Positions 1 through 64,000 of a stretch of 64,000 nucleotides of DNA are shown here, one piece after another. This DNA comes from Tridacna crocea (taxonomy: Eukaryota > Mollusca > Bivalvia > Cardiida > Cardiidae). The stretch spans positions 41,626,173 to 41,690,172 of the forward strand of contig OX031070.1 of the NCBI GenBank assembly GCA_943736015.1. Reading direction: 5' to 3'. The notes beneath the pieces are model-generated. The model was not told where the DNA came from, made no database searches, and saw nothing but the letters and a program-made list of their open reading frames with translations. Positions within the stretch are counted from its first letter, which is position 1; each line of letters starts with the position of its first letter. Position numbers and translations under genes: made by a program.

Positions 1-346
1 ACACATTAATATAAGGACTTATATTCTGAAACACCAAATAAATGCAAGGTTAAAAACAAAATTAATAATGAAGAAGTTCATTATTTATAACTTCCAAAAA
101 AAAATTTAAAACAAATTAATACAATTATACTACATATATCAAGTAACAGCAATATCTCTTTCTCCTTTAATGTTGTGAACAACTATTCTTTAATGGGGCA
201 CAAATTCTCAAAACAAACATTAAAAAAATCTTAGCCAAACATCCTACTTTGTATTCTTAGTTGGCCAAAACCTCTGAGGCCAAAACATTCCTGGCCAAAA
301 CATCCTACATTCGTTTTTGATGGGGTAATGAGTTGAATTGAAAATG
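1..346. other. unassigned AT-rich sequence
   Basis: No gene seen. Positions 260-310 hold a short degenerate tandem of a GGCCAAAAC motif (three copies). Confidence 0.5.
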
Positions 347-586
347 ATCAACCCTTTACCACACAATGACGACTTTTGACACCCGTGAAAGAGAAGACTT
401 AGACTTTTGAAAATACTGTGGGAAAAGGAGAAAATGCTGGTAACCAGCATTTTCTCCTTTTCCCACAATGTTTTCTAACCTATCAAAAAAAAAAAACTCA
501 TTTACTGTGAGCAACAATGAAATTGTCATCAACAAGTGCTTTCAATTCTGACAGATCTAAAACCTTGTTGTGTGGTAAAGGATTAA
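347..586 (+). mobile_element. TTAA hairpin MITE
   Basis: Left end CAACCCTTTACCACACAA, central hairpin around TGCTGGTAACCAGCA at 433-447, right end GTGTGGTAAAGGATTAA. The left TTAA has decayed to TCAA. Confidence 0.85.
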
Positions 587-1060
587 AGGAAACCAATGAA
601 TATGAAACAAATCCGACATAAAAACACTTTTTTTTTTAATAATTTGGCCTATGGCCTCTATCAACAGCAGTTTTTTTTTATGAAAGCTGTTGGCTGAAAT
701 ATTGAAACAAAAGAGTTTTTGATTCATGTGTTAAATTCTTCCTTTATTCCATACATATTTTTTTTCATGGTGAATGGAAATTGTGACAACAGAAACGATT
801 AATGGCATTAATAGTCAAGAAAACATTGTCATAACTGTTAAATGTTTCAGTCAGAGATGCATTGCAGAAGGGGGCCGGCTTGACTTAGGCGTAGGTTTAC
901 ATTTATAGTTATATATCTGAAATTGTCAGATTCTAAGATTTGTGAACTTCATTATTGTACCAAAAACAAATTGTTATCATAGACATGTAACATGTTTTCA
1001 TTACCATAGAATCATGCATCCATTTATTTATTTTCATCATAATTAGATAGGAGTAATTAT
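587..1060. other. unassigned, no gene seen
   Basis: AT-rich sequence with short A and T runs; no coding frame or repeat family recognised. Confidence 0.4.
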
Positions 1061-1290
1061 TGTTTAACACTTTATCAGATGGAAAAATTTTAGTCATTGT
1101 TAAAATTCAAAGAAGCTTTGAATGCAAACTACAACATAAAACTGGAAGTTTAACAGTGAAAGGGTGGAAAACATTGTGGAAAAAAGGAGAAAATGCTGGT
1201 AAACAGCATTTTCTCCTTTTCTCACAATGTTTTTCAACAGACTTCTCCCCAGGGGTAGTTTATTGTAAGGATTGTGTGATAATGGGTAAA
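1061..1290 (-). mobile_element. TTAA hairpin MITE, diverged
   Basis: The central hairpin at 1170-1232 is well kept; both ends are degraded (TTTAACACTTTATCAGATG on the left, GTGATAATGGGTAAAA on the right). Confidence 0.7.
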
Positions 1291-1449
1291 ATCTTTGTCA
1301 AAATATCCTGCGCTTTAGTAATCCTGTAATGGCGAGATATGGTTTCTTACAATATTGTTTGGAAATGAAAAAATGTTGGTTATATACATTTTCCCATATT
1401 TCAACAATGTTATATATCTATAATATTTTTCCATATTCCAACAATGTTT

Positions 1450-1580
1450 TCACTGAAAAAAAAAATTGAGAAAAAGAGAAAATATTAGTAACCAGTACTT
1501 TTATTTTTCCACAACTTGGTCTCATTTTGAATGCGAAGAGCTTTCAGTTGGTCAAGTTGAAAGTTTTGTCACATAGTTAA
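1450..1580 (+). mobile_element. TTAA hairpin MITE, decayed right portion
   Basis: Degraded hairpin (ATTAGTAACCAGTA) followed by a right end reading GTCACATAGTTAA. It shares its terminal TTAA with the next copy. Confidence 0.55.
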
Positions 1581-1805
1581 CCCTTTACCACACGACAAAA
1601 TTTTAGACTTGTCCAAATTGAAAGCATTTGCAGACAACTAAATGAATGTAACTCAAAAATTGAAATTTGTTCTGGGAAGGGTAGAAAACACTGTGGGAAA
1701 AGGAGAAAATGCTGGTTACCAGCATTTTCTCCTTTTCCCATAGTGTTTTCAAAAGGCTTCTTTCTCAGTGGCGTCAAAAGTAGGGATTGTGTGGTAATGG
1801 GTTAA
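1577..1805 (-). mobile_element. TTAA hairpin MITE
   Basis: Full copy bounded by TTAA at 1577-1580 and 1802-1805, with a hairpin around TGCTGGTTACCAGCA. The outer stem reads CACTG on one side and AGTG on the other, a change matched on both arms relative to CATTG/CAATG copies. Confidence 0.9.
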
Positions 1806-1847
1806 AGGTTGAACCTTATTATGAACAGAAATATTTTGTACGACTTT

Positions 1848-2041
1848 TTAACCCTTTACCACTCAACAGTATTTTAGACTGTCCAATTTGAAAGTATGTG
1901 TAGATGACATATTAAGCACAAATGATCAAAGTTTTTTTCTCCAAGGTTAGAAAACATTAAGGGGGGGAGAGAAAATTCTAGTTCACAGCATTTTCTCCTG
2001 TTTGCAGAATGTTTTCAAAAGTTTAGCTCGTAATGGGTTAA
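1848..2041 (-). mobile_element. TTAA hairpin MITE, diverged
   Basis: TTAA at both limits; the hairpin is weak (CTAGTTCACAG in the loop) and the right arm is shortened. Confidence 0.75.
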
Positions 2042-2089
2042 ATGTAAATAGCCCAAAGATGGAGCATTTTGTAAAATTGTGACAAAAAA

Positions 2090-2306
2090 AGAAAACAATC
2101 CCTGGTTTTTACAGCTGGTTGTTGGAAGCCTTTTGAAAACATTGTTGAAAAAAGAGAAAACCAGCTTTTTCTTCTTTTCCCACAATGTTCTCTAGCCTGC
2201 TGGAAACTATATGTAACTTCAATTTTTTTAATTAAGTTCATTTTGTCATCTGAAAGTGCTTTCAATTTGAACCAGTTTAGAATTTTCTCATTTGGTAAAA
2301 AATTAA
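2090..2306 (+). mobile_element. TTAA hairpin MITE
   Basis: Left end lost before AACAATCCCTGG. The hairpin is shortened at its tip. The right end TTTGGTAAAAAATTAA supplies the TTAA used by the following copy. Confidence 0.75.
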
Positions 2307-2524
2307 CCCTTCACCACACAATCCTTACTTTTAACGACCCTGGGAAAAATTTGAAAACAATGTGCGAAAAGGAGAAAATGCTGGTAAGCAGCATTTTCTC
2401 CTTTTCCCACAATCTTTTCTACCCATTGAAAAAAGAAATCGCCATTTTTAACAACTTAATTTCTCGTCTGCAAATGCTTTCAGTTTGAACCGGTCTAGAA
2501 TTTTCTCATTTGGTAAAGAATTAA
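2303..2524 (+). mobile_element. TTAA hairpin MITE
   Basis: Full copy head-to-tail with the previous one, sharing a single TTAA at 2303-2306. Ends with TTTGGTAAAGAATTAA. Confidence 0.88.
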
Positions 2525-2779
2525 ATATGTGTTCTGTACATAGAAAATGTATTTCTGTTAAGTTATTGTATGAAACACTGTTGTTTTTATAGTAATACTG
2601 GTTGTATTTATTGTTTTTGTATGCTTCTCTTTTGTCTCTCCATGATCACTTTTTTTGATCTTGAAACAAAATTGCTCTTTGTTTAAGTTGTCTATATTTT
2701 ATTAGAAACCATATTTTCTGTAATAAGCAGCCCTTTGAAGAGAACATGACCAGTTCACCGTATATCCAAAATCCTAGGG

Positions 2780-2850
2780 ACGTATAGAAATAGTTTTTTG
2801 AAAACATTGTGGGAAGAGGAGAATCCTTTTCCCACATGATTTTCTACACA
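2780..2850. mobile_element. TTAA hairpin MITE fragment
   Basis: Only the hairpin base is left (AAAACATTGTGGGA facing TCCCACATGATTTTC); the loop is deleted. Confidence 0.5.
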
Positions 2851-2893
2851 TTCTCAGATAAGTTATATAATTTCAGCTACATTAAATATGCCA

Positions 2894-2976
2894 TATCATC
2901 GGTTATCTTAAAAAACCTCATAACTACAGCTTGTTTCAAGACGTAGTTACAAGGTTTTTGAAGTTAACCAACAATA
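2894..2976. mobile_element. 80-bp hairpin element (CGTAACTACAG family)
   Basis: Diverged copy of a small near-perfect inverted repeat with arms AACCTCATAACTACAGCTTG and a matching right arm ending TTAACCAACAAT. Related copies lie at 20371, 21716, 44244 and 48097. Confidence 0.75.
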
Positions 2977-3130
2977 TGTAAATGTTTTAAATAGGACAAG
3001 TCCTAAATTTTATTGTTTGGTAAATGGTTAACCCATACCAATCAAGTCTAAATTTTAACAACTTGAAAAACAAAGGTTTTGAAAACAATGTGAGGAAAGG
3101 TAAAGAAAACAGGTAAGCAGCATAATGATT
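2977..3130 (+). mobile_element. two abutting TTAA MITE fragments
   Basis: A right end (GTTTGGTAAATGGTTAA, to 3031) is followed through the same TTAA by the left half of another copy, which stops inside its hairpin near 3130. Confidence 0.55.
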
Positions 3131-3224
3131 TTTACCATTAAAGGAAATAATAGTATCCGATGATTTATTACACATTTCAGTTTGTTGCCTGCAAACGCTT
3201 CTAAATTTGTGTGATTGATTGCAT

Positions 3225-3450
3225 GGAGTTTTCAACATTATTTCAGTTTATGTTGCAGCGACCAGTGCAGCTATCCATGCTGTCCAGGAGTTTCTTTTTG
3301 TCAAAATTATGGTCAGTGGCGAGAGAGGAATGAGTCCTCTCACAATGATTATTGTCAATCCTCAGACCGAAATAGGCTGAGCCAGGGATCAAACCAGGAA
3401 CCTGGTTCTTGGGTTCTGCATGGTACCAACTGCACTACCGGGGCTTGGCA
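3225..3450 (-). mobile_element. tRNA-derived SINE, old
   Basis: Read on the minus strand it has a tRNA-like head (antisense of GGTTTGATCCCTGG near 3385-3400) and a tail reading CTGAAATAATGTTGAA, as in the SINE at 28262. Diverged. Confidence 0.55.
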
Positions 3451-3469
3451 CTATTAACTTTGGACGAGT

Positions 3470-3580
3470 CTAGAGTTGTGTCATCTTGTAGAGAGAAATG
3501 GCTGGAGTATGTATGGAGCAGTAGCAGCTACAATGTATCTGAAAAAAATGTTGAAAATAGCGTTAAGCACCATACAAACA
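3470..3580 (+). mobile_element. SINE 3' portion
   Basis: Matches the tail type seen at 3225 and 28700, with CTGAAAAAAATGTTGAAA followed by a GCGTTAAGC-like end. No head is preserved. Confidence 0.5.
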
Positions 3581-3616
3581 ACTGTAATATGTATTACATA
3601 TTATAAAACTTCAATG

Positions 3617-3905
3617 GTAAAGACTTGTCTATATGAAGAGCATTTGCAGATTGCAAACAAATTGAAATTGTAACTAAAATTTTGGAAATTGTCTTTCAAA
3701 AGGTAGAAAACTTTGTAGAAAAAGAGGAGAAATTCCTGGATTTGTATTCACCAACCATTCTTAAGAATGTTTTCAGTCTAATTTTTTTCTTGAATTTTTT
3801 TAAATTTCAATGTAACAAAATTTCAGATTAGCTAGCCAATTTGAGGTTGTGTTACATTCACATTCCAGCATTTTCTCCTTTTTCAACAATGAAAAACCTC
3901 TGTTA
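3617..3905. mobile_element. decayed TTAA MITE remnants
   Basis: Minus-orientation remnant (AGCATTTGCAGATTG, AGGTAGAAAACTTTGTAG) and a separate hairpin half (CCAGCATTTTCTCC at 3862). Ends not preserved. Confidence 0.4.
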
Positions 3906-3911
3906 GGATCA

Positions 3912-4140
3912 TTAACCCATTACCGCACAATCCCTACTTTTGACGACCCTGAGAAAGAAGCCTTTAGAAAACATTGTGGGAAAAGGAGAAAATGCTGGTA
4001 ACCAGCATTTTCTCCTTTTCCCACAATGTTTTCTAGCCTTCACAAAACAAATTTCAAATTTTCAGTCACTTTTATTTTGTCGTCTGCAAATGCTTTCAAT
4101 TTGGACCAGTCTAAAATATTGTCGTTTGGTAAAGAGTTAA
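3912..4140 (+). mobile_element. TTAA hairpin MITE, near-consensus copy
   Basis: 229 bp from TTAA to TTAA. Left end TTAACCCATTACCGCACAA, uninterrupted hairpin at 3968-4032, right end TTTGGTAAAGAGTTAA. A good reference copy for the family. Confidence 0.93.
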
Positions 4141-4470
4141 AAGGAGAAATACCAGGTAAAGGGTAGAGGGATATGGGGTCAAGAAAGGGGCTGTCTAGTA
4201 CAGATAGTTATGATAAATGGAATATTATTGAATAAACTGTATTGACCTATTTGTGCTGCATTGTGATTAAGGTCTGTGAGAAAAAGTAATAAAAATTATA
4301 AGAAAAAGTCATGTGTTACAGTCATACCTTTCTCTTTCTCCCACTAGTCATTCATTACAATCATCTCTCTCTCTCTCTCATGCTCCTTCCTCATACATCT
4401 CTCACTCCTCCCTGTCAGCAAACTTGCTTTTCCTCTCATGCTTGTTACACTCCCCAACCCCCACAACGAA
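4141..4470. other. unassigned, includes a (CT)n tract
   Basis: A CT microsatellite lies at about 4362-4381. No gene seen. Confidence 0.4.
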
Positions 4471-5225
4471 GTGGAGGGGGTATAATGGAATCCCTATGGA
4501 TGTCTGTCCGTCCGTCTGCCTTTTTTATGCCCCTGCAATGAAATGGGGGGGGGGGGGGGGGGCTTATAGAGTTACCTGTGTCCGTCTATGTGTGCATTAG
4601 TGTGTGTGTCCCATTCTTGTCCGAAGCATAACTTCTACATTTATCGATGGATTTCAGAAAAACTTTGCACATTTGTTCTCCTGAACAAGTACTAGTGTCA
4701 TGCGAAAAGGTCGCTTCAATACGCCAAAGGCCAAGGTCACAGTAGAAGGTCAAATGTTTAAATTGACCTTGTCCGGAGCACATTTATCAGTGGATTTCAG
4801 AAAACGCCACAAACTTGTTCTCCTTAACAAGAACTAGTGTCATGCAAAAAGTTTTTTTCGATGTGCCCAAGGTCAAGGTCACAGTTGATGGTTAATTGTT
4901 TAAATGGACCTCATCCGGGGCATAACTTCTACATTTATCGATGGATTTTAAAAAAAAAAACATCGCAAACTTGTTCTCCTTAACAATACCTAGTGTTATG
5001 GGAAAAGTTTGTTTCAATAGGCCCAAGGTCAAGGTCACAGTTGAAGGTCAAATGTTTTAATTGACCTTGTCTGGAGCGTAACTTCTACATTTATCAGTGG
5101 ATTTAAAGAAACTTCACATGCTTGTTCTCCTTAACAAGTACTAGTGTCATGTGAAAAGTTTGTTTCAATATGCCCAAGGTCAAGGTCACAGTTGAAGGTC
5201 AAATGTTTAATTTGACCTTAACATG
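4470..5225. repeat. AGGTCAAGGTCAC repeat with about 4 tandem units of ~150 bp
   Basis: Starts with a GTCTGTCCGTCCGTCTGCC motif and a long G run (about 4543-4562). Units of about 150 bp follow, each with a CATAACTTCTACATTTATC-like segment, AACAAGTACTAGTGTCATG and CCCAAGGTCAAGGTCACAG. Another unit is at 15786. I know this repeat type from bivalves; its mode of spread is unclear. Confidence 0.75.
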
Positions 5226-5329
5226 GGTCAACAGTAAATGTTTTTTTTAATTCTATATTCCAACGTTAGACACTCATTCTTGCTTTTCAAATTAGAATTA
5301 AATTTAAATGGCTGTGACCTTGGAAATAA

Positions 5330-5575
5330 GTGTTGCGAAGGCGACTTACTGCCTCTGCTGACAGTATTGACCCATATCAGCCTGTACAGTCTGCCCAGGC
5401 TGATATAACTCAATGTTTTTTGCTATTCATAACTTTTCTGCAAAGGTAAAGACCAATTTACCTCCAGATCCAGTTGACTGTTAGACAAGATGGGTTTGTG
5501 GATCCATAATTATGTGATGACTTATATGGTATATTGTATCACAGTGATGCATAAAGCCCCTTTTTGTGAGAGCAT
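5330..5575 (+). mobile_element. GTATCGACCC hairpin element, old copy
   Basis: Diverged copy of the element best seen at 31060: a hairpin (ATTGACCCATATCAGCCTG facing CAGGCTGATATAACTCAAT), then about 150 bp, ending GATGCATAAAGCCCC. The left flank is poorly kept. Confidence 0.6.
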
Positions 5576-5630
5576 GGCTAAATTGTTGGTGAAAACAGTT
5601 CTTGATCTTTACAAATTATCTTGACTGACA

Positions 5631-5860
5631 TCATTTCAAAGTCACTTTTAGGCCACTAGTGTCACTGCACTTAGCTTCTCTGTCATCATGTTCAGTTTTA
5701 TCCAAACCTGGAATGTAGTAAACAATAATTTCTTCTCTATTTCCTTCTTGTTCTTTGTTCTTTTCATCACAATTCTCATCTACAGAACTGCTGCTGTGCT
5801 GTTTCTTTCTATTTCCTAGAAAAACTGTTTCCATTTGAAAGGTTTGTTACAGTCTCTACA
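5631..5860 (-). pseudogene. possible further zinc-finger exon or decayed finger
   Basis: On the minus strand, 5860-5819 reads C-R-D-C-N-K-P-F-K-W-K-Q before an in-frame stop. It resembles the second finger of the neighbouring exon (C-E-L-C-G-P-I-F-K-W-K) but lacks the histidines. An acceptor-like TTTTTCTAG ends near 5816, followed by an open frame to 5631 rich in K, E, D and S, which could be a charged C-terminal tail. It could be a decayed exon duplicate, a real last exon, or chance. No promoter or poly(A) evidence was found. Confidence 0.25.
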
Positions 5861-5923
5861 AAGAATAATTCATCACCGTTTTTGGTGAGCTAGTTTGATA
5901 ACAATCTTTGGGACCTTCACAAG

Positions 5924-6224
5924 CTACCATTGATAGGCGAGTTTTGATGTATGCCCACAGTTCAACACCGCTTGTGAAGTGTAATCTATATGTCCTCTGT
6001 CAAAGCAATTATCAGATGTGTAATTTTCATTGTGTCTCTTCAAATGTCTCTGTAAATGAGCCTTCCACTTGAATATCGGTCCACATAACTCACATCGATG
6101 TGATGACTTTGTATGACAGATAGCCTTATGAGCTAGCAGTGCCTTTCTATCCAGAATCCTTTTACCACATAGAGGGCATCTTCCCCCGTCTCCTGTGTGA
6201 CGCACAAGTATGTGACGTTTGTGA
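5924..6224 (-). CDS. C2H2 zinc-finger protein, exon
   Basis: Probable exon of a C2H2 zinc-finger protein, a family that usually binds DNA in the nucleus. It starts just after an acceptor-like TTTATTTGCAG (minus strand, AG at 6226-6225) and opens with the histidine half of a finger begun in the previous exon (H-K-R-H-I-L-V-R-H-T-G-D). Two complete fingers follow: C-x2-C-x12-H-x4-H (first Cys near 6169) and C-x2-C-x12-H-x3-H. About 35 residues without fingers then run to a stop at 5924. The linkers are not the canonical TGEKP. Earlier exons should lie at higher coordinates; I found none convincing before the MITEs at 6297. It may instead splice onward before the stop into 5631-5816. Finger spacing makes chance unlikely, but expression cannot be judged. 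Confidence 0.7.
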
Positions 6225-6296
6225 CTGCAAATAAAGTTAAAGCGAAATGAAATAATGTGATGCTCATTAACGACATGTACATATATATCAAAATGC

Positions 6297-6525
6297 TTAA
6301 CCCTTTACCAGACAACAAAATTTTAGCCTTGTCCAAATTGAAAACATCTGAAGATGACCATTTCAGTGTGGCTCAAATGGTGTAATTTTTCTTTGATAGA
6401 GTAGAAAACATTGTGGGAAAAGGAGAAAATGCTGGTTACCAGCATTTTCTTCTTTTCCTACAATGTTTTCTAAAGGCTTCTTTCTCATGGGTGTCAAAAG
6501 TAGGTATTGTGTGGTAAAGTGTTAA
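6297..6525 (-). mobile_element. TTAA hairpin MITE
   Basis: 229 bp, TTAA to TTAA, with hairpin at 6400-6470. If the neighbouring zinc-finger exon is real, this copy sits in its upstream intron. Confidence 0.9.
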
Positions 6526-6598
6526 ACCTTTACTAAACAAACCTGTTTTTTAACAACCCTGTGAAAGACAGTTTCTGGCAAAAGGAGGAAATAAGGTA
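6522..6598 (+). mobile_element. TTAA MITE left-end fragment
   Basis: Shares TTAA with the previous copy, then runs CCTTTACTAAACAAACC to AAAGGAGGAAATAAGG and stops inside the hairpin. Confidence 0.55.
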
Positions 6599-6986
6599 AA
6601 CTCTTTACCAAACAACAAAATTGTAGACATTTCCATATTGAAAGCATTTGCAGATGACGAAAATAAGTATGACTTAAAAATTGAAATTTGTTGTGGGTTG
6701 GTTGGTTGGTTTAACGCCACATTAACAGCTAAGGTCATATCATGGCGGTCGGTGACGCACATGTGTTTCCTGGCTTTCTCACACCGGTACTAATACAACT
6801 TTCTTTCCAAAGCCACCAACTACTTTTCTCACATGCTTCAGCAGAGTGAGAAGCGAAAATAAGCCAGAAAGAAAGTTTGCCTCAACAAATTTGTTGTGGG
6901 AATGGTAGAAAACATTGTGGGAAAAAGAAGAAAATGCTGGTTACCAGCATTTTCTCCTTTTCCCACAATGTTTTCAAAAGGCTTCT
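6599..6986 (-). mobile_element. TTAA hairpin MITE split by a SINE
   Basis: Begins GTAAACTCTTTACCAAACAA. It is interrupted at AAATTTGTTGTGGG by the SINE at 6698-6886 and resumes with its hairpin at 6907-6972. The far end is lost at the 6987 hairpin. Confidence 0.85.
6684..6900 (-). mobile_element. 5'-truncated tRNA-SINE with 14-bp target duplication
   Basis: The SINE body spans 6698-6886 between perfect copies of AAATTTGTTGTGGG (6684-6697 and 6887-6900). The tail (GGTTGGTTGGTTTAACGCC on this strand) and body match the SINEs at 22431 and 52739. The tRNA head is missing, as expected for incomplete reverse transcription. Confidence 0.9.
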
Positions 6987-7072
6987 GAAGGTCTGCTCCG
7001 ATGCTATTTTTGTTTCTGGTCTTCGCACATGCGAAGACCAGTAACAAAAATAGCATTGGAGCAAACACCTTC
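6987..7072. repeat. long hairpin with an extra half-copy
   Basis: Near-perfect inverted repeat: GAAGGT-n-GCTCC...GGTCTTCGCA facing TGCGAAGACC...GGAGC-n-ACCTTC, with a loop of about 2 nt. One arm recurs diverged at 7172-7223 (GCGGAGACC, CACAAAAATAACATCGGAGC). Confidence 0.75.
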
Positions 7073-7604
7073 AGACTGAAGCAGTTTTAAGACACATATT
7101 AAGCATACAGAAAGATTGACAGGTAGGATTTGGAAATTTCCACATGTGTTTAAGAAGGGCTGATGTGAAGGGATGCGGAGACCAAGTCACAAAAATAACA
7201 TCGGAGCAACCTTCGGACGGAAGGTAGTGATTACTATGATGTTTCAAAAGCAATTCTATTCCATTAGATAGTTCGCTTAAAATACTGTACAACAACGTGG
7301 GCAAAATCTTCTCAACTTTCGGGCCTAATCTTCCCAAACTTTTGGGCTGAATCTTGTCAAAAATCAGTGGTCGGCAAAGGACCGAATCTTCTTTGGTCCG
7401 CAACGAAAACTGATGACATCCAACAATATTTCTAGCCTTTAGGCTTTACCTACATCCACTTCAACTTAAAAAAAAATAAGTAAAATGCACAGAAAGAGCA
7501 GCTTATAATTCGAACGACACCTGTTTCCTCTCAATCGCCTGCACAAATGTCAACAAGTGCTACCAGTTATGATTTAACTAGCTAAAACGCTTCAAACTAA
7601 CGAA
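7073..7604. other. unassigned; weak 110-codon minus frame
   Basis: A frame runs at 7403-7071 on the minus strand. It overlaps short imperfect repeats (TCTTC-C-AACTTT-GGGC) and the half-hairpin, and shows no recognisable domain. Probably not a gene. Confidence 0.3.
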
Positions 7605-7905
7605 ACCAGCATCCACCGGCCATTTCGTTTCCTGGCCCGGCTAATTCGAACTCTTATCGTTTTGATTGGTCCAAAGCGGAGGTGTGTCTAGGTTGACCAA
7701 TCAGAAACAAGAAAATCAGGCGACTGAAATTACGAACTTTTTATGGTCTAAGGGAGAAAACTCGTACTTTGATTGTATCCTTAAGCCTAACAGAGTTGTC
7801 TCCCTTATAGTAAATGGACGACATAAAACCGCAAACGAATAAATCACTTATGGCTGTTAGGACGATCGGAATAAAAACGATTCTTTAAGGCTGATATGAA
7901 GAGAA
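7605..7905 (+). repeat. left arm of a 300-bp inverted repeat, promoter-like
   Basis: Matches 9415-9725 in inverted orientation at roughly 70-75% by eye. Shared blocks in order: GATTGGT (7664), GACCAATCAGAAA (7695), GGTCTAAGGGAGAAAACTCG (7747), AGAGTTGTCTCCC (7791), ATAAAACCGCAAACGAAT (7823). The CCAAT boxes and TATA-like ATAAAA suggest a promoter pointing right. Confidence 0.65.
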
Positions 7906-8895
7906 TGTGTAGTTTTACAGTAAGATCAGTTATGTGTATTGTTCTGAAGATATAATTATGTAAAATTTATAGAAGAATACGTATTTAAAGACAAATTTTC
8001 TCTTATCTATTTGAGCGGTATTCTCCCATGTATATCATTACATTTATCGATTATTGTTTTTTACGCCGCTTTTATATTCTTTTGTTTTCGGTCATTACAT
8101 GGTGATAGATATCATACTAATGTATAAACATGGTTTCACCAGTACCAGGCTAGGGCTCTAGATTGTCCTTGCCCAAGGAAACTCCTGTGAATCCAAGAAG
8201 GTCCAACCCAGGTCCTCCAAGTTGACACTTTTAACCTCGCAGAATTGCTTTTCCTGAAATTTGTTAACACAAAATCCAAAAACTTCAGGTTATATTACAT
8301 GTTTACAAATGTAATGCATTTTCCGTGAAATTTTGTTCAGTTTAGACTTCAGCATAATCGATAGTTTAGTCGAGATCCATAAGTCAAATTAGAGCTGTGT
8401 TGTCATTTTTTTTTTTTAATAACTTTATTAGCCACGTATATTGAATAGAGGAGGTCGTGGCCATCCTCCTCTATCCTTACAACAATCAATTAAATTTCAA
8501 GATAAGAATTAATCAAATACATGAACTGTTCAGAGATCCAGATAAGGTTTTGTTGTTCAATTTTATATACAGCCTTAAATCATAAGTTGACAATAATTTT
8601 TAACATACTATTTTGAAGCAGTTTGAAACTGTGTTGTCATTCTATATCGCTTTGAAAAAAAAAAACGAATTCCACGAGTTAAAAGTGTCCTAAATTTAAT
8701 CTACTTGGCCATTGTCAATTCAATGATGTTCGATTTATCCTCGCGTTTATAACAGTCAGAACTATATACATGTATGTTAGAATAAGAAATTGATTTAGAT
8801 ATACAGCACCGAATTATTAGCTTATGTATTCCGATAAAATTAATGAAATTGTCGATTTTTTACAGATAACGAACAAAAATTAACAAAATGAGCTG
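7906..8895. other. unassigned spacer between the inverted arms
   Basis: AT-rich. An imperfect hairpin lies at 8440-8475 (AGAGGAGGTCGTGG / CCATCCTCCTCT). No coding signal. Confidence 0.4.
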
Positions 8896-9376
8896 TGCTG
8901 TATGAAAAGGGGGTTTAATGCATGTGCCAAAAATATCGACCCCGATCAGCCTGCACAGTCCGCCCTGGGCTGGAACTTTTCGATATTGGTCAATTTTCTT
9001 TTTGTCACAGGACCAGCCTATCTCATGATTAAGTTGGTTACCGAAAAAAAGTGGCTTCTATGAACCCATAATTATCCGATGACTTGGGCTAGTATCGTGC
9101 ATTTATTCAATGGAGATGCATTAACCCTTTCCAAAACAATCCCTGTTTTTTACGACCCTGGGAAAGAAGCTTTTTGAAAACATGGTGGAAAAAGGAGAAA
9201 ATGCTGGTAACCAGCATTTTCTCCTTTTCCCACAATGTTTTCTACCCTGCTGGAAACAAACATTAATTTTTGAGGTATATTTATTTTGTCGTCTTCAAGT
9301 GCTTTCATTTTGGACCACTCTACAATATTGTCGTTTGATAAAGAGTTAAGCCCCCTTTTGCCAGAACGCTGCTGAA
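8896..9376 (+). mobile_element. GTATCGACCC hairpin element, split by a TTAA MITE
   Basis: Left end GTATGAAAAGGGGGTTTAATG, degenerate hairpin near 8932-8980, then GATGCA. The MITE at 9121 interrupts at TTAA and the element resumes as TTAAGCCCCCTTTTG, matching GATGCA-AAAGCCCC at 5550 and 31298. Confidence 0.75.
9121..9349 (+). mobile_element. TTAA hairpin MITE, nested
   Basis: 229 bp with TTAA at both limits, inserted in the older hairpin element. Right end TTTGATAAAGAGTTAA. Confidence 0.92.
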
Positions 9377-9414
9377 ATAGATTGTTACAAAACGTGAGAA
9401 TTCTTCAGATTCAC

Positions 9415-9725
9415 GAGAAGTCGTTTTCATTTCGATCTTTTTTTATTTGCAAACTTCAATCACGTTAACCGTTTCATTCGTTTGCGGTTTTATACCGTCC
9501 TATTATATGGGAGACAACTCTGTGTGACATAAAGACGAAAGTTTGTACGAGTTTTCTCCCTTAGACCATTGATCGATCACTATTTCAAACGTCTATCTCT
9601 TCGTCTTTCTGATTGGTCAATCCAATTCACACCCCTCCGTTGTCAACCAATCAAAGTTAAGCTTTCAAATTTCAATTATTTCCGGAAAGGGAAACAAAGT
9701 TGCCGACCGGCTCGTATGGGGATTC
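9415..9725 (-). repeat. right arm of the 300-bp inverted repeat, promoter-like
   Basis: Inverted partner of 7605-7905. On the minus strand: CCAAT boxes at 9652 and 9616, GGTCTAAGGGAGAAAACTCG at 9568, TATAAAACCGC at 9494. It points left, toward the other arm. Confidence 0.65.
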
Positions 9726-10719
9726 ACTTTGAATTTTGTTTATATGGAAAGTGATTGTTATCATAATTAAAATTGATAGCGCCTGATGGTACCTGTACGG
9801 TAAACTGTAAGTAATTTAATCAAATTGTTTTCTAAAGGTGTATTTTTAGCGTATTTCTCCCTCCTTTGAACATGCAGTATGGCCTTTTCTCATTTCTCCG
9901 TTCATTCTCGCTTCTCCGTTCATGTACTAAAGCGGAAGGAAAAAGCGCTCATGACGTTTTGTTCCACTCTGGTTCTATTCTACTCTGTTAGATATTATGC
10001 ATAGCATCCTATCCTACACCTATAGTAATTTTCTATCAAATTGGACGCAAAAATGCTACAAAAGAGAGTACTTTTCACAGTTTGAAAGAAACTGTTTCAT
10101 TAGATCCTATAAGAAGCAAATTTTCAATGTTTTCAACATTAAATATGCCTAAACGGGTTGTGTTTACCCTTTACTATGAATAAGCTGGTCCGTCTGAACT
10201 AGAATGTAGAATATTCATCAGTCTTTAGCGACCGGCCTTGACATTTAATCAAATGAATGGAAAAAAGAGAAAGTGGCCATACTACCCAGGTTGGTGAGGT
10301 AGCTTTGAAAAAATCCTCGTATCAAACCTTTTGATGCAAGTTAAAGTGACTTTTTTCAGTAACAAGTTTGATTCAGATTTTATATTCGATCATTACATGC
10401 AAATTTTGATTCCTTGACTGAAAATGTGAATTTTGTGAGCTTATTTACGCTTTAGGTGAACAGAGAAAGGAGAACACAGTATAGCAAAAGGCAAAGTTGA
10501 AAATCTTTCGAGCCAAAACAGTTTTTTTTTTTAAATTACGTACAGAAAGACGATGCTAGTTGTTGTGAATTGATGCTATGAGTGTACGCAGTGGTCTAGC
10601 TTCTATTTTCGTTTGAAAATTTGAAATGTGAAGAAACAAAACTTGCTTTTTATAAGAAAACCTTTGGTCAAGCCAGGACTCTTCTTACACATTGCAAGTC
10701 ATCTTGAAAACTTTCTTTT
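9726..10719. other. unassigned, no gene seen
   Basis: About 1 kb of moderately AT-rich sequence. A repeated CTTCTCCGTTCAT-like motif lies near 9892-9925. No repeat family recognised. Confidence 0.4.
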
Positions 10720-10949
10720 TTAACCCTTTACTCCTTAGATACTCATTTTGACATATCAACAACAGACAGCTTTTGAAAACATTGTGGGAAAAGGAGAAAT
10801 TGCTAGTAATGAGCAATTTCTCCTTTTCCCACAATGTTTTCCACTAAATCATATATTTGTATCCTCATTTGTGCATATTTTTGACATCATATCTTTATTT
10901 GCTGCTGAAATGTAAGAGCCTCAAATTGGCATATCAGGTAAAGGGTTAA
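10720..10949 (+). mobile_element. TTAA hairpin MITE, subfamily B
   Basis: TTAA at 10720 and 10946. Differs from the main type in both flanks (TTACTCCTTAGATACTC; CCTCAAATTGGCATAT) and in the hairpin tip (TTGCTAGTAATGAGCAA), but keeps the stem base. Partner copies at 24124 and 29242. Confidence 0.9.
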
Positions 10950-11101
10950 ATCTGTGATTATATGTCATAAAAGTCCTCGGCCTTCTGAATTTGACCAAAT
11001 GCAAGTTGGCAAAGAGAACAGATATTCCCAATTTCTTTTGCCAGCTCCTTGCCTAGATACCATGCCTCCTTCTGTCCTACCATCAATCTTCGATGGTTAA
11101 A
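10950..11101. other. unassigned
   Basis: Short stretch between MITE and duplicated segment; nothing recognised. Confidence 0.3.
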
Positions 11102-11545
11102 GCAGGGATCATATAGATTATACATTATATACAACCTCTGGTTAAAGTAAATGCTTTCGACGGATAGGTTCTAGAATAAGTCTTGGAAATTTGATTGACA
11201 AATGATTTCATTAGTAAACAATATTATTTTTATAGGTAACAGGCTTTTTCGTCCCTGGTCTTGTTCATCCAGGCTCATTCGTACTGGCTTGTTTGTCCCC
11301 AAAAGAAATTAAATTAACAAACATATAGATACATGTACATAATTATGGATTTTCAACTCATATTGTGTTGTAAGGCCACTAACCTAGGCAAATGGTGATG
11401 CAGAAACCCTTGAACCATTAATAAAGTTTTTGTTCTGTTTAAAATATGACTTCGACAGAGACAAAAACAAAGCATTAATAAGTTTTATTTAAAATTCTTT
11501 TATGCATACAATAACAATTCATTTAGGAGGGCAAATACTGATAAT
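11102..11545 (+). repeat. segment duplicated in inverted orientation
   Basis: Matches 19866-20070 (first half) and 18720-18990 (second half) on the opposite strand. Shared landmarks include GGATAGGTTCTAGAATAAG, CTTTTTCGTCCCTGGTCTTG and CAAATGGTG-TGCAGAAACC. Confidence 0.8.
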
Positions 11546-11569
11546 TCTGCAATAAGATTGAAAAGGTGG

Positions 11570-11672
11570 CGTGGGACGAACAAGCCTAGACAAACGAGCC
11601 GGGGCTAATGAGCCCAGCTAGGATGAACAAGCCCAGGGACTAACTGGTTATGGGATGAACATGCCCAGAGCC
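11570..11672. repeat. GGACGAACAAGCC-type degenerate tandem motif
   Basis: About five imperfect units of 13-20 bp (GGACGAACAAGCC, AGACAAACGAGCC, GATGAACAAGCCC and similar). The same motif is at 11255-11300, 19873-19936 and 25995-26030. Confidence 0.65.
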
Positions 11673-12081
11673 ATTTTTATATATTTGAAAAAATTATAGA
11701 ATTGAAGTAAATTATTTTTCACCCCATTTTAGACATTCTTTATTAGATAGATGGCTATCATTTATCTACAGGTACAAGATTGGAAACTGAGATTGGGAGG
11801 GTGGTATGGAAACCATTATGTTGTAAGATGTAAAGCTGAAAGAAGTTGAAGGAACGATACATAGAAATTGTCTTATGAAAACTGGAGAAATTGACTTTAA
11901 AAATACACAGAATGGAATTTGTAAGTTACCATAATGATAAAAGATTTCAGTTTGTCAAGTAAAGACATTTACATAATTATAAGTGTATACTAAGCCTTAG
12001 TGATCTGTCGCTCAAAGGTACGGTTTTGCCTTCTGAATTGCAGAAAATTAAACAAAAAAATGATCAATGAACAGCTATTAT
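11673..12081. other. unassigned, no gene seen
   Basis: AT-rich; no frame or repeat recognised. Confidence 0.35.
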
Positions 12082-12308
12082 TTAACCATTACCACACAGT
12101 CCAGACTTTTAACGATCCTGGGGAAAAGGCTCATTGAAAACATTGTGGGAAAAGGAGAAAATGCTGGTGACCAGCATTTTCTCCTTTTCCCACAATATTT
12201 TCCACTGTTCCATAAGCAAATTGCAATGCTTGAGTCATTTTTTTTTTTCATGTGCAAATGCTTTTAATTTGGACAAGTCTAAAATTTTATCATCTGGTAA
12301 AAGGTTAA
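12082..12308 (+). mobile_element. TTAA hairpin MITE
   Basis: TTAA to TTAA, hairpin around TGCTGGTGACCAGCA. A T run of about 11 in the right arm. Confidence 0.9.
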
Positions 12309-12454
12309 TGTTATCATTCATTTCCTGATTAAATTGTTTTCATATCCCGATAATTTCCACAACATCAAATAATTTCCATTTTGTCCAAAAAATTCCAGGT
12401 GCATATTTTAGGCCTACCTACTTATGACTGTTTAGTTTTATTCAACGTTCAGCC

Positions 12455-12540
12455 CTTTGCGAAATACTAAATCAAGCATTTTCTTCTTTCCCACAATCTT
12501 TTCTATATTTTCAAAGAGATATTTTAAGTTTTTAGTCACT
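12455..12540 (+). mobile_element. decayed TTAA MITE right half, interrupted
   Basis: AAGCATTTTCTTCTTTCCCACAA to GTTTTTAGTCACTT, then cut by the next copy at TTAA. Confidence 0.5.
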
Positions 12541-12762
12541 TTAACCCATTACCACACAATCCCTACTTTTGACGCCCCTGAGAAAGAAGCCTTTAGAAAA
12601 CATTGTGGGAAAAGGAGAAAATGCTGGTAACCAGCATTTTCTCCTTTTCCCACAATGTCTTCTACCCTTCACAAGGTAGAATTTTCAGTCACTGTTATTT
12701 TGTTGTCTGCTAATGCTTTCAATTTGGACCAGTCTAAAATATTATAGTTTGGTAATGCGTTT
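12541..12762 (+). mobile_element. TTAA hairpin MITE
   Basis: TTAACCCATTACCACACAA; clean hairpin 12597-12661; right end TTTGGTAATGCGTTTA, with the TTAA lost. First of a cluster of three. Confidence 0.88.
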
Positions 12763-12764
12763 AC

Positions 12765-12992
12765 TGCAGTATTTACCAAACAACAATTTTAGACAAGTCC
12801 AAATTCAAAGCATTTGCAGACAACAAAATTAATGTGACTAAAGAACTGAAGTTTGTTTTGGAAAGGAAAGAAAACATTGTAGGAAAAAGAGAAAATACTG
12901 GTTACCAGCATTTTTTCCTTTTCCCACAATGTTTTCAGAAGGCTTCTTTCTCAGGGTCATGAAAACTAAGGATTGTTTGTGAAAGGGTTTAA
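12765..12992 (-). mobile_element. TTAA hairpin MITE
   Basis: Begins AGTATTTACCAAACAACAA; hairpin 12870-12935; ends GTGAAAGGGTTTAA, sharing TTAA at 12989 with the next copy. Confidence 0.85.
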
Positions 12993-13211
12993 CCCTTTGC
13001 CTAACAATCCCTGGTTTTACAGCCCTGAGACAGAAGCCTTTTGAAAACATTGTGGGAAAAGGAGAAAATGCTGTATTTTCTCCTTTTCCCACAATGTTTC
13101 CTATCCTACTGAAAACGAATTTTCAATTTTTTAGTTGCCTTTTTTCATCGTCTGCAAGTGCTTTCAATTTGGATCAGTCCAACATTTTATTGTTTATTAA
13201 AGGGTCAACTT
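12989..13211 (+). mobile_element. TTAA hairpin MITE, short-tipped
   Basis: The hairpin tip is reduced to AAAATGCTGTATTTT (GGTAACCA lost) while the stem stays paired. The right end is degraded at about 13205. Confidence 0.85.
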
Positions 13212-13560
13212 GTCATCATGCTGCAAATGTTTTCAATTTGGACAAGGTCTAAGATTTTGTTGTTTGGTAAAGAGTTAATTTCTCTTCTGCAATCGCTTCA
13301 AAATGGAAAAGTTTTACAATTTTGTTGTCTGGTAGGGAGCTGAGACTGTTCCCGCACAGATCTATAGATTTTGTTTACATTGATGTCTGTTGTGATGGCA
13401 GCGTTATAACTGTGTCAGTCCTTTTCCAAACTGTCTCATCTTCTGCAATGGCTTTAAACCAGAAAGGTTTACAAATTTGTTGTCTTGTTGTCTACTTTGT
13501 TGACAGTTCCTGGACAGTTCTATGTTGTTGACATTGATGTTGTCTGTTGATATAGCTAGC
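13212..13560. repeat. tandem MITE right-end fragments
   Basis: Contains CAATTTGGACAAGGTCTAAG and GTTTGGTAAAGAGTTAA at 13230-13278. An imperfect duplication of about 150 bp follows (13280-13395 and 13434-13545), with TTGTTGTCT and TTTACAATTTTG / TTTACAAATTTG motifs. Confidence 0.5.
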
Positions 13561-13571
13561 ATACTAACTAT

Positions 13572-13798
13572 TTAAGTCTTTACCACACAATCCCGACATT
13601 TTACAACCCAGGGATAGAAGCCTTTTGAAATCATTGTAGGAAAAGGAGATATGCTGGTAACCAACATTTTCTCCTTTTCCTACGATGCTTTCTACACTGG
13701 TGGAAACAAATTTCATCTTTAAGTTACATTGATTTTGTCATCTGCAAATGCTTTCAATTTGGAACAGACTTAAATTTTGTCGTTTGGTAAAGAGTTAA
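13572..13798 (+). mobile_element. TTAA hairpin MITE
   Basis: TTAA at 13572 and 13795. The stem base reads GTAGGAAAAGG with CCTTTTCCTAC opposite, a matched change from GTGGG/CCCAC. Confidence 0.9.
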
Positions 13799-14029
13799 AT
13801 CCCTTTCTATACTTTATCACATAACCTCCCTTTTTTTCAGTGTAATACACACAATACAAATTTTCTTTTCTTACACACATTTGATATCACATAAATTGTG
13901 TGACATCATTTTTGACGTCATTTTGTATGCATTTCATACAAGTTAATGGGTCTCATGTAAAAATACAGCGGGCGCATTTATGAATGTTTTTGCATCATCT
14001 GATCTATATTTTGTGAAATATCGTTATGT

Positions 14030-14195
14030 GATAAATAGAATCTGACATTCGTGGGCGTTTGAGATAAAATTTTATTAAACTCATCAAGGAAAATGTTATT
14101 AAGCTCGCCAAAACTCGCTTAATAACTTTTCCCTTGACTCGTTTAATAAAATCTTATCTCAAAAGCCAACTCATGTCGGATCCTATATATCTTAC
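14030..14195. repeat. long foldback, shared ends / private stem (1)
   Basis: Flanked by ATAAATAGA on the left and CCTATATAT on the right. The stem includes TTTGAGATAA, TTTTATTAAAC and GTTATTAAGC with their complements; loop near CCAAAACTCG. Two similar structures at 58012 and 63085. Confidence 0.7.
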
Positions 14196-14237
14196 ATTTC
14201 GCCCTTCATCCTGCTACAGTCAAAGCCCAAGTTTTGC

Positions 14238-14360
14238 TTTTTTAACTCTACACCACATGTTCCCGACTTTTAACGACCCAGAGAAAGAAGCCTTTTCTCC
14301 TTTTACCACAATGTTTTCTAAGGGCTTCTTTCTCATGGTCTTCAAAAGTAGGGATTTTAG
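14238..14360. mobile_element. TTAA MITE remnant with two left arms
   Basis: TTTTTTAACTCTACACCACATG with CCCAGAGAAAGAAGCC on the left and the inverted equivalent (GGGCTTCTTTCTCATGG, AAAAGTAGGG) on the right, so it reads as left arm, short stem, left arm. Part of the same sequence recurs at 15085. Confidence 0.5.
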
Positions 14361-14990
14361 TATTTATCTTTATTTTCGACCTTTACTGCTTAGTACTCAG
14401 CTGAGCGATATAGGACCATCATGATCCTCTTGTGTTTTGTTGAGGTGTGATTGATGGAATACCATAGGGCAGGAAAATAACCTGATCAGCCCTTTCCCTC
14501 TCTTCCTTTCCTGTCTGCTATGCTTAATTCTGGTGATCTATCCATACATAATATTCCAGCAAAAGTATGTCAGCATCATATGAAAATGCTAAAATGGTGT
14601 CATAAAAATTTATACTCTCTGCAATAACTTGCCATGGTGTTTTAAGCAACAAGCATCAACATTTAGTTTTGATACTCATTGCTTTAAATTCTCTGACATT
14701 CTGTGTTTTTGGCAGATCACATACTTAAAAACAAAAAAAAGACTAACGGACGGACTGAGGGACGGATGGAAACCCAGTCATGACATAAGCTCTGCTGGCT
14801 TTCAGTCAGTACAGCTAAAAAACCAGATTCTCCTCAATAACCTTGAGCCAAAAACAACTGACACTTACCTATAATCGGCCCTTTCAATATCTGGACTATC
14901 CAACAGATATGCAGATGACACATGTAGCTAAAATGGAAAAACAGAGCTCTAGATGGAGGTTTCAAAATTTAAAATATTAATTATTCCCCA
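14361..14990. other. unassigned, no gene seen
   Basis: No coding frame of note. GGACGGACTGAGGGACGGATGG near 14749 is a short GGACGG tandem. Confidence 0.35.
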
Positions 14991-15069
14991 CCAAACCCTA
15001 TGTTATGGGTACTATTTGGAATCGTCTCAACAAGACAATTCTAATGAGTACCCACAATATAGGGTTTGG
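14991..15069. repeat. hairpin element, single copy
   Basis: Arms CCAAACCCTATGTTATGGGT and ACCCACAATATAGGGTTTGG, with an inner stem GAATCGTCT / AGACAATTC. No second copy noticed in the window. Confidence 0.65.
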
Positions 15070-15079
15070 AAAATAAATA

Positions 15080-15145
15080 ATAACTTTTGAAGACCATGAG
15101 AAAGAAGCCCTTAGAAAACATTGTGGTAAAAGGAGAAAATACTAA
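15080..15145 (+). mobile_element. TTAA MITE fragment
   Basis: ACTTTTGAAGACCATGAGAAAG to GTAAAAGGAGAAAATACT; cut off in the hairpin. Confidence 0.55.
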
Positions 15146-15785
15146 ATATTCAAAGGTCCAAGGCCAAATGATAATGAAACAAGAGCAGCAAATTGTCATA
15201 ATTCGACTTGCGACTTCAAATTTCTGTTCTGGACAAGCAAGAAATAATGTAAAAATGAAGATCAAAGTGGAATTACTCAAAATTGGCGCTAGGTAGAGTT
15301 ATTGTTCTTGCACACTGTACTCTGTAATATTGCAACAGACATGCAGACCTAGTTTGAAGTAATTCTGACTTGAAATGACAAAGTTATAATCCAGACAAGC
15401 AGAAAATGCTGTAAAAATGATGATCAAAGAGAAATAACTAATAGACAGTATGGGGTAGAGTTATGGTTCTTTCACACTGCACTCTTTATTATTGCAACAA
15501 ACGCAAATGCCAAGTTTTAAGTCAATCAGACTGGAGATGACAAAGTTATGCTCCGGACTAAAAACTATTCTAGAGAACTTTCTAATTCAAGGACAAACAA
15601 CTCCAGTCATTCCTGTCTGATTAGCCCCATAATCAAACTCATCCGAGATCTTACAGTCATATATATTTTGACCAAGTTTGGTGCTGATTGGTTGATAATT
15701 GTACATGCTAGAGTGTAAACAAAGAAATATGAACGGACGGTCAGACAGGCAGACGGTGACTGATCACAATAGCTCAGGTGAGCTA
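15146..15785 (+). repeat. mollusc-type repeat with ~150-bp tandem units, ending AGGTGAGCTAAA
   Basis: Two to three diverged units contain GACAAAGTTAT, GTAGAGTTAT-GTTCTT-CACACTG and ATTGCAACA. The last part has GACGGTCAGACAGGCAGACGG and AATAGCTCAGGTGAGCTAAA. This tail type is known to me from bivalve repeats; no enzyme frame is present. Confidence 0.6.
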
Positions 15786-15960
15786 AAGACTTCCTACAGT
15801 TGTTCTCCTTAACAAGTACTAGTGTCCAGCGAAAAGTTTGATTCAATAGACCCAAGATCAAGGTCACCGTTGAAGGTCAAATGTTTAAATTGACCTTGTC
15901 TGGAGAATATAACTTCTACATTTACCAATGGATTTTAAAAAAAAATCACACTTATTCTCC
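15786..15960. repeat. AGGTCAAGGTCAC repeat, single unit
   Basis: Same unit as at 4619-5220: AACAAGTACTAGTGTCCAG, ATCAAGGTCACC, TAACTTCTACATTTACC. It ends where the TIR element begins at TTAA. Confidence 0.7.
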
Positions 15961-16518
15961 TTAAAGGTGAGTATTTAGAATTTTCACATCGCACCAAAAT
16001 AAAAAATATATATATATCATTGGAATTTATATGAAAAAAACAATACAAATCATCATTAATTAAGAATCGTAAAATTACAAAAAAAAATGTTTTCGATGGT
16101 ATTCCCTTAAAAGGCTACGTAGGCTCATAAGCTATTTTTAGATTTCGCGCCAAAAATCAATAAAGCATTGTGGGAATTTCAAGTGACTGGCACGTGACTA
16201 ATAACGCTTAGATTCCATTACATTACAAAAATGTAATAATTATTTTCCATAATGTCTTCTTCGGACGGATGTTTGAAACTTCGTCTGTGTTTTCCTGTAT
16301 TTAAATGAGGGAATTGATAATCTAAAAATAGAACGTGTCTCCCGTTGTTGTCAACCTGGTCCGTAATAAATCTCTAATTTCTCGTGTTATCGGATGGTTT
16401 TTTTTTTACTACTAGGGTTTTATGATCGCAAATTAAAAGGCTTTGGGAGTAGATCTATAAGGATTTTTTTTGCATTTTTGTAAAATTTTCGTCCCAAAAT
16501 CTGAAGGGCCACCTTTAA
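15961..16518 (+). mobile_element. ~560-bp non-autonomous DNA element, TTAAAGGTG ends
   Basis: Terminal inverted repeats TTAAAGGTG / CACCTTTAA, with TTAA at both limits. Homologous over its length to 56870-57416 in inverted orientation (CTAAAAATA, GCATTGTGGGAA, AAAAGGCTTTGGG). No transposase frame. Confidence 0.8.
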
Positions 16519-17539
16519 CCTGTAGGGTATGAAGCACGGGATTCATGATAGGCAGGTTGTACATGTAGTTGGTACAAGGTTCATTCAGCTTTGAGAGGGT
16601 AACGCGTATGTGTAGACGTTTTATTTTTTTTCCTATGTACCTGCTTGATGGTTTTTACTTCGGGGAAATGACGATAACCGGCAGAGTTCATACTAGCGCT
16701 TCGAATACAATAATTACAATGTTCTTTGTCGAAAAGGAATGTTTTAAAATTTGAAGTACAGTTTGTCAAACAGAAGAGAATATGTTTTGCAAAAGATAAA
16801 GCGTATTCATTAGATAAGTATTAATTACGGTTTATTATTAATGTAGTGTGGGTCATGATGACAACAAGTAGTATTTGTAGCGCAGTTGCTTCCATTGGCA
16901 AAGTTTATTTTATTTTTATGTTCAGTTCTGTTACACGTTTACTATTTCAGTTCACAAGACAAAATTGGATATTGGTATTTAATATAATTATTGTCATATA
17001 TGACTCACTTACCCGACTTCAGAATCATGATGGACGTATAACAGAGGATAGGCAACACTTCTTGAGGGTATGGCATCTGAGAAATAATCGTCTGCTTCAA
17101 ATCTGGCTTCTGGTGGGGTAACACTTCTGGCGGGATCGCCTTTACTCGGGTTGGAATGGTAGCAGGCAGGCACTATTAAAAAGCGCCAGAGAAGTAGAAA
17201 TACAAACAGAGAAGATAAGTAAAATTAATTGTTTAACTATTAATGTTCAAATAGTAATATAACTACTACGTAGTTGTGTTTAATTCGATACCAAGTACAG
17301 GATTGGCGATCAGAACGTCGTGAGTCAAGGGGTGTCTGTCTTTAGAATTGCTGGCCAAGGGTCAGTTACAATAATTTAAGTTGTAACAAATAGTCCTTGA
17401 ATTTATCATTTCACTTTATCAAGTTAATTTTACTTCATGCTAAACATGCTAAAGTTGATTGTGAGATGGGAAAATGAAAAAAGGAGCATTACTGTTCACA
17501 CGACAAAATTAGATATTAGAATTTAGCATATTTTATTGA
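16519..17539. other. unassigned, no gene seen
   Basis: Several frames under 95 codons, none recognisable. No repeat family identified. Confidence 0.35.
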
Positions 17540-18657
17540 CATTTATCAGGGTTTTAGTCTGACAGTTCATTTTGCGGGTCCTTGGGACTCGACTTCTATG
17601 ATTATGGGAGTCCTGGCTTAAAAATTGGGAGTCCCTTGGTTGTACAAATTTGAATACCCATACCTATTATTTTTTCCATATATTTGAATTTCCAAACGAG
17701 TTAAATAAAAAAAGAGAAATATTTCAAGCATCTACAGACGACCACTCCCGTCTGCTATGGATCTATATTTTCACTTCATAAAACTCTTTTTTTTTAACTA
17801 ATGAACGGAAATATAGCTTCCAATTATTGCTTTACACAGAGATTTGTATAAATTCACTGTTTAAATTCATTATTGCAGATGAGAAGATAGTTTTAAGTCC
17901 CCCTGATAGGACGATGCCATGCTGCTCTTTGTAGTGTCATGAGTTTTCGCGCTTTTTTAGCGATCTATTTTTTCGTGACAATTAATTTTTGGAGAAGTAT
18001 AACTACATGATTTGACATGGGTTAGTCAGTATGAATAGCAAGTAACTTAAAAATCTGTCACTTTACACTACATAAGAGGAATAACACCTTTGTTACCCTG
18101 TCATACATGACTCGCAATCATAGTCACAAAGCCAAGAATTCAAGTTTAGGCACCAAGCGTGTTCAAGAACTAACTACAGTCGATTCCGGGATTTCTTAAT
18201 CGATTATCGGAATCGGAAGCCAAAACTAACTGACTTTCGACTTAAAGTCGATCATCGGTCCCCCACTGGTTTGCAGACGCTATTTTTAACAACCTTTAGG
18301 GGCTCGGTCTAAATCACAGATAACGAGCCGGCCACTGTCGTAGATTATGAAAGTCAAAATTAATGATAATTTTCGGCGGATGCTATACGTCATTTTTTTA
18401 CAACATATCTTTATTTATGAAAAGAATTACTGTAAAGAATATGTTTTTGTTGAACTGTATTACCTACATGTATTTCCGATCAGCTTGACGAGAATGCTGG
18501 GTTTTTACACCGTACCAATCATCGAATCTTTACCCAATGACAACAAAATTAGGATTGCGTCCCAAGGGACACAGTAGCATAAGTTTTGGGAGTCCTGCTT
18601 CCCTATTTCTGCGTGCGAGACGCAGAAAATGTGCGTCCGTTAAAACCCTGCATTTAT
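17540..18657. mobile_element. 1.1-kb hAT-like non-autonomous element
   Basis: The element spans 17547-18650, begins CAGGGTTTTAG and ends TTAAAACCCTG (11-bp inverted ends), and is flanked by CATTTAT on both sides (17540-17546, 18651-18657). CAGGG-type ends suit the hAT superfamily, whose duplications are usually 8 bp; here 7 match. GGGAGTCC motifs recur inside. No transposase frame. Confidence 0.7.
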
Positions 18658-18719
18658 GATACAACGTTTTTTTGTCAGAATTCTGATTGACAAATAATCA
18701 CGTCTGCTTCATATTTGAC

Positions 18720-20070
18720 TTGTGCAGGAGGCCATATAATATATATATAAATATGATATGCATAAAAGAACTTTGAATAAAACTTATTAATGCTTTGTTT
18801 TTGCCTCTGTTGAAGTTGTATTTTAAACAGAACAAAGACTCTATTAATGGTTCAAGACTTGAAAACACAAGGTTTCTGCAACACCATTTGCCTAGGTTAG
18901 TGGCCTTACAACACAATATGAGTTGAAAATCCATAATCATGTACATGTATCTATATATGTTTGTTAATTTAATTTCTTTCCTAAATGCTATGATTTGGAC
19001 GACTCCTTTGACATTTTTCATTACCTTTAGTTATTTCTCTAAATGTAATGACGGGAATTACACCATCAATACTTTTTCTCTTACTTTGGTTTCTTCTATA
19101 AACATGATGTGGTTCTTTTTGGAACAGTTACAATATAATCTTTGGTTGAGTAAAATGGAGGCGATAATGTGCAGTTTACACATTTTCAAAACTAAGAAAT
19201 CGTTGAAAAATCTACTATGACCACCTTTGGTTGGCAAATACATAAGTAGGGAGGGACAAACACGCCTGAGTGAAAGTGGAATCAGTTCGTTTAAACATAT
19301 TATATTCATCAATTACATGTAATTACAAAGATCTAAAGACAAATCAACAAATTAACAAAAAGTAACTGACGAAATGGATCAGAACGAAAGCTAAGCTTAT
19401 ATTGTTCTTCTCCAAAATTTCAGGTACACAGTTACAGGTTCATAACGTAATAAAAATCATAACGGTATTTTGATTGCTATTGAAAGAAAACCGTGGGAAA
19501 GAAAAACAACAGGAAAATAAGCTGAAAAATAAGCTGAATTGGTGTGGAGTGTTTCACTGAGGGAACGAGGAGGAATTTTTCGCAAACAATTGACCTCCTC
19601 CATGACCGTCACGTATCAATAGATATTGGATGCTATCAATAACAAAACATGCAGTTACTTATTTAAATATAAGCATTTGAAATAAGTTTTGGAAGCAGGA
19701 TTTACACATCCAAAGAAAGAAAAAGCCATAATTATTCGAAGTTAATCTTCTGCTTTGACTAATATAAGAATGAACTGCTGCGAATATTTTTTCGTTATCA
19801 GGTTGATCAAGGTCTTCATCACCATATAAGATGACTTGAAGAGTAACTCTCGTAATTGTACTTATGTATCAGTTGGGACGAACAAGCCCGGACAAATGAG
19901 CCTGGACGAACAAGACCAGGGACGAAAAAGCCTGTTACATATAAAAGTAATATTGTTTACTAATAAAATCATTTGTCAATCATATTTCCAAGACTTATTC
20001 TAGAACCTATCCGTCAAAAGCATTTACTATAATCAGAGATTGTATATAACGTAAATATATGATCCCTGCT
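18720..20070 (-). repeat. inverted duplicate of 11102-11545 with ~0.9 kb between halves
   Basis: 18720-18990 and 19866-20070 match the two halves of the 11.1-kb segment on the opposite strand. The unmatched 18991-19865 is either an insertion here or a deletion there. Confidence 0.75.
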
Positions 20071-20154
20071 TATGGGACATGGAACATTTGAAAGAGAAAA
20101 AATAGGAGAAATAGATGTCAAAACTGAGAAGGGATATGTTGCTATATATTTCTG

Positions 20155-20760
20155 AATAAATGGAAAGAAATTTCGATTTTTTTGAAGATTATATGAAGTT
20201 TTTACTATGCGCACGGTGGCGCTTCTTAGACATGCACTGTAGCATGTTATTCATTCGTATATTACGAACGGACTGGGTAGAATTGAGAGCTTCTGAATTG
20301 GAGTCACGAGTGCAGAAAGCTTTGGTCTTTCTGGGATAAAAGGAAAGAAATTCCGATTTTTTGAAGATTATATCGTCGGTTCGCTTCCAAAACCTCGTAA
20401 CTACAGCTTGTTAAAGCTGTAGTTACGAGGTTTTTGAAGCAAACCGACGATTTGAAGTTTATACTATGCGCACGGTGGCGCTTCTTAGATGTGCACTGTA
20501 GTACATTGTTCATATGTTACCAATGGATTGGGTAAAAGTGAGAGCTTCTAAATTTAAGTAATCAGTGCACTCAGAAAGCTATGGTCTTTCTGGGATAAAA
20601 AGAAAGAAATTTCGGTTTCTTGAAGATTATATGAAGTTTACATTATGCACACGGTTGTGCGCTGTAGCACATTGTTCGTACATTACGAACGAATTGAGTA
20701 GAAGTGAGAACTTCTGAATTTATTGAATCGGCACAGAAGGCTTGGCCTTTCTGGGGTAAA
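20155..20760. repeat. ~180-bp tandem repeat, 3 units
   Basis: Each unit holds TTGAAGATTATATGAAGTTT, ATGCGCACGGTGGCGCTTCT, GCACTGTAG, GAGAGCTTCTGAAT and GGTCTTTCTGGGATAAA. Unit 2 carries the inserted hairpin element at 20371. Confidence 0.8.
20371..20452. mobile_element. 80-bp hairpin element (CGTAACTACAG family), nested
   Basis: CGTCGGTTCGCTTCC and AACCTCGTAACTACAGCTTG, mirrored on the right as TACGAGGTTTTTGAAGCAAA and CCGACGA. The sister tandem units give the empty site (GATTATATGAAG), showing this is a mobile insertion. Confidence 0.88.
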
Positions 20761-21298
20761 GGTTTATTTTTAAACATAGCTAATAGATGCGTAGAACTTG
20801 CAGTGGTGTAAATTAGCATTTATGAGAAATTGACAATGTATAGCGATTGCATTACACTGTGTACAGTTTTTTGTTTTTATATAATTTATATAGATTTTAT
20901 GGTTTTCAAGATCGTAGGAATCACACAATGATGTATCTAGAGTTCAGTGGAGACTGTGTCCTACTTTTTCAATTCGGCAAGTGGCGTCAACAGCAGTTCG
21001 AATAAAATGACGACGACAGAAATACGTATTGCGCAGCTGGACAGTGATCGGACAGTTCAAGAAGTTATTAGAAACTCTCTCTGGTGTTTCTTTATTCAGT
21101 ATTACTGCTTGATTGCATTACTTTATTGTGTAAATTATGTTCAAGTCGTGAAACTCCTTTACACATACATGTATTTATGCTAACAAAGTTAGTTCAAGTT
21201 TTGTTGATAGGTCTTTCTTCACAGATTTTTCTCTTTTGGTGAATGCTTCAGATGGCATGAATAGAAATTGCTCAAGCTATCTGTTAAGAAAGAATTCA
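20761..21298. other. unassigned, no gene seen
   Basis: A 78-codon frame at 20947 has no recognisable features. Confidence 0.35.
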
Positions 21299-21527
21299 TT
21301 AACCCATTACCACACAATCCCTACTTTTGACGCCCCTGAGAAAGAAGCCTGTAGAAAACATTGTGGGAAAAGGAGAAAATGCTGGTAACCAGCATTTTCT
21401 CCTTTTCCCACAATGTTTTCTACCCTTTACAGAACAAATATCAAATTTTCAGTCACTTTTATTTTGTCGTCTGCAAATGCTTTCGATTTGGCCAAGCCTA
21501 AAATTTTGTCCTTTGGTAATGAGTTAA
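21299..21527 (+). mobile_element. TTAA hairpin MITE, ATTACC-ended type
   Basis: Left end TTAACCCATTACCACACAA and right end CTTTGGTAATGAGTTAA carry matching ends. Perfect hairpin core. Confidence 0.93.
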
Positions 21528-21715
21528 TACCGAGTTTATGCTTTCCATGTTACATATATTTCATGCACAATTTAGAATTACCTTTTGCTTGTTTCGTATG
21601 TCTGAATCACTGTTGTTTAGTTCAGATTTATGTTATGTGGATTACTTATTTATGTTTATTGAATATTATTGTGAATCGTATTACTGACAGCTATCTATAT
21701 GTTTGCCTTGATAGT

Positions 21716-21800
21716 TGATGTTGTCGGTTTACTTTCAAAACCTCGTAACTACAGCTTGTCACAAGCTGTAGTTACGAGGTTTTGGAGTAAAGCGAAGATA
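21716..21800. mobile_element. 80-bp hairpin element (CGTAACTACAG family)
   Basis: GTCGGTTTACTTTC and AACCTCGTAACTACAGCTTG, with a right arm reading ACAAGCTGTAGTTACGAGG. Confidence 0.88.
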
Positions 21801-22430
21801 TTTTGAATATACGCAAGTTTTTTGAGTTCATATATGAGCTTGGTTAGGAATTCGTGCAGAATATTTCCCTATTATTTTTGCTTATTGCGTCGAGTTAATT
21901 TATAGATTTATCATTGCTCTGTGAGGGTACCAAGTTCCTGTACTGTTCGTGGCATTGTTGCATTTCTGTGATTCCTCCAAGTTCACTTTACACGTTGAGA
22001 AATGATTTTCCAATCCATTCACAGAAGTAATGGTATTTGCTCATAAGTAAATAACGTAATTCAGCGAGAAATAAAAGTGAAGAAAGATGTTTATTGTAAA
22101 GAAAGCGTTTTTACATTGTTTTTGAGTGTTTTAGTACGCAATTATAATTGCCATGTCGAATTTCTTCAGTTAGATGTTCGAATGGCATCATTCGATTTTC
22201 CTTTCTTTCTCCCGTTCTTTTAGTTCAGCTTGCTCTCCCAAGTGTTCTTACCACGTTACAATTTGAAATAAATATCCTATATTTATGTTTACTTTTTTTG
22301 TTGTGCTATGAGAAGGTCTGAGGGTTAAGGGAATAATCACCGTTTTACAGACACAATACTGTGTTATTTGATTTATAGTGCAAAGACATTAAAAACATTG
22401 GCTGATATGTATGTAAACCATTTTCTCTAT
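21801..22430. other. unassigned, no gene seen
   Basis: AT-rich sequence, no repeat recognised. Confidence 0.35.
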
Positions 22431-22703
22431 GCCCGCCCGGGTGGCTCAGTGATGAGCGTGTCGGACTCCTGCCCTGGTGGTTGCGGGTTCGATCGATACT
22501 CGGTTGAGGCGAACTTTCTTTCCGGCGCATTTTCGCCTCTCACCACTGCTAAATGATGTGAGAAAAGCAGTCGGTGGCTTTGAAAATAAATTACTGGTCA
22601 GGTGTGAGAAAGCCAGGGAACACATGTGCGTCACGGAACGCCATGATTATGGCCTTAGCTGTGAAAGTGGCGTTAAACCACAATACAACCAACCAACCAT
22701 CTT
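22431..22703 (+). mobile_element. tRNA-derived SINE, full length
   Basis: tRNA-like head with A box (TGGCTCAGTGA) and B box (GGTTCGATCGA), a body with CGCCTCTCACC and GTCGGTGGCTTTG, and tail GGCGTTAAACCACAATACAA then (CAAC)n. Likely imperfect target duplication ACCATTTTCTCTAT / ACCATCTTCACTAT. Confidence 0.9.
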
Positions 22704-22758
22704 CACTATATAACAGGCCAATTTCACAGGTGTCCAACATAACACCAATTCTGGGAAT

Positions 22759-22835
22759 TTAACCCTTTGTTTAATTTGTCGTCTACAAATGCTTTCACTC
22801 TAAAGTCTAAAATTTTGTTGTTTTGTAAGAGTTAA
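22759..22835 (+). mobile_element. TTAA MITE deletion derivative without hairpin
   Basis: TTAACCCTTTG joined to TTTAATTTGTCGTC and a normal right end TTGTAAGAGTTAA: 77 bp, TTAA at both limits, hairpin absent. Confidence 0.8.
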
Positions 22836-22905
22836 GGTTGTAGACCCGTAATATCTCTAGTGCTGCGTTGCATAAAGTTTTCTTGATAGTTGATAAATAC
22901 GAATT
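22836..22905. repeat. GTAGACCCGTAA repeat
   Basis: GTAGACCCGTAATATCTCTAG to CTTGATAGTTGA, also found at 59036-59100. Confidence 0.6.
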
Positions 22906-23370
22906 TATACAAGTATTATACTTTTGCACATTTTTATAGTGGTTTTAGATTTATAAATGATAATTCTAGAAAAGACACAAAGGGGAATTTGACTTGTTTA
23001 AAGCAGTACAATAATGTTCACTCCTTTTTAAATCATAGCAAATTTTGTAGGATAAAATTTTTGTGGAAATAGCTGTTTTCTATTAGGGGTCTACTACATT
23101 AAATGATGTCATCTTTTTTTTAAAAAAAAAAGATTATCTTTGAAGTGTACAGATTAACAAAAGCTAAATGGTTTAGAGGCAAAAGAGAAATCAGGTTTTC
23201 GTTTAGAAAAAACTGCTACAAAATGACTATACTTTCAAAGGTAATTCTAGCTATGCTATGAGTGGAGAAATTTTATGCTTTTGTAATTTGTTTTCAACGA
23301 AGAACTGGTAGAAGCATCTGGGTGTTTCACTACCAAAGTTGCTGACTTGAGGAAACTCTGTGATTTGCAT
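22906..23370. other. unassigned, no gene seen
   Basis: AT-rich, with a T/A run near 23110-23130. Confidence 0.35.
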
Positions 23371-23940
23371 GCTAGTCGCAGATCAACGCATACTGTTACA
23401 TGTCATAGAGGTATTGTCCACTTTATTTAATCTGATCCTGACTTTTTGTGCTGAATATATAAGTGTGTATATAAATAGAACTAGTCGCAGATCAACAGAT
23501 ACACGTACATGTCATAGAGGTATTATCGACCTTATTTAATTTGATCCCGATCTTTATACTGTATATACATGTATAAGTGGATGTATACATGTATATAGAA
23601 CTAGTCGCAGATAAACAGATACTCGTACATGTCATAGAGGTATTGTCCACTTTATTTAACGTGATCCTAACGTTTATGCTGTACATATAAGTGGGTATAT
23701 AAATAGAACTAGTCGCAGATCAACAGATACTCGTACATGTCATAGAGCTATTGTCTACTTTATTTAACCTGATCCTAACGTTTATGCTGTATATATAAGT
23801 GGGTATATACATGTATATAGAACTAATCGCAGATCAACAGATATTCGTACATGTTATAGAGGTATTGTCTACTTTATTTAACCTGATCCTAACGTTTATG
23901 CTGAATATGTAAGTAGGTATATAATTAGAACGATTATTAA
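23371..23940. repeat. ~108-118-bp tandem repeat, 5 units
   Basis: CTAGTCGCAGATCAAC-type starts at about 23372, 23481, 23601, 23709 and 23824. Each unit continues with CGTACATGTCATAGAGG and ACTTTATTTAACCTGATCC. Confidence 0.85.
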
Positions 23941-24014
23941 CTAGACTATTATTCGGAAAGGTACATATACGCGGGTAGTTACTTATATACATAGGCAACC
24001 AATTAAACTCTGTC

Positions 24015-24122
24015 TACAAAGTGCGACTTAAGGCGCTTTTGCGGTCAGTGTAGTTCAAGATCAGACTGAACAAATCGTGCAGTCTGATCTTGAGCTACAA
24101 TGTCTGATTAGGAGACAATCCT
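24015..24122. mobile_element. GATCAGACTG hairpin element
   Basis: Arms TCAAGATCAGACTG and CAGTCTGATCTTGA within GTAG-TC...GA-CTACA flanks, then TGTCTGATTAGGAGA. Nine or more relatives in the window. Confidence 0.75.
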
Positions 24123-24123
24123 C

Positions 24124-24360
24124 TTAACCCTTTACCCCATAAGGCATTTCTATGGCATCTCAAATTGTCCCTAAGTAACAGCAAGGATCGCTTGGTCTTG
24201 GGCTTTTTCTCATGTGTAAATGACACCTTTTGATAGCATAGAAAACATTGTGATAAAAGGTGAAATTGCTCGTCACGAGCAATTTCACCTTTTGCTACAG
24301 TGTTTTCCAAAGGCTCCTACAAGCAATGAGTAGAAATGAGTTTCTATGGAGTAAAGTAAC
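24124..24360 (-). mobile_element. TTAA hairpin MITE, subfamily B, covarying stem
   Basis: Reads TTAACCCTTTACCCCATAAGG with the inner stem GGTGAAATTGCTCGT / ACGAGCAATTTCACC, where other B copies have GGAG/CTCC. The right TTAA is degraded. Confidence 0.82.
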
Positions 24361-24412
24361 TTAGAAGTTGCAATACTTGTTTTTCTACTATTGACCGGAA
24401 AGTTTCAATGAA

Positions 24413-24776
24413 CTTATCTACGCAATGTCTGCGCATGTCATATTCTTCGAAGATTCGACTGTCTTATATGACGCATCACTAGCCCCGAAAGCGGGCTGAC
24501 TGTAATATTACGCTCTATAAAATAGCAATGCATAAAATAGCTATACGTTTGAGGAGAAATGAGGCCTGCTTTAGCTCCAGATTTCTGTAAACTGCTAATC
24601 ATAGCGGAGTGAATTGCACGAGGTAGCGTTTTATTGAGTAAACGTTTATTTTAGTTTGAAATTCAAAGTAACGGATGTCGCGTAGGAAAGTGGTTCGGTT
24701 CTGTACCCAGGATGCCCAAATTAGATAGATGAGTATTTATAGAATGCCATCTAGCGGAAGATAATGCTTATCTACG
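24413..24776 (-). mobile_element. 10-bp-TSD element, full copy
   Basis: The element 24423-24766 is flanked by CTTATCTACG at 24413-24422 and 24767-24776. On the minus strand it starts CATTATCTTCCGCTAG and ends GCGCAGACATTG. Homologous to 32685-33037 and 35201-35267. No transposase frame. Confidence 0.87.
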
Positions 24777-25080
24777 ATATTATCGCACAGGTCCTAGGTT
24801 TTGAGACGTCCGGAAAAGCCTATATGAAGTAAACTAAAAAGTTTCCCGTCACTCAAGGTGTGCAAAAAGTCGATATCGGTACAGTAGATTAGTTACAGAT
24901 GTTCAATGCCTCTGTACCACACGTGACCATGTAATGTGTGACCGTGACCTTGTCAGATTGGAATACAGGGAAATTACCTATACAGGAAAATGTGAGTCTG
25001 TGTTATTTGTCAACTGTGATGGAAGGGGTGATTTATTTCGTTTTACTGTCTTGTGTTTAATCTGTAGAAGGTCATGGAAC
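24777..25080. other. unassigned, no gene seen
   Basis: Nothing recognised. Confidence 0.3.
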
Positions 25081-25083
25081 TTT

Positions 25084-25155
25084 TACATACATTGTAGATT
25101 AAGGTCAGACTGCATAAAAGGTGCTGCCTGATCTTTGATCTACATTTTTCGATAT
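25084..25155. mobile_element. GATCAGACTG hairpin element, decayed
   Basis: ACATTGTAGATTAAGGTCAG to CCTGATCTTTGATCTACATT. Confidence 0.6.
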
Positions 25156-25246
25156 TTGAAGTGATAATTAAAGAAAAAGACATTGAAGTTTTATTTGTGT
25201 GAGTGTCAACCAACTTATAATGGACCATGTTATGTGAATGTTGGGT

Positions 25247-25484
25247 TTAACCCTTTTCCTAACAATCCCTAGTTTTTATTTACGATCCAGAGGAAGAAGC
25301 CTTCTGAAAACATTGTGGGAAAAAGGAGAAAATGCTGGTAACCAGCATTTTCTCCTTTTCCCCACTATGTTTTCTACTCTCTTAAAGTCAAGTTTCAATT
25401 TTTGAGTTACGTTTATTTTGTCATCTGCAATTGCTTTTCAATTTGGACAAGTCTAATATTTTGTCATATGGTAAACAGTTTATG
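25247..25484 (+). mobile_element. TTAA hairpin MITE
   Basis: Left TTAACCCTTTTCCTAACAA; hairpin 25307-25372; right end ATATGGTAAACAGTTTA, TTAA degraded. Confidence 0.88.
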
Positions 25485-25575
25485 CATGCATCTGCAAGAA
25501 GTATCGACTCATGCTCAGCCCGCGCTTGTTCGATTGATCAGGGATTCTATATAATATACTGTTATGTATGATCCC
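25485..25575 (+). mobile_element. GTATCGACCC hairpin element fragment
   Basis: GCATCTGCAAGAAGTATCG, then a degenerate hairpin; the rest is missing. Confidence 0.45.
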
Positions 25576-26492
25576 TGGATTGATCAATTCGTTTGTAAGT
25601 TTTCTATATGTGATTACAAATTTTGGCACAGAACTAGACTTATCTTTTGTCCAGTGTCTTCTGAGAGATTTTGTTCCACATGGACTTCAATTTTTGTGGT
25701 ATTTGTCGAAGAAAATACCACTATGAGTTCAATATTGAATTTTGAAGAACATATGTCGTATTTTGTATAAAGCCGAAGGAAATAAACCCAGTTAAACTCA
25801 GTTTTTTCTCTGACAAATGAGTTGTTCGGTAGCACTCGGATATGTATTTGGAAATGGCATGTTAAAATACGCTGGGTGAGGTCATCGATCGTGGAAATAC
25901 TAATTTCTTGATAGTCTATAGGTTCACTCGCTCATAGCCTTCTGTTGGCGCAATGATACAAAATTTATCTACTGATCGCTTGGTTTTGGGCTTTTTCGTC
26001 CCAGTTCGTCCCATACTTGTTCATCCCATAACTGCGTGCTAGTCCATTTGATTGGGCATGAATATTTATAGATCGAATTAATTGATTGTAATGTTGGGAA
26101 TTAAATGTTAACGACTAAAGATATTTCAAAACCATAGTTTTCAGGTACAAACTTAATTTTATTCGATATATTCGCATGGTTTTTCTCTCTCCATCCATCT
26201 TGCATCCTACTTTCAAGGAACGTTACTCCTGACTCCTATCAAGGTAAACCACCAATACACAAAAAATACTAACTTTGTTATAGATACTCTCCCTCAACAA
26301 AAAAGGTATTCTTGTGCTAAATAGGTTGACTTTCAAGCCAGTAAGTAAATAATATTTCTCGTTTTCATTCAAATTTGTAATTCCACACAATGGCTTCCTT
26401 GATAAATATCACTTCAGCGTTCTCCACGCTTTGATCACTTAGTGGGCCTGATGTTTTGCTTAAAATGATCTTTTTCCTCTCTGTTTTATACT
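25576..26492. other. unassigned; GGACGAA motif cluster at 25995-26030
   Basis: TTTTCGTCCCAGTTCGTCCC and CTTGTTCATCCC are inverted copies of the 11570 motif. No gene seen. Confidence 0.4.
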
Positions 26493-26724
26493 TTAACCCA
26501 TTACCAAACAATCGTGAGTTTCAGTGACCATAAACGGAAGACAACCTTATGAAAAAAAAAACACTGTGGAAAAAGAAGAAAAGCCTGGTAACCAGCACTT
26601 TCCTCCTTTTTCACAATGTTTTCTAGTCTTTTTTAAAATAAATTCCAACCACATTAGCAACATTTTATCATGTCGTCTGCAAGTGCTTTGTTTTTGGACA
26701 AAATTTTGTCGTTTGGTTATTTAA
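26493..26724 (+). mobile_element. TTAA hairpin MITE, diverged
   Basis: TTAA at 26493 and 26721; an A run enlarges the left stem. Confidence 0.85.
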
Positions 26725-26945
26725 CCCTTGTCTTCACAATGCCGACTTTTAACGACTCTTGAAAAGAGGCCTCTTGAAAGCATTGTAAGAAAAGGAGAAA
26801 TGCTGGCATCCAGCATTTTCTCCTTTTCCCACAATTTTTTATACACTATCAAAGAACATTTGCACCATCTGAGCCACATTGAAATCGTCTGCAAATACTT
26901 TGAATTTGGATAAGTTCAAAATTTTGTCGTTTGGTTAGGAGTAAA
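26721..26945 (+). mobile_element. TTAA hairpin MITE
   Basis: Head-to-tail with the previous copy through a shared TTAA. Hairpin tip TGCTGGCATCCAGCA. Right end TTTGGTTAGGAGTAAA. Confidence 0.85.
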
Positions 26946-27292
26946 GGGTAAAATTATTACGTCAAGGATATGATATCGATTCTGTCTATCGATCGGATAG
27001 GTGTTTGATTTTCACAACAATCGTGGCTCTACTGAATGGGGCAGAATTCCGCTGTTTCTTGGATGAATCAATATAACAAGTGTTTGTCTGTTGACGAATT
27101 CTACAGGTATGTGCTTTTATGATTGAAATTTGCGTTTATTTATCGTCGTTACCGATTGCCCATATGGGCTACGGCCCCTGAAAATTGTAAGCCTTGTTAC
27201 AGGGATAGTGCGAAATACTGAAGGACACCCATCCTAAGTTATACTGGGTTCTTAAGTGGTCGGTGTATTGCACCGTCACACGGGACCTCGAT
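26946..27292. other. unassigned, no gene seen
   Basis: CCCATATGGG near 27159 is a small palindrome; nothing else. Confidence 0.3.
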
Positions 27293-27522
27293 TTAACCTA
27301 TTACCAAACGACAAAATTTCAAACTGGTTCAAATTGAAAGCACTTTCAGATGACAAAAAATAAACGCAACTCAAAAATTGAAATTTGTTTCCAGCAGGGT
27401 AGAAAACATTGTGGGAAAAGGAGAAAATGCTGGTTACCAGCATTTTCTCCTTTTCCCACAATGTTTTCAAAAGACTTCTATCTCAGTGTTGTTAAAATAA
27501 GGGATTGTTTGGTAAAGGGTTG
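27293..27522 (-). mobile_element. TTAA hairpin MITE
   Basis: TTAACCTATTACCAAACGAC; perfect hairpin at 27403-27468; far end GGTAAAGGGTTGA. Confidence 0.9.
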
Positions 27523-27588
27523 ACGTTTTATCTGAAAGACTATCTGTAATTTTAGATGGCCAGCCAAAAAAATTTAAAACTTCCCAAA

Positions 27589-27804
27589 TTAACTCGATAC
27601 CAAACGACAAAATTTTAGACTGGTCCAATTTGAAAGCACTTGCAGAATACAAAATAAATGAAATTCGAAAAATTGAAATTTCTTTCCAGCAGGGTAGAAA
27701 ACATTGGTAACTGGTAACCAGCATTTTCCCCTTTTCCCACATTGTTTTCGAAAGGCTTCTTTCCCAGGGTCGTCAAAAGTAGGGATTGTGTGGTGATGGA
27801 TTAA
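27589..27804 (-). mobile_element. TTAA hairpin MITE, one stem arm shortened
   Basis: TTAA at both limits. The left stem arm is deleted (AAACATTGGTAACTGG) while the right stem arm is kept. Confidence 0.85.
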
Positions 27805-27808
27805 AAAC

Positions 27809-27995
27809 TTTTGCACTTGACAAAATGTGATTCAAGGTTAGGAATTTGCCGATGGAAGAATACAAAACATTGTCTTGTTTTTCCTCGCAGTTTTCTACCC
27901 TTTGTCAGACTTTTTTTTCTTTTTCATTTGAGCGGCCTTTGTCGTCTGCAAACGCTTTAGAATTAAACAAATTTAAAATTTTATCGTCTGGTTTC
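27809..27995 (+). mobile_element. decayed TTAA MITE
   Basis: AAAACATTGTCTTGTTTTTCC, CTACCCTTTGTCAGAC and GTCGTCTGCAAACGCTTTAG are recognisable. Confidence 0.45.
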
Positions 27996-28023
27996 GACAG
28001 GGAACTTTGATCCCTGGTTTCGA

Positions 28024-28254
28024 GTTTATCCCATTACCACACAATCCCTACTTTTGACGCCCCTGAGAAAAGAGCCTTTTGAAAACATTGTGGGAAAAGG
28101 AGAAAATGCTGGTTACCAGCGTTTTCTCCTTTTCCCACAATGTTTTCTACCCTTCACAAAACAAATTTGGAGTTTTCAGTGATTTTTATTTTGTCGTTTG
28201 CAAATGCTTTCAGTTTGGACCAGTCTAAAATACTGTCGTTTGGTAATGAGTTAA
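28024..28254 (+). mobile_element. TTAA hairpin MITE, ATTACC-ended type
   Basis: CCCATTACCACACAATCCC on the left, GGTAATGAGTTAA on the right; the left TTAA is TTTA. Confidence 0.9.
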
Positions 28255-28261
28255 ACCTGTC

Positions 28262-28795
28262 GAGCCCCGGTGGCTCAGCCACTAGAGTATCGGACTTAAA
28301 AACAGGTGGGTTGCTTATTCGATTCCTTGCTCGGCCAATTTGTTTCCGGCAGGTAATGAGAGTCATTGCGACAGAATTCATTCCCCTTTTAACCCATTAC
28401 CACACAATCCCTACTTTTGACGCCCCTGACAGAGAAGCCTTTAGAAAACATTGTGGGAAAAGAGGAAAATGCTGGTAACCAGCATTTTCTCCTTTTTCCC
28501 ACAACGTTTTCTACCCATCACAAAACAAATTTCAAATTTTCAGTCACTTTTATTTTGTCGTCTGCAAATGCTTTCAATTTGGACAAGCCTAAGATAGTGT
28601 CGTTTGGTAATGAGTTAACGCAGACCATTGTCTCGATGATGGTTATGTGGGAAAGCAGCCGGTGGCTGTGAAAGAATACTGGGTAGAGTACTGGAAAAGG
28701 AAACTCCGAGAAAGCAAAGATAAGTGCAGTGGCCTCGCGGTATAACTGAAATAATGTTGAAAACGGCGTTATACGCCATTACACTCAATCAATAG
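28262..28795 (+). mobile_element. tRNA-derived SINE variant, split by a TTAA MITE
   Basis: Head with CGGTGGCTCAGCCACTAGAG and ATTCGATTCCTTG; interrupted after CATTCCCCTT at TTAA; resumes CGCAGACCATTG with GGAAAGCAGCCGGTGGCTGTG and a tail CTGAAATAATGTTGAAAACG. Confidence 0.8.
28389..28618 (+). mobile_element. TTAA hairpin MITE, nested in a SINE
   Basis: 230 bp with TTAA at 28389 and 28615; matched ends CCCATTACC / GGTAATGAG. Removing one TTAA and the element rejoins the SINE. Confidence 0.93.
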
Positions 28796-28803
28796 AGACT
28801 ACA

Positions 28804-29012
28804 TCCTGTACCGCACAATGTCGATTTTTGACAACCCTGGGAAAGACTCCTTTTGAAAAACATTGTGGGAAAAAGAGCATTTTCTCCTTTTCCCACGATG
28901 TTTTTAATTAACTTACCAAAGAAAAATTGCACCATTTAGCCACATTAAAATTAACGTCTGCAAATGCTTTCAATTTGGAGGAAGCTAAAATTCTGTCGTT
29001 TGGTAAACCGAA
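28804..29012 (+). mobile_element. TTAA hairpin MITE, hairpin partly lost
   Basis: CCTGTACCGCACAATG; left stem arm shortened (GGGAAAAAGAGCATTTTCTCC); right end TTTGGTAAACC. Confidence 0.8.
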
Positions 29013-29241
29013 ATTTACACCTTGGCAAAGCAAAGGGGTAAAAATGTGAATTTGTCACGCTATGGTTGCTCCCTCCAATAAACAGGTAATGAAGAAAAAA
29101 CAGCGGTTAGTTTAAAAATTGGGTTTTGTAGTTAAACATTGTGTATTTGAACCGCGCCGAAATTTGAATGAAGTGGATTTGAATTAACCCACAGGTATGC
29201 TTTATAATTAACGTTTTACTTAAAAATCTTGTATTTTAACC

Positions 29242-29475
29242 TTAACCCTTTACTCCATAGATACTCATTTTGACGTATCAACAACAGACAGCTTTTGAAA
29301 ACATTGTGGGGAAAGGAGAAATTGCTCGTAACGAGCAATTTCTCCTTTTTCCCACAATGTTTTCCACTCAGTCAGATATTTGTATCCTCATTTGTCCATA
29401 TTTTTGACATCATATCATGATTTGCTGCTGAAATGGAATAGCCTCAAATTGGCATATAATTAGGTAAAGGGTTAA
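29242..29475 (+). mobile_element. TTAA hairpin MITE, subfamily B
   Basis: TTAA at 29242 and 29472; tip TTGCTCGTAACGAGCAA; close to the copy at 10720. Confidence 0.92.
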
Positions 29476-29499
29476 GGCTGTGAAGCTCGACTTATTGAC

Positions 29500-29590
29500 C
29501 TTTAGCGGACAATATAGATCAAGATCAGACTGCACAGAACGTGCAGTCTGATCTTTGATCTACATTGTCCGATAAGGAGATTTTTATTTT
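29500..29590. mobile_element. GATCAGACTG hairpin element
   Basis: GGACAATATAGATCAAGATC and GATCTACATTGTCCG flank CAGACTGCAC...GTGCAGTCTG. Confidence 0.85.
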
Positions 29591-29657
29591 CCGAGAAAGA
29601 AGTTTGAAATACATTTTGTGAGCTTTAGGCTTTTAGTGTCAGCTTTGCAGGTATCCT

Positions 29658-29895
29658 TTAACTGTTTACCAAACGACAAAATTATAGGCTGGTCCAAAAC
29701 TCCAAATTGAAAGCATTTGTAGATGGACAAGATGAATGCGACTAAAGAATTGAAATTTGGTTTAGGAAGGGTAGAAAACATTGTGGGAAAAGGAGAAAAT
29801 GCTGGTTACCAGCATTTTCTCCTTTTCCCACAATGTTTTCAAAAGGCTTCTATCTCAGGGGTGTGAAAAGTCGGCATTGTGTAGTAAAGGATTAA
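29658..29895 (-). mobile_element. TTAA hairpin MITE
   Basis: TTAA at both limits; an extra CAAAACT near 29695; perfect hairpin. Confidence 0.9.
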
Positions 29896-29924
29896 CTTAG
29901 TAGGAGAGGGGTTACGTATCCTGA

Positions 29925-30005
29925 GAAAGAAGGATTTTGAAATTATTGTGCAGGTAATCAGCATTTTCTCCTCTTCCCACACTGTTTTCTAACACAGTAC
30001 AGCCT
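29925..30005 (+). mobile_element. TTAA MITE fragment
   Basis: CCTGAGAAAGAAGGATTTTG to CCCACACTGTTTTCTAAC; left stem arm lost. Confidence 0.55.
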
Positions 30006-30069
30006 GAAAAAAGATACAACAGAAGGCTCTGAAAAAAAAAAAATTCAGAAAAGACATAATTATGTAATT

Positions 30070-30280
30070 TATTTAGACATGTTAAGTTAAAAGAATATGC
30101 AGACCACAAATATGATGTGACTCAAAAATGAAGTTTTTCTTCGAAAGTGCAGAAAACATTTAGGTAAAAGAAGAAAGTATTGGCCACCGGTATTTTCTCC
30201 TGTTCCCTCAATATTTTCAAAGGTATTTTATCTCAAAGGTATCAAACCTTGAAATTGTATAGTGCAGGTTTAAGCTACTT
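30070..30280 (-). mobile_element. decayed TTAA MITE
   Basis: TTTAGACATGTTAAG, GAATATGCAGACCACAAATA, then a weak hairpin around TATTGGCCACCGGTA. Confidence 0.5.
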
Positions 30281-30649
30281 TTTACCGACAATTTCATAAT
30301 ATTTTTATACATACATGTACGTACATTTTCATACATTTTCATAATCAGTTTCATAATTTCCCCTAAAAGCTACGTTTGCACGGGTATGAAATATGATATT
30401 CGAACTTTAATTTGTTAAAATACTACATGTTTCAACAAGTAACTGTTATAAAATACGTAATAAAGAAAGTGTTATAATACATAATACATGCACCTGTGTG
30501 TATATGAACCCAATGTTTAGATTTTCATACCTGAAGTACTTTGATTCGACCTTTTGAGGGCGTTGGAGGAATAAAACGGAATTTTCAATACGAAACACAG
30601 CCGGAATTTTGCTATACCAAGGTCATTTTTGCCAGATTTAGTAACAAAG
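30281..30649. other. unassigned, no gene seen
   Basis: AT-rich sequence with a TACATTTTCATACATTTTCATA-type short repeat near 30325-30345. Confidence 0.35.
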
Positions 30650-30735
30650 TAGACGGCAGTGTAAATCCAAGATCAGACTGCACGTTCTGTGAAGTCTGAT
30701 CTTGATCCACATTGCCTTTAAACGCAGTCAAATCC
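30650..30735. mobile_element. GATCAGACTG hairpin element
   Basis: CAGTGTAAATCCAAGATCAG and CTGATCTTGATCCACATTG arms. Confidence 0.75.
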
Positions 30736-30828
30736 GGGCCTTTCGCTGTCAGGGTTACACTTTAGAAATTTCACTTTATAACATTTTATACAGTGTTATC
30801 AGTCGGATAACTAATAAAGGTAAATTTA

Positions 30829-31050
30829 CTCTCTATATCAAAACGGCAAAATTTTAAACTGGTCCAAATTCAAAGCATTTGCAGACAACAATTTCCAAGT
30901 GTCTTATATAAAGGACTTTCTTTTGATAGAGTAGAAAACATGGTGGAAAAAGGAGAAAATGCTGGTTACTATTATCGTCTCCTTTTCCCCAATATGTTTT
31001 CTATCGTATTTTCTTTAAGGGTTGTTTAAAGTCGGGATTGTTTCGGATAT
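30829..31050 (-). mobile_element. TTAA hairpin MITE, diverged
   Basis: AAACGGCAAAATTTTAAACTGG at the left, hairpin base kept, tip degraded (TGCTGGTTACTATTATC). Confidence 0.65.
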
Positions 31051-31059
31051 AGGTAACTC

Positions 31060-31335
31060 ATGTATGATCCATACTCTGTGAAAAGGGGGCTTAATGCATC
31101 TGCCAAAAAAAGTATCGACCCATGTCAGCCTGCGCGGACTGCGCAGGCTGACATGGGTCGATACTTTTTGCCAGTGGACATTTTTCTGCATGTTACAGGA
31201 CCACTTTACCTGCAGCTCAAGTCGGTTTACAGATATAACGGGATTTTATAGGTGCATGATAATGTGATGTTTTGCTTGATATCACGGTTCATGGGGGATG
31301 CACAAAGCCCCTTTTTTGTCGGAACATGCCGGTGT
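31060..31335 (+). mobile_element. GTATCGACCC hairpin element, best copy
   Basis: GAAAAGGGGGCTTAATGCAT at the left pairs with ATGCACAAAGCCCCTTTTTT at the right as imperfect terminal inverted repeats. Inside is a long hairpin (31109-31171) with core CAGCCTGCGCGG / GCGCAGGCTG. About 270 bp, no coding frame. Confidence 0.85.
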
Positions 31336-31344
31336 AATGAAATA

Positions 31345-31625
31345 AACTTCCCCTACAAAATGACCCATGGGTCATTTTTCTACGTAGAGGAATGACCCAT
31401 GGGTCATTTTTCTACGTAGAGGAATGACCCATGGGTCATTTCTCTACGAAGAGAAAAGACCCGGGTCATTATTCCACGTAGAGAATTTACCCCAAAGGGT
31501 CATTCTTCTACGTAGAATATTGACCCGGGTCATTCCTTTACGTAGAGAAATGACTTTTGGGGTCATTTATCTACGTAGAAAAGTGACCCACGGGTCATAT
31601 TGTAGGGGAGGGTCATTTCTCTGCA
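31345..31625. repeat. minisatellite of alternating palindromes
   Basis: About 8 units of 32-35 bp, each pairing a palindrome such as ATGACCCATGGGTCAT with TCTACGTAGA. The central bases vary (CCATGG, CCCGGG, CCCACGGG) with the symmetry mostly kept. Confidence 0.9.
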
Positions 31626-31721
31626 TTACACTGGCTCTCATGTATTTAACGGTTTGTTATCAGCCTTATGGAGAGAAAGTACATTTTGTTTGATTGTTAG
31701 GGGAGAACATTGTTAATTTTT

Positions 31722-31910
31722 CTGATTGATTGATCGACTGAAAGGTGTTTAACGCCGATTTCAACCGTGCTTCGGTCATATCAGTGCGACAGCTAAATAC
31801 TACATGCGCTTTTCCGAGTTTCATGAGTGCTCGGCTGGGACCTTCCTAACCTTGCCCGAGGACACGCCAAGCGGCCATGATGATGTAAATTTTCGTTACA
31901 CCATCGAAGG
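31722..31910 (-). mobile_element. possible old SINE
   Basis: GTGTTTAACGCCGATTTCAACC resembles the SINE tails on the minus strand. No head recognised. Confidence 0.4.
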
Positions 31911-32064
31911 CAGAGCTAGCTACGATGTGTTGTTGTTTTTTTTCTCGAGCAAGGTAACGGAAAACTTCAGCCTTGTACAGGTTAAACTCTGGAAAGATGT
32001 AAATAGGTGAACTGTCACATATTATGGGACTGTGAAACGGTTGAAAGCCGCATGAAAGCACTGT

Positions 32065-32291
32065 TTAATCCATTACCACACAATCCCTACTTCTGACACC
32101 CCTGGGAAAGAAGCCTTTTGAAAACACTGTGGGAAAAGGAGAAAATGCTGGTAACCAGCATTTTCTCCTTTTTCCACAGTGTTTTCTACCCTTCCCAGAA
32201 CAAATTTCCATTTTTCAGTCACCTTTATTTTGTCGTTTGCAAATGCTTTCAGTTTGGACCAGTCTAAAATTTTATCATGGTAAAGAGTTAA
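32065..32291 (+). mobile_element. TTAA hairpin MITE, CACTG/CAGTG stem
   Basis: TTAA at both limits. Stem base CACTGTGGGA with CCACAGTG opposite; right end shortened (TATCATGGTAAAG). Confidence 0.92.
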
Positions 32292-32671
32292 ATATAATGC
32301 TAGTAATTTGTACCTATCATCAGAATGAAGGAAGGTTTGTGTGTTGATATAAGGTTGCTACTGAATTATTATCATTTTGTTTGACATCTATATAATATAA
32401 ATACAAACACTTTGTGTTTGATATAAATCAGTGCGTAAGTGGTGGGATGGGTTTGTGAGTTGGTGGGTTTGTGAATTCAGTGGTGATTGAATGAGTGGAT
32501 GAAAACAGTGGTGGAATTACTAAGTGACAGACTGATAGATAGATATATGCAGACATATGGACAGATTGTTAGGGGGGGGTGTTGGCGGACGGACGAAAGA
32601 AGATAGGTAGAGAGAGAGGTAGAGAGAGAGAGAAAGAGTGACCAACGTAATATTCGTTATTGCACAAAGAA
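32292..32671. other. unassigned, (GA)n and (GTGG) tracts
   Basis: A GA-rich microsatellite at 32605-32636; short GATAGATAGATA near 32534. No gene. Confidence 0.45.
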
Positions 32672-33050
32672 ACCTATTAGACATTTTCTCCCGCTAGATG
32701 GCATTCTATAAATACTCATCTATCTAATTTGGGCATCCTGGGTACAGAACCGAACCACTTTCCTACGCGACAACCGTTACTTTGAATTTAAAACAATAAA
32801 AAAGGTTTACCCAATAAAACGCTACCTCGTGCAATTCACTCAGCTATGATCAGCAGCTTAGAGAAATCTGTTGCTAAAGCAGGTCTCATTTCTCCTCAAA
32901 CGTATTGATAAAAGCTATTTTCAACAATGCTACTTTATATAGAGCGTAATATTACAGTCACCCCGCTTTCGGGGCTAGTAGTGATGCGTCATATAAGACA
33001 GTCGAATCTTCGAACAATATGACATGCGCAGACAACGACCTATTAGACAT
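32672..33050 (+). mobile_element. 10-bp-TSD element, full copy
   Basis: ACCTATTAGACAT repeats at 32672-32684 and 33038-33050 (10 bp if CAT belongs to the element). Starts TTTCTCCCGCTAGATGGC, ends GCGCAGACAACG. Homologous along its length to 24423-24766 in inverted orientation. Confidence 0.87.
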
Positions 33051-33159
33051 ATAGGTTGTATAGAAGAAACAAGAAGTGCAGTATATGTTATATTTACAGT
33101 TAAGCTATTCATTATTTACATACTGGTGACAGTTTATGAGCTGCACTAAACGTTCAGAC

Positions 33160-33310
33160 ACTTTACCACATGATCTATCGTGATTTGAATAATTTGCAGA
33201 CCATATTTTAGGTTTGGATCATTTGTGTGAATTTGTCCTTGATCGGATAGAAAACATAGTGGAAAAAGGAGAAAATCTCGTTCTCTTTTTTCCACAATGT
33301 TTTCAAAAAA
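33160..33310 (-). mobile_element. decayed TTAA MITE
   Basis: CACTTTACCACATGATC, AATTTGCAGACCATATTTTAG and a stem base GAAAACATAGTGG / CCACAATGTTTTC. Confidence 0.5.
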
Positions 33311-33574
33311 AAAGAAAAATTCTCTCCTGTGGTCAATAAAACTTGGAATGCTGTGGGGGGGGGGGGGGGGGGGGAGGGTAATCTGACAAGAAAAGGAATA
33401 TTTGCAAGTTTAATGAAAGAAAATTAAGTAGAACCTTTGTAGTAGAACCTTAGACTAATACAGTCTAAATGAAAGATCCAAAAATACATAACTACAAAGC
33501 TTGAATATCTCAACATAGTCTTAAAATTATAGCACCGAGCTTTGACCAAGATCACTTGGCATGCAACACGCCAA
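33311..33574. other. unassigned, includes poly-G
   Basis: A G run at 33355-33374 could form a quadruplex on the plus strand. No gene. Confidence 0.4.
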
Positions 33575-33810
33575 AAAAGGAATATTCGGACATTTGCGTA
33601 AAGTGTCGTTTCGGATCAGCCTGCGCAATCCGCGCAGGCTGATCCGAAACGACACTTTCCGTTTTTTTTATGTAAATTTCTTTTTAACACAAGTCTACTG
33701 TAGCACAAACTCTAATATAGTCGTAAAGTGTCGTCTCGGATTAGCCTGCGCGGACAGTGCATGCTGATCCCAGACGACACTTTACGTAAATGTCCCAATG
33801 CCTCTTTTCA
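33575..33810. mobile_element. twin-hairpin element (GTGTCGTC family)
   Basis: Outer ends GGACATTTGCGTAAAGTG / CACTTTACGTAAATGTCC. Two hairpins (CGGATCAGCCTGCGCAATCC... and CGGATTAGCCTGCGCGG...) are separated by a ~65-bp T-rich spacer. Same layout at 60470. Confidence 0.85.
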
Positions 33811-33825
33811 CGTGTTGAAGGTCAC

Positions 33826-34020
33826 TTTATTTCTTTAATAGAAGTGGAAATTCTAGACTTGTCCAAATTCCAAGCATTTGCAGACGACAATTTAAACGTT
33901 ACTCAAACCTTGGATTTTTTCTAAGACGGGGTAGAAATCGTTGTGGGAACAGGAGAAAATGTTTTCAAATGGGTTCATTCTCAGGATCGTTCAAAGTAGA
34001 AATCGTGTGTAACATTGTTT
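33826..34020 (-). mobile_element. TTAA MITE, hairpin lost
   Basis: TCTAGACTTGTCCAAATTCC, CATTTGCAGACGACAA and GTTGTGGGAACAGGAGAAAA joined directly to TGTTTTC. Confidence 0.65.
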
Positions 34021-34143
34021 AACTGCATTTGAAATCTGGTTGTAGACTAGAAAAATGTTAAAATTTGTTTGGCTGGACGTAAAGTCTTTAATTGTGTTTT
34101 TACAGCTAGTTTTATCTCCTTTTTGCATAGATTACATAATAAA

Positions 34144-34332
34144 ATACAGTTAAACCTGTGTTAGAGACCACCTGTGTTAAAAGACCACCTGCTTTAAGAG
34201 ACTACTGTTCTGATACAACAACCCTTCTTAAATTAACCTAATATAACCTGTGTTTAAAGACCACCTGCTGTAAGAGACCAATTTCAGTACTTCCCTTGAG
34301 TGGTCTTTGAATACAGGTTGTACTGTAGTGTA
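34144..34332. mobile_element. ~188-bp TIR element, TACAGT..AACCTGT ends
   Basis: TACAGTTAAACCTGTGTTAG on the left and GAATACAGGTTGTACTGTA on the right. Internal AGAGACCACCTG-type subrepeats. Similar repeats are known to me from molluscs and cnidarians. Confidence 0.65.
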
Positions 34333-34589
34333 AATTTTAAGACTGTTTATATGTAGGAAAGCAAAGCTATCTTCTACACGTATAAATACATACAAACATT
34401 GTTAACGTTTTGACTATTTCTAGGAAAACAAAGTATGAGGGTTAGGAATGCGCAAAGCAAGGGGGCGGGGTTAAAAGCTTCTTTCGTAGGTTTGTTATAA
34501 ACAAGATGGTTTGGTATTAAACGGTAAAGATTTACAGATTCAGACTTGGGCATTCAGAATTTTCATAAAAGATGGTGGAAATAAAAGAA

Positions 34590-34630
34590 ACTTGATCTTA
34601 AATCTACATTGTCCGCAAAAGGTCAGCTGG
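34590..34630. mobile_element. GATCAGACTG element fragment
   Basis: TTGATCTTAAATCTACATTG then TCCGCAAAAGG; one arm only. Confidence 0.4.
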
Positions 34631-34659
34631 CACTCGCCCTTAGCAGCTTAAGGGTTACT

Positions 34660-35040
34660 ATATTTAGCCATCCTCGGATACCCCGGGGTCTCCCTGTTTG
34701 CTACGCTACATCGACCCCTGGGACAATTAGTTGAATTTCCTTCGCTTTACCGCTGGCCGAATGCTGGCTTTTCATTGGTTCCATCATCATTTTGTGATGG
34801 GCGAGTGTACTGTACGCTATGACGTTTCGTATCGATTTTCGGCGGCTCGCTTTACCGCTGGCCGAATGCTGGCTTTTCATAGGTTCTATCATCATTTTGT
34901 GATGGGCGAGTGGACTGTACGGTATGACGTTTCGTATCGATTTTCGGCGGCTGATTCAAAGTTTTATTAGTCAATTGTCCCAGGGTCGATGTAGCGTAGC
35001 AAATAGGGAGACCCTGGGGTATCCGAGGATGATATTTAGC
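34660..35040. mobile_element. 363-bp TIR element with 9-bp TSD (Mutator-like)
   Basis: The element 34669-35031 has ~62-bp terminal inverted repeats starting CATCCTCGGATACCCC and is flanked by ATATTTAGC at 34660-34668 and 35032-35040. Inside is a ~118-bp tandem duplication, each copy holding TTTACCGCTGGCCGAATGC and TATGACGTTTCGTATCGATT. The 9-bp duplication suits Mutator-like elements. No transposase frame. Confidence 0.88.
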
Positions 35041-35190
35041 AGGATAAGGGTTAAACCTGTCAGAAGAAAGCCATGATGAATCAATCTGTCGATATCTATG
35101 AACGTTATTGGGTATCCGTGACGATTTGGTGACAATCATTGATTTACTGTTGTACCTGAATAGTAATAGGCTGAACAGGTCTAAAGTCGT

Positions 35191-35277
35191 TTGTATTTGA
35201 CATTATCTCCCGCTAGATGGCATTCTATACAAATACACATCGAAGAGTATGACAAGCGCAGACAACGTTGTATTTGA
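35191..35277 (+). mobile_element. 10-bp-TSD element, 67-bp deletion derivative
   Basis: TTGTATTTGA at 35191-35200 and 35268-35277 flank 67 bp that starts CATTATCTCCCGCTAGATGG and ends GCGCAGACAACG. The interior of the longer copies is missing. Confidence 0.88.
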
Positions 35278-35279
35278 AT

Positions 35280-35595
35280 GTTATTGCATTCGGCAAACCT
35301 CGGATGACCCGTCGATCAAGTCACTCGGCTGGTATTGCACCTACACGGTACCATTCGGCATACCTCAGGTGATGGGAGCCATCAAATTCCTCGGTGCAGT
35401 GGTAGCTTGATATGCACCTACACGGTACCATTCGGCATACCTCAAGTGATGGGACCCATCAAATTCCTCGGTGCAGTAGTAGCTCGATATGCACCTTCAC
35501 GGTACCCTTCGGTATACTTCGGGTGATGGGAGCCATCAAATTCCTCGGTTGCATCTGGTAGCTTGATACGCACCGACACGGTACATTTCGTCGCC
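35280..35595 (+). repeat. ~78-bp tandem repeat, about 4 units
   Basis: Units repeat CACGGTACCATTCGGCATAC and CCATCAAATTCCTCGGTGC, starting near 35342, 35420, 35497 and 35576; the first and last are degenerate. An open frame through it is a by-product. Confidence 0.82.
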
Positions 35596-36349
35596 GGAAA
35601 TACGCCGGTTTACCGTTTTGAAAATTGTAAGGCTACTCAAAAAAAAAGCAAAAAAACTCGAGTCTCATTTTTCTATCGAAATCTTTCTAACTATATTTCA
35701 GTTGACAAACAATTCCTACATTCATTTTTTAACGTGGTTTATCAATTCCGATTGAAATTTTCACAGACAAATAGATAAATGTGTATAACTTCATCGAGGT
35801 TGTTTTTGTCGTTGCTAAACGACTGACAGTGGCGCCGCTTTGTATCAGATCACTTGACTGGCATTTCAAATGGAAACTACCGTTATACAGATGAGGTTAA
35901 ATGAATGTACGGAATCGGCCGAGTTGTGACGAGTTGTGACAAGTGACATTGCACATTAATTCGTTGCTGGAAATATCGCCCTGTACCTTTTGCACTTTTC
36001 CCCGTAACGATACTAAAAGCCTTGGGGGAGGGGGCGTCGTCTATGTGGGCAACAGGCGACGATAAATAAACGCAAATTAAATAAACCCAAACGTCTTTCG
36101 TTGAAATGAAAGATGCTTCGGTCTGCTTTGAGTGTGCCAGCTAGGCAGTTTACATCGTGCTGTCTGGCTCTCTGCAGCCATCTTCTGGTCGTAACTGGTG
36201 AGAAAAGTAGGACTCCTTGAGTTGCTGTAACACCCTTTGAGTCCATATTTAGATACGGACAGAAACCTAAAGACCCATCCCCAAGTATAATAAAACATTA
36301 TACATGTTATGCATTTATTCAGGCTTAGCAGCTGCTTAACGCTTATAAA
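35596..36349. other. unassigned; weak first-exon candidate on the minus strand
   Basis: At 36205-36080 (minus) an ATG in good context (AGAAGATGGCTGCAGAG) opens M-A-A-E-S-Q-T-A-R-C-K-L-P, running 38 or so codons. No clear donor site. Not enough to call a gene. Confidence 0.25.
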
Positions 36350-36562
36350 ACAAACTAATTTTAGATTAGGCGAAATTAAAAGCATTTGCAAACCACAAAT
36401 AAATTGTGGTTCAAATATTTGAATTTGTCTCTGAAAGGTAAGAAAACGTTTTGGTAAAAGGAGAAAATGCTGGTACCAGCATTTTCTCCTTTTCCCAAAA
36501 TGTTTTCATATGCTGTCTTTCTGTCATTCTCCTGGTCTTTAAAACACAGAATTATGTGCTAA
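36350..36562 (-). mobile_element. TTAA hairpin MITE, diverged
   Basis: Tip shortened to TGCTGGTACCAGCA, still perfectly paired; the stem base has TTTTGG / CCAAAA. Confidence 0.75.
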
Positions 36563-36711
36563 CAGTGGGGGGGGGGCGAAAGAATGAATTGTGTGCGAAA
36601 GATCCTGTGTTTGATTAATCCCATATTAATGTAAGTTAATGTGACAGGCGTATGCACAGATGTATTTTATATTACAACAGGCGTCATTTGGTGAAGGGCA
36701 TTATTGTAACC

Positions 36712-36780
36712 GCGTAGAATGTCGACTCGGATCAGTGTGCGCTATCTGCACATGCAGCCTAGGTGCGAGTCGCATTCATG
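36712..36780. mobile_element. GTGTCGTC twin-hairpin element, single decayed hairpin
   Basis: GAATGTCGACTCGGATCAG to GGTGCGAGTCGCATTC. Confidence 0.5.
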
Positions 36781-36799
36781 GCGCCTTGGTTTCCGTTGG

Positions 36800-37070
36800 G
36801 CCCGCCCGGATGGCTCAGTGGTGAGCGTGTCCGACTCGTGACCTGGTGGTTGTGAGTTCGATACCCAGTTGAGGCGAACTTTCTTTCCGGCGTATTTTCG
36901 CCTCTCACTTCTGTTGAAGCATGTGAGAAAGGTAGTCGGTGGCTTTGGAAAGAAATTTGTGTTCGTACCGATGTGAGAAAGCCAGGAAACACATGTGCGT
37001 TACCGACCGCCATGATATGACCCGAGCTGTTAAAGTGGCGTTAAACCCCAATACAACCAACCAACCAAGT
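36800..37070 (+). mobile_element. tRNA-derived SINE, full length
   Basis: A box TGGCTCAGTGG, B-box-like AGTTCGATACCC, body and GGCGTTAAACCCCAATACAA with (CAAC)n tail. Likely target duplication TTTCCGTTGG / TTTTCGTTGG. Confidence 0.92.
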
Positions 37071-37084
37071 TTTCGTTGGTGATT

Positions 37085-37290
37085 CCTTGAACAAGAGGGA
37101 TCCTGTTTAGCTCTGTGGTAAAGTATTAGAAGATTAACCAAGAGGCCCCGAGTTGGAGCTCTATTGGAAGCCTAAGGCTTTTGGTGGGAATTTCCTTGGG
37201 CAAGACACTTAAGAGCCATAGCTTATAGTACATGTGAGACTGAAAAAAAATGTTGAAAGCTGCCATATTTACCATTTAATAAGTTTAACC
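37085..37290 (+). mobile_element. older SINE, different subfamily
   Basis: Decayed head TTTAGCTCTGTGGTAAAG with GAGTTGGAGCTC, then CTTGGGCAAGACAC and tail CTGAAAAAAAATGTTGAAAG. Confidence 0.5.
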
Positions 37291-37429
37291 AACCCTTAGG
37301 CAAGACACTGCAGAGCCATTTACTAGTTCTAGTGGACCGTGGGATACATAGATAATCGACATGTTCATTTAGTTTAATTATATTCATTTTACATCGATTG
37401 AGAAACAAGCTAGTTCTAACAACTAATCT

Positions 37430-37592
37430 CTCTCGATTCTGCTTCCTGGGAACTACACCAGCATTCGCACAGAATGTGTGTGCCAGTGAAAAATCCCAAA
37501 GTTGACACCTGCTCCCGGATATCGAACTCAGGACCTTATGGTTACGAGGCCGACGCTCTACCTCACAGCCACGGACACCACAGTACTTCGCA
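37430..37592 (-). mobile_element. tRNA-derived SINE head, minus strand
   Basis: On the minus strand: GTGGCTGTGAGGTAGAGCGT with B-box-like GAGTTCGATATCC, followed by GGTGTCAACTTTGGGATTTT. Confidence 0.6.
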
Positions 37593-37637
37593 TTGTGGGG
37601 GGCAATTGACCTGTCGCCTTAAATAACTGGCTAAATA

Positions 37638-38115
37638 TGACCCGTCACCCAAAAAGGAATCTTCTGGGAACTGCGAAAAGGTTCAACTCTGGTCAGACTG
37701 CGCGAATTGCGCAGGCTGACCAGAGTTTACACTTTTCGCTTTAAAAATATTTCCTGTATGAAAAGTGGTCATTCTACCTTGCTATACAATCATTTTTTGA
37801 ATTATCCACTTAAACTGACCAGCACTATCTTTGGTCTGTTTTCATTTAACCCATTACCACACAATCCCTACTTTTGACGACCCTGAGAAAAAATCCTTTA
37901 GAAAAAATTGTGGAAAAAGGAGAAAATGCTGGTGACCAGCATTTTCTCCATTTCCCACAATGTTTTCTACCCTTCACAAAAAAATTTCAAATTTCCAGTA
38001 ACTTTTAATTTGTCATCTGAAAGTGCTTTTAATTTGGACAAGCCTAAAATATTGTCGTTTGGTAATGAGTTAATTGATAGACGTAATTCCCAGAATGTCC
38101 CTTTTTCGAGTTACA
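37638..38115 (+). mobile_element. TGACCCGTCACGC element, split by a TTAA MITE
   Basis: Same element as at 60998 (GACCCGTCACCCAAAAAGG, hairpin GGTCAGACTGCGCG / CGCAGGCTGACC, GGTCTGTTTTCAT). After the MITE it resumes TTAATTGATAGACG and CCCAGAATGTCCC. Confidence 0.82.
37846..38073 (+). mobile_element. TTAA hairpin MITE, nested
   Basis: TTAA at 37846 and 38070; ends CCCATTACC / GGTAATGAG. The empty site is visible at 61201 (TTTTCATCTAATTGATG). Confidence 0.94.
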
Positions 38116-38461
38116 AGTTACAAATTTTTTGAGGGGCAATGTACATGAACTGTTTTTTGCCAGTACATGGTGCACAGTATAATGTTATACTGTACTCTAG
38201 TCCAGGGTAAAAACAACATACACCATATTTACATAATGTTAATTAATATTGATATAAGTAAGTGATGCAGGAATGGCTTGGCTAATGAAATAATTCTTGC
38301 CGTCTGTTGGCCAACGTCTAGTTGATAGCTGACTGTGTGATATTTATGTTTTATTAGATATCTTTTGTATACCGAGTCTGGTCAAGTAAGAACATTCGAC
38401 AGAAATATAGTGAGAGATGTACTGGAACCGACGTGCGATGATGATTGTGATACTGGTGATG
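38116..38461. other. unassigned, no gene seen
   Basis: Nothing recognised. Confidence 0.3.
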
Positions 38462-38698
38462 GTTTGTTTGTTTGCTTTATTGGAAGTTAATATCACCGCG
38501 GACAGTGAACCTACGCATTTGTTTCCTGGATTTGTACTGACACAACTTTCTTTCCAGGCTACTGACTAATTTTTCGCACTTTCACCAGAGGTGAGAGGCG
38601 AAAGATCGCTGGAAAGAAGGTTTGCCACAGCCGGATATCGAACCTGTAACCTGGTTACGAGTCAGACACGCTAACCGACGGGCTACTCGGCCGAACTC
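38462..38698 (-). mobile_element. tRNA-derived SINE, diverged
   Basis: CACAACTTTCTTTCCAGGCTAC, GAGGTGAGAGGCGAAAG, GGATATCGAACCTGTAACC and CGGGCTACTCGGCCGA match the SINE family on the minus strand. Confidence 0.75.
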
Positions 38699-38990
38699 AA
38701 TGGTGCAGGTGACAACGGTAATGATGAAAAAGACGACGATAACGACGAATATGACGACGACAATCATCATCATCAACAGTCATCATCGTCGTCGTCATCA
38801 TCATTATCATCATCATTGTTATCATCATCATCAGCTTCTTCTTCTTCTTCTTCTTCCTCCTCCTCCTCCTCTTCTTCTTCTTCTTCTTCTTCTTCATTTT
38901 ACTCAACGATGAAAGCGGCAATCATGATGATGACGATGGTGATGATGCTTGAGACGATGATGACTATATTAACCGTAAGAATGCCAAGCC
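38699..38990. repeat. trinucleotide microsatellites
   Basis: GAC/ATG-type then CAT-rich (38765-38832) then (TTC/TCC)n (38838-38893), then ATGATG. Predicted Ser, Lys and His runs are by-products. Confidence 0.9.
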
Positions 38991-39004
38991 CGACTCACTG
39001 ACGT

Positions 39005-39100
39005 TTTTCGGACAGTGTAGATCCAAGATCAGACTGCACGGAACGTGCAGTCTGATCTTGGATCCACACTGTCCGATAAAGAGATATTTAAAAAAAAATA
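39005..39100. mobile_element. GATCAGACTG hairpin element, near-perfect
   Basis: GGACAGTGTAGATCCAAGATC with a fully paired right arm ending GGATCCACACTGTCCG, then ATAAAGAGATATTT. Confidence 0.9.
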
Positions 39101-39183
39101 AGTTGGAGGTATTATTATTTTTGTTTTTACTTTCGGCTTGAAAGTTTCATTGATGCTGTCTAGCAGAGTGAGGGTTATTGATG

Positions 39184-39346
39184 AATATGATGATGATGAT
39201 GATGATGTTATGATGATAATGGTGACGAAGACAATTTTAAGGACGACGATGATGGTGATGATGAATGGTTGAATGACTGATTAATTGACTGACTGACAGA
39301 TTGATTGATCGATCGATCGATCGATCGATTGATGGATGGATGGATG

Positions 39347-39377
<31 letters not shown>

Positions 39378-39415
39378 CGATGATGATAGTGATGGACAAG
39401 GTGATGATGGTGATG
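39184..39415. repeat. ATG and GATT/GATC microsatellites
   Basis: (ATG)n at 39188-39215, GATC and GATT tetranucleotides at 39300-39380, ATG again to 39415. Confidence 0.88.
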
Positions 39416-39589
39416 ATGAAGTTTTGTATACTGAACTGTGTTATTTGTAGGATTCATGTTTATGTAGGATGCATACCAAACATTGCAATAATGTCTAGGC
39501 TAAAGGGAGGCGGGGGTCACATTTCAACGTAAAACTGCTTGATTAATTAAGACATTAAGACTATCCCGAGGTAGATTTTCTTTAACTCT

Positions 39590-39824
39590 TTCAACACTTT
39601 ACCGCACAATTCCTAGTTTTAACGATACCTTGTGGAAGAGACCTTTTGAAAACACTGTGAGAAAAGGAGAAAATGCTGGTTACCAGCATTTTCTCCTTTT
39701 CTCAAAATGTTTTCTATAGCGTTTGCGGAACAAATTCTCCTACTTCAGCAATATTTTCAATTGTCGTCTGCACAGGCTTTGGATTTGGACAAGTTCAAAA
39801 CTTTGTCGTCTGTTATAGAATTAA
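39590..39824 (+). mobile_element. TTAA hairpin MITE, covarying stem
   Basis: Left CAACACTTTACCGCACAA; stem GTGAGAAAAGG with CCTTTTCTCA opposite; right end ATAGAATTAA. Confidence 0.88.
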
Positions 39825-39839
39825 CAACGTTCTATCGTG

Positions 39840-39905
39840 TACCTGAACTTAAGGATGAAAAGCTTTTAAAACATGGTGGAAAAAGGAGAAAATTCTGATG
39901 ATCAG
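39840..39905 (+). mobile_element. TTAA MITE fragment
   Basis: AAAACATGGTGGAAAAAGG to TTCTGATGATCAGCA; half hairpin only. Confidence 0.5.
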
Positions 39906-40009
39906 CATACTTGCTTTGTCATTTTCGATGATTATATTGACAATAAACTTTAAGACACCAACATTTTCATACAGAGAAACGACCATAACTACACAAAGGT
40001 GTATGGGGG

Positions 40010-40095
40010 TTCAGTAGTCAGGGCGCTGCATTTTATATGAGAAGGCTATAGGTTCGAGTCACACTGGCGGGGCTGAGTCCATATTTACTAATCAT
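40010..40095 (+). mobile_element. tRNA-like SINE head remnant
   Basis: GTTCAGTAGTCAGGGCGCTG with B-box-like GGTTCGAGTCA; does not fold into a complete tRNA by eye. Confidence 0.45.
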
Positions 40096-40142
40096 TCTTA
40101 GGAAAATTGTTGGTCTTATTCTCAAGAAATTTACCAGTATGA

Positions 40143-40208
40143 AAAGTAACTCAGCTTCTGATTGGCTAAACCAAATGGTTTAGCCAATCAGAAGTTGCTA
40201 TACTTTCT
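40143..40208. mobile_element. ~66-bp hairpin element (GATTGGCTAAACC)
   Basis: GAAAAGTAACTCAGCTTCTG and GATTGGCTAAACCA face TGGTTTAGCCAATC and AGAAGTTGCTATACTTTC. Second copy at 63603. Confidence 0.82.
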
Positions 40209-40312
40209 TTAATGTAGAACTTGACTTAGTCATCATTGGTAAATACGGTCTCTAGTGAGTGTCAGAGCCTAAGGATGCACATCAGTAAGTGAACCATGGT
40301 TGTGATATAGAT

Positions 40313-41195
40313 TAAATAAGGTTGATGGCGACGCAAATAAGGTTGATTGGGGGTGCAAGTAAAGTTAATTGCGGCGAGATTAAAATTAATTGCAGCACAA
40401 ATACGATTGATGGCAGCACAAATACGGTTGATGGCGGTGCAAGGGTTAATTGCGATGCAAGTTAAGTTAAATGGGGGAGAAAGTAAGGTTGACGGCAGCA
40501 CAAATAAAGTTGATGACAACGCAATTAAGGTTGATGGCGACACAAATGAGGTTAATGGCGACGCAAATGAGGTTAATGGCGACGCAAATGATGTTAATGG
40601 CGCCGCAAATAAGGTTGATGGCGACGCAAATAAGGTTAATGGCTACCCAAATAATGTTGATGGCGCAAGTACGATAGGAGGCGGTGCAAGTATTGTTAAT
40701 TTCAGCGCAAGTAAAGTTAATTCCAGCGCAAATACGGTTAATGGCAGCGCACATACGGTTGGAGGTGGCGCAAATAAGGTGCGAGTTATATAGATGGAGG
40801 AGCAAGTAATATAATGGAGACGCGAGTAAGGTTAATTGCAGCGCAAATAATGTTGATGGCTGCGCGAATAAGGTTGATTGCAGCGCAAGTAAGGATGATT
40901 GCGGCGCAAGTTAAAATGATGGAGATTTAACCCTTTCCCAAACAATCCCTGGTTTTTACGGGTCTGGAATAGTAGCCTTTTGAAAACATTGCGGGAAAAG
41001 GAGAAAATGCTGGTAACCAGCATTTTCTCCTTTTCCCACAATGTTTTCTACCCTGTCATAGACAGAAATCTTGGCAGCAAGAGTTGAATTGTCGTCTGCA
41101 AATGCTTTCAATTTGGTCTAGTCCAAAAGTTTGTCGTTTGGGAAAGGATTAAATAAGGTAGAATGAGGCGTAGATAAGGTTGATGGCCGCTCACA
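40313..41195. repeat. 21-bp minisatellite, split by a TTAA MITE
   Basis: About 28 units of GGCGACGCAAATGAGGTTAAT type from 40313 to 40920; about two more units after the MITE (41153-41195). Because 21 is a multiple of 3, long frames cross it on both strands without meaning. Confidence 0.9.
40927..41152 (+). mobile_element. TTAA hairpin MITE, inside minisatellite
   Basis: TTAA at 40927 and 41149; hairpin 40984-41046; right end TTTGGGAAAGGATTAA. Confidence 0.93.
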
Positions 41196-41425
41196 AACAA
41201 GTCGAACTTATATCGATTCCATAGATAGTCTCGGGTTTTGTAAAGCCAAGGGAGATAAACATATTTATTCAACAATTCCCTTTGCAGAAACAAAAGTGCT
41301 TGCCCTTCGGTGAAAAATCGTTTAACCTTTATGCTGTTAAATGCGATTTGAAATGCTTAAAAACTTATTACCGCTCGATAAAATTTAGACCAATATAACT
41401 TGAAAAAAAAATGAAAACGGCTAAT

Positions 41426-41640
41426 TAACTTTTTACCTAACAATCCCTGATTTTTACTACAATGACATAGAAGCCTTTTGAAAACATTGTGAGAAAGGGA
41501 AAAAAATGATGTTTACCACCATTCTCTCCTCTCCCACAATGTTTTCTACCCTTCACAAAACAATCAGCACTCTCAAAAAAGAAAGAAAACATTGTGGGAA
41601 AAGTAGCTGCCAGCATTTTCTCCTTTTCCTACATTGTTTA
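41426..41640 (+). mobile_element. composite TTAA MITE
   Basis: Left half TTAACTTTTTACCTAACAA with a degraded hairpin, then a second hairpin base GAAAACATTGTGGG at 41585-41632. Right end missing. Confidence 0.65.
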
Positions 41641-41700
41641 CGTGTAGTATACTAGTCTATCCCATAGATAGATGTAAAGGTATAATGTAGTCGAGTACAA

Positions 41701-41832
41701 GTATTTGGTGATATATCGTGCGGCCGTATCGACATGTGGTTCGGTAGCTCAGTTGGTTAGAGTGCAGGAACAGTATTCCCGAGGCCCTGGGTTCGAATCC
41801 CGGTCGAGCCGCGATATTTTTCACCACCTGTT
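41701..41832 (+). tRNA. tRNA-like sequence (anticodon AGT) inside an inverted repeat, probably a pseudogene or SINE head
   Basis: 41738-41811 folds as a tRNA: acceptor GGTTCGG with CGAGCC plus a G-U pair, D-arm GCTC/GAGT, T-arm CTGGG-TTCGAAT-CCCGG, anticodon loop ACAGTAT (AGT, threonine-type). The universal U33 is C and one anticodon-stem pair is A-C, so it is probably not functional. It lies between GGTGATATATCGTGCGGC and GCCGCGATATTTTTCACC, which are inverted copies. No TTTT terminator directly after. Confidence 0.55.
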
Positions 41833-41934
41833 ACATACGAACAGCCCGTAGTAAATCGGAGTGATTTTCATTTTGTATAAGAGGTATAGTTGTTGCATTG
41901 CAAGACATTCCCAACGACAGTATCTCTATAGCTA

Positions 41935-42002
41935 TCTGTGTAGATCTAAGATCAGAACGAATGTTTTTGCAGGCTGATCTTGATCCACATACTACGTCAG
42001 AC
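41935..42002. mobile_element. GATCAGACTG hairpin element, decayed
   Basis: GTGTAGATCTAAGATCAG and GGCTGATCTTGATCCACAT. Confidence 0.6.
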
Positions 42003-42079
42003 CACAGAAAGTTATCAGGTGTATTCAAAGGTTAAGACGGAAGTACAGACACACGTTTCAATCTATGTCAGACGAATAT

Positions 42080-42285
42080 CTTTCAAATCTTTTCCAAAAT
42101 GAAAACATTATGCAGACGACAAATTTCTTATGGCTAAAATACTGGATTTTGTCTTAATGTATAGAAAACATCGCGGGAAAAGGAGAAAATGCTGGTTACC
42201 AGCATTTTCTCCTTTTCCAGCAATGTTTTAAAAAGCCATTTCGGTCTTGGTCGTTTAAAGAAATTGGTTGGTTCAGTAAAGGGTC
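42080..42285 (-). mobile_element. TTAA hairpin MITE, ends lost
   Basis: CATTATGCAGACGACAAATT, a clean hairpin at 42164-42229, far end TCAGTAAAGGG. It sits just upstream of the 42501 gene. Confidence 0.8.
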
Positions 42286-42500
42286 TTTTAAGTTTTGCAT
42301 GAATTACATTATGCAAACCGTGAATATTACCTCCTAACGAAACCATTTATTATCGAAATTACTTTCGTTGCAGGTTGCGCTTTGAGGAAGGTCGTGTTTC
42401 GAAACAAAACGCAGACGACTCTTCAGTACTTTGCTACACTTAAATGGTTTAGAAGATTTACGACTTTTACTACAACTTACGGTAAAGAAGATTTACGACA

Positions 42501-43091
42501 ATGAGGAGGACAAAGTTACTAATACCTGACAAAGTAGAGGAGTCGGTTACAGTAACGCCCTTGCCTAGTTACGAAGAACAAACCAGCGTTAGTTATGTGG
42601 ATTTTATCGAAATGAAACGTTTCGCTGAGCAAGTGGGACTAGCTCCGTGTTTGACTCCTGTTTCGTTCCGTGACACCATCGTCTGCTTCGAGAACTCTCC
42701 GAAAAAGAGGTACAAAAGTGAAACTCATTACGTGCCGAAAGTGAGGCCAAAGAAATATGCGGATACTCTCATTATTTTTCCTAAAAGACCTCAGAAAAGT
42801 TTCGTGACTTTGTTGGATTACCATATAGACGAATGCCGGAGGTGGTTTAAAACGACTATGGAGTTTAAAGCCAGGACTTACACCACGCAGAAAATTATTC
42901 CTGACAAATTAGATCCAGATGGCGAAACGACAGAAAACGGTGGGGATGATGGAGTTAAGGTTAAAGTTAATGACGGACCTGGTGCTTCCCAGATATTTTT
43001 ACCGAGATGGAACAAAGATCGAGTCGATATGGAGGAAATGAAAATAGGACAACATTTAATGAACGGTGAAATTATTGTAAATGGATTTTGA
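42501..43091 (+). CDS. unrecognised 196-residue protein
   Basis: An intact frame of 196 codons, the longest non-repetitive one in the window. The ATG at 42501 has A at -3 (GACAATGAGG) and follows an in-frame TAA at 42483, so this start is fixed if the exon is as assumed. An acceptor-like ACTTTCGTTGCAG ends at 42373, giving a 127-nt leader before the ATG, and AATAAA lies at 43435. The product is about 22 kDa by length: a basic, proline-containing N-terminal two-thirds (K-K-R-Y-K, R-P-K-K-Y, F-P-K-R-P), then an acidic, Gly/Asp-rich stretch near residues 135-158, and a mixed C-terminus. No signal peptide, membrane segment, Cys cluster or catalytic motif is apparent. I do not recognise the family. 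The absence of repeats in the frame and the splice and poly(A) context support a real gene; expression is unproven. Confidence 0.65.
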   Translation: MRRTKLLIPDKVEESVTVTPLPSYEEQTSVSYVDFIEMKRFAEQVGLAPCLTPVSFRDTIVCFENSPKKRYKSETHYVPKVRPKKYADTLIIFPKRPQKSFVTLLDYHIDECRRWFKTTMEFKARTYTTQKIIPDKLDPDGETTENGGDDGVKVKVNDGPGASQIFLPRWNKDRVDMEEMKIGQHLMNGEIIVNGF

Positions 43092-43462
43092 CGAATTAAA
43101 CATTTTTTTTTAGGATTTAAGTTTTACTGTGGATTTACCCGTATACATATACCTCTTTTACATACTTGGTTAACCACGGACTTTTTAAAACAATAGGTTA
43201 AAACAGCCGTTGCATTCTCTCTTTTTGTCACAAGTTTCCTTTTAAGTCCAAGATTTCCAAATTTCCATACGCATTTTGTATTTTAACGTGCAATGTAATG
43301 CTATCGAATGGTGTCGAAATCTATAAATGGAAACACAGAGATTCGAAGCGCAAAGGTAAAACCAACTTCCTTGGTTACTGTTGCTATGGGCACCCTCACC
43401 ATCGCGTAAAACTTTGACATATATCCAGCCGAGGAATAAAAGGAACATTTTGGTATTGTCTT
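43092..43462 (+). other. probable 3' UTR with poly(A) signal at 43435
   Basis: AATAAA at 43435-43440, about 345 bases after the stop codon. Otherwise featureless. Confidence 0.4.
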
Positions 43463-43551
43463 AACCCTTTACAAAACAATCCATGGTGTTTACGACCCTG
43501 AGATAGACGTTTTTGGAAAACATTGTGGGAAAAGGAGAAAATGCTGGTACC
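43463..43551 (+). mobile_element. TTAA MITE left half
   Basis: TTAACCCTTTACAAAACAA to GAAAATGCTGGTACCCA; cut at the hairpin tip and joined to the next element. Confidence 0.75.
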
Positions 43552-43740
43552 CATGTATTGCAAAAAGTATCGATTCAGATCAGCCTGTGCAGTCCGCGGC
43601 GGCTGATCTTGATGGATACTTTATGCTTTTGGTCAATGTTTATCATGACCTAATAACATTCTACCTTACCGTTAGAAAAAAAGTAATTTCATGCCGTGAA
43701 TAAGTGATCCTGCGATGTTTTGCATGGTACAATAGACAAG
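43552..43740 (+). mobile_element. GTATCGACCC hairpin element, left end missing
   Basis: GCAAAAAGTATCGATTCAG, CAGCCTGTGCAGTCC and the downstream body to GATGTTTTGC. Confidence 0.65.
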
Positions 43741-43743
43741 CAT

Positions 43744-44045
43744 TAACTCTGTAGTCTGTACCAAACGACAAAATTGCAGGCTTGTCCAAATTGAAAGCAT
43801 TAGCAAAGGACACAATAAATATGGCTCGAAATTTGAAATTTGTTTTGGGAAGGGTAGAAATCATTGTGGGAAAAGGACAAAATGCTGGTTACCAGCATTT
43901 TCTCCTTTTCCTACAAATGGTTTAGAAATCATTGTGGGAAAAGGAGAAAATGCTGGTTACCAGCATTTTCTCCTTTTCCTACAATTGTTTCTAAAGACTT
44001 CTTTCTCTGGGTCATTAAAAATTGGGATTGTGTGGTAAATGGTTA
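43744..44045 (-). mobile_element. TTAA hairpin MITE with two tandem hairpins
   Basis: Two adjacent modules, each with GAAATCATTGTGGGAAAAGG and TGCTGGTTACCAGCA (43858-43921, 43922-43990), within one pair of element ends. The left TTAA is lost; the right is TTAA at 44042. Confidence 0.9.
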
Positions 44046-44243
44046 AAGCTCCACGTCCTGCCAGAACACGACTTTTATACATGATGAATCTACATTTAAG
44101 AATTTCTCACCTTGTGTAACAATGTTTCCAAAAGCGGTAAGACGTAAAAAGTAATTATATCCTATTTCTGTATGCTATAATTAGAAACCATCTAATTAAC
44201 ACTTTTATAGCTAAATGCGAAAGTATATGTTTTTGTGGACAGC

Positions 44244-44325
44244 ATAACGTCTGCTTACTTCGAAAACCTCGTAACTACAGCTTGTACAAGCTCTAGTTAC
44301 GAGCTTTTCGCAGTAAACCGACGAT
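44244..44325. mobile_element. 80-bp hairpin element (CGTAACTACAG family)
   Basis: AACCTCGTAACTACAGCTTG and a right arm ACAAGCTCTAGTTACGAGC, then GTAAACCGACGATAA. Confidence 0.87.
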
Positions 44326-44326
44326 A

Positions 44327-44392
44327 ATTCAAGATCAGATAGCACAGAACGAGCAGTCTGATCTGTTACATTTACCATCCGCTTGACTGATC
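44327..44392. mobile_element. GATCAGACTG hairpin element, decayed
   Basis: TTCAAGATCAGATAGCACAG and GAGCAGTCTGATC, abutting the previous hairpin. Confidence 0.6.
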
Positions 44393-44726
44393 AAGCCTAT
44401 AGAAAAAAAAGTTTCTGGGGTTTGTATTTTCAGCCATCAAAAGATATCGACATATTCAGCGCTGAAAGGATATGCGTGCTATTTTTAGACACCCATCTAT
44501 TTATAGTACAAGTGACACAGTAGAGAGATTTTTAAACAGAAAAGGGAAATGAATTTAATGAATAATATCGAGACAAGCTTTTTGCGATTTTGAATTTATA
44601 GCTGATACAATTTTGCTTTACCTTTAACCTGCTAAAATAAAAGAAATTAAATTTTCAAAAATTGTAGTAAAAAGATTAAAACTCAAATGTTGTTATTTCA
44701 TTAGGTATATTTTTGGAAATATCTTC
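44393..44726. other. unassigned, no gene seen
   Basis: AT-rich, nothing recognised. Confidence 0.3.
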
Positions 44727-44800
44727 AAATCGGACAGTGTAGATTCAAGATCAGACTGCACGTTCTGTGCCGTCTGATTTTGATCTACATTGTCAGATAA
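44727..44800. mobile_element. GATCAGACTG hairpin element
   Basis: GGACAGTGTAGATTCAAGATC and TTGATCTACATTGTCAGATAA; its right tail is interrupted by the next MITE. Confidence 0.85.
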
Positions 44801-45025
44801 ACCTTTACCACACAATTCGGATTTTTAACACCCCTGTGAAAGATGCCTTTTGTAAACATTGTGGGAAAAGGAGAAAATGCTGGTAACCAGCATTTTCACC
44901 TTTTCCCACAATGTTTTCTACGCTATCAAAGAAAAATTGCACCATTCAAGCTGCATTGAAGTTGAAGGCAGCAAATGCTTTCAATTTGGACAGAGCTAAA
45001 ATTGTGTTGTTTGGTATAGCGTTAA
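44797..45025 (+). mobile_element. TTAA hairpin MITE
   Basis: Left end ATAAACCTTTACCACACAA (TTAA degraded), hairpin with CACC in the right arm, right TTAA at 45022. Confidence 0.88.
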
Positions 45026-45179
45026 AGGCTCTTGAATCTCGCTTAGCCTCTTAAGGGTGAAATCGTGGACGGGAGCTTTTTCAAATTTTAATTCCTTCAG
45101 ATTTGTACGCCTTTGTCTTGTTATAGAGGCCCAAGGTCGGTCAGCGTCTGCCATGGACGACGTATTCTAATTATACCCA

Positions 45180-45490
45180 CGCAAAACGAATGTATTCGAG
45201 GGGGGAGGGGGTATACTGGAATCAGTCTGTCTGTCCGTGTGTGTGCGTCTGCGTGCCCATCTGTATACATATAGTAGTAATTGTGTGCAAACTCCTCCTA
45301 TAGTTTTGCTTCAATTTTATTGAAACTTTGCTCATATACTGACCATATATTGAAGATTTGCAAGACACAATTTCCAAATGTCAAGTCTTCCTGATTGAGG
45401 AATTATCTCCCCTTGAACTTGCCACTCTTTTTTTTCTGTCAAAGTGCTGACGAGGGTATTAAGTCACATACTGTGACAGCTCTAGTTTGT
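45180..45490 (+). repeat. mollusc-type GGGGGTATA/GTCTGTCTGTCC repeat
   Basis: GAGGGGGTATACTGGAATC and GTCTGTCTGTCCGTGTG match the start of the repeat at 4470 (GGAGGGGGTATAATGGAATC). The downstream part differs. Confidence 0.6.
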
Positions 45491-45573
45491 CTTGTCCTTT
45501 TGGCTGGATACAATTGATCATGAAAACTCCTGTTTTGAATGTTTACGATTTCGTATGTTTGTATAGTTTTTAA

Positions 45574-45804
45574 TTAACCAATTACCACACAGTCGCTACT
45601 TTTGACGACCATGAGAAAGAAGCCTTTAGAAGAAATTGTGGGAAAAGGAGAAAATGCTGGTAATCAGCATTTTCTCCTTTTTTTACACAATGTTTTCTTC
45701 CCTTCTTAAAATAACTTTCAATTCTTTAGTCACATTTATTTTGTCATCTGCAAATGTTTTCAATTTGGACCAGTCTAAAATTTTGTCGATTGGTAAATAG
45801 TTAA
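45574..45804 (+). mobile_element. TTAA hairpin MITE, in a SINE tail
   Basis: TTAA at 45574 and 45801. The right TTAA is the TTAACGCC of the SINE that follows. Confidence 0.92.
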
Positions 45805-46105
45805 CGCCGTCTTCAATATTATTTTAGTCATATCGCGGCGGCCAGTTCACATATCCATGCTTTCCTAGAATTTCATTTACTATAGTACTGCGCAAAATAG
45901 TCTTTCCAAGTCACTTGCTGCTTTCCCAAATGACCGTCATTGTAACAATGATCAGCGGTGAAAGAAGAATGACTCCTGTAGCAATGGCTATCATCAGGTC
46001 TCCAACAGGAAATCGTCGAGCAAGAGATTCGGACCAGCAACTCCCGGCCCCACTTCGGTTTCAAGTCTGGCACTTTACTGACCGTGCCACAAGGCTCCGC
46101 AAAAT
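45801..46105 (-). mobile_element. tRNA-derived SINE, diverged
   Basis: Minus strand: head-like region near 46100 (GTGGCACGGTCAGTAAAG), body, and tail ending GGCGTTAA at 45801, where a MITE has inserted. Confidence 0.55.
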
Positions 46106-46143
46106 TAACGTGGAATACATGCATATACAAAATGCTTTATAAT

Positions 46144-46688
46144 TTAACTCATTACCAAACGACAAAATTTCAGGTTTGTCCAAATCGAAAGCATTTGCAG
46201 ACGACAAAATAAAAGTGACTAAAGGTTTGAAATTTGTTTTATGAAGGGTTGAAAACATTGTGGGAAAAGGAGAAAATGCTGGTTACCAGGATTTTTCTCC
46301 TTTTCCCACAATATTTTCTAAAGGCTTCTTACTGGCTCAAGGTCGTCAAAAGTAGGGTAGACAACATTGTGGGAAGAGGAGAAAATGCTGGTTACCAGCA
46401 TTTTCTCCTTTAGCACAATGTTTTCTAAATGCTTCTTTCTTAGGGTCATCAAAGGTAGGATAGAAAACATTGTGGGAAAAGGAGAAAATTCTGCTTACCA
46501 GTATTTTTTTCCTTTTCTCACAATATTTTCTTAAGGCTTCTTACTCAGAGCCGTCAAAATTAAGGTAGAAAACATTGTGGGAAAAGGAGAAAATGCTGGT
46601 TACCAGCATTTTCTCCTTTTCCCACAATGTTTTCTAAAGGCCTTTTTCTCATAGTCGTCAAAAGTAGGGATTGTGTGGTAAAGGGTTA
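46144..46688 (-). mobile_element. TTAA hairpin MITE with four tandem hairpin modules
   Basis: TTAA at 46144 and 46685. Four hairpins start near 46252, 46361, 46461 and 46566, spaced about 100-109 bp, each followed by an AAGGCTTCTT-like and GTCAAAAGTAGG-like segment. The element is 545 bp instead of about 230. Confidence 0.94.
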
Positions 46689-46849
46689 AGTGGTTCTAAC
46701 TCTTTCTTTTAATGTTTTCTTGACGTGATTTAGCAAACGCAGCAGAGGATGGCGAATATTCTGTTTGAACTTTACACACACCTAAACCTCGTTATACAAA
46801 ATTGTATAACATAAAGATAAGTAAACTTTAACTACAAAGATCATTTTGT

Positions 46850-47098
46850 TCAACCGTTTACCCTTGACTCTGCCAAAAGACAAATTGTTAGACTTTAGTA
46901 AATTCATAGACTACGGTATGCAGACGACAAATCAAAACGTAATTCTGCAAAAAAAAATTATCGAAATCGCACGGAAAACATTATCAGAAAAGGAGAAAAT
47001 GCTTGTTACCAGCATTTTCACCTTTTGCACTGTTTTCAAATGACTTCTCTCTCTCTCTGGCTCATTAAATCTCGGTATCGTCAGAGAAAAGGTAAACC
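46850..47098 (-). mobile_element. TTAA hairpin MITE, diverged
   Basis: CAACCGTTTACCCTTG, TATGCAGACGACAAATC, hairpin around TGCTTGTTACCAGCA, far end GAAAAGGTAAACC. (CT)n inside the right arm. Confidence 0.7.
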
Positions 47099-47164
47099 GA
47101 TGACACAATTTTAGAATGAAAGCTTCAGAAGGTGACAAATTGAAATATTGCCTAAACGGTTACA

Positions 47165-47300
47165 TGGATGGATGGGCGGATGGATGGATGGATGAATTAA
47201 TTGGTCGATTGATTGATTGGTTGGTTGGTTGGTTGGTTGAATGGATGGGTGGGTTGTTTGGTTGTAGGGTGGTTGATTGATTGATTGATCGATTGATCAC
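47165..47300. repeat. GGAT/GGTT/GATT microsatellites
   Basis: Tetranucleotide tracts: ATGG at 47166-47193, GGTT at 47217-47239, GATT at 47273-47297. Confidence 0.85.
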
Positions 47301-47369
47301 AATGCTTCCCTAAGTGTTATATGCCATTTAAAAAAATTCAGTGTTTGATTCACATATATTTCGTCATCT

Positions 47370-47430
47370 CGTCTGCATTTCCAGCATTTTATCGTTTTCC
47401 CACAATGTTTTCAAGCGGGATTTTTTTTCC
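47370..47430 (+). mobile_element. TTAA MITE hairpin-arm fragment
   Basis: TTTCCAGCATTTTATCG and TTTTCCCACAATGTTTTC only. Confidence 0.5.
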
Positions 47431-47583
47431 TACAAGGTTGTTTGAATTCGTAAGTGGAGTCAAAGGCTAACCCATTTGGATGACTAAGGTATATTGTGAA
47501 CAAGCGATCCGTGTTTCTGAAGAGTGGCTGACACTCTAATTAGAAAAGAAAATTCTGGTTACCAAGGCGATCCCACGATGTTT

Positions 47584-47814
47584 TTAACCCTTTACCACAC
47601 AATCCCGACTTCTAACACCCCTGTGAAAAAAAAGCCCTTTAAAAACATTGAGGGAAAAGGAGAAAATGCTGGTAACCAGCATTTTCTCCTTTTCCCACAA
47701 TGTTTTCTTCCCTTCCTTAAACCAATTTCAAATCTTTAGTCATATTCATTTTGTCGTCTGCAAATGCTTTCAATTTGGACCAGTCTAAAATGTTGTCGTG
47801 TGGTAAAGAGTTAA
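47584..47814 (+). mobile_element. TTAA hairpin MITE
   Basis: TTAA at both limits; left TTAACCCTTTACCACACAA, right GTGTGGTAAAGAGTTAA: the two ends match over 13 bp or more. Confidence 0.93.
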
Positions 47815-47837
47815 ACCCTATTTTGGCAGGTTCGTCA

Positions 47838-48065
47838 ACTCGTAAACAAACAATCAAGCTTTTTAGAACGCCAAGGAAAAAAAACATTTTAAAAGTTTTT
47901 TGTGGGAATAGGAGAAAATGCTGGTTCCACTTTTTTCTCCATTTCAAACAATGTTTTCTGGTCATTTAGAGGCGAATCTCATCGTTTTAGTCATGTCTGA
48001 TATAACGTCTGCTATTGATTTGAATATGGATAGGTCTAAAATTTTGTCGTTTGGTTTAGAGATAA
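47838..48065 (+). mobile_element. TTAA MITE, old
   Basis: AAACAAACAATCAAGC, a weak hairpin around GAAAATGCTGGTTCC, then GTCTAAAATTTTGTCGTTTGG. Confidence 0.6.
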
Positions 48066-48096
48066 GTTACTACAGGATTGCTTTGTAAAGGGGCTA

Positions 48097-48182
48097 ATAT
48101 CGTCCGTTTACTTCCAAAACCTCGTAACTACAGCTTGTAAACAAGCTGTAGTTACGAGGTTTTGGAAGTAAACCGACGATAT
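48097..48182. mobile_element. 80-bp hairpin element (CGTAACTACAG family), best copy
   Basis: ATATCGTCCGTTTACTTCC and AACCTCGTAACTACAGCTTG, mirrored to GGAAGTAAACCGACGATAT with one mismatch. Confidence 0.93.
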
Positions 48183-48351
48183 GCTATGCGGAAGTGGGCT
48201 TGTGTGAGCGCATTTAATATTTAAAGGGAGTCAACCTGTACATGACGTAAAAGAACTTTCATACGAGTTACTTCCCTTGTTCAAGTTATAACGCATATAA
48301 ATCATGGAGTGACTTCTGATTGAATATGTATTTTTTTTTATATTTTAGCAT

Positions 48352-48580
48352 TTAACTCTTTACCACACGAGAAAATTTTAGACTGGTCCAAATTGAAAGC
48401 ATTTGCAGACGACAAAATAAAGGTGACTCAAAAATAGAAATTTGTTCTGGTAAGGGTAGAAAACAGTGTGGGAAAAGGAGAAAATGCTGGTTACCAGCAT
48501 TTTTCTCCTTTCCCACAGTGTTTTCAAAAGGCTTCTTTCTCAGGGGCGTCAAAAGTAGGGATTGTGTGGTAATGGGTTAA
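48352..48580 (-). mobile_element. TTAA hairpin MITE
   Basis: 229 bp, TTAA at both limits; stem base ACAGTG / CAGTG. Confidence 0.93.
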
Positions 48581-49002
48581 GCTGCTAAGACCCCTTCAAT
48601 GGTCTTTTGTCGATAGTGTAGATCAAGCGCATAATCTTTTAGATCACAAGTAACACAGTATATCCAGGTGCCAGAAATTCCAACACTTTAGTCTTGAGCT
48701 AGCTGCTTAAAATGGCAGCAATGTGGCGGCTTATATTGTAACGACGGCACTCTTGTTTTTTGCTGTTTTGATATTCAATAAGGTGTTATAGAAAAAGTAA
48801 AAAGGGGGGGGGGAACTTGACGTATATTTTCATTATGAACCAATATCTCTTTAACTACTGGACAAACTGTTATGAAACTTCATCTATTATGTTGTTTATC
48901 AAAAGCCACAGACAATATAATTATATTTGTTTATATTTCATAAAAGCCAAGACAATCAGCTATACGCCGAACAGAGCGAGACAGCTACAATATCTGGCCG
49001 TC
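48581..49002. other. unassigned; GATCAGACTG fragment near 48610
   Basis: GATAGTGTAGATCAAGC resembles one hairpin arm. G run at 48806-48814. No gene. Confidence 0.35.
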
Positions 49003-49231
49003 TTAACCTATTACCACACAATCCCTACTTTTGACGCCTCTGAGAAAGAAGCCTTTTGAAAACACTGTGGGAAAAGGAGAAAATGCTGGTAACCAGCATT
49101 TTCTCCTTTTCCCACAGTGTTTTCTACCCTTCCCAGAACAAATTTCAATTTTTCAGTCACCTTTATTTTATCGTCTGCACATGCCTTCAATTTGGACCAG
49201 TCTAAAATTTTCTCGTGTGGTAAAGAGTTAA
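49003..49231 (+). mobile_element. TTAA hairpin MITE, CACTG/CAGTG stem
   Basis: TTAA at both limits; perfectly paired CACTGTGGGA / TCCCACAGTG stem. Confidence 0.94.
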
Positions 49232-49335
49232 ATTGCTCTTGTTTTACAAAGCTGGAGGTTTTGTATTTCTCTGAAATAAATATCCTGGGACCACCACAAA
49301 AGGACAGAGAAAAGTTGCACCATGGGCTATGAAGG

Positions 49336-49567
49336 GTCTTACCTCTTTACCAAACGACAAATATTTAGACTGTTCCAAATTGAGAGCATTTGCAGACGAC
49401 AAAATAAAGGTGACTGAAAAGTTAAAATTTGCTATGGGGAGGGTAGAAAACATTGTGGGAAAAGAAGAAAATGCTGGTTACCAGCATTTTCTCCTTTTCC
49501 CACAATGTTTTCTACAGCTTTCTGATTCAGGGTCGTCAAAATTCGTCATTGTGTGGTCAAGGGTTAA
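49336..49567 (-). mobile_element. TTAA hairpin MITE
   Basis: CCTCTTTACCAAACGAC, hairpin 49447-49513, end GTGGTCAAGGGTTAA. Confidence 0.9.
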
Positions 49568-49798
49568 CCATGCATTCAGAATCATTACGCACTCCAAATG
49601 GAGGGTGCCATTTTACCGCCAAAGTCTATATGCTTAGTGCTACCAAGTGCAATTTTGGGGACAATGTAAATAAAGATCAGACTGGTAAAATAATGAAGCA
49701 GAAAAACTCGGTATTCAATTTTCTAGTGGCACTACTTTTACACCAATATTTCAACGCTGCTTCACTAGATGAAATTGCCTATTGCTGCTGATGGAATT
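49568..49798. other. unassigned, no gene seen
   Basis: Nothing recognised. Confidence 0.3.
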
Positions 49799-49799
49799 T

Positions 49800-50062
49800 G
49801 TCCGGCCGGGTGGCTCAGTGGTCAGCGTTTCTGACTAATTGCCTGGCAGTTTCGGGTTCGATACCCGGTTGCGGCGTCACTTCTTTCGGCAATCTGTCGC
49901 CTCTCAAATCTGATGCATGTGGGAAAAGTAGTCAGTGGCTTTGGAAAAAAAAGTTAGGTCAATACTGGTGTGAGAAAGCCAGGAAACACATCGGTGCCTC
50001 ACTGATGACCGCAGTGATATGATCTAAGCTGTTAAAATAGCGTTAATTTCCATTACAGGGCA
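49800..50062 (+). mobile_element. tRNA-derived SINE
   Basis: A box TGGCTCAGTGG, B box GGTTCGATACCC, body with GTCAGTGGCTTTGG and GTGTGAGAAAGCCAGG, tail GCGTTAATTTCC. Confidence 0.88.
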
Positions 50063-50141
50063 ATACAAACTGCGATGAAATGTGAATTTCGGAACGAAAT
50101 TCCCGGAATTTAGTAATTTTGAAAACAGAGACATTCGCGAT

Positions 50142-50585
50142 TTAACCCATTACCACACAATCCCCTACTTTTGACGCCAGTGAGAAAGAAGCCTTGTGAA
50201 AACACCGTAGGAAAAGGAGAAAAATGCTGGGTTACCAGCATTTTCTCCTTTTCCTACAGTGTTTTCTACCCTTCCCAGAACACCTTTACCCGTCACCTTT
50301 ATTTTGTCGTCTGCAAATGCTTTCAATTTGGACCAGTCTAAAATTTGTTATGTGGTAATTTGAACCAGTCTAAAATTTTGTTGTGTGGTAATTTGAGCCA
50401 GTCTAAAATTTTGTTGTGTGGTAATTTGAACCAGTCTAAAATCTTGTTGTGTGGTAATTTGAACCAGTCTAAAATCTTGTTGTGTGGTAATTTGAACCAG
50501 TCTAAAATTTTGTTGTGTGGTAATTTGAACCAGTCTAAAATCTTGTTGTGTGGTAATTTGAACCAGTCTAAAATTTGTGAGTTAA
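50142..50585 (+). mobile_element. TTAA hairpin MITE with a 33-bp minisatellite in its right end
   Basis: Normal left end and hairpin (GTAGGAAAAGG / CCTTTTCCTAC), then eight copies of a 33-bp unit (CAGTCTAAAATTTTGTTGTG, TGGTAATTTGAAC) made from the element's own right end, then GTGAGTTAA at 50577-50585. Confidence 0.93.
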
Positions 50586-50686
50586 GCTCCTGTTTTGTAG
50601 ACAGTGACGATCAAGATGAGACTACCCACAACTTGCTGTCTGAACATGTGTTTGCGCTGTCTGCTTTTCTGAGATATTCGGCTTAA

Positions 50687-50919
50687 TTAAACCTTTACGA
50701 AACAATCCCTGGTTTTTACGACCCTTATATAGAAGCCTTTTGAAAACATTGTGGGAAAAGGAGGAAATGTTGGTAACCAGCATTTTTCCCTTTTCCCTCA
50801 ATGTTTTCTACCCTGCTGGAAACAAATTTCCAACAAAATTCCAGTTACAAAGATTTTGTCGTCTGCAAGTGCTTTCAATTTGGGCCAGATTAAAGTTTTG
50901 TCAGTTGGTAAATGGTTAA
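50687..50919 (+). mobile_element. TTAA hairpin MITE (duplicated block, unit 1)
   Basis: TTAAACCTTTACGAAACAA; right end TCAGTTGGTAAATGGTTAA shared with the next copy. Confidence 0.9.
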
Positions 50920-51299
50920 CCTACTACCACACAATCCCTACTTTTTACGCCCCTTAGGAAGAAGCCTTTTGAAAACACTGTGGGAAAAGAAGAAAATGCT
51001 GGTAACCAGCATTTTCTTCTTTTCCCACAGTGTTTTCTACCCTTTCCAGAACAAATTCAATTTTTTCAGTTACCTTTATTTTGTCTCTTGCAAATGCTTT
51101 CAATTTGGACCAGTCTAAAATTTGTTGTGTGGTAATTTGAACCAGTCTAAAATTTTGTTGTGTGGTAATTTGAACCAGTCTAAAATTTTGTTGTGTGGTA
51201 ATTTTAACCAGTCTAAAATTTTGTTGTGTGGTAATTTGAACCAGTCTAAAATTTTGTTGTGTGGTAATTTGAACCAGTCTAAAATTTGTTGTGAGTTAA
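50916..51299 (+). mobile_element. TTAA hairpin MITE with 33-bp minisatellite (unit 2)
   Basis: Stem GAAGAAAATGCTGG / CCAGCATTTTCTTC, covarying; about six 33-bp units; ends GTGAGTTAA. Confidence 0.93.
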
Positions 51300-51400
51300 G
51301 CTCCTGTTTTGTAGACAGTGACGATCAAGATGAGACTACCCACAACTTGCTGTCTGAGCATGTGTTTGCGCTGTCTGCTTTTCTGAGATATTCGGCTTAA

Positions 51401-51635
51401 TGAAGCCTTTACCAAACAATCCCTTGTTTTTACGACCCTGATATAGAAGCCTTTTGAAAACATTGTGGGAAAAGGAAGAAATGTTGGTAACCAGTATTTT
51501 TTCCCTTTTCCCACAATGTTTTCTACCCTGCTGGAAACAAAGTTTCCAACAAAATTCCAGTTACGAATATTTTGTCGTCTGCAAGTGCTTTCAATTTGGA
51601 CCAGATTAAAGTTTTGTCAGTTGGTAAATGGTTAA
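51401..51635 (+). mobile_element. TTAA hairpin MITE (duplicated block, unit 2)
   Basis: Counterpart of 50687-50919; left TTAA changed to TGAAG; right TTAA shared with the next copy. Confidence 0.9.
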
Positions 51636-51860
51636 CCTACTACCACACAATCCCTACTTTTTACGCCCCTTAGGAAGAAGCCTTTTGAAAACACGGTGGG
51701 AAAAGGAGAAAATGCTGGTAACCAGCATTTTCTTCTTTTCCCACAGTGTTTTCTACCCTTTCCAGAACAAATTCAATTTTTTCAGTCACCTTTACTTTGT
51801 CTCTTGCAAATGCTTTCAATTTGGACCAGTCTAAAATTTTGTCGTGTGGTAAAGAGTTAA
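51632..51860 (+). mobile_element. TTAA hairpin MITE without minisatellite (unit 3)
   Basis: Close to 50916 but with a single right-end unit and a normal GTGTGGTAAAGAGTTAA, so it shows the state before expansion. Confidence 0.93.
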
Positions 51861-51959
51861 GAGAAAACAGTGTTTATGCGGAATACAAGAGTCAACGGTG
51901 GGTGTGCGACGCTGTAAGGAAAGAAAGCCTTCTCCTCCTTTCTGTTAAAGAAAACTACA

Positions 51960-52155
51960 TTTACCCTTTACTTCCACTATCCCGAATTTTATGATCTTGG
52001 AGTAGAAGGCTTTCGAAAACATCGCGAGAACAGGAGAAAATGCTGGTTACCAGCATTTCCTCCTTTTCTCATGCTGTTTTATACCATTTTACAGAAATGA
52101 AAATCTATCCATTGAGCCTCAATGAATTTGCTGTCTTCAAAAGCTTTGGATTAGA
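51960..52155 (+). mobile_element. TTAA hairpin MITE, diverged
   Basis: TTTACCCTTTACTTCCAC; stem GCGAGAACAGG with CCTTTTCTC opposite; right end lost in AAAGCTTTGGATTAG. Confidence 0.7.
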
Positions 52156-52372
52156 TAACTTTTAACACCCCTGAAAGAAAAAGCTTTTGAAAACATTGTG
52201 GGAAAAGCAAAAAATGCTGGTAACCAGCATTTTCTCCTTTTCCCGCAATGCTTTCTACCCTGCTGGAAACAAATTCAAATTTTGAGTTAGGTTATTTTGT
52301 AGTCTGCAGGTGCTTTGAGGCTTTCAATTTGGACCTATCTAAATAAAATTTTGTCGTTTGGAAAAGGGTTAA
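52156..52372 (+). mobile_element. TTAA hairpin MITE, left end lost
   Basis: ACTTTTAACACCCCTGAAAG onward, intact hairpin, right end TTTGGAAAAGGGTTAA. Confidence 0.85.
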
Positions 52373-52636
52373 AAGACAAACTCGTTCCAGAATATCTTAT
52401 TTCTCTCAGCCATTGTCTTATTTTGTTTTCTCGCTCTTTTCCCGAGAAAATGTATTTCTTCGCTTAATTAATGTAGTAAGAAATAAATCTATTTAAAAAA
52501 ATCTCCGGGAAAATCGGCCCTCCAGGGAAATCACCCAATTTCTCGTTTCGTCCATTTAGTTTTCGAGACACCTTATCTGACGTGTTCTCATTTTCGCGCT
52601 TCATCTAGAAAGTTACTCTGTCAACCGTAGGGGAAT
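52373..52636. other. unassigned, no gene seen
   Basis: Nothing recognised. Confidence 0.3.
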
Positions 52637-52700
52637 CCTAAGCAAGAAGGCTTTTGAAAACCTTGTAGAGAGAAGAAGAAAATACTGGTAAAAAAAAAGA
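52637..52700 (+). mobile_element. TTAA MITE fragment
   Basis: AAGAAGGCTTTTGAAAACC to GAAAATACTGGTAAA; half hairpin. Confidence 0.5.
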
Positions 52701-52727
52701 AAGTATTTAAAAATTTCTGTAGGCAAT

Positions 52728-53017
52728 ATGGATGATGTTGGTTGGTTGGATGTATTGTGGTTTAACGCCACTTTAACAGCTAAGGTCATATCATGGCGGT
52801 CGGTGACGCACATGTGTTTCCTGGCTTTCACACACCGGTACTAACACAACTATCTTTCCAAAGCCACCGACTAATTTTCTCACATGGTTTAGCAGAGGTG
52901 AGAGGGGAAAATACGCTGGAAAGAAAGTTAACCTCAACCGGGTATCGAACTCACAACCACCAGGTAATGAGTCCAACATGCTCACCACTGAGCCAATCGG
53001 GCGGGCATGGATGATGT
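52728..53017 (-). mobile_element. tRNA-derived SINE, full, with 11-bp target duplication
   Basis: SINE 52739-53006 between two copies of ATGGATGATGT (52728-52738, 53007-53017). Minus-strand head GCCCGCCCGATTGGCTCAG, tail toward 52739. Confidence 0.94.
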
Positions 53018-53027
53018 ACATGTAGGT

Positions 53028-53170
53028 TTAACCCATTACCACACAATCCCTACTTTTGACAACCCTTAGAAAGAAGCCTTTAGAAAACATTGTGGGAAAA
53101 GGAGAAAATGCTGGTAACCAGTATTTTGTCCTTTTCCCACAATGTTTTCAACTCCTTCAGAGACCAACCC
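53028..53170 (+). mobile_element. TTAA hairpin MITE, right arm lost
   Basis: TTAACCCATTACCACACAA, hairpin to 53148, then AACTCCTTCAGAG; right end absent. Confidence 0.8.
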
Positions 53171-53189
53171 AACCACTAGCCCTGAATCG

Positions 53190-53365
53190 AAAAATGTTTG
53201 ACTTGTCCAAACTGAAAACATTTGCAAACCAAATCTTAATGTGGCTTAAGTCATAAGATTTTGTCTCTGAAACAGCTGAAAACATGGCGGGAAAAGGAGA
53301 AAATGCTGGTTACCAGCATTTTCTCCTTTTTCCACCATGTTTTCCAAAGCCTTCCTTTCTTTGAT
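53190..53365 (-). mobile_element. TTAA hairpin MITE, ends lost
   Basis: TTGACTTGTCCAAACTGAAAAC, stem base CATGGCGGG with CCACCATG opposite, then CCTTCCTTTCTTTGATG. Confidence 0.75.
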
Positions 53366-53532
53366 GAAACACGGACAAAATAGGCCGCTCAGTGCTATGT
53401 GAGTATTGACGAAGATATGGGAACAAGATAGGGGGATTAAATGAATACAATTTAAACCGCTGTTATTTATGTACTTTTTGAGGCATCCTGTTTGCGTTTA
53501 CTACGGAAGACTATTTGTGCCACATATAGTTA

Positions 53533-53670
53533 AATTTTGGATAGATAGACAGATAGATAGATACATACATACATACATACATACATACATACATACATAC
53601 ATACAAACGAGTATATAGATAGATACATAGATAGATAGATACGAGTAGATAGATAGATAGATAGATAGAC

Positions 53671-53737
<67 letters not shown>

Positions 53738-53798
53738 CAGATAGATAGATATTTTAGATAGATAGAAATTTTGGATAGATAGATAGATAGAAATTTTG

Positions 53799-53844
<46 letters not shown>

Positions 53845-54013
53845 CAGATAGATAGATATTTTGGATAGATAGATAGATAAATAAATACGAGTAGATAGAT
53901 AGATAGATAGATATTTTGGATAGATAGATAGATAGATAGATATTTTGGATACATACATACATACATACATACGAGTATATAGATAGATAGATAGATAGAT
54001 AGATACGAGTAGA

Positions 54014-54045
<32 letters not shown>

Positions 54046-54093
54046 TATGTAGATAGATAGATAGATATTTTAGATAGATAGATAGATATTTTG

Positions 54094-54145
<52 letters not shown>

Positions 54146-54170
54146 TTTTGGATAGATAGATAGATAGATT
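53533..54170. repeat. (TAGA)n microsatellite, ~640 bp
   Basis: TAGA tetranucleotides with TACA blocks (53562-53604, 53950-53972), CAGA blocks and regular TTTTGGATAGA interruptions that suggest a longer secondary period. Tyr/Leu/Ser/Ile-rich frames are by-products. Confidence 0.97.
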
Positions 54171-54350
54171 GGCGGTTAACACCATTTTCAACTTACTGAA
54201 GTTAGACTGCGAGGGCCTGTCACCTATTCATGTTGTCCTGGAGTTTCTTTACCAGTGCCCTTCACAACACTCTGGCCATACGAAACAGGAAGTAGTTTCA
54301 ACGCTTTGGATTTTCTCCGAGAAAATTTCTGACGGACTTGAGACGGTACC
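54171..54350 (-). mobile_element. SINE fragment, minus strand
   Basis: GGCGGTTAACACCATTTTCAAC as a reversed tail, then CCTGGAGTTTCTT as in the SINE at 3280. Confidence 0.5.
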
Positions 54351-55196
54351 AGGTGAACAACAAATGTCCAAATGTTAAAAGAAGCTTTTTAAACGTCACA
54401 TTATTTAGACTAGTTACCACGTGAAAATGATATTCTTCATGTGACACAAAATCATGTGACTTGTAGATGGTGAGAATAGAATTCCGTAATTTACAATGTG
54501 AGATATGTGCAGTGAATACTGATGAGACAATCAGAGTTAGATGTTTTCCGTGAATGAGAAACTTTTCTCAGAGTTTCTCTAATTAATTAAAGCAATACAA
54601 AACAGTGTACTTTTAGACATGCATGTATCATTAACAAGCGAATGGCCACAAAGGAGACATATCTGCAGGAAAGGAATTGTTTTGGAATGATATGAAGAAC
54701 AGTGAGGGAAGTCTAAAAAGAAACTGATCCTTTTCCCCGAAATTTTAGACGAGAGTCAAATTAATCATTGTGCTGCCACCTGAATGGACCCGGCTTTCCT
54801 GAAGCGTCACAGGGCTTTTCATAATAGGCCTATATTATACACTTTCACACTTTTCCACGCCGATCATTATTATAAATAACACTTATTTATATTAAAGGTA
54901 AACGTTTAAAGTTTTAAATTTCCAAAACTTAATCAGCTATACTGTAATGAAAGCAAAATAGTCAACATTAGAAAAGAAGGCCAATTTAATAACATTAAAT
55001 TACTTACTCGACATGACGTCCACTTTGACGTCGGAGTAGCTGAAAAAGAGACAAAAGTTGAAAATGTGTATATTATATAACACACTGTATAAAAATCCTT
55101 ATCGTTTCATTTGAACTTGTTTTTTGATTGAAGATTTAGCATCTGAAAGCATCTGGTGTAGTCTGAACTTGGGTCTACATTGCCCGCAAAAACTAT
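54351..55196. other. unassigned; GATCAGACTG arm near 55160
   Basis: TAGTCTGAACTTGGGTCTAC and ATTGCCCGC resemble one decayed hairpin arm. No gene. Confidence 0.35.
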
Positions 55197-55621
55197 TTAA
55201 GAGTAGTATGTTACACTTTTTTCACACCCTTCTAGCTGAGCCTGACCCAACCACGTGACCGGAAATGACCACGTGACCGGAAATGAGCACCTCCATCTTG
55301 GATAACTTCGACCACTGCCATTTTGGATGTCCTTCACATGATGTTATGACTAAAATTAGGGGCTAAAAACGGGTCAAAGCGTGTTTTCGTCGTGTCATTA
55401 CTAAAAATAGGTCTAGTCATAAATAGGTCGATGCATTTTCATTGATTCTTTAAATAGATAACCTATTACCCCGTGATAGAATGGGGTCATACGTGATGGG
55501 GGTTGACAAATTTAGCGCTCATTTTGTAGCCCATTTCCAGTCACGTGGTCATTTCCGGTTACGTGGTTGGCTCAGACTCAGCTAGAAGGGTGTGAAAAAA
55601 GTGTAACATACTACTTTTAAG
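55197..55621. mobile_element. ~425-bp TIR element at TTAA
   Basis: TTAAGAGTAGTATGTTACAC on the left and GTGTAACATACTACTTTTAA on the right. Inverted repeats of about 90 bp include CACCCTTCTAGCTGAG and doubled CACGTGACCGGAAATG. No coding frame. Confidence 0.87.
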
Positions 55622-55822
55622 GCAACATTGGTAGAGAAAACTTTAAGCCGCAAAAAGTTCTATTGCATGATTTGGTCTTGGTACGAAACTGTTTGCTATC
55701 GGTCAGTTTTTTGCAAGTCATAGAACCTCTCTACCTCACTTTTCGGTCGCTTAAGAATAAAAAGAACTTTTTAACCATTTTTATGTGATAGCCTGCTTGT
55801 TAAAATACATCACGGAGATAAC

Positions 55823-56155
55823 TTAACCCTTTTCCTCACAATGACGAATTTTAACACCCCTGAAGGAGAAGGCTTTTGGAAACATTATGGAAAAAGGAGA
55901 AAATGCTGGAAACCAGCATTTTCTCCTTTTCCCACAATGTTTCTACCCTGCTGAAAACAAATTTCGGTTTTTGACTTACGTTTAATTTGACCCCTGCAAT
56001 TCAATTTGGACAAGTCTAAACTGAATTTTGTCGTTTGATAAAGAGTTAAAGACCTGCTGAAAACAAATTTCAATTTTTTAGTTACGTTTATTTTGTAGCC
56101 TGCTTTCAATTTGGACCAGTCTATTTTTTTTTTTTTTCGTTTGGTAAAGGGTTAA
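55823..56155 (+). mobile_element. TTAA hairpin MITE with duplicated right half
   Basis: TTAA at 55823, 56045 and 56152. The right half (CCTGCTGAAAACAAATTTC to GGTAAAGGGTTAA) is present twice. Confidence 0.88.
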
Positions 56156-56869
56156 ACACGCTTTTGCTAGGACCTGATTCAAATCATTTCCTATTCATTG
56201 TGAACAAATGCTAAGTTTTTCTGGCTTTTTAAAGTGGAAAGTAACAAACATGTATACTGGACGTGTTGAATCTTCAAAAACTCAATTTCTCAGCATTTGT
56301 TAAGGAAAAGAAAAAAAGTTGTAAGACCACAATTGGAAGTGATGGGAGGACACTTTATTTTCATTACTTTAAAAACTAGGACAATCTTCACGGCTTGTTA
56401 CTCCGGGGAAATTCCTTAAATTGGAAATGGTCTTTTTATCTTTTCTTCAAATTTTGAAGAAAATCATTTTTAATAGAATTGGACACAAAAATCACTTTTA
56501 CAACATTTGCCGTGATAAAGATTACATGTGATGAATGTTCTTTCTTTTTCTGTTCAACATAATTACATAATATAACATAACATAACATAACATAACATAT
56601 ATGTCATTATGATATTTGGCACGGCTTACAAAATACATATATGAAGTCTGTATTGCTTTTGCAACATGGTTTTATAAAGATTTATAATTTCGTACATATA
56701 TGAATATTAAAACTAGATTGGTAGACATTGAATAGAAAGGAAGCACACGGTTACAAAGATCATCTGTTAGGTATGATTAGTGTTGTCCGAATATCAGAAC
56801 GTACCACGTGCAAATATAGATCTTGATCAACATCCACCGAAATGAATCTTCGAATATAATTATAGGATT
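56156..56869. other. unassigned; (ATAAC)n at 56569-56599
   Basis: A pentanucleotide tract, otherwise AT-rich without gene signals. Confidence 0.4.
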
Positions 56870-57416
56870 TTAAGGTGGCCCTTCAGATTTTGGGACTAAA
56901 ATTTTACAAAAATACAAAAAAATCATGTTATACACCCAAAGCCTTTTAATTTTCATTCATTAAATCCTAATAGTCGAAAACCATCCGACAACAAGATAAA
57001 TTAGAGATTTACTAAAGCCCAGGTCGACACTGGAGGGAAACACAGTCTATTTTTACTTGAGCAACTCGCTTATTTACATACCGGAAATATACAGACGAAG
57101 CTTCAAACATAGCGTCCGAAGTTCTAGACAGGAAAATAATTACATGTTTGTTTTGTTATGGAATTTAATAGTCATAAGTCAAGTGCAAGTCACTTAACAT
57201 TCCCACAATGTTTTTTTTTTTTTTATTTTGGCGGAAAATCTAAAAATACATTAAGAGGCCACGTAGCCTTTTAAGGGAATACCACCAAAAAAATTTTTTT
57301 TGTAAATTTATGATTCTTAATTACTGATGGTTTGTATTGTTTTTTCATATAAATGTCATTGACATATATATTTTTTAATTTGGTGTGATGTGAAAATTCT
57401 AAATACCCAGCTTTAA
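56870..57416 (-). mobile_element. ~550-bp non-autonomous DNA element, TTAAGGTGG ends
   Basis: Inverted relative of 15961-16518. Starts TTAAGGTGGCCCTTCAGATT, ends ATACCCAGCTTTAA; TTAA at both limits. Confidence 0.82.
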
Positions 57417-57614
57417 TACAAAAAAGAAATAGACAAGATACATGAAATAGAAACGTGACATATACTTAGGCTGTATACATTCATTAATAAAGTAACCACT
57501 CTGTGATTATTTAAAAAACAAAAAGGGAAACATACATGTATATGCATAATAAATCAACAGTACAAATGAAATGAGGTCAGGATTTGTAAAAATGCCATGC
57601 AAGAATCTACAAAT

Positions 57615-57850
57615 ATATAAGGCGTGCTCTGTAAAAAGTGGGCTAGATCTATTGCGAAACGTATCGACTCATGTCAGCCTGCGCGATCCGCGCAGGTTGA
57701 CATGAGTCGAAACTTTTTGCTATCTTTAACTTTTCAGCATGACAGAGGACTAATCTAACATATGATTCAAATGTTGTAAAACGATATAGATTTAGGGGGT
57801 CCATGATTATGTGATATGTTGTATCATGTATCATTGGGATTTATTATATA
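57615..57850 (+). mobile_element. GTATCGACCC hairpin element
   Basis: GTATCGACTCATGTCAGCC and CAGGTTGACATGAGTCGA form the hairpin; downstream body to TGTATCATTGGG. Confidence 0.78.
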
Positions 57851-58011
57851 CATGTACCTAGCAGTGAAATCCTGGAATTTCACAGTGTAATAAATTTTGA
57901 TATCATCATTAGTGACGATATCAACTTTCACTTTCACTTCTTGCCATAATTTAGGAACTATTTGTTTTCCATTAAGGTTGATTAAAAATATTAATGTTAA
58001 TAAGGTATATA
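57851..58011. other. unassigned
   Basis: GATATCATCATTAGTGACGATATC near 57899 is a small imperfect palindrome. Confidence 0.3.
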
Positions 58012-58185
58012 ATAAATAGAATAATCAACTGGTTATTTTTTATATGAAAAATATCTCACTCGGATGCGTTGTAAGGCGTTAAAAAAACTCGTGCTGCGCA
58101 CTCGTTTTTTCAACGCCTATATAACAACGCATCCGAGTGAGATATTTTTCATATCAAAAATAACCAGTTGATTATCCTCTATATA
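58012..58185. repeat. long foldback, shared ends / private stem (2)
   Basis: ATAAATAGA on the left and CCTCTATATA on the right; stem ATAATCAACTGGTTATTTTT and GAAAAATATCTCACTCGG with near-perfect complement; loop near CTCGTGCTGCGCACTCG. Confidence 0.87.
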
Positions 58186-58499
58186 TTAAGTCCTATATAC
58201 CAGAGCTTGGCATAGATATTGAACCATTTGACCTTATTTTGCTGTGAAATAGATCTAGAGAGGGATTCCGAATGTTTTCAGAATTATGTTTTTCAAATTA
58301 TACATCAATTGTTTATATCTCTCAATAAAACACTTTGTGCCACGAAGCTTAGCAAAACTCGAACGAGCAGTCTGAACTGTCAGATTTGGTCATTTTTTTT
58401 TTTTATATTTTACCGGTTCAGTTAAACGCCATCATGATTTCAGGGAGTTGTGCGTAAGAACATGTACCAAAAAATACTCGCACATGCACACATTGAAAA
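58186..58499. other. unassigned, no gene seen
   Basis: Nothing recognised. Confidence 0.3.
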
Positions 58500-58709
58500 A
58501 TGACCCTTGCCTCCCTTTATAAAAATCGATTTTTGATGATTAAAGAAGGAATTCCGACAGCGATCTATAATTGCAACGTTAATTTTGAATCTGTCAAGCT
58601 TGAGACAATCTCATCACCGTGGTTACAGACGCGGAATAATATCTCGCAAATAGTCCGTCACAAACTTCCGGTTCGTGCCGCCTTCCATGAAGCTCTGTCG
58701 CTATGGTAA
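58500..58709 (+). promoter_or_regulatory. candidate promoter and first exon
   Basis: ACTTCCGGTT (ETS-type core) at 58664, then GCCGCCTTCCATGAAGCTC and a donor-like ATGGTAAGGA at 58703, giving a possible 5-7-codon first coding segment. Higher CpG content than its surroundings. Only short motifs support it. Confidence 0.22.
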
Positions 58710-58845
58710 GGAGATTCATAACCTGATTTATGATTTTCATGGACCCATTTCCATACAATAGAGTTTTTCATATCTCTATAGGTGAAATCTTTACAAATAT
58801 TCCGAGAGAAGAAGAAAATTCTCGTTGCAAACAACCGAGCTATCC

Positions 58846-59035
58846 TCTATAAAACGGGACCTGAATGCATATGCAAAAGGTAACGACCCAGATCAGACTG
58901 CAATCTAAGCAAGCTCGCCTTGGGCGAAGGTTTTTTTTTCTGGTAAATTTTCTTGCATGTCCGAGGCTTAGTCTACCACACGATTCAGTCTGTTACACAC
59001 AAAAGAAAAAAAAAATGATTTATTGAACCTATAAT
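58846..59035 (+). mobile_element. GTATCGACCC hairpin element, diverged
   Basis: AAAACGGGACCTGAATGCAT, a degraded hairpin, then TAAATTTTCTTGCATGTCCG and AACCTATAATTA. Confidence 0.55.
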
Positions 59036-59100
59036 TAAGGTCGTAGACCCGTAACACTTCTAGTGCAACATGGAATAAAATTCCTTGATAGTTGACTCTC
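59036..59100. repeat. GTAGACCCGTAA repeat
   Basis: GGTCGTAGACCCGTAACAC to CTTGATAGTTGA, as at 22836. Confidence 0.6.
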
Positions 59101-59129
59101 GCGAGAAAACGCGTTAAACGGTGACTCAC

Positions 59130-59235
59130 TGGTCTTTAGCGGACCGTGTAGATTCAAGATCAGACTGCACGGAACGTGCAGTCTGATCTTGGATCTACAC
59201 TGTCCGATAAAGAGATGTTTTCCTCCATGAATAAA
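59130..59235. mobile_element. GATCAGACTG hairpin element, near-perfect
   Basis: GTGTAGATTCAAGATCAG and CTGATCTTGGATCTACAC around CTGCACGGAACGTGCAG, then TGTCCGATAAAGAGATG as at 39072. Confidence 0.9.
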
Positions 59236-59534
59236 TTTGAAATACCATCAATCGGATTTTTACAACAGGCTTTGAAAGTTCATTTCATTTATTTTGCAGG
59301 ACCAAGATTAATAATCCTCGCCGTCAAGAGAATGGTAAATACGTGTCAAAAAACTCATTTATACATTCAGTCATGCGGCAACAATGATTATACGGAACAG
59401 AACAGAACATGTATTTTATTGGACAAGTACAAGCGTACATAGTCAAATATTACATAATTTATATAACAAAGCATTTGTCAAGGCCTCTCTCACTCCCTCC
59501 CTCTCTCTCTCTTTATCGCGTGACAATTTATCTA

Positions 59535-59571
<37 letters not shown>

Positions 59572-59953
59572 CCCCCCAAAAAAAGATAAAAAACAAAACA
59601 AAACTGCTCATAAGTGAGGATGACATACAAAAGGAATTTCACTTAATTTGGAAAATATGATGAATAATAATTATGTAAATAAAAAGCTTATAATATACCA
59701 ACACAATGGTGATATAACCATTAGTTGTACAGAAAATGAAATCGCTATTGTCTCTGAAGACAAGAAAACGTAATGGCGTCAACAACTGTGCACAACCCTT
59801 CATTACTAAGCCTGTGATTTGATATGGAATAGTGTCTATTCTGTGACTGCTAAAAGAAATTTTTAGGTGTCAATTTCCTAACAGAAGTTTTTGGATGTAA
59901 ATTTCTGGCTGATAATATTATTCAACAAGGAATATTATCAGTAAAAAGAGTCT
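59236..59953. other. unassigned; (CT)n at 59500-59565
   Basis: CT-rich microsatellite and flanking AT-rich DNA. No gene. Confidence 0.4.
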
Positions 59954-60180
59954 TTAACTCTTTATCAAACTGCAAAATTTTAGACTGTTCCAAATTGAAT
60001 TGCAGGAGTCAAATTAAACGTAACTCAAAAATTGAAATATGTTTCCAGCCGAGGGTAAGAAAAATTGTGGGAAAAGAAGAAAATGCTGGTAACCAGCATT
60101 TTCTCCTTTTCCCACAATGTTTTCAAAATGCTTCTTTCTCAGTGTCGTATAAAACAGGGATTGTTTTTGTAAAGGGTTAA
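59954..60180 (-). mobile_element. TTAA hairpin MITE
   Basis: TTAA at both limits; hairpin around TGCTGGTAACCAGCA. Confidence 0.9.
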
Positions 60181-60330
60181 ACGACCATTGCAAAGGAACT
60201 TTTGCAAAACATTGCTGAAAGAGGAGATAATGCTGAAGACGGAAAACATTTTAGGTACGAATAATTTTCGGCGTTAAATTCTTTCAATTTGGTTACGTCC
60301 AAAATCTCGTCGTTTGACAAAGAACTTACG
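60177..60330 (+). mobile_element. TTAA MITE, decayed
   Basis: Starts at the shared TTAA; GCAAAACATTGCTGAAAG, then CAATTTGGTTACGTCCAAAA and CGTCGTTTGACAAAG. Confidence 0.55.
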
Positions 60331-60469
60331 TGTTTTTGAGCAATGCAATCTCCATCTACACTGTCGGCTGAAGCACTTAAAATTTACCTCAGGATCTCGG
60401 AAGAGTTGATCAACAGATATTTTTAAGAAATAAACATATAATTGGTCTGCATTATGCAAAAAGAGGCTT
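60331..60469. other. unassigned
   Basis: Nothing recognised. Confidence 0.3.
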
Positions 60470-60700
60470 TTGGACATTGGCGTAAAGTGTCGTCTCGGAT
60501 AAACCTGCGCACTCTGCGCAGACTAATGTGAGACGGCACTTTAAGTCAACAGTAGACTCTTGTCCTAGAGTAGACTTGCGTAAAACAGAAAATTACATAG
60601 AAACGGAAAGTGTCGTCTCGGATCAGCCTGCGCGGACTGCGCAGGCTGATCCGAGACGACACTTTACGCAAATATCCGAATGTCCTTTTTTGCCTGTGTT
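60470..60700. mobile_element. twin-hairpin element (GTGTCGTC family)
   Basis: GGACATTGGCGTAAAGTG on the left and CACTTTACGCAAATATCC on the right. The second hairpin (60608-60666) is perfect; the first is degraded. Confidence 0.87.
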
Positions 60701-60997
60701 GCAGACCGTATAGTAAACGGAATTGTCAATATTGAGACGGGAACTCGTAGTGTCTGTTTCTTCAAGACTAAATTATAAATAATCAGTCGATATTTGATCT
60801 CGGGAATAAATAGTCCTGTCATTTTTGTGTTCCCGGATAAAGACAGGAGCCAAAAACTACGGCGCCATCTTGTATACATATGCAACAGCAAAAGATGGTC
60901 GTTCAAGTGCTCCAAAATGCTTCTCTTGGTAAACATAAAGAGAATTAGCCGAACAAGAAGAAAACATGCTATGTGAAAAGGGATATTAATGCATTTT
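60701..60997. other. unassigned; minus frame overlaps repeats
   Basis: A 148-codon minus frame (61110-60664) crosses two repeat families and has no recognisable domain. Confidence 0.3.
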
Positions 60998-61254
60998 TGA
61001 CCCGTCACGCAAAAAGGGACCTTCTGGGAATTCCGAAAAGTGTCAACCTTGGTCAGACTGCGCGAATTGTACTGGCTGGCCAGGGTTGACACTTTTCCCC
61101 TCATGGGCATTTTCTGTATGAAAAGTGATCATTGTACCATGATATATAATCATTTTAGAATTATCAACTTAAACTGACCTGCACTATCGTTGATCTGTTT
61201 TCATCTAATTGATGTGCAGAATTTCCAGGTGGCCCCTTTTTGCGTGATGGGTCA
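60998..61254 (+). mobile_element. TGACCCGTCACGC element, intact
   Basis: 257 bp; ends TGACCCGTCACGCAAAAAGG and CCTTTTTGCGTGATGGGTCA; internal hairpin AAGTGTCAACCTTGGTCAG / CTGGCCAGGGTTGACACTT. It provides the empty site for the MITE at 37846. Confidence 0.88.
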
Positions 61255-61429
61255 TATTTACAAAAAGAATCAACCCAGGTCACAGGCTGATCACGGTTTC
61301 ATACAGTGTGATTAGTGTTGTTGTTTTTTCATACCTCCATGAAAACAAATAAAATCTCTTCATTTGTTAATTTAAAAAAAAAATCACGTATTTAACAGCC
61401 GGGGAGGGGGGGGGGAAAGCAGGGGAGCA
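61255..61429. other. unassigned
   Basis: G run near 61405. No gene. Confidence 0.3.
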
Positions 61430-61600
61430 GGCCTTGAAAAAAATTATAATTGAAAAATTAGGGAATGCTAGTAACCAGTATTTTCTCTTTAACTCGCAAT
61501 GTTCATGTTTCTATCCTTTTAAATACAAATACCAACACACGAGTCACATTCAATTTTTCCTTCTTTGATTTATTATTTATAAATCTAAAACCACTTTATT
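61430..61600 (+). mobile_element. decayed TTAA MITE
   Basis: ATGCTAGTAACCAGTATTTTC and CGCAATGTTCATGTTTCTATCC. Confidence 0.45.
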
Positions 61601-61963
61601 CTCAATTCAAAAAGATATATTAATTACCTCCCTTTTCAGAAAACTAACAAAAATATCAAAAAATTATTTCAAGATAGACATAAACGGAATTTCTGATCCG
61701 TTAGAAATGTGCAAAAATATTATTTCTGCATAAATCCTTAATTATCCTTATTTATCAACCAATCAGAATTCCCCCCCCCCTATTCACCGGAAGTGCATTA
61801 CACGGGTCTTACTTTAAATCGAAGACGAATCCCTGGAGTTTCTTTATCCCCATACGCCTTATATTGATTTTTATAATCTAAGTTTACACAGCTGACTAGA
61901 TTATAAAACCGTCACGTTTTTACAGGGTTCGCCTTCTCTCTGGCTGTAAAGATGTCTCTGTAA
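61601..61963. other. unassigned; CCGGAAGTG at 61788
   Basis: An ETS-type motif by a C run. Too little to call a promoter. Confidence 0.3.
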
Positions 61964-62154
61964 TTAACCCTTTACCACACAATCCCTACTCTTAACGACC
62001 CTGAGAGAGAAGACTTTTGAAAAAGCATTTTCTCCTTTTTTCCACAATGTTTTCTACCCTTCACAAAGCAAATTCCAATCACTTTCATTTTGTCGTCTGC
62101 AAATGCTTTCGATTTGGACAAACCTAAAATTTTGTCCTTTGGTAAAGGGTTAGA
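61964..62154 (+). mobile_element. TTAA MITE, left stem arm lost
   Basis: TTAACCCTTTACCACACAA; GAAAAAGCATTTTCTCC joins the left arm directly to the right stem; right end TTTGGTAAAGGGTTAG. Confidence 0.85.
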
Positions 62155-62337
62155 TATTTACCACAGAAAACTAAATTGTAGACTTATCCAAACTGAGAGC
62201 TTTTTACAGGCAACCGATTAAATTTGGTCAAAATAACTCTGTTGTCACTGAAAGGGAAGAAAGCATTGTGGGAACAGGAGAAAATACTTGCACCACAATC
62301 TTTTTTGTAAAGGTCAAATTGTGTGGTAAAGGGTCAA
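62155..62337 (-). mobile_element. TTAA MITE, diverged
   Basis: ATATTTACCACAGAAAACTAA, hairpin mostly lost, far end GTGTGGTAAAGGGTCAA. Confidence 0.65.
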
Positions 62338-63084
62338 ATCTTCATTTATACCGCCGTCCCCAACAGCAAATTTGCGGTAAAAGGGTTCAGACGTCTATAA
62401 GGCGATATTATATTAAGATAAACAGTGAGTCAAAAGTAACTTGATAAATTGGTCCAAGTTTGACATCTTCTTTCCCACATGATTGGCAGGTGGTTATTTG
62501 TCTTGCGTGGAGACCAATTTCTTAGACAATAAAATGAAAAATACTAACCCTCCCCCCCCCCCCCCCGTCTTTTTTTTCTCCAATGTACATTATGCTATAG
62601 ACAGGAATGGTTCGACTCAGACTGTTGTCTAGGTCCGAAGCAGACTCGAGTTTAAATCGGGCGAAGTTTCTGAAATGCAGTGGCAATGAATGACAGTTCT
62701 TTGCAGAAGTTGTAATTGGCATAGAGTGCCTTCTGCTGAAATATTGTGTTTAAATACGGCTCGTATTCGCCAACCTTTTCTAGTTTTATGCTTAGTCTAA
62801 CTCTTTATTTCATGCTTTCCGGTAGGATATCGAGAAATGACAGTGAAAATATTTTTCGATCTCACACTGGTATCACCAGTGAAAATACCGATTTTCATGT
62901 TCTTGTCGCCTAAGTAAATTGTGCGTGCCTAACAACCAGATGGGAAATATGACGTCATATACCTTAGATTTCTCGCGCTTGACGTAACGTTGCAATGCGG
63001 GAGGGGTATGCCACGGGGAATAAAGGAAAAGAACTGTACTGAATTTTGATAAAGCTCCTCCCAGAAAGGGTTAAAAGCATAAAA
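62338..63084. other. unassigned; CRE-like TGACGTCA at 62951
   Basis: C run at 62552-62566. An 8-bp TGACGTCA palindrome 135 bp before the foldback. No gene seen. Confidence 0.4.
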
Positions 63085-63260
63085 TAAATAGAATATTTGT
63101 TTTTTTCGGTGAAAGATCGAAATTTATTTCATCTCGTGAACACCATCGGTAATATTTTCAGTCGTGGCTGCGCCACTCGTGAAAATATTACCGATGGTGT
63201 CCACTCTATGAAATAAATTTCGATCTTTCAACAAAAAAAAAACAAATATCCTCTATATAA
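63085..63260. repeat. long foldback, shared ends / private stem (3)
   Basis: ATAAATAGA on the left and CCTCTATATA on the right; stem TGAAAGATCGAAATTTATTT and CACCATCGGTAATATTTTCA with near-perfect complement; loop CGTGGCTGCGCCACTCG. Confidence 0.87.
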
Positions 63261-63334
63261 CTAGAAGAAACACAACGTCTGGTTGACTTAAACATTTGAT
63301 TTTGCCAATCAGGACCAGTACACAACAACCATCC

Positions 63335-63562
63335 TTAACCCTTTACCACGCAATGCCCACTTTAAACGACCGTGAGAAAGAATCCTTTTGAAAACATCGT
63401 AGGAAAAGTAGAAAATGCTGGTAACCAGCATTTTCTACTTTTCCTACAATGTTTTCTCCTTGTCCCTAAACAAATCTTAGTTTTTCAGTCTTGTTTAATT
63501 TGTCATCTGCAAATACTTTCAATTAGGACAAACCTAAAATTTTGTCGATTGGTATAGAGTTG
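63335..63562 (+). mobile_element. TTAA hairpin MITE, doubly covarying stem
   Basis: Stem GTAGGAAAAGTAGAAAATGC faces GCATTTTCTACTTTTCCTAC: two changes from the usual GTGGG and GGAG, each matched on the other arm. Right end ATTGGTATAGAGTTGA. Confidence 0.92.
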
Positions 63563-63599
63563 AGAATATTCTTTGTCTTGTTTTTCAAGTTTTTCCGAC

Positions 63600-63670
63600 C
63601 GTGAAAGTAACAAAGCTTTTGATTGGCTTAACCAAATGATTTAGCCAATCAGATGTTCTGTTACTTTCTC
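63600..63670. mobile_element. ~66-bp hairpin element (GATTGGCT family)
   Basis: GAAAGTAACAAAGCTTTTG, GATTGGCTTAACCA facing TGATTTAGCCAATC, GTTACTTTC. Relative of 40143. Confidence 0.82.
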
Positions 63671-64000
63671 ATTATAGAAATTCTGAAGATATAAGTTCAA
63701 GAGAGTTCTTAAAAATGGATTTATGAATAGTCGTGTCCAGTTATTGGGTTACTTTCAACTTTAGAAAAATCTGGATAGTTTTACAAAGGTTGTTCAATTA
63801 ATTGCCGAATTATCGTTCTAATCAAGAAGAAAATCCCAATCATAGCGATTTTAAGTTTGTTTCCGTCATTTAAAACCATGTAATCGACCGCTGTTTTATT
63901 TAAAAACAGACAGCAAGTTCTGTGCAGACTAATCTTGATCTACGCGTTTAATCGTGGTGGCTTAAAGGTTATTGTCAACATCAAAAGGCAAAATTAGGCA
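63671..64000. other. unassigned; decayed GATCAGACTG arm near 63915
   Basis: GCAGACTAATCTTGATCTACG resembles a right hairpin arm. No gene. Confidence 0.35.

Follow-up and report, generated by a model that had tools for sequence, protein, structure and literature searches.

Does the central palindrome of a transposable element change as a unit, with both halves altered together, and if so, what keeps the halves alike? This question is raised by the copy of a short repeat at 63335. The first-pass annotation of the window, by which we mean the whole 64-kb stretch of DNA analysed here, had reported that the stem arms of several copies carry matched changes. It had found them to fit correction of one arm by the other or selection on the hairpin.

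The repeat family and its central palindrome

A profile search with a 229-base consensus returned 85 non-overlapping matches to one TTAA MITE family of about 227 bp, which occupy 24.4% of the window (GC content 36.6%) at a frequency of about one copy per kilobase. The median length of the 39 near-full-length copies was 227 bp, which is too short for a transposase. TTAA was present at the left end in 32 of these 39, at the right end in 31 and at both ends in 25. The left end usually reads TTAACCC[T/A]TTACCA. The right end is mostly ...TGGTAAAGAGTTAA, that is CTCT when read inwards, and GGGTTAA instead in some copies, against an expected CC[C/T]T end. The terminal repeats are short, with the consensus complementary at 12 of the first 13 positions inside the ends. 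Judged by these sequence features, the repeat is most readily classed as a non-autonomous piggyBac-type (TTAA) MITE of a bivalve. No Pfam match to a transposase was obtained for the five open reading frames scanned among the 22 of at least 110 aa in the window, and viral and genome contig collections, which may omit near relatives of the window, gave 0 matches to the MITE. The window also carries a refilin (FAM101) open reading frame at 42486-43091 (Pfam 1.8e-21), whose named relatives are bivalve (for example Mercenaria mercenaria 62%, Mactra antiquata 60%); an ENA contig matches at 94%. This reading frame is the main clue to a bivalve host.

The centre of the MITE has the form GAAAACATTGTGGGAAAAGGAGAAAATGCTGGT-A-(reverse complement), with 33-bp arms and a 1-nt loop, and in the family consensus the two arms pair at all 33 positions. 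When up to 12 mismatches were allowed, searches with the arms yielded 79 and 80 matches, and those with a shuffled arm 0 and 2. The palindrome of the copy at 63335 reads GTAGGAAAAGTAG / CTACTTTTCCTAC and contains two matched sites and an unmatched C at stem position 9 (Table 1). Its predicted fold has -42.1 kcal/mol against a shuffle mean of -16.3 (z -8.1), and the right TTAA of this copy is mutated to TTGA. Just downstream, at 63603-63668, lies one of two copies of a further palindrome type, TGATTGGCTTAACCA; the other is at 40143-40206.

Parts of the MITE also occur in tandem. The palindrome region is repeated at 46245-46669 (4 x 105 bp) and at 43855-43984 (1.9 x 68 bp), and 33-bp minisatellites derived from the 3' end of the MITE were found at 50325-50576 (7.7 copies) and 51102-51293 (5.9 copies).

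Table 1. Palindromes of the window with their positions, strands and arm changes (positions within arms are stem positions).
Feature	Position	Strand	Observation
MITE copy at 63335	63335-63563	+	229 bp including both target-site copies; profile match 63336-63561, 143.7 bits
5' arm of this copy	63390-63422	+	matched changes at 12 (G>A) and 20 (G>T)
Loop of this copy	63423-63423	+	single A
3' arm of this copy	63424-63456	+	partner changes C>T and C>A
Palindrome	50971-51037	+	GAAG/CTTC plus inherited CACTG/CAGTG
Palindrome, segmental duplicate of the 50971 copy	51687-51753	+	GGAG/CTTC unmatched; CACGG/CAGTG (inherited pair 8 matched, 9 unmatched)
Palindrome, subfamily-B type	24241-24307	-	matched at 21, 26 and 31; GGTG/CACC, also AATTGCTCG/CGAGCAATT; outside the tree owing to too few alignable flank columns
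Palindrome, subfamily B	29297-29364	+	matched at 26 and 31
Palindrome, subfamily B	10775-10841	+	matched at 26; 31 altered on both sides, non-complementary (G>A, C>G)
Palindrome	39648-39714	+	matched at 13 (GTGAG/CTCA), common to 52015
Palindrome	52015-52081	+	matched at 9 and 13
Palindrome	13627-13692	+	matched at 12 (GTAGG/CCTAC)
Palindrome	50198-50266	+	matched at 12 (GTAGG/CCTAC) plus inherited pair at 8; loop T
Palindrome	53278-53344	-	matched transversion at 9 (CATGG/CCATG)
Palindrome	36442-36507	-	matched transversion at 10
Palindrome	42164-42230	-	matched at 11
Old palindrome	30152-30218	-	matched transversion at 11; matched at 28 (the latter uncounted in the main tree test)
Palindrome	32120-32186	+	inherited CACTG/CAGTG
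Palindrome	49058-49124	+	inherited CACTG/CAGTG
Palindrome	1684-1750	-	inherited pair at 8 (CACTA/CAGTG)
Second palindromic family (AAAGTGTCG...GCGC, 5-nt loop), 11 copies	5361-5419, 8929-8985, 31107-31169, 33600-33658, 33725-33783, 37677-37735, 43562-43622, 57657-57718, 60484-60542, 60607-60665, 61037-61095		clear excess of matched changes
Third palindromic family, arms of about 41 bp	2893-2976, 20369-20452, 21720-21801, 44245-44326, 48098-48181		weak excess
Fourth palindromic family (GATCAGACTGCACG core)	24038, 25084, 29503, 30649, 39004, 44728, 59133		no matched excess in these 7 copies

Matched changes between the arms

Direct reading recovered the stated bases in every copy for which matched changes had been reported (63372, 50980, 24250, 39655, 13640, 50205, 53283, 32127, 49064 and 50985). 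In the raw count, the 71 of 85 copies with at least 50 of the 67 stem and loop columns (the other 14 hold too little of the palindrome) carry 32 matched double changes, where 7.7 would be expected if columns were independent. This comparison overstates the effect because it includes shared ancestry, namely the pairs at positions 8, 26 and 31, as well as some poorly aligned copies. Fourteen copies were dropped for gaps, inserts or poor alignment, which left 57, and two more with at least 15 mismatches, which left 55. When changes were shuffled within divergence classes of these 55 copies, 7.2 +/- 2.4 matches were obtained, with a maximum of 16 in 2000 shuffles, compared with 26 observed.

For the ancestry test a maximum-likelihood tree was built from the flank columns only, stem changes were placed on it by parsimony and matched changes falling on the same branch were counted. 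The null placed the changes of each column randomly by branch activity and retained column rates and change types. Eight copies with too few flank columns were left out, so that the tree set comprised 47 copies, each with no more than 14 stem mismatches and with 80 or more flank columns. Twelve same-branch matched changes were counted against 3.43 expected (sd 1.85, P=0.0005). It had been claimed beforehand, together with the result that would refute it, that paired changes exceed the single-site expectation on a copy phylogeny; the tree test bears this out, and the shuffles and bootstrap trees agree. Across 20 bootstrap trees 9-13 matched changes were observed at a mean expectation of 3.0, and the largest P was 0.004; the deep part of the flank tree is poorly resolved. 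An initial tree test on 49 copies, including the poorly matching 1849 and 62157, had given 12 against 5.1 (20 of 3000).

Leave-one-out runs with a slightly different branch weighting kept P at or below 0.0016 for each of the 7 positions or 5 copies tested. The excess was also retained when positions 8 and 12 were both removed (8 against 2.5, P=0.005) and when copies 63336, 30076 and 51964 were all removed (8 against 2.3, P=0.002). Matched transversions numbered 5 against 0.81 (P=0.0013) and matched transitions 7 against 2.6 (P=0.018). Tips alone contributed 9 matched changes against 3.5 expected (P=0.011); such changes are private within the 64-kb sample. Besides, same-branch doubles numbered 17 at the true partner compared with 1.1-7.7 per 33 pairs at slid partners (offset by 1-8 positions). 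A separate tool applied to 35 indel-free copies counted 10 pairs changed on both sides against 2.7, a value reached in 0 of 500 shuffles, which ignore relatedness. The same test on mirrored flanks showed no matched excess (3 against 3.4), and co-variation of the terminal repeats was not significant (3 against 1.2, P=0.13). The halves of the palindrome thus co-vary beyond chance and shared descent.

The first-pass annotation had contrasted the stem with outer arms that drift without pairing. These regions are indeed unpaired (19-24% complementary), but they are not arms: apart from the short terminal repeats they are unrelated flanks. It had also suspected that some matched pairs are subfamily traits, and CACTG/CAGTG proved to be inherited. 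The pair at position 8 is matched in 1684, 50198 and 51687 as well, where the adjacent base differs, and all six copies with it form one flank-defined subfamily (tree support 88); they were therefore counted as one event. Likewise, the pairs at 26 and 31 are inherited within subfamily B. A linked arm variant, T9G+G14A, was seen in four copies (30934-30999, 9176-9242, 53278-53344 and 39867-39919); three carry it on the 5' arm, whereas 30934 carries it on the 3' arm. This is the distribution that inversion or arm transfer would leave.

Conservation of the stem

Across 57 copies the arms deviate from the consensus at 6-7% of sites, the inner flanks at 20% and the terminal repeats at 13-15%, and stem divergence is about one third of the flank rate. 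With CpG sites excluded, stem change was below flank change for all four bases. It was also lower in four of four subfamilies when each was compared with its own consensus, with P<0.001 in three (for example 10/462 in the stem against 56/831 in the flanks) and P=0.055 in one (12/396 against 40/714).

Among the consensus stems of five subfamilies three equal the family consensus, one differs by pair 8, and that of subfamily B differs by pairs 26 and 31; the flanks of B (three copies) differ at 54 of 120 columns. All three differences between subfamily consensus stems are thus matched, with position 31 matched in two of the three B copies. On the tips, 9 matched events were found with 118 unmatched changes. 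The contrast between subfamily stems and tips, a comparison picked after seeing the data, gave Fisher P=0.0006, or P=0.007 without position 31. When all internal-branch events were counted (3 matched, 16 unmatched), the contrast with the tips was not significant (P=0.19). Four of these 16 unmatched events lie in two pairs of segmental duplicates, which were not spread by transposition, and six in the groups 47837/30076 and 30833/26722, whose support is 54-58 and which are missing from the tree that supports the position-8 subfamily at 88. Three are at position 8 near the root, two at position 31 of B (unmatched in 10775) and one at position 10 in 39593/51964 (support 79-80). To leave these 16 out is a decision made after seeing the data. 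The conservation of the stem is therefore firm, whereas the contrast between source elements and tips is not.

Signs of the mechanism

The loop base was A in 43, T in 8 and G in 4 of 55 copies. A>T occurred in 5 events and A>G in 2 (Fisher P=0.039, Poisson P=0.058). The palindrome makes up 67 of 227 columns and is touched by 12 of the 23 deletions that remove 5 bp or more (P=0.019); 7 of these 12 span the loop. The bias towards loop flips and the palindrome deletions are weak signs of template switching between the arms. Between copies, at least two derived changes were shared by opposite arms in 34 cases and by the same arm in 29. In eight copies the two arms have at least two derived changes in common, and some of these cases are inherited or poorly aligned. 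The two arms are thus without separate identity. Mismatch frequency showed no gradient with distance from the loop (rho 0.17, P=0.33). At the edge of the palindrome, changes that would extend it (T>A and T>G) are present, in numbers too few for a test of outward growth.

G.T pairs were no commoner than A.C pairs (44 against 51, P=0.54), so nothing favours an RNA hairpin in particular, and RNA wobble tolerance was rejected. Known non-coding RNAs were likewise set aside, since Rfam covariance models at the gathering score gave only a tRNA in the window.

Two adjacent MITEs that share one TTAA lie in a segmental duplication (50561-51150 and 51271-51880, 96% identical, 558/581), which dates the changes between its halves to after insertion. 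Five stem differences separate the duplicates, and two of the five, judged by eye, give better pairing in one of the duplicates, provided that the family consensus is the ancestral state. Adjacent mismatches stay uncorrected beside one of these two changes, again by eye and with inferred polarity. The differences are too few to decide on a mechanism. Protection of dead copies from mutation was also considered and rejected, as the duplicate stems decayed no more slowly than the rest (5/134 against 12/~441 differing, by eye and in small numbers).

Other palindromic families

Three further palindromic families of the window were examined for matched changes, with counts that ignore kinship. The second family showed 25 matched cells against 8.6, and 30 doubles against 11-16 at slid partners. 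Several of its copies are perfect palindromes with differing arms; 31107 and 60607, for instance, differ at six positions on both arms (by eye). A viral contig scan gave 0 matches to this family. The third family had 4 matched against 1.2, with 4 doubles against 0-3 at slid partners. The fourth had 2 against 1.4, with 6 doubles against 2-5, weaker matches being left out. Apart from these families, a short-palindrome array (GGGTCATTTTTCTACGTAGAGGAATGACCC) was noted at 31358-31554.

How the arms may be kept alike

Our best explanation, which we hold only tentatively, is a joint one: active elements would keep a symmetric, conserved core in which matched changes persist, symmetry would aid mobilisation, and template switching would make many of the double changes. 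Active source MITEs would keep the 33-bp palindrome symmetric and largely unchanged. Matched two-arm changes would be those that persist and spread, and unmatched changes would mostly be decay after insertion. Symmetry may matter for mobilisation, in which the palindrome would probably serve a transposase or host factor as a dyad site; a DNA site is suggested because there is no RNA wobble signal. The polymerase may switch template across the palindrome and copy arm from arm, which would create many doubles in one step. We are less sure of how the double changes arise than of the conserved core. Against the joint explanation stand the contrast with the tips, which loses significance when every internal-branch event is included, the borderline loop bias and the fourth palindromic family with its lack of excess. 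Most matched events are also single sites, a kind that did not exceed simulation in RNA genes (PMC8794818). Moreover, fold-back copying might favour sites near the loop, and the mismatches show no such gradient.

Both processes named by the first-pass annotation are partly supported and neither is proven. Arm-templated correction gains from the transversions, the loop bias, the deletions and the sharing between own arms, but the missing loop gradient and the mostly unmatched private changes count against it as the sole cause. Selection on the hairpin gains from the three-fold conservation of the stem and from subfamily differences that are matched only, but matched events are not significantly more frequent on internal branches and no wobble signal was seen.

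Template switching or fold-back repair between the arms in all copies, active or dead and without any selection, is conceivable as the sole cause, if somewhat unlikely. Such pure mutational homogenisation would suit the private matched changes on tips above expectation, a matched share that, over all tree events, is not significantly different on internal branches and on tips, the copies with changes shared by their own arms, the similar counts of same-arm and opposite-arm sharing, the loop flips and the palindrome deletions. One clear and one weak excess among the other palindromic families point the same way, and the process is documented in RNA genes (PMC8794818) and in yeast (PMC8604942). 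However, homogenisation alone should by our reasoning leave the divergence of the arms from the consensus unlowered, yet divergence in the stem is three-fold lower than in the flanks. Private stem changes mostly stay unmatched, and the segmental duplicate retains neighbouring mismatches that were not corrected.

Compensatory selection with two hits and no template switching appears unlikely. Here a symmetric site or hairpin would be needed, single changes would cut mobility and second hits would restore it. The stem is conserved across subfamilies and their consensus stems differ solely by matched pairs, and an internal region more conserved than the termini, with a suggested role in transposition, has been described for coral CMITEs (PMC2872659). 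Two-hit selection suffices for the subfamily changes; it fits private transversion pairs in old copies less well. Private matched changes and transversions in copies with old flanks would need second hits in presumably inactive elements, barring many small unsampled source lineages, and the lack of wobble tolerance does not help.

We consider it distinctly unlikely that MITE palindromes are kept symmetric by a repair tied to mobilisation, by which one arm would template the other on excision and re-copying, every new active lineage would start perfect and several unrelated palindromic families would evolve concertedly.

An artefact of shared hot spots in like arm contexts and of inherited pairs counted repeatedly is very improbable: G>A/C>T changes at positions 12 and 20 do recur on single arms, CACTG/CAGTG is inherited and the raw count is inflated, but the excess survives a null that holds column rate, branch activity and substitution type as well as the removal of positions 8 and 12, and it is clearer for transversions than for transitions.

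Comparison with known systems

Among the matches listed, no paper on co-evolution of MITE arms was found by title, and the sole text match to four stem words, a zebrafish paper, is unrelated by title and abstract.

A close resemblance is to the CMITEs of Acropora corals, which are piggyBac-type, form tandem arrays and are more conserved between families in their interior than at their termini; a role of the interior in transposition was suggested (PMC2872659). Similar to our family, CMITEs have TTAA targets, a CCC-type left terminal motif, a high copy number and a conserved interior, are non-coding and occur in tandem arrays (PMC2872659). However, CMITEs measure about 100 bp and the clam MITE about 227 bp, and the 60-bp internal consensus of CMITEs looks unrelated and non-palindromic by eye (PMC2872659). 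Arm co-variation is not mentioned in the parts of that paper considered here (PMC2872659). As a cis element behind the success of the MITE, the conserved and symmetric core is a candidate; such a role was suggested and left open for coral CMITEs (PMC2872659).

In RNA genes, template-switch mutations create or repair hairpins; simulation is exceeded there by several simultaneous matched changes and by loop inversions alone but not by single matched changes, and the combination of matched changes with a flipped loop is very rare (PMC8794818). Template switching in yeast homogenises the arms of inverted repeats and inverts their spacers (PMC8604942). Our palindrome resembles these systems in its matched two-arm changes and, at the level of a borderline bias, in loop inversion (PMC8794818, PMC8604942). 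Unlike those RNA genes and yeast coding genes, it belongs to a multicopy transposon and shows mostly single-site events, with two in 63390-63456.

Long inverted repeats of Caenorhabditis are likewise actively maintained in their structure (PMC1803023). They are long, involve gene pairs and conserve structure far more than sequence, in contrast to the 33-bp arms and 1-nt loop found here, where the stem sequence is conserved too (PMC1803023).

As ways of keeping a palindrome intact, two-hit selection and one-step copying of an arm are difficult to tell apart in RNA genes, in which function is a confounder. At its frequency in the window, the MITE extrapolates to a very large number of replicates in one genome, most of them non-functional, so that the mechanisms would become separable by counting all copies, and its palindrome lends itself to a natural test of the way in which DNA palindromes stay intact.
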